This document shows, one piece after another, positions 1 through 12,329 of a stretch of 12,329 bases of DNA; within the stretch, counting starts at the first letter, position 1, and each line of letters begins with the position of its first letter. The notes beneath the pieces are model-generated. The model was not told the origin of the DNA and made no database searches. It worked only from the letters and a program-made list of their open reading frames with translations. Origin of the DNA: Halothiobacillaceae bacterium (GTDB taxonomy: Bacteria > Pseudomonadota > Gammaproteobacteria > Halothiobacillales > Halothiobacillaceae); NCBI GenBank assembly GCA_011380105.1, contig DRZW01000067.1:1-12329 (forward strand), written 5' to 3'. Both the position numbers and the translations under genes were made by a program.

Positions 1-1288
1 GATATGCACCAATATGCTGGGTAATCCCACCGGCCTCACCGGCGGAAACTTTGGCGCGGCGAATATGATCAAGCAAGGAGGTCTTACCGTGATCGACGTG
101 ACCCATAACGGTCACAACCGGAGGACGGGTCTTCTCATCGCTCTGTTCGACTGCGGCAAGCGCTTCATCTTCAAGGGCGTTTTCAGACTGAGCTTTTGCC
201 TTGTGGCCCATCTCTTCAACAATCAGTATGGCGGTATCCTGATCCAACACCTGGTTGATGGTGGCCATCACGCCCATGTTGAACAGAACCTTGACCACAT
301 CAACGCCCTTGACCGCCATGCGTTGCGCAAGATCGGTCACCGAAATCGATTCCGGCACCTCAACCTCTCGCACTATCGGAGCCGTTGGCTTCTCGAAATT
401 GTGTTTATTAGCGACTTCGGCCGGTGTTTTACCACTACCTTTTTTGCCTTTGGCTTTGCGCTTGCGACGCCCGGCGGCCGCGTCACCAAAACTCAGCTCT
501 TGGCGGCCACCGCTTTCTTCACGCGCCCGACGGCCTTTGCCACCATGTTTGGCACGCTTTCTCTCAGTTTTTTCGTCGAGAGACTCAACCGGAATACCAG
601 GAGCTTCATCAGGCATGGCCACAATGCGAAGCCGTGATTTTCTCTTAGCCGGAGATTTATCGTCATCTTCGCTGGTAGCTTTATCAGATTCCGCTTTGGT
701 TTCAGGCTGTTTATCGCCGGCTTGCTCTGTTTTCGCTTTATCGGCCGGTTCTGAGTCTGTCGAGGCAACGTTAACTTGGTCAACAGCTTCGGCTTTTTGT
801 TGTGTGTTTTGATCTTCGGGCTTTTCCTGTTTTGCAGCGGGCTGATCCGCCTGCTCGGTTGAGGCCGATGGCGATTTTACTGGTTTTTCTTGTTCGACAA
901 CTGGCTGGTCTTGCTCCTTAGCAGATTCAGGCTTCGAGGTAGTCGCTGTTGGCTGCTTTTGACTGGTTGCCGGCTCTGGTTCAGGCTGCTCAAAGACTTT
1001 TTTCCGTCGATATTCAACAGCGACGGTTTTGGATTTACTCCCGCCGCCGAGCTTGATTTCTTGCTGAGAGCGTTTTTTAAGTGAAATGCGCGATCCTGAA
1101 CGTTTTGCACCACCATCCGAGCCACCACGCGCCTTGCGCAAGTGACTGAGCAGCTTCATCTTGTCTTCGTCACTGACACTGGCATCCACAGAGCCAACCG
1201 TGACGCCTGCTTCAGCGAGCTGCTCAAGCAAACGTTCTGGGGTTGCGCCCACTAGTTTTGCCAATTCTTTTACCGTGACCTCGGACAT
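1..1288 (-). CDS. infB: Translation initiation factor IF-2, N-terminal part (cut by window edge)
   Basis: IF2 is the GTPase that brings initiator fMet-tRNA to the 30S subunit and promotes subunit joining. Translating the minus strand from ATG at 1288 gives 429 residues with no stop before the window edge. Residues 1 to about 50 ([13 protein letters not shown]...) are an IF2 N-terminal domain. Next comes a long Lys/Glu/Gln/Ala-rich linker of low complexity (about 75–290), then a second IF2_N-type domain (about 305–365). The G1 P-loop GHVDHGKT lies at 396–403, and the last visible residues, GITQHIGAY (421–429), are the switch I/G2 region. The P-loop position is close to that of E. coli IF2, so the N-terminus is of the long gammaproteobacterial type. 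The start is supported by AGGAG at 1295–1299, 6 nt upstream. The gene lies 97 bp after nusA and is presumably co-transcribed with it. The G3–G5 motifs and tRNA-binding domains lie outside the window. Confidence 0.97.
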
Positions 1289-1385
1289 TAACGACTCCTG
1301 TGGTCTTGCCTTCAAAATAATTCGTAAACAATATCAGTAAGTTGGCCGCGTTGGTATCAGCCAGCCGACCATCGCGCAAGTGTGG

Positions 1386-2879
1386 TTATGCAAACCATGG
1401 CGCGCGCGCCGCCATAATCAGTTGTCCGGCTTGGGTTTCGTCGACACCCTCGTATTCGCATAACTCATCGATCGATAATTCAGCCAAATCATCCGAGTTA
1501 TTAATACCGGCTGCGCGCAACGCTGCTGCTAATGGCGCAGTCATACCTTCCAAGTCTTCTAGAGCAAGCGCATCGCCCGGTGCCGCCTTATCGCTGCTAG
1601 CGTTATCACCACCGGAAATCGCCTGCACTAACAGGGCATCACGGGCGCGATTCCGCAGCTCTTCTGCGATTTCTTCATCAAATCCTTCAATACTTGTCAG
1701 CTCTTCGCTGGGCACATAAGCAACTTCTTCGAGCGTGGTAAAGCCGGCCTCGACCAGCGCTTCACCGACTTCCTGGTCAACATCCAGCTCAACGACGAAC
1801 TGTTCGAGAGCCTGCTTGGCTTCGGTCTCGCCTTTCTTGAGCGCTTCCTCTTCGCTCATCACATTGATCTGCCAACCGGTCAGTTGACTGGCTAACCGGA
1901 CATTCTGCCCACCGCGGCCAATCGCCTTGGAGAGGTTATCCTCACTGACGGCCACATCCATGCTGCCGGCATCTTCGTCAACGACGATGGATACCACTTC
2001 GGCGGGCGACATGGCATTAATGACAAACTGTGCCGGGTTTTCATCCCAGATAATAATATCAATGCGCTCACCGGCCAGTTCATTGGTGACTGACTGAACC
2101 CGCGAACCACGCATGCCCACGCAGGTGCCGACTGGATCAATCCGAGGGTCCTTGGAAGCCACGGCGATTTTGGCACGCAGACCAGGATCGCGTGATGCGC
2201 TTATCAAATCAATTAGCCCCTGCCCAATTTCTGGCACTTCGAGCTTAAACAGCTCCATCAGAAATTCTGGCGCGGTGCGCGAGACGAAAATCTGCGGACC
2301 GCGTTGCTCGTAGCGCACATCGGTGATGTAACCACGCAGGCGGTCACCGCTACGCACTGATTCACGCGGTATCATTTCATCTCTGGGGATAATAGCCTCA
2401 GCATTACCACCCAAATCCAGAATCACATTACCCCGATCAATGCGCTTAACCTGCCCCATGACCAGCGTACCTTTGCGCTCAAGATAGGCTTCAACCACTT
2501 GCCGGCGCTCGGCCTCGCGCACTTTTTGTACGATAACTTGCTTGGCAGCTTGGGCAGCAATACGCCCGAATTCGACCGATTCAATCTCTTCTTCGATGAT
2601 TTCACCGGGTTGAATATCAGGATTGTCCAACCGGGCAGCCTCTAGAATAATTTCACGCTCAGGATTTTCTGAGGTATCCGCATCAACGACCTTCCAGCGG
2701 CGGAAGGTTCGATAAGAACCGTCCTCGCGACGAATCTCAACACGGGTGTCAATATCCCCACCATGACGCTTACGCGCTGCTTGGGCTAATGCTGCCTCGA
2801 TCGCCTCGAAGATGACCTGGCGCTCAACGCCTTTCTCATTCGAGACCGAATCGACGACAAAAAGTATTTCTTTGCTCAT
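1386..2879 (-). CDS. nusA: Transcription termination/antitermination factor NusA
   Basis: NusA binds RNA polymerase and nascent RNA, and modulates pausing, intrinsic termination and antitermination. The 497-residue product is almost the same length as E. coli NusA (495). The RNAP-binding N-terminal domain covers about 1–125 and an S1 domain about 135–200 (KGTLVMGQVKRIDRGNVILDLG... region). The KH1 loop GMRG is at 255–258 and the KH2 loop GRGG at 321–324. Two acidic helix-hairpin-helix repeats typical of gammaproteobacteria follow at about 365–420 and 435–490. The start at 2879 matches the family N-terminus (MSKEIL.VVD), although its Shine-Dalgarno is weak. The gene begins 21 bp after the rimP stop, consistent with one transcript rimP–nusA–infB. 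In E. coli NusA represses this operon through leader terminators; that this also happens here is inference. Confidence 0.98.
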   Translation of the reverse strand: MSKEILFVVDSVSNEKGVERQVIFEAIEAALAQAARKRHGGDIDTRVEIRREDGSYRTFRRWKVVDADTSENPEREIILEAARLDNPDIQPGEIIEEEIESVEFGRIAAQAAKQVIVQKVREAERRQVVEAYLERKGTLVMGQVKRIDRGNVILDLGGNAEAIIPRDEMIPRESVRSGDRLRGYITDVRYEQRGPQIFVSRTAPEFLMELFKLEVPEIGQGLIDLISASRDPGLRAKIAVASKDPRIDPVGTCVGMRGSRVQSVTNELAGERIDIIIWDENPAQFVINAMSPAEVVSIVVDEDAGSMDVAVSEDNLSKAIGRGGQNVRLASQLTGWQINVMSEEEALKKGETEAKQALEQFVVELDVDQEVGEALVEAGFTTLEEVAYVPSEELTSIEGFDEEIAEELRNRARDALLVQAISGGDNASSDKAAPGDALALEDLEGMTAPLAAALRAAGINNSDDLAELSIDELCEYEGVDETQAGQLIMAARAPWFA

Positions 2880-2900
2880 ATTGCTTAATTATTTGCTCAG

Positions 2901-3407
2901 TTATCGAGCCGCACGGCGCTTTTTCTTACCACGACCCCGTTTTTTATCTTGGAAATCGTATACAAGGTTCGCCTTCTCCACTTCTTCGAAGCGAAACTCC
3001 AACGCCCCTAGATTATCGATAATGACGGTGATATTACCCTCATCATCGACCCCCTCAATCAGACCGGCAAATTTTCGCTGCTGGTTTACCGGTTTGTGCA
3101 AACGCATTTGCACTTTGTGCCCGGCGAAACGGGCAAAATCGTCAGTGCGAAACAAACGGCGCTCGACTCCTGGGGATGAAACCTCCAGCCGATAAGCACC
3201 CGGGAAGGGATCTTCCACGTCTAACACACCTGATAGCGCGTCGCTGATCTCGACGCAGTGATCGAGCGTCAAACCTTCCGGATGATCTACATATACGCAC
3301 AACAGACCGGAAGGGCCGCCGCGAAACTCGCCGCCGACCCATTCAAAACCGAGGTCCTCAACCACCGGTTTTAACATTGCTTCAATTCCTGTCGGTATTG
3401 CCTGCAC
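2901..3407 (-). CDS. rimP: Ribosome maturation factor RimP
   Basis: RimP helps assemble the 30S ribosomal subunit. The product has the family core: PVVEDLGFEWVGGEF near the N-terminus, the conserved VSSPGVERRLF segment in the middle, and a C-terminal Sm-like domain ending in KANLVYDF. It is 168 residues against about 150 in E. coli; the extra length is a strongly basic tail (KKRGRGKKKRRAAR). The start is uncertain. GTG at 3407 has a poor Shine-Dalgarno but gives an N-terminus of family-like length. ATG at 3377 has AGGA at 3387–3390, 9 nt upstream, and would remove 10 residues, leaving the conserved PVVEDLGF block only a few residues from the new start. I keep the GTG because E. coli RimP has about ten residues before the aligned position. 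It is the first gene of the rimP–nusA–infB operon. Confidence 0.95.
   Translation of the reverse strand: MQAIPTGIEAMLKPVVEDLGFEWVGGEFRGGPSGLLCVYVDHPEGLTLDHCVEISDALSGVLDVEDPFPGAYRLEVSSPGVERRLFRTDDFARFAGHKVQMRLHKPVNQQRKFAGLIEGVDDEGNITVIIDNLGALEFRFEEVEKANLVYDFQDKKRGRGKKKRRAAR
3378..3390 (-). promoter_or_regulatory. Internal Shine-Dalgarno that could set an alternative rimP start
   Basis: On the minus strand AGGA (3387–3390) lies 9 nt before an in-frame ATG (3375–3377). This is a better ribosome binding site than anything in front of the GTG at 3407, so translation might begin at either codon. The sequence alone does not decide between them. Confidence 0.35.
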
Positions 3408-3458
3408 TTGTTCTGGTTTTCTCTGTAGGTTGCCCCGTTCAAATCAGACCTCAACCGC

Positions 3459-3475
3459 AAGCGTCAGCGCCGCTT
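3459..3475 (-). repeat. Small hairpin in the rimP leader
   Basis: On the minus strand AAGCG (3475–3471) and CGCTT (3463–3459) can pair around a 7-nt loop, between the U-rich tail of the rod and the rimP start. It is a short stem of uncertain meaning. The rest of 3408–3489 shows no gene or clear signal. Confidence 0.25.
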
Positions 3476-3489
3476 AGCATCTTTCCCGC

Positions 3490-3515
3490 AAATAAATAAA
3501 GCCCCCGTGGAGACT
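3490..3515 (-). terminator. Terminator-like 3' end of the structured RNA
   Basis: The 3' side of the rod (GTCTCC, then GGGGGC at 3506–3501) is followed by TTTATTTATTT (3500–3490). The G-rich strand can close with the upstream GCCCTC (3587–3582). Alternatively it can form a local 6-bp hairpin, AGTCTC with GGGGCT (two G-U pairs). Either form ends in the U-rich tail. The interrupted U-run suggests partial rather than complete termination, which would let rimP be transcribed by readthrough. Confidence 0.45.
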
Positions 3516-3612
3516 AGATAAGGATTAGTGAATGTCGTCTTCCATAATCAGAACAACATTCAGAGTAATCCTGTCTCCCTTGAGGGCCCGACATTATGCA
3601 TCAATCGCGGGA
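3490..3612 (-). ncRNA. Candidate structured RNA: small RNA or leader/attenuator of the rimP operon
   Basis: Read on the minus strand, this stretch folds into one long imperfect rod. Stem 1 pairs 3587–3582 with 3506–3501 (GCCCTC/GGGGGC, one G-U). Stem 2 pairs 3578–3573 with 3514–3509 (GGAGAC/GTCTCC, perfect). Stem 3 pairs 3572–3566 with 3527–3521 (AGGATTA/TAATCCT, perfect). Stem 4 pairs 3561–3553 with 3538–3530 (GAATGTTGT/ACGACATTC, one G-U). That is 28 base pairs with small internal loops, a 6-nt bulge (3520–3515) and a terminal loop of about 14 nt. The rod is followed directly by TTTATTTATTT (3500–3490). A strong promoter lies just upstream. No ORF or tRNA fits. The predicted transcript is about 120 nt. 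It resembles 6S RNA in being a long bulged duplex, but it is shorter and I see no sequence match to 6S, 4.5S or Rsm/Csr RNAs. A leader attenuator for rimP–nusA–infB is equally possible. Confidence 0.6.
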
Positions 3613-3617
3613 TTAGG

Positions 3618-3646
3618 AATATAAGAATCTTCGGGGCAAATGTCAA
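3618..3646 (-). promoter_or_regulatory. Near-consensus sigma-70 promoter reading toward rimP
   Basis: On the minus strand a perfect -35 TTGACA (3646–3641) and a -10 TATATT (3623–3618) are separated by exactly 17 bp. Initiation is expected near 3610–3612. This is the best housekeeping promoter in the window. It lies 37 bp after the dnaJ stop and drives the structured RNA and, by readthrough, probably rimP–nusA–infB. No other promoter of similar quality was seen between here and rimP. Confidence 0.75.
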
Positions 3647-3682
3647 TGCAAATCAACCCTGACCCTATGAAACACCGTGGTT

Positions 3683-4840
3683 TTAATCGCCCCGTAGGTC
3701 ATCGAAGAACTTTTTAACCGAGTCAAAGAACGAGTGCTGCTTCGGTCGGTGTTTGGCTGCATACGAGGCGGTACCGTCCGGGTCTAGTGAGCGTTCGAAT
3801 GCTTCGAGCAACTCTTTTTGCTCGCGGTTGAGGTTAACCGGGGTTTCTACATGCACGGTGACCAAAAGATCACCCCGCGGACCTCCACGAACCGGGCTTA
3901 CTCCTTTACCACGCAGACGGAAGACTCTGCCGGTTTGGGTTTCTGCGGGAATTTTTAAGTTAACGCGACCGTTAAGTGTCGGCACTTCAATCTCACCACC
4001 CAAAGCGGCCGTGGCAAATGAAATGGGCATATCGCAGGTTAAGTCGGCACCTTTGCGCTTAAATAATGGATGTGGTTTGATCTCAATTGCCACATATAAA
4101 TCCCCCGGTGGGCCGCCTTTCTCCCCCGGTTGGCCTTCACCAGAATGACGGATCCGATCACCAGTATCCACCCCTGGCGGAATTTTGATCGACAGGGTTT
4201 TTTTGGTTTCAACCCGACCAGTGCCGCCGCAATCTCGGCAGGGATCTTCTAAGATTTGGCCTTCACCGCCACAATCCGGGCAAGGTTGCTGAATAGAGAA
4301 AAAGCCTTGCTGAATGCGCACAACACCGCGTCCATGGCAGGTGGTACAGGTTTTTCTACCCGTGCCCGGCTTCGCACCGCTGCCGTTGCAGGTTTCGCAG
4401 GTTTTGGTGGTCGGGATCTGGATCTCGACGGTGGTGCCGTTAACCGCCTCTTCCAAACTAAGGCGCAGGTTGTATTGCAGATCAGCCCCACGCGCCGCAC
4501 CGCCACGAGCGCGGCCGCCGCCGAAAATATCACCGAACACATCGCCGAAGATATCGGAGAACCCAGCACCAGCACCGCCACCAAAACCGCCACCAAAACC
4601 GCCACCGGCTTGGCCATCTACTCCAGCATGACCAAATTGATCATAGGCAGCGCGTTTTTGTGGATTTGAGAGGACTTCAAAGGCTTCTTTTGCTTCTTTA
4701 AAACGCGCTTCTGCCTGATCATCGCCCGGATTACGATCCGGGTGATATTTCATTGCCATCTTGCGATAAGCTTTTTTTAGCTCATCTGCCGAGGCGTTTT
4801 TGCTCACCCCGAGCACTTCATAGTAATCTCGTTTAGCCAT
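3683..4840 (-). CDS. dnaJ: Chaperone protein DnaJ (Hsp40)
   Basis: DnaJ is the Hsp40 co-chaperone that delivers unfolded clients to DnaK and stimulates its ATPase. From ATG at 4840 it is 385 residues (E. coli 376). The J-domain has HPD at 33–35. A Gly/Phe-rich region follows (about 78–110), with Asp-Ile/Val-Phe (DIF/DVF) motifs. The zinc-binding domain has four CxxCxGxG repeats, with Cys pairs at 148/151, 165/168, 187/190 and 201/204. The C-terminal client-binding domains follow, so this is a complete type I DnaJ. An upstream in-frame ATG at 4861 would add MRHLRDI, but the family N-terminus [11 protein letters not shown] and a GAGAG ribosome binding site (4846–4850, 5-nt spacing) favour 4840. 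It follows dnaK by 162 bp containing hairpins. No clear terminator lies after it, so some transcripts may run on toward rimP. Confidence 0.97.
4574..4606 (-). repeat. 12-bp tandem repeat encoding the DnaJ Gly/Phe segment
   Basis: The plus-strand unit ACCGCCACCAAA occurs at 4574–4585 and 4586–4597, with a partial third copy at 4598–4606. Being 12 bp, the unit keeps the reading frame and encodes GGGF blocks of the DnaJ Gly/Phe linker. Copy number could vary by slippage without breaking the gene. Confidence 0.7.
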
Positions 4841-4866
4841 AATATCTCTCAAATGGCGCAAGTGTT

Positions 4867-4886
4867 CCCCCGGCTAAAGCCGGGAA
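4867..4886 (-). repeat. GC-rich hairpin in the dnaJ leader
   Basis: On the minus strand CCCGGC (4884–4879) and GCCGGG (4874–4869) form a 6-bp stem around TTTA, about 27 nt before the dnaJ start codon. It has no U-run after it, so it is unlikely to be a terminator. It could mark an RNA processing site or protect the 5' end of a dnaJ message; that is inference. Confidence 0.5.
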
Positions 4887-4910
4887 AATTCACGATAATG
4901 CAAACAAAGC

Positions 4911-4940
4911 ACGGGTCAGCGCGGTTACCCGGCGACCCGT
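4911..4940 (-). repeat. Hairpin with GNRA-type loop between dnaK and dnaJ
   Basis: On the minus strand ACGGGTC (4940–4934) pairs with GACCCGT (4917–4911), 7 perfect bp. Inside it CGG and CCG close a GTAA tetraloop of the stable GNRA type. No U-run follows. It stands between the dnaK terminator and the dnaJ leader hairpin, so the dnaK–dnaJ transcript carries three consecutive hairpins. Confidence 0.5.
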
Positions 4941-4956
4941 TTATTTAACTGGTACC

Positions 4957-4985
4957 GAAAAAGCGGCAGTGATTATACCGCCGCT
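4957..4985 (-). terminator. Probable intrinsic terminator after dnaK
   Basis: On the minus strand AGCGGC (4985–4980) pairs with GCCGCT (4967–4962), with a possible extra G-U pair, and is followed by five T residues (4962–4958, the first being the last base of the stem). It starts 18 nt after the dnaK stop. It is likely a partial terminator that lowers dnaJ relative to dnaK, because no separate dnaJ promoter of good quality is visible. Confidence 0.65.
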
Positions 4986-5002
4986 CTTAACATCAGGCTC
5001 GA

Positions 5003-6928
5003 TCAGCTTTTCTTGGTATCGTCGTCTTTGACTTCTTCAAACTCAGCATCGACCACATCATCGTCCGCCTTGGACTGCTGACCTTCAGCCGATTGATCGC
5101 TGCCTGAACCGGCTTGCTGTGCTTTTTGCATGACCGTCTGCGATGCCTGTGATAACGCCTGAATCTTGGCTTCGATATCAGCTTTATCATCGCCCTTCAT
5201 CGCTTCGCGCAGCGCTTTAATGGCATCAGTGACCGGCTTTTTATCATCTTCGGTCAATGCATCACCGGCATCCTTGAGTGTCGTTTCTACGGTGTGGATC
5301 ATGCTATCGCCTTTGTTGCGGGTTTCGACCAGCTCTTTGAGCTTTTTGTCTTCATCCGCGTGAGCTGCGGCATCATCAATCATTTTCTGAATTTCCTCTT
5401 CAGACAAACCAGAGCTGGCTTTGATCACAATCTTCTGTTCGCGCCCGGTGCCTTTATCCTTGGCTGAGACGTTAAGAATGCCGTTAGCGTCGATATCAAA
5501 GGTCACTTCAATCTGCGGCACACCACGCGGAGCTGGTGGAATTTCGGTTAGATCAAACCGGCCCAGCGATTTATTGCCTGAAGCAATTTCCCGCTCACCC
5601 TGCAGCACATGTACCGTCACAGCGGTTTGGTTGTCTTCTGCAGTGGAGAAGATTTGGCTCGCCTTAGTGGGGATCGTGGTGTTCTTTTCGATCAGCTTGG
5701 TCATCACCCCGCCCATGGTCTCAATACCTAAAGACAGCGGTGTGACATCAAGCAGCAAGACATCACTAACCCCACCGGATAGCACGCCACCCTGCACGGC
5801 TGCACCAATAGCAACGGCCTCATCAGGGTTCACGTCTTTACGCGGATCCTTGCCAAAGAACTCGGCCACCGAATCACGCACTTTCGGCATCCGGGTCTGG
5901 CCACCAACCAAGATGACATCATCCACTTCAGATGCAGATAAACCGGCATCCTTTAGCGCCACCTTGCACGGCTCGATGGTGCGTTCGATCAGATCTGCCA
6001 CCAGAGATTCGAGCTTGGCTCGGGTGATTTTGACGTTCATGTGTTTCGGGCCTGACTGATCAGCCGTTATATAGGGCAGATTCACATCGGTCTGCTCTGT
6101 GGATGAAAGCTCGATTTTGGCTTTCTCCGCTGCTTCCTTGAGACGCTGCATCGCCAGGGAGTCGTTGGAAAGATCCACACCCTGCTCGTTTTTGAATTCA
6201 TCGACGAGATAATCGATCAACCGGTTATCGAAGTCCTCGCCACCCAAGAAGGTATCGCCGTTGGTAGACAGAACTTCGAACTGTTTTTCACCGTCTAGGT
6301 CAGCCACTTCGATAATAGAAACATCGAAGGTACCGCCGCCAAGATCGTATACGGCAATCTTGCGGTCGCCGCCACCTTTTTTGTCCATGCCGTAGGCCAG
6401 CGCAGCCGCGGTCGGCTCGTTGATAATCCGCTTGACCTCTAAACCGGCAATCCGACCGGCATCCTTAGTAGCTTGGCGCTGGCTATCATTAAAGTATGCC
6501 GGCACGGTGATAACCGCTTCGGTCACCTCCTCGCCCAGATAAGCCTCAACGTCCTTCTTAATTTTCATCAAAACGCGAGCCGAGACCTCCGGCGGCGCCA
6601 TTTTTTTACCATTGACTTCTACCCAAGCATCACCGTTATCGGCCTTAACGATTTTAAAGGGCATCAATTTGATGTCCTTTTGCACTTCGTCTTCTTCAAA
6701 GCGACGACCGATCAGACGTTTGACGGCATATAGGGTGTTTTCAGGGTTAGTCACCGCTTGGCGTTTGGCCGGCTGACCAACTAATACCTCACCATCATTG
6801 GTGTATGCGACTACTGAAGGGGTTGTGCGTGCGCCTTCGGCGTTTTCTAAAACCTTGCCGGATTTGCCATCCATTACGGCAACACAAGAATTTGTGGTGC
6901 CTAAATCAATACCGATTATTTTACCCAT
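5003..6928 (-). CDS. dnaK: Molecular chaperone DnaK (Hsp70)
   Basis: DnaK is the ATP-driven Hsp70 that binds and releases exposed hydrophobic segments, working with DnaJ and GrpE. The product is 641 residues (E. coli 638). In the nucleotide-binding domain, phosphate-1 DLGTTNS is at 8–14, the catalytic Lys at 70 (AVKRLIGR), and phosphate-2 DLGGGTFD at 195–202, with Thr200 matching the E. coli autophosphorylation site. The interdomain linker [12 protein letters not shown] begins at about 390. The substrate-binding beta domain and helical lid follow, ending in the EEVKD-type tail ([11 protein letters not shown]). The start at 6928 has AGGAG at 6936–6940 with 7-nt spacing. It has its own sigma-32-like promoter, follows grpE by 137 bp, and is followed by a terminator-like hairpin. 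Confidence 0.99.
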
Positions 6929-6962
6929 AATCTTGCTCCTAAATATTTATTTGAAATTTGTT

Positions 6963-6986
6963 AAGCGGGTTGATCTAACCCGGCTT
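6963..6986 (-). repeat. Hairpin in the dnaK 5' untranslated region
   Basis: On the minus strand CGGGTT and AACCCG form a 6-bp stem around a short loop, extended by AAG/CTT across a one-base bulge. It lies just after the start site predicted for the sigma-32-like promoter and 34 nt before the dnaK start codon, so it would sit near the 5' end of that message. No U-run follows, and it does not cover the ribosome binding site, so I do not call it a terminator or a thermosensor. Confidence 0.45.
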
Positions 6987-7004
6987 TCGTCTTGTTGCTA
7001 TCAG

Positions 7005-7032
7005 TTGTGGGGTGGATTCTGGTTTTTTCAAG
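7005..7032 (-). promoter_or_regulatory. Sigma-32-type heat-shock promoter for dnaK
   Basis: On the minus strand CTTGAAA (7032–7026) and CCCCACAA (7012–7005) are separated by 13 bp. The E. coli sigma-32 consensus is CTTGAAA, a 13–15 bp spacer, then CCCCATNT; here the -35 is perfect and the -10 keeps CCCCA. It lies in the grpE–dnaK gap, 77 bp upstream of the dnaK start, and would give dnaK–dnaJ a heat-shock promoter of its own. Confidence 0.68.
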
Positions 7033-7066
7033 ACAATTTACAGCTCACAACTGTTATCATTCCAAT

Positions 7067-7666
7067 TTATGACTTGGAAACTACTACCAGCGCCGGGCGC
7101 ACAACACGATCATTTAGCAAATAGCCCTTCTGCATTACCCCGATCACATGATCAGGTTCGCCCTCATGCGGTTGTACGCTCATGGCCTGATGCTGGTCGG
7201 GATTGAATTTTTCACCCATGGGATCAACAGGCTTCACTCCATGTTTTTCCAGCGTCTGGATCAGCATCTTCAAAGTAATTTCATCGCCTTCGCGGATTTT
7301 TTCTAATGTCGCGCCTTCTTTACTAGCCGCATCAATGCCCAGTTCCAGTGAATCCACCACCGGCAGCAAAGCTTCCACAAAACGCTCAAGCGCGAACTTA
7401 CGCGCCGATTGAATATCTTTCTCAACGCGGCGGCGAAGATTTTCCATGTCAGCATGTACCCGCAGCAGCTCTTGTTCTTTTTCCTCTAGTGCTGCTTTTA
7501 ATTTAGCAACCTCGTCTTCATCACTTTGCTCTGCAGCGTTCTGATCATTTGTCTCCAATTCGCCCTCTACAGGCTCGCCTTGGGTTGAAACAGACTCGTA
7601 GGCCTGCTCCGCGCGCTGCTGCTCTGCGGTTTGTTGCTTTCCTTCTTCTACAGGCTTATCACTCAT
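7067..7666 (-). CDS. grpE: Nucleotide exchange factor GrpE
   Basis: GrpE is the dimeric exchange factor that releases ADP from DnaK. The product is 199 residues (E. coli 197). An acidic, Gln-rich disordered N-terminus (1–50) is followed by a long coiled-coil helix (about 52–100, ELLRVHADMENLRRRVEKD), a short helical bundle, and the C-terminal beta domain. That domain carries the family signature from VDPMGEKFNPDQHQAM to VIGVMQKGYLLNDRVVRPALVVV. The start at 7666 has AGGAG at 7672–7676 with 5-nt spacing. It lies between hrcA and dnaK in the same orientation, with a sigma-32-like promoter in front. Confidence 0.97.
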   Translation of the reverse strand: MSDKPVEEGKQQTAEQQRAEQAYESVSTQGEPVEGELETNDQNAAEQSDEDEVAKLKAALEEKEQELLRVHADMENLRRRVEKDIQSARKFALERFVEALLPVVDSLELGIDAASKEGATLEKIREGDEITLKMLIQTLEKHGVKPVDPMGEKFNPDQHQAMSVQPHEGEPDHVIGVMQKGYLLNDRVVRPALVVVSKS

Positions 7667-7780
7667 GGCGGCTCCTGATCTAACTTAAATCAATAAATAC
7701 TCATCCCAATGATTAAGCATGGGGTAAAGCTGCTGTTTCTAACAATGGGGCAAATCAAACGAGCTGCCCAATGCACAAAG

Positions 7781-7808
7781 AGGTGGGGACGGCAAGGCGC
7801 TTTTCAAG
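7781..7808 (-). promoter_or_regulatory. Sigma-32-type heat-shock promoter for grpE, overlapping the hrcA stop
   Basis: On the minus strand a perfect CTTGAAA (7808–7802) and CCCCACCT (7788–7781) are spaced by 13 bp, the same layout as the dnaK promoter. The -35 element contains the hrcA stop codon (TGA at 7806–7804). It is 115 bp upstream of the grpE start. Two further CCCCAT-type motifs lie closer to grpE (around 7742–7749 and 7717–7724), but they lack a good -35. Confidence 0.65.
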
Positions 7809-8871
7809 ACCTATGCTGTTGCTGCTGGCCTGTTAGCGCTTCGGATAGTAATTTTGAGGTCACATCCACTATCGAAATGACGCGATCATAAGCCATCCGC
7901 TTGGGACCAATCACGCCGAGCACACCGATAACCTCATCCTCAATGCCGTAGGCGGCGCCTACCACACCACATTCATTAAAGGTCGGCGAGCCTGACTCAC
8001 GGCCGATGAAAATTTGCACCCCGCGCGCTGATTCGCACTGATCAAGCAGTCCAATGAGTTCGCGTTTTTCTGAAAATGCATTTAACAGCCGGCGGACGCG
8101 CTCGACATCACCAAACTCATCGATACCCATTAAATTAAGCTCCCCGGCAACCACCACGCCGGCCTGGTCTTCAACGGCATCGACCGCAGATTCAGCCAGA
8201 TTCATGGCTTCATCTAGGTTACCCTCAATCTCGGCTCGGGTCTTTCTTAACTCACTGAGCAATGATGCCCGCATTTCCTGAATTGTCTGCCCGTTGAGCC
8301 GCTCATTGAGGAAATTAGCAAAACGAGTCAGTTGATCCTGATTATAGGGCTTGGGCGGTTGGATAATGCGGTTTTGCACACCCCCATCTTGAGTTACTAG
8401 CACCATCAGCACTCGCCCCGGACTTAAGGCGACAAAATCAATCTGCCGAAAAACCGCCCGTGCCCGCGAGGGTATGGTGACAACCCCGGCATATTGAGTC
8501 AAACTAGAGAGCAGATTAGAGGCGGTATCCGCCATTTGCTGTGGATCATCAGCGGCCGCCTGTCGCAAAATGCGCTCTAAGTGCCGCGCATCCGTCGGCA
8601 TTTTCGCCGGGCTAACCAATAAAGAATCCACAAATAACCGATATGCCGCCTCGGTGGGCACACGACCAGAAGAGGTGTGCAGCGTGCTAACCAGCCCCAT
8701 ATCCTCAAGATCGGCCATTACATTACGAATAGTAGCCGGACTTAAGGACAAGTCAGACAATCGCGCCAACGTGCGCGAACCCAAAGGCTGCCCTTCATCG
8801 GTGTAGCGATCAATCAACAATCGCAACAACGCCTGGGCGCGATCGGGAAGATCAGACCATTTGTCAGTCAT
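7804..8871 (-). CDS. hrcA: Heat-inducible transcription repressor HrcA
   Basis: HrcA represses heat-shock genes by binding CIRCE operators and is inactivated when heat stress titrates the GroE chaperonin. The 355-residue product has the family features. An N-terminal winged helix spans about 5–72, including LSPATIRNVMADLEDMGLV and HTSSGRVPTE. A central GAF-like dimerisation domain follows, then the C-terminal signature GVIGPKRMAYDRVI (about 319–332). The start at 8871 has only a weak ribosome binding site. It heads the hrcA–grpE–dnaK–dnaJ series and is divergent from nadK. HrcA is absent from E. coli but present in Xanthomonas-like gammaproteobacteria. No perfect CIRCE is present in the window; one degenerate candidate lies in its own upstream region. 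Its main target may be groESL elsewhere. Confidence 0.96.
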   Translation of the reverse strand: MTDKWSDLPDRAQALLRLLIDRYTDEGQPLGSRTLARLSDLSLSPATIRNVMADLEDMGLVSTLHTSSGRVPTEAAYRLFVDSLLVSPAKMPTDARHLERILRQAAADDPQQMADTASNLLSSLTQYAGVVTIPSRARAVFRQIDFVALSPGRVLMVLVTQDGGVQNRIIQPPKPYNQDQLTRFANFLNERLNGQTIQEMRASLLSELRKTRAEIEGNLDEAMNLAESAVDAVEDQAGVVVAGELNLMGIDEFGDVERVRRLLNAFSEKRELIGLLDQCESARGVQIFIGRESGSPTFNECGVVGAAYGIEDEVIGVLGVIGPKRMAYDRVISIVDVTSKLLSEALTGQQQQHRS

Positions 8872-8924
8872 GATGTTATAGCGAGCTCACTGTCGGTTGA
8901 TCTCTGACGCAAGTGCCGAACAAA

Positions 8925-8951
8925 TTAGCATTCAGCCCGTTGGATTACCAT
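8925..8951 (-). promoter_or_regulatory. Degenerate CIRCE-like operator in front of hrcA
   Basis: The CIRCE consensus is TTAGCACTC, 9 bp, GAGTGCTAA. The plus strand here reads TTAGCATTC, 9 bp, GATTACCAT. The first arm matches 8 of 9 positions with the correct 9-bp gap; the second arm matches only 5 of 9. It lies between the putative hrcA promoter and the hrcA start, the right place for autoregulation. It may be a decayed site or a chance match. Confidence 0.3.
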
Positions 8952-8984
8952 ATTAACCCGTAGCAATGCAGCGCTGACTGTTAT

Positions 8985-9015
8985 ATGGTTGGGTATTTAT
9001 TTTGTTCATTTCAAG
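8985..9015 (-). promoter_or_regulatory. Weak sigma-32-like promoter for hrcA
   Basis: On the minus strand a perfect CTTGAAA (9015–9009) is followed after 15 bp by CCCAACCAT (8993–8985), a poor match to CCCCATNT. It is the third CTTGAAA in front of a gene of this series. The promoter is plausible by position, 114 bp upstream of hrcA, but weaker than the other two. No clear promoter for nadK was found in the same 194-bp gap. Confidence 0.4.
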
Positions 9016-9039
9016 TCTGCACGCCCACTGCAGCAGACT
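9014..9039. repeat. Inverted repeat in the hrcA–nadK divergent region
   Basis: AGTCTGC (9014–9020) and GCAGACT (9033–9039) are perfect 7-bp inverted arms separated by 12 bp. The left arm touches the -35 of the putative hrcA promoter, and the right arm ends 26 bp before the nadK start. It could be an operator or a hairpin in the nadK leader; nothing identifies a binding protein. Confidence 0.45.
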
Positions 9040-9065
9040 ATCTGTGCCACCATTTAGCGTAATCT

Positions 9066-9983
9066 ATGTCAGAAAACAACAAAGAACCGACGCCAAACGC
9101 AGAAAAAGCACCTACCTTTAAGCGGGTGGGTGTCATGCTTAAACCGGGCAATGATGCAGCGGTGCGCACCGTGCTCACCGAGCTTATTGCCGTACTCGAA
9201 AGCCACCGGATAGACTGGGCACTCGATGATCAAAATGAAAACCCCTTGCCTGGCAGCGATGCTCGCTGGTTTTCCCGAAACCGCTTAGATCGTGATTTAA
9301 TCGTCGTCATTGGTGGCGATGGCACCTTGCTAAATGCGGCACGGTCATTATGCCGATTTAACGTCCCCATTGTAGGCGTCAACTTAGGGCGACTGGGCTT
9401 TCTGGCCGACATCAGCCCCCCGAAACTCGCCGACCATTTCGGCGCGATCCTCGATGGTCACTTCAGTGTCGATAACCGCTTTTTGTTAGAAGGCGTGTTG
9501 ATGCGCGAAGACAGCCGCGTAATGCAGAGTGTGGCCTTAAATGACATCACCTTTAAGATGCAGGATCCAGCGCGGATGATTGAGTTTGAGATGAGCCTAA
9601 ACGGTACGCTGGTCAACCATCAGCGTTCCGATGGTGTTGTCGTCTGCACGCCCACCGGCTCAACCGCCTATGCCCTGTCAGCCGGGGGGCCTTTGATCGA
9701 CCCTGAGCTTGAAGCTATTGGTATCGTCTCCATTTGTCCCCACACCTTAAGCTATCGGCCCATTGTGGTTGACGCGCACCAAACCATTGAAATTTCACTT
9801 AAATCGGATTCTCGTGGTGGTGGCATTATTAGTTTTGATGGCCAACTCAACCAGCCAACTCAACCGGGCGATGTTCTGATTATTCGCCGTCATGACCACC
9901 AGGTGCAGTTATTACATCCACCGGGACATGACCATTTCAGTCTGCTGCGAAGCAAGCTAGGCTGGAGCGGACAACAATTTTAA
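9066..9983 (+). CDS. nadK: NAD kinase
   Basis: NAD kinase phosphorylates NAD to NADP in the cytoplasm, using ATP or polyphosphate depending on the enzyme. The 305-residue product (E. coli 292) has the catalytic GGDGT at 83–87, NLGRLGFL at 106–113, an Asn-Asp pair at 159–160 where E. coli has Asn-Glu, and TPTGSTAY at 195–202. It also has the C-terminal FDGQ segment and an ending KLGWSGQQF like that of E. coli (KLGWSKKLF). The first 18 residues are a polar extension before the conserved beta-strand RVGVMLKPG. The ATG at 9066 has no good Shine-Dalgarno, so the true start is somewhat uncertain. It precedes recN by 27 bp, as in E. coli, and the two are probably one operon. Confidence 0.97.
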   Translation: MSENNKEPTPNAEKAPTFKRVGVMLKPGNDAAVRTVLTELIAVLESHRIDWALDDQNENPLPGSDARWFSRNRLDRDLIVVIGGDGTLLNAARSLCRFNVPIVGVNLGRLGFLADISPPKLADHFGAILDGHFSVDNRFLLEGVLMREDSRVMQSVALNDITFKMQDPARMIEFEMSLNGTLVNHQRSDGVVVCTPTGSTAYALSAGGPLIDPELEAIGIVSICPHTLSYRPIVVDAHQTIEISLKSDSRGGGIISFDGQLNQPTQPGDVLIIRRHDHQVQLLHPPGHDHFSLLRSKLGWSGQQF

Positions 9984-10010
9984 CCTGCGCGCTACACCAG
10001 AAAACACGCC

Positions 10011-11702
10011 ATGCTGCGACACTTGTCCATCCGAAACATCGCGTTGATTGATCAGCTCAATCTGGAATTCAAACCCGGTATGACCACCCTGACCGGGGAG
10101 ACGGGAGCGGGCAAATCCATTTTGATTGACGCCATCGGTTTAATTCTCGGCGAGCGCGCCAATATGGCACTGCTGCGAAGCGGTGCTCAGAGTGGTGAAG
10201 TTACCGGTGAATTCACCATCAACCCGGAAAGTCAAGCCGCTCGCTTGATTGCAGATAAAGGTTTAGAACACCCCGATGATCAGCAAACCCTGCTAATCCG
10301 CCGCAAGTTAAGCCAAGATGGCCGCTCGCGCGCTTGGGTCAATGACCGCCCGGCGACCACCACCCTGCTCCGAGATTTATCGGTGTATTTGCTGGATATT
10401 CACGGCCAGAACCAAAATCAGAAGTTAATCCACCCCGCTCATCAGGCCCGGGTGCTGGACCAATTTGCGCATTTAGAAACCCAGATCCAGCAATTAAAAA
10501 AGACCGCCCGACAATTAAGCAAAGCCATCGAAGCACAACGATTGCTTAAAGAACAGGAGCAAACCCGCGCTGATCGCATTGCCCTGCTCACCTTTCAGCT
10601 CGATGAGATTGAGCAAATCAACCCCCAGCCGAATGAGTTTAATCAACTGCATGATCAGTTAAAAAAGCTCTCACGGATGGAGCAATGGCGCAAGACACTG
10701 GCACAACAAATCAATGCACTATACGAAGATGAAGGCAATGCGCATGACCGCATTGGCCAGGCGGTGAATGCATTAGGGCAAGTAGCCGATCTTGACCCTG
10801 CAATTGAGCCCATGCTCGAAGCGTTGGAGCAGGCGCAGATTCACGTCGCCGAGGTCTCTAGCAGTTTGATGGATCAGTTATCAAATGCTGAACTCGACTC
10901 GGCGGAATTAGAACACATTCAAAACCGCTTAGACCAGTTGCATCAGCTAGCCCGCAAACACAAAATTGCCCCCGAGGCACTGACCGACCACATCGAGGCA
11001 CTGCAATCTGAGCGCGTCGCCCTTTTGGCCTGCGAGCAGGACGACCAAGCGCTAGAAGAACAAATCAAATCGCTGACCCAACAATATGCACAACAAGCCC
11101 AAGAAATCAGCGAAAAGCGCCAGAAGGCCGCCAAAAAGCTGCAAAAAGCCTTAGCAGAAGCCATCCGCAAACTTGGCATGCCCAACGCTGAGGTGGAAAT
11201 TAGTGTCCGAGAGGATAACGCGCTTAAAGAGCGCTTTGCTGAACGGGGTATTAACCGCATTCAGATCTTACTCAGCGCCAACATCGGCGAGCCGCCTGCG
11301 CCCATTGAGCAGGTTGCATCCGGCGGTGAGTTAGCCCGCGTGGCACTGGCGCTAAAAACACTGACTGCTGGCGATGACCCCATCGAGACATTTATCTTCG
11401 ATGAGGTTGATACCGGTATTGGCGGGGCTACAGCGGATATTGTCGGCGCGCATTTACGCATGCTAGGTGAGAAACGTCAGGTGCTTTGTGTAACCCACTT
11501 GCCGCAGGTAGCCGCACACGGGCAGCATCAGTGGCGAATCAGCAAACAGCAAATAGGGAGTAACACAGTAACCAGTGTGCAGCCGCTGGATAAAGACAGC
11601 CGGATAGAAGAATTGGCCCGTATGCTGGGCGGGCGGACGATCACTAATGAAACCCGCGCTCATGCCCGGCAGATGCTCGAACACCCCACTCAAGCTGAGT
11701 AA
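10011..11702 (+). CDS. recN: DNA repair protein RecN
   Basis: RecN is an SMC-like ATPase that acts in recombinational repair of double-strand breaks. The 563-residue product (E. coli 553) starts with the family sequence MLRHLSIRNIALIDQLNLEF. It has Walker A GETGAGKS at 29–36 and a long coiled-coil middle (about 150–380, rich in Gln, Glu, Leu and Lys). The ABC signature ASGGELARVALALK begins at 436, and Walker B FIFDEVDTGIGG at 461, followed by the CVTHLPQVAAHG switch. All ATPase motifs are intact. The ribosome binding site is weak, so translation may be coupled to nadK, 27 bp upstream. In E. coli recN is a strong SOS gene; here no proper LexA box is seen before recN or nadK. It ends 18 bp from the end of the convergent fur gene. 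Confidence 0.97.
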   Translation: MLRHLSIRNIALIDQLNLEFKPGMTTLTGETGAGKSILIDAIGLILGERANMALLRSGAQSGEVTGEFTINPESQAARLIADKGLEHPDDQQTLLIRRKLSQDGRSRAWVNDRPATTTLLRDLSVYLLDIHGQNQNQKLIHPAHQARVLDQFAHLETQIQQLKKTARQLSKAIEAQRLLKEQEQTRADRIALLTFQLDEIEQINPQPNEFNQLHDQLKKLSRMEQWRKTLAQQINALYEDEGNAHDRIGQAVNALGQVADLDPAIEPMLEALEQAQIHVAEVSSSLMDQLSNAELDSAELEHIQNRLDQLHQLARKHKIAPEALTDHIEALQSERVALLACEQDDQALEEQIKSLTQQYAQQAQEISEKRQKAAKKLQKALAEAIRKLGMPNAEVEISVREDNALKERFAERGINRIQILLSANIGEPPAPIEQVASGGELARVALALKTLTAGDDPIETFIFDEVDTGIGGATADIVGAHLRMLGEKRQVLCVTHLPQVAAHGQHQWRISKQQIGSNTVTSVQPLDKDSRIEELARMLGGRTITNETRAHARQMLEHPTQAE

Positions 11703-11713
11703 GCTCTACTAGA

Positions 11714-11751
11714 AAGCCGCCTAGCGCCCCTGGTCTCGGGCTTCGCGGCTT
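11714..11751. repeat. Inverted repeat at the recN/fur convergent end
   Basis: AAGCCGC (11714–11720) and GCGGCTT (11745–11751) form a perfect 7-bp stem. A second GCCC/GGGC stem can form inside it. The fur stop codon (11721–11723) lies in the loop. In the fur direction the stem is followed only by TCT, and in the recN direction by no T-run. If it terminates either transcript it does so poorly. Confidence 0.4.
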
Positions 11752-12140
11752 ATGCCGTAGATCACCAGCGAGTAGTCAGTCAGATCAAAATCAAACTGAT
11801 CGGCGATACTCGCAATGCGCTCTTGGATGACCGGATCATGAAATTCCTCCACCTGTCCGGATTTCACACAAACCAGATGGTCGTGATCGCCTTTGGAGAT
11901 CAATTCAAATACCGCTTTACCACCCTCAAACTGATGTCGCTTGAGAATATCGGCTGCTTCAAACTGGGTCAGTACGCGGTAGACAGTAGCCAAACCAATC
12001 TCTTGACCTCGTTTCAGCAACTCTTTGTAGACATCCTCGGCGCTCATGTGCCATTCAGGGTTGCTCTCGATGATTTCCAAAATCTTGACCCGGGGTAATG
12101 TAACCTTAAGGCCGGCGCGTTTTAGCTCGTTTGATTCCAA
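11721..12140 (-). CDS. fur: Ferric uptake regulator Fur, with altered second metal site
   Basis: Fur is the iron-responsive repressor of iron uptake genes. The product is 139 residues and has the family core: AGLKVTLPRVKIL, HMSAEDVYK, the recognition helix GLATVYRVLTQFEAA, and FEGGKAVFEL. It starts at TTG (12140); GAGGG at 12149–12153, 8 nt upstream, supports this, and the resulting N-terminus matches the family. By alignment from memory to P. aeruginosa Fur, the site-1 ligands are all kept (His31, Glu79, His88, Glu99). Of the site-2 ligands only Asp87 is kept: His86 has become Asp85, Glu107 Gln106 and His124 Tyr123. There is a single Cys in the CxxC region (CVKS) and no His/Cys tail, as in Pseudomonas. 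It is convergent with recN and probably autoregulated. Confidence 0.96.
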   Translation of the reverse strand: MESNELKRAGLKVTLPRVKILEIIESNPEWHMSAEDVYKELLKRGQEIGLATVYRVLTQFEAADILKRHQFEGGKAVFELISKGDHDHLVCVKSGQVEEFHDPVIQERIASIADQFDFDLTDYSLVIYGISREARDQGR

Positions 12141-12165
12141 AACTATTGCCCTCGCTATAGAAGAA

Positions 12166-12179
12166 ATAATAATTATTAT
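12166..12179 (-). promoter_or_regulatory. fur: Fur-box-like palindrome upstream of fur
   Basis: ATAATAATTATTAT is a perfect 14-bp palindrome 25 bp before the fur start codon. Aligned to the 19-bp Fur box GATAATGATAATCATTATC, positions 12165–12183 match 13 of 19 by hand count. It lies just after the putative -10, over the expected transcription start, where binding would block initiation. Simple A/T palindromes also arise by chance in AT-rich leaders. Confidence 0.45.
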
Positions 12180-12180
12180 G

Positions 12181-12211
12181 ATTGTAACTGATCTGCGGCG
12201 CTTATGTTCAA
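12181..12211 (-). promoter_or_regulatory. fur: Candidate sigma-70 promoter for fur
   Basis: On the minus strand TTGAAC (12211–12206) and TACAAT (12186–12181) are separated by 19 bp. Each hexamer matches consensus reasonably, but the spacer is longer than ideal. Its position next to the Fur-like palindrome makes it plausible. Confidence 0.4.
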
Positions 12212-12274
12212 AATAAACCTATCGTGCTTAGCGCGAAAACTCGGCAACCGCGGAATTTTCGGTTAGGCTGGCAA

Positions 12275-12294
12275 GATACGTCTAAGTGCGTATC
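12275..12294. repeat. Inverted repeat in the gene-free stretch beyond fur
   Basis: GATACG (12275–12280) and CGTATC (12289–12294) are perfect 6-bp arms around 8 bp. The surrounding 12212–12329 holds no convincing gene: the only plus-strand ATG with some length (12204) gives about 20 residues and has no lipoprotein signal. In Pseudomonas the next gene here is divergent omlA/bamE; if that holds, it begins beyond the window. Confidence 0.35.
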
Positions 12295-12329
12295 ATTAGC
12301 AAGCATCTGGGTGCGAATTTAGAACCCAA

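Follow-up and report, generated by a model that had tools for sequence, protein, structure and literature searches.

A putative leader terminator of rimP-nusA-infB with a 72-nt rod in its loop in a Guyparkeria genome

On the minus strand of the window (the whole 12,329-nt stretch of DNA analysed here, contig C6 of its assembly), a promoter-like sequence and a long hairpin lie between dnaJ and rimP, which raises the question of whether the hairpin is a small RNA of its own or a part of the leader of the rimP-nusA-infB operon. The source assembly is a 1.19 Mb, 64% complete MAG of the genus Guyparkeria. Its RimP is at most 74% identical to the nearest of 35 named loci, which are Guyparkeria and Halothiobacillus records, and DnaJ identity is 81-84% in nine of the ten further genomes of this genus, namely those with a full-length dnaJ match. 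The operon was assigned in the window from the domain matches of rimP and nusA, and the start codon of rimP is GTG in 19 of 20 contexts (window included) and ATG in L018. The features discussed below are collected in Table 1.

Table 1. Features of the dnaJ-rimP region, in the order of minus-strand transcription
Feature	Positions	Strand	Remarks
dnaJ, gene upstream of the element	3683..4843	-	Pfam DnaJ domains
Sigma-70-type promoter, TTGACA-N17-TATATT	3618..3646	-	11/12 consensus; upstream of rimP-nusA-infB
5' leader up to the terminator stem	3590..3611	-	putative start near 3611 (CCCGCGA), placed from the -10 position
Predicted terminator stem, 5' arm, GGGCCCTC	3582..3589	-	from folds; counterpart GGGCCCC in 19 relatives
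72-nt imperfect palindrome (rod) filling the terminator loop	3509..3580	-	from folding; 4 nt at that place in 19/19 relatives
Inner stems of the rod	3578-3573/3514-3509, 3572-3566/3527-3521, 3562-3553/3538-3529	-	from the fold
Predicted terminator stem, 3' arm, GGGGGCTT	3499..3506	-	from the fold, two terminal G-U pairs; counterpart GGGGCTT in relatives
U-rich tract, TTTATTTATTT	3490..3500	-	putative 3' end of a terminated transcript of ~120 nt
rimP	2901..3407	-	GTG start; Pfam RimP_N domain
nusA, downstream of rimP	2879-1386	-	Pfam NusA domains

Promoter and hairpin in the window

The minus-strand promoter named in the original prediction was found, with TTGACA at 3646-3641, a spacer of 17 nt and TATATT at 3623-3618. 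Downstream of it, the minimum free energy structure of the stretch 3590-3498 is a single unbranched rod with 33 predicted pairs, in stems of 8, 6, 7 and 10 (+2) pairs (-40.6 kcal/mol). The rod and its four stems, which had been proposed with 28 bp, were thereby borne out, and the count of 33 arises from the addition of G-U pairs and of an apical 2-bp stem. Pairing far beyond chance had also been claimed, and indeed none of 200 dinucleotide shuffles folded as stably (mean -22.6 kcal/mol, z -5.79); for the wider stretch 3660-3480 the z was -3.12, again with 0/200 shuffles as stable. The arms of the closing GC stem are GGGCCCUC and GGGGGC (3506-3501), and six inner pairs of this stem have pair probabilities of 0.94-0.998. 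The U-rich tail expected after the rod is present as TTTATTTATTT at 3500-3490, a tract that is more interrupted than those of the relatives described below. As had been anticipated, no tRNA was found.

A weak hairpin, AGTCTC-CACG-GGGGCT, also precedes the same T tract (6 pairs, -6.0 kcal/mol), and this hairpin and the two outer stems of the rod would compete with each other. It is counted under a looser rule (three G-C pairs) and not under the rule of the survey below. We also noticed a 15-nt inverted repeat (3448-3462 and 3820-3834, 93% complementary), possibly a chance pair, whose arms lie in the rimP 5' UTR and within dnaJ, respectively. When sites were sought by bare consensus in 2500-4500, two promoter-like sites were found against 1.4 expected, and four terminator-like sites against 2.5 expected. 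Since these counts are near chance, judging the element needs relatives, and it is conservation that carries the case.

Leaders of relatives and rimP upstream regions

Of 29 relative dnaJ loci examined, 19 (L002-L020) have rimP downstream within the retrieved stretch, and all 19 carry both the promoter (TTGAC, a 17-nt spacer and TATATT, or TATAGT in L018) and a hairpin of the form GGGCCCC-N4-GGGGC-TTTTTT followed by A or C and then more T. The T tract reads TTTTTT(A/C)TTTT, with one extra T in L017. The sequence CCCGCGA at the presumed start is present in 15 of the 19 and differs in L009, L013, L017 and L018. The distance from the -10 box to GGGCCC is 32-37 nt in the relatives, 68 nt in L018 and 28 nt in the window, and the predicted leader transcript is about 50-60 nt in the relatives and about 90 nt in L018. 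Two alignments, one of 12 sequences (the window and 11 relatives) and another of 10, showed the promoter, the start region and the stem to be well conserved. Covariation lends the structure no support: in 10 family leaders none of the seven pairs of the terminator stem had changes on both sides, the stem being nearly invariant and the rod being known from one sequence.

The rimP leaders of Halothiobacillaceae (Guyparkeria and Halothiobacillus) are thus like the window in promoter architecture, stem and gene order, and unlike it in their 4-nt loop, their longer T run and the absence of the rod. As regards conservation of the four stems, the outermost stem and the U tract are common to the relatives whereas the inner rod is absent from them, a division that the original prediction had missed. 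In L013, L016, L017 and L018, an extra ORF (~170 codons by eye) lies between dnaJ and the rimP promoter, and the distance from the dnaJ stop to the -35 box is 616-667 nt. L209-L213, which belong to a different genus of the family, retain a GGG(T/C)CC...GGGCC hairpin with a T run upstream of rimP, even though four of the five have dnaJ on a separate contig and no dnaJ match was found in G018.

We then surveyed rimP upstream regions with a rule that accepts any hairpin within 300 nt, not just the one nearest rimP, with at least five pairs, at least four of them G-C, and a loop of 3-9 nt. A short-loop terminator hairpin (loop 3-6 nt, T run after it, within 300 nt) was found in 133 of 136 rimP upstreams, compared with 18, 7 and 13 of 136 in three dinucleotide-shuffled sets under the same rule. 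The hairpin is present in 108 of 110 upstreams of the class sample and in 25 of 26 of the family, where only the window lacks it. The class sample was drawn from 134 class genomes, 124 of which have rimP, one of them the window's own; from the other 123, 110 upstreams were used, leaving out G052 (contig edge), the 12 lowest-scoring genomes and the additional copies carried by G077 and G157. Among these 110, two are short (L180, 233 nt; L190, 173 nt), and the strand assignments were entered by hand. The family set consists of the window, the 19 gap relatives and six genomes of other genera; G007 has no rimP match. A short-loop hairpin is lacking in three upstreams, those of the window, L176 and L185, and in L185 no hairpin was found. 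In L176 a 39-nt terminator hairpin with 12 outer pairs follows a sequence resembling a tRNA by eye, and this may be loop extension on a smaller scale. Our survey is in line with the rimP-leader ranking of Naville and Gautheret (2010, PMC2965389), in which, according to the accessible part of that paper, rimP comes first among genes with predicted attenuators and rimP-leader is a widespread predicted attenuator.

Because promoter, leader and hairpin with U tract recur in 19 of 19 gaps, and hairpins in 133 of 136 rimP upstreams, we read the element as the leader terminator (attenuator) of the rimP-nusA-infB operon, with a probability of roughly 0.76. This was one of two readings offered at the outset, and it is supported by the conservation just described, with termination and control by NusA as its putative parts. 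In the mechanism that we envisage, the sigma-70 promoter would start a leader transcript near 3611, and after about 110 nt the stem GGGCCCUC/GGGGGC would close just before the U-rich tract; in equilibrium folds of the growing transcript, the closing stem was absent at a length of 100 and present at 110. A share of the RNA polymerases would then stop near 3490 and release an RNA of ~120 nt, while the rest would read on into rimP, nusA and infB. That share would probably be set by the elongation complex, most plausibly through NusA feedback as described in E. coli; the element could also be a plain constitutive terminator without regulation. The rod is predicted to fold before the closing stem forms, and should therefore hold the arms together so that the hairpin still closes. 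It would also contribute an extended duplex as a potential RNase III substrate.

The 72-nt rod and alternative readings

Between the arms of the terminator stem lie the 72 nt of the rod (3580-3509) plus three loop bases. Folded alone, the rod has an energy of -26.4 kcal/mol (z -4.36). Removal of the 72 nt in silico leaves GGGCCCTC-AAC-GGGGGCTTT, a hairpin like those of the relatives (-9.5 kcal/mol, versus -11.9 kcal/mol in each of the 19), and the stems would therefore have two histories, the outermost corresponding to the terminator of the relatives and the inner three being found only here. Judged from these sequences, the rod has the appearance of an insertion in the loop of a conserved terminator, and the four-stem rod, on the same reading, is not one evolved unit.

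The search for other copies of the rod covered several collections. In its own 64%-complete assembly, no second full copy was found by BLAST, by a pattern allowing up to three mismatches or by a structure model; the pattern returned the rod itself and two matches with three mismatches, which is at chance level as the backward-pattern control gave one match. The structure model (R1) matched one of 30 genomes, its own. In the family, BLAST at E <= 1 gave matches in 4 of 27 genomes including its own, the other three being 15-25-nt matches with E of 0.3-0.65; among 369 class genomes, three had matches including its own, the other two being 22-24-nt matches with E of 0.003-0.004. No match was found in plasmid and phage records, one 22-mer of the rod had no exact match in viral contigs, and none of the repeats within 2900-4300, which might have indicated a local duplication, overlaps the rod. 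As the assembly is incomplete and a MAG, further copies or an assembly error at the rod are possible.

These searches bear, as regards origin only, on the idea that the rod is a mobile or dispersed palindrome (MITE- or REP-like) that landed in the loop by chance and has no role. The insertion is clean, palindromic and seen in one genome only, as such an element would be; no second full copy was found in the 64%-complete assembly, however, and the family and class genomes yielded only the short matches given above, with none in plasmid or phage records. We consider this origin possible but doubtful. It concerns where the rod came from and is compatible with the leader-terminator reading, so that both can be true together. 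Another view of the rod is that it is a working module grafted into the terminator loop of an essential operon, where, folding ahead of the closing stem, it would alter the speed of closing, or would offer a docking or RNase III site. We hold this to be unlikely; if true, it would mean that a conserved attenuator gained a new input via a loop insertion in one lineage. For the present, the rod is an unusual variant in one genome with a putative, unproven role.

The remaining alternatives concern the element as a whole. Transcripts running on from dnaK-dnaJ would meet the same terminator, and the hairpin could mainly be the terminator of that operon, with the rod protecting the 3' end of its mRNA and attenuation of rimP being incidental. 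By the scan used, the hairpin is the first terminator-like site downstream of dnaJ in 20 of 20 gaps; in none of them did the scan detect a site between the stop codon of dnaJ and the promoter of rimP, so termination of dnaK-dnaJ transcripts may be a further role of the hairpin. Yet the pair of promoter and terminator stays with rimP despite the extra ORF in L013, L016, L017 and L018, and all five genomes of other genera that have dnaJ and rimP on different contigs (L209, L210, L211, L213 and L214) keep a terminator hairpin upstream of rimP. That ending dnaK-dnaJ transcripts is the main function is improbable, and the roles of dnaK-dnaJ terminator and rimP leader do not exclude each other. The own promoter, the stable rod and the U-rich end would also suit a stand-alone small regulatory RNA of ~120 nt that acts in trans, 6S-like or other, with rimP expression being secondary, and the accessible text of PMC5391140 counts the rimP leader of E. 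coli among attenuator-derived sRNAs associated with ProQ. We nevertheless think it very improbable: a 6S RNA match over the Rfam cut-off lies elsewhere in the same assembly (G000:C16:3702-3888), each of the 11 genomes of the genus has one 6S RNA match, the element has no Rfam match, and the leaders of the 19 relatives are without the rod and hence offer no conserved trans-acting body. The resemblance to 6S RNA (RF00013) is that of a rod-like RNA with its own promoter; the RF00013 covariance model had no match at 3490-3646. The stand-alone 6S-like RNA, the other reading offered at the outset, is accordingly not supported, and the original interpretation as a whole is partly supported. Least credible to us is attenuation by a leader peptide, in which translation of a 26-codon ATG ORF (3594-3514, minus strand) would control formation of the hairpin. 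This ORF covers most of the rod, and its stop lies immediately ahead of the outermost rod arm; however, it is not conserved in the relatives and has no Shine-Dalgarno sequence recognisable by eye and a 5' UTR of 17 nt, its counterparts in the genus differ widely in where they end (27 to 107 codons), and a counterpart of its ATG is absent from the Halothiobacillus leaders.

Comparison with known rimP leaders

The leader terminator proposed here resembles the published rimP-leader, which, in the available part of its description (PMC2965389), is likewise a terminator hairpin with a U tract, situated in the 5' UTR of the rimP-nusA-infB operon no more than 130 nt from the start codon. The description places it 4-130 nt before the start codon; in the window the U tract ends at 3490 and rimP starts at 3407. 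It also has a terminator hairpin followed by a T stretch, which here are a hairpin that encloses the 72-nt rod and the tract TTTATTTATTT. The GGGc(...)gCCC stem motif, as given in the available text, is absent, the arms being GGGCCCUC and GGGGGC in the window and GGGCCCC and GGGGC in the relatives. The element thus differs from the rimP-leader in the stem of the window and the relatives, GGGCCC(C/UC)...GGGG(G)C, and in the loop of the window, which is the 72-nt rod as against 3-6 nt in the 133 other hairpins.

No known RNA family had been recognised in the sequence, and the Rfam search likewise gave no relevant match: scans of the window, the gap and 10 of the 19 relative loci returned only matches far below the gathering scores. 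For RF01770 (gathering score 47 bits), there was no match in the own genome at E <= 0.001 and none over the cut-off in the 57 genomes of the relatives search; the E. coli positive control scored 102 bits. At E <= 1, weak matches appeared in 44 of the 57 genomes; among the matches listed, those in G028, G035, G040, G045, G047 and G050, of other families of the class, lie just upstream of rimP, and none lies in the dnaJ-rimP gap of a Halothiobacillaceae genome. The element is therefore a leader terminator working like the rimP-leader and is not a member of RF01770, if the attenuator reading holds.

According to the accessible sections of PMC6511841, rimP in E. coli is preceded by two terminators, t1 and t2, NusA controls the operon that encodes it, transcripts of the operon rise when there is less termination by NusA, and the operon transcript has two RNase III sites. 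In the part of PMC7815308 at hand, expression of an E. coli rimP 5' UTR fusion in a Rho mutant is lower, not higher, which indicates that the control in E. coli is not simple. The rimP leader is also named as a core RNA of Piscirickettsia in the text available of PMC5955585. In the open-access literature on the rimP leader and on loop insertions in terminator hairpins, as far as its accessible text goes, we recognised no description of the present element, and no open-access paper on Halothiobacillus with dnaJ and rimP was found. The regulatory element itself is of a known kind, in a family for which we found no description of it, and has an unusual loop insertion in one genome. What we report is a putative leader terminator of rimP-nusA-infB in Halothiobacillaceae, in which the promoter is conserved and the leader very small. 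Since the window has the 72-nt rod in the terminator loop and its relatives lack it, they provide a natural comparison that could test what loop length and inner helices formed beforehand do to termination and to the response to NusA.

Set beside the E. coli metY-rimP leader (RF01770), the window has the same operon position, and t1 is likewise a hairpin of the CCCC/GGGG type, with T6 after it. We read the E. coli hairpin GCCCCGATTTATCGGGG-T6 as the published t1 from the order of the sites, and the Halothiobacillaceae stem is nearer to it than to GGGc...gCCC. Unlike the E. coli leader with its t1, t2 and RNase III sites, the window has one terminator found rather than two, no tRNA and no RF01770 match. 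A long rod forms in the fold of the E. coli leader as well, where it lies upstream of t1 and not, as in the window, inside the terminator.
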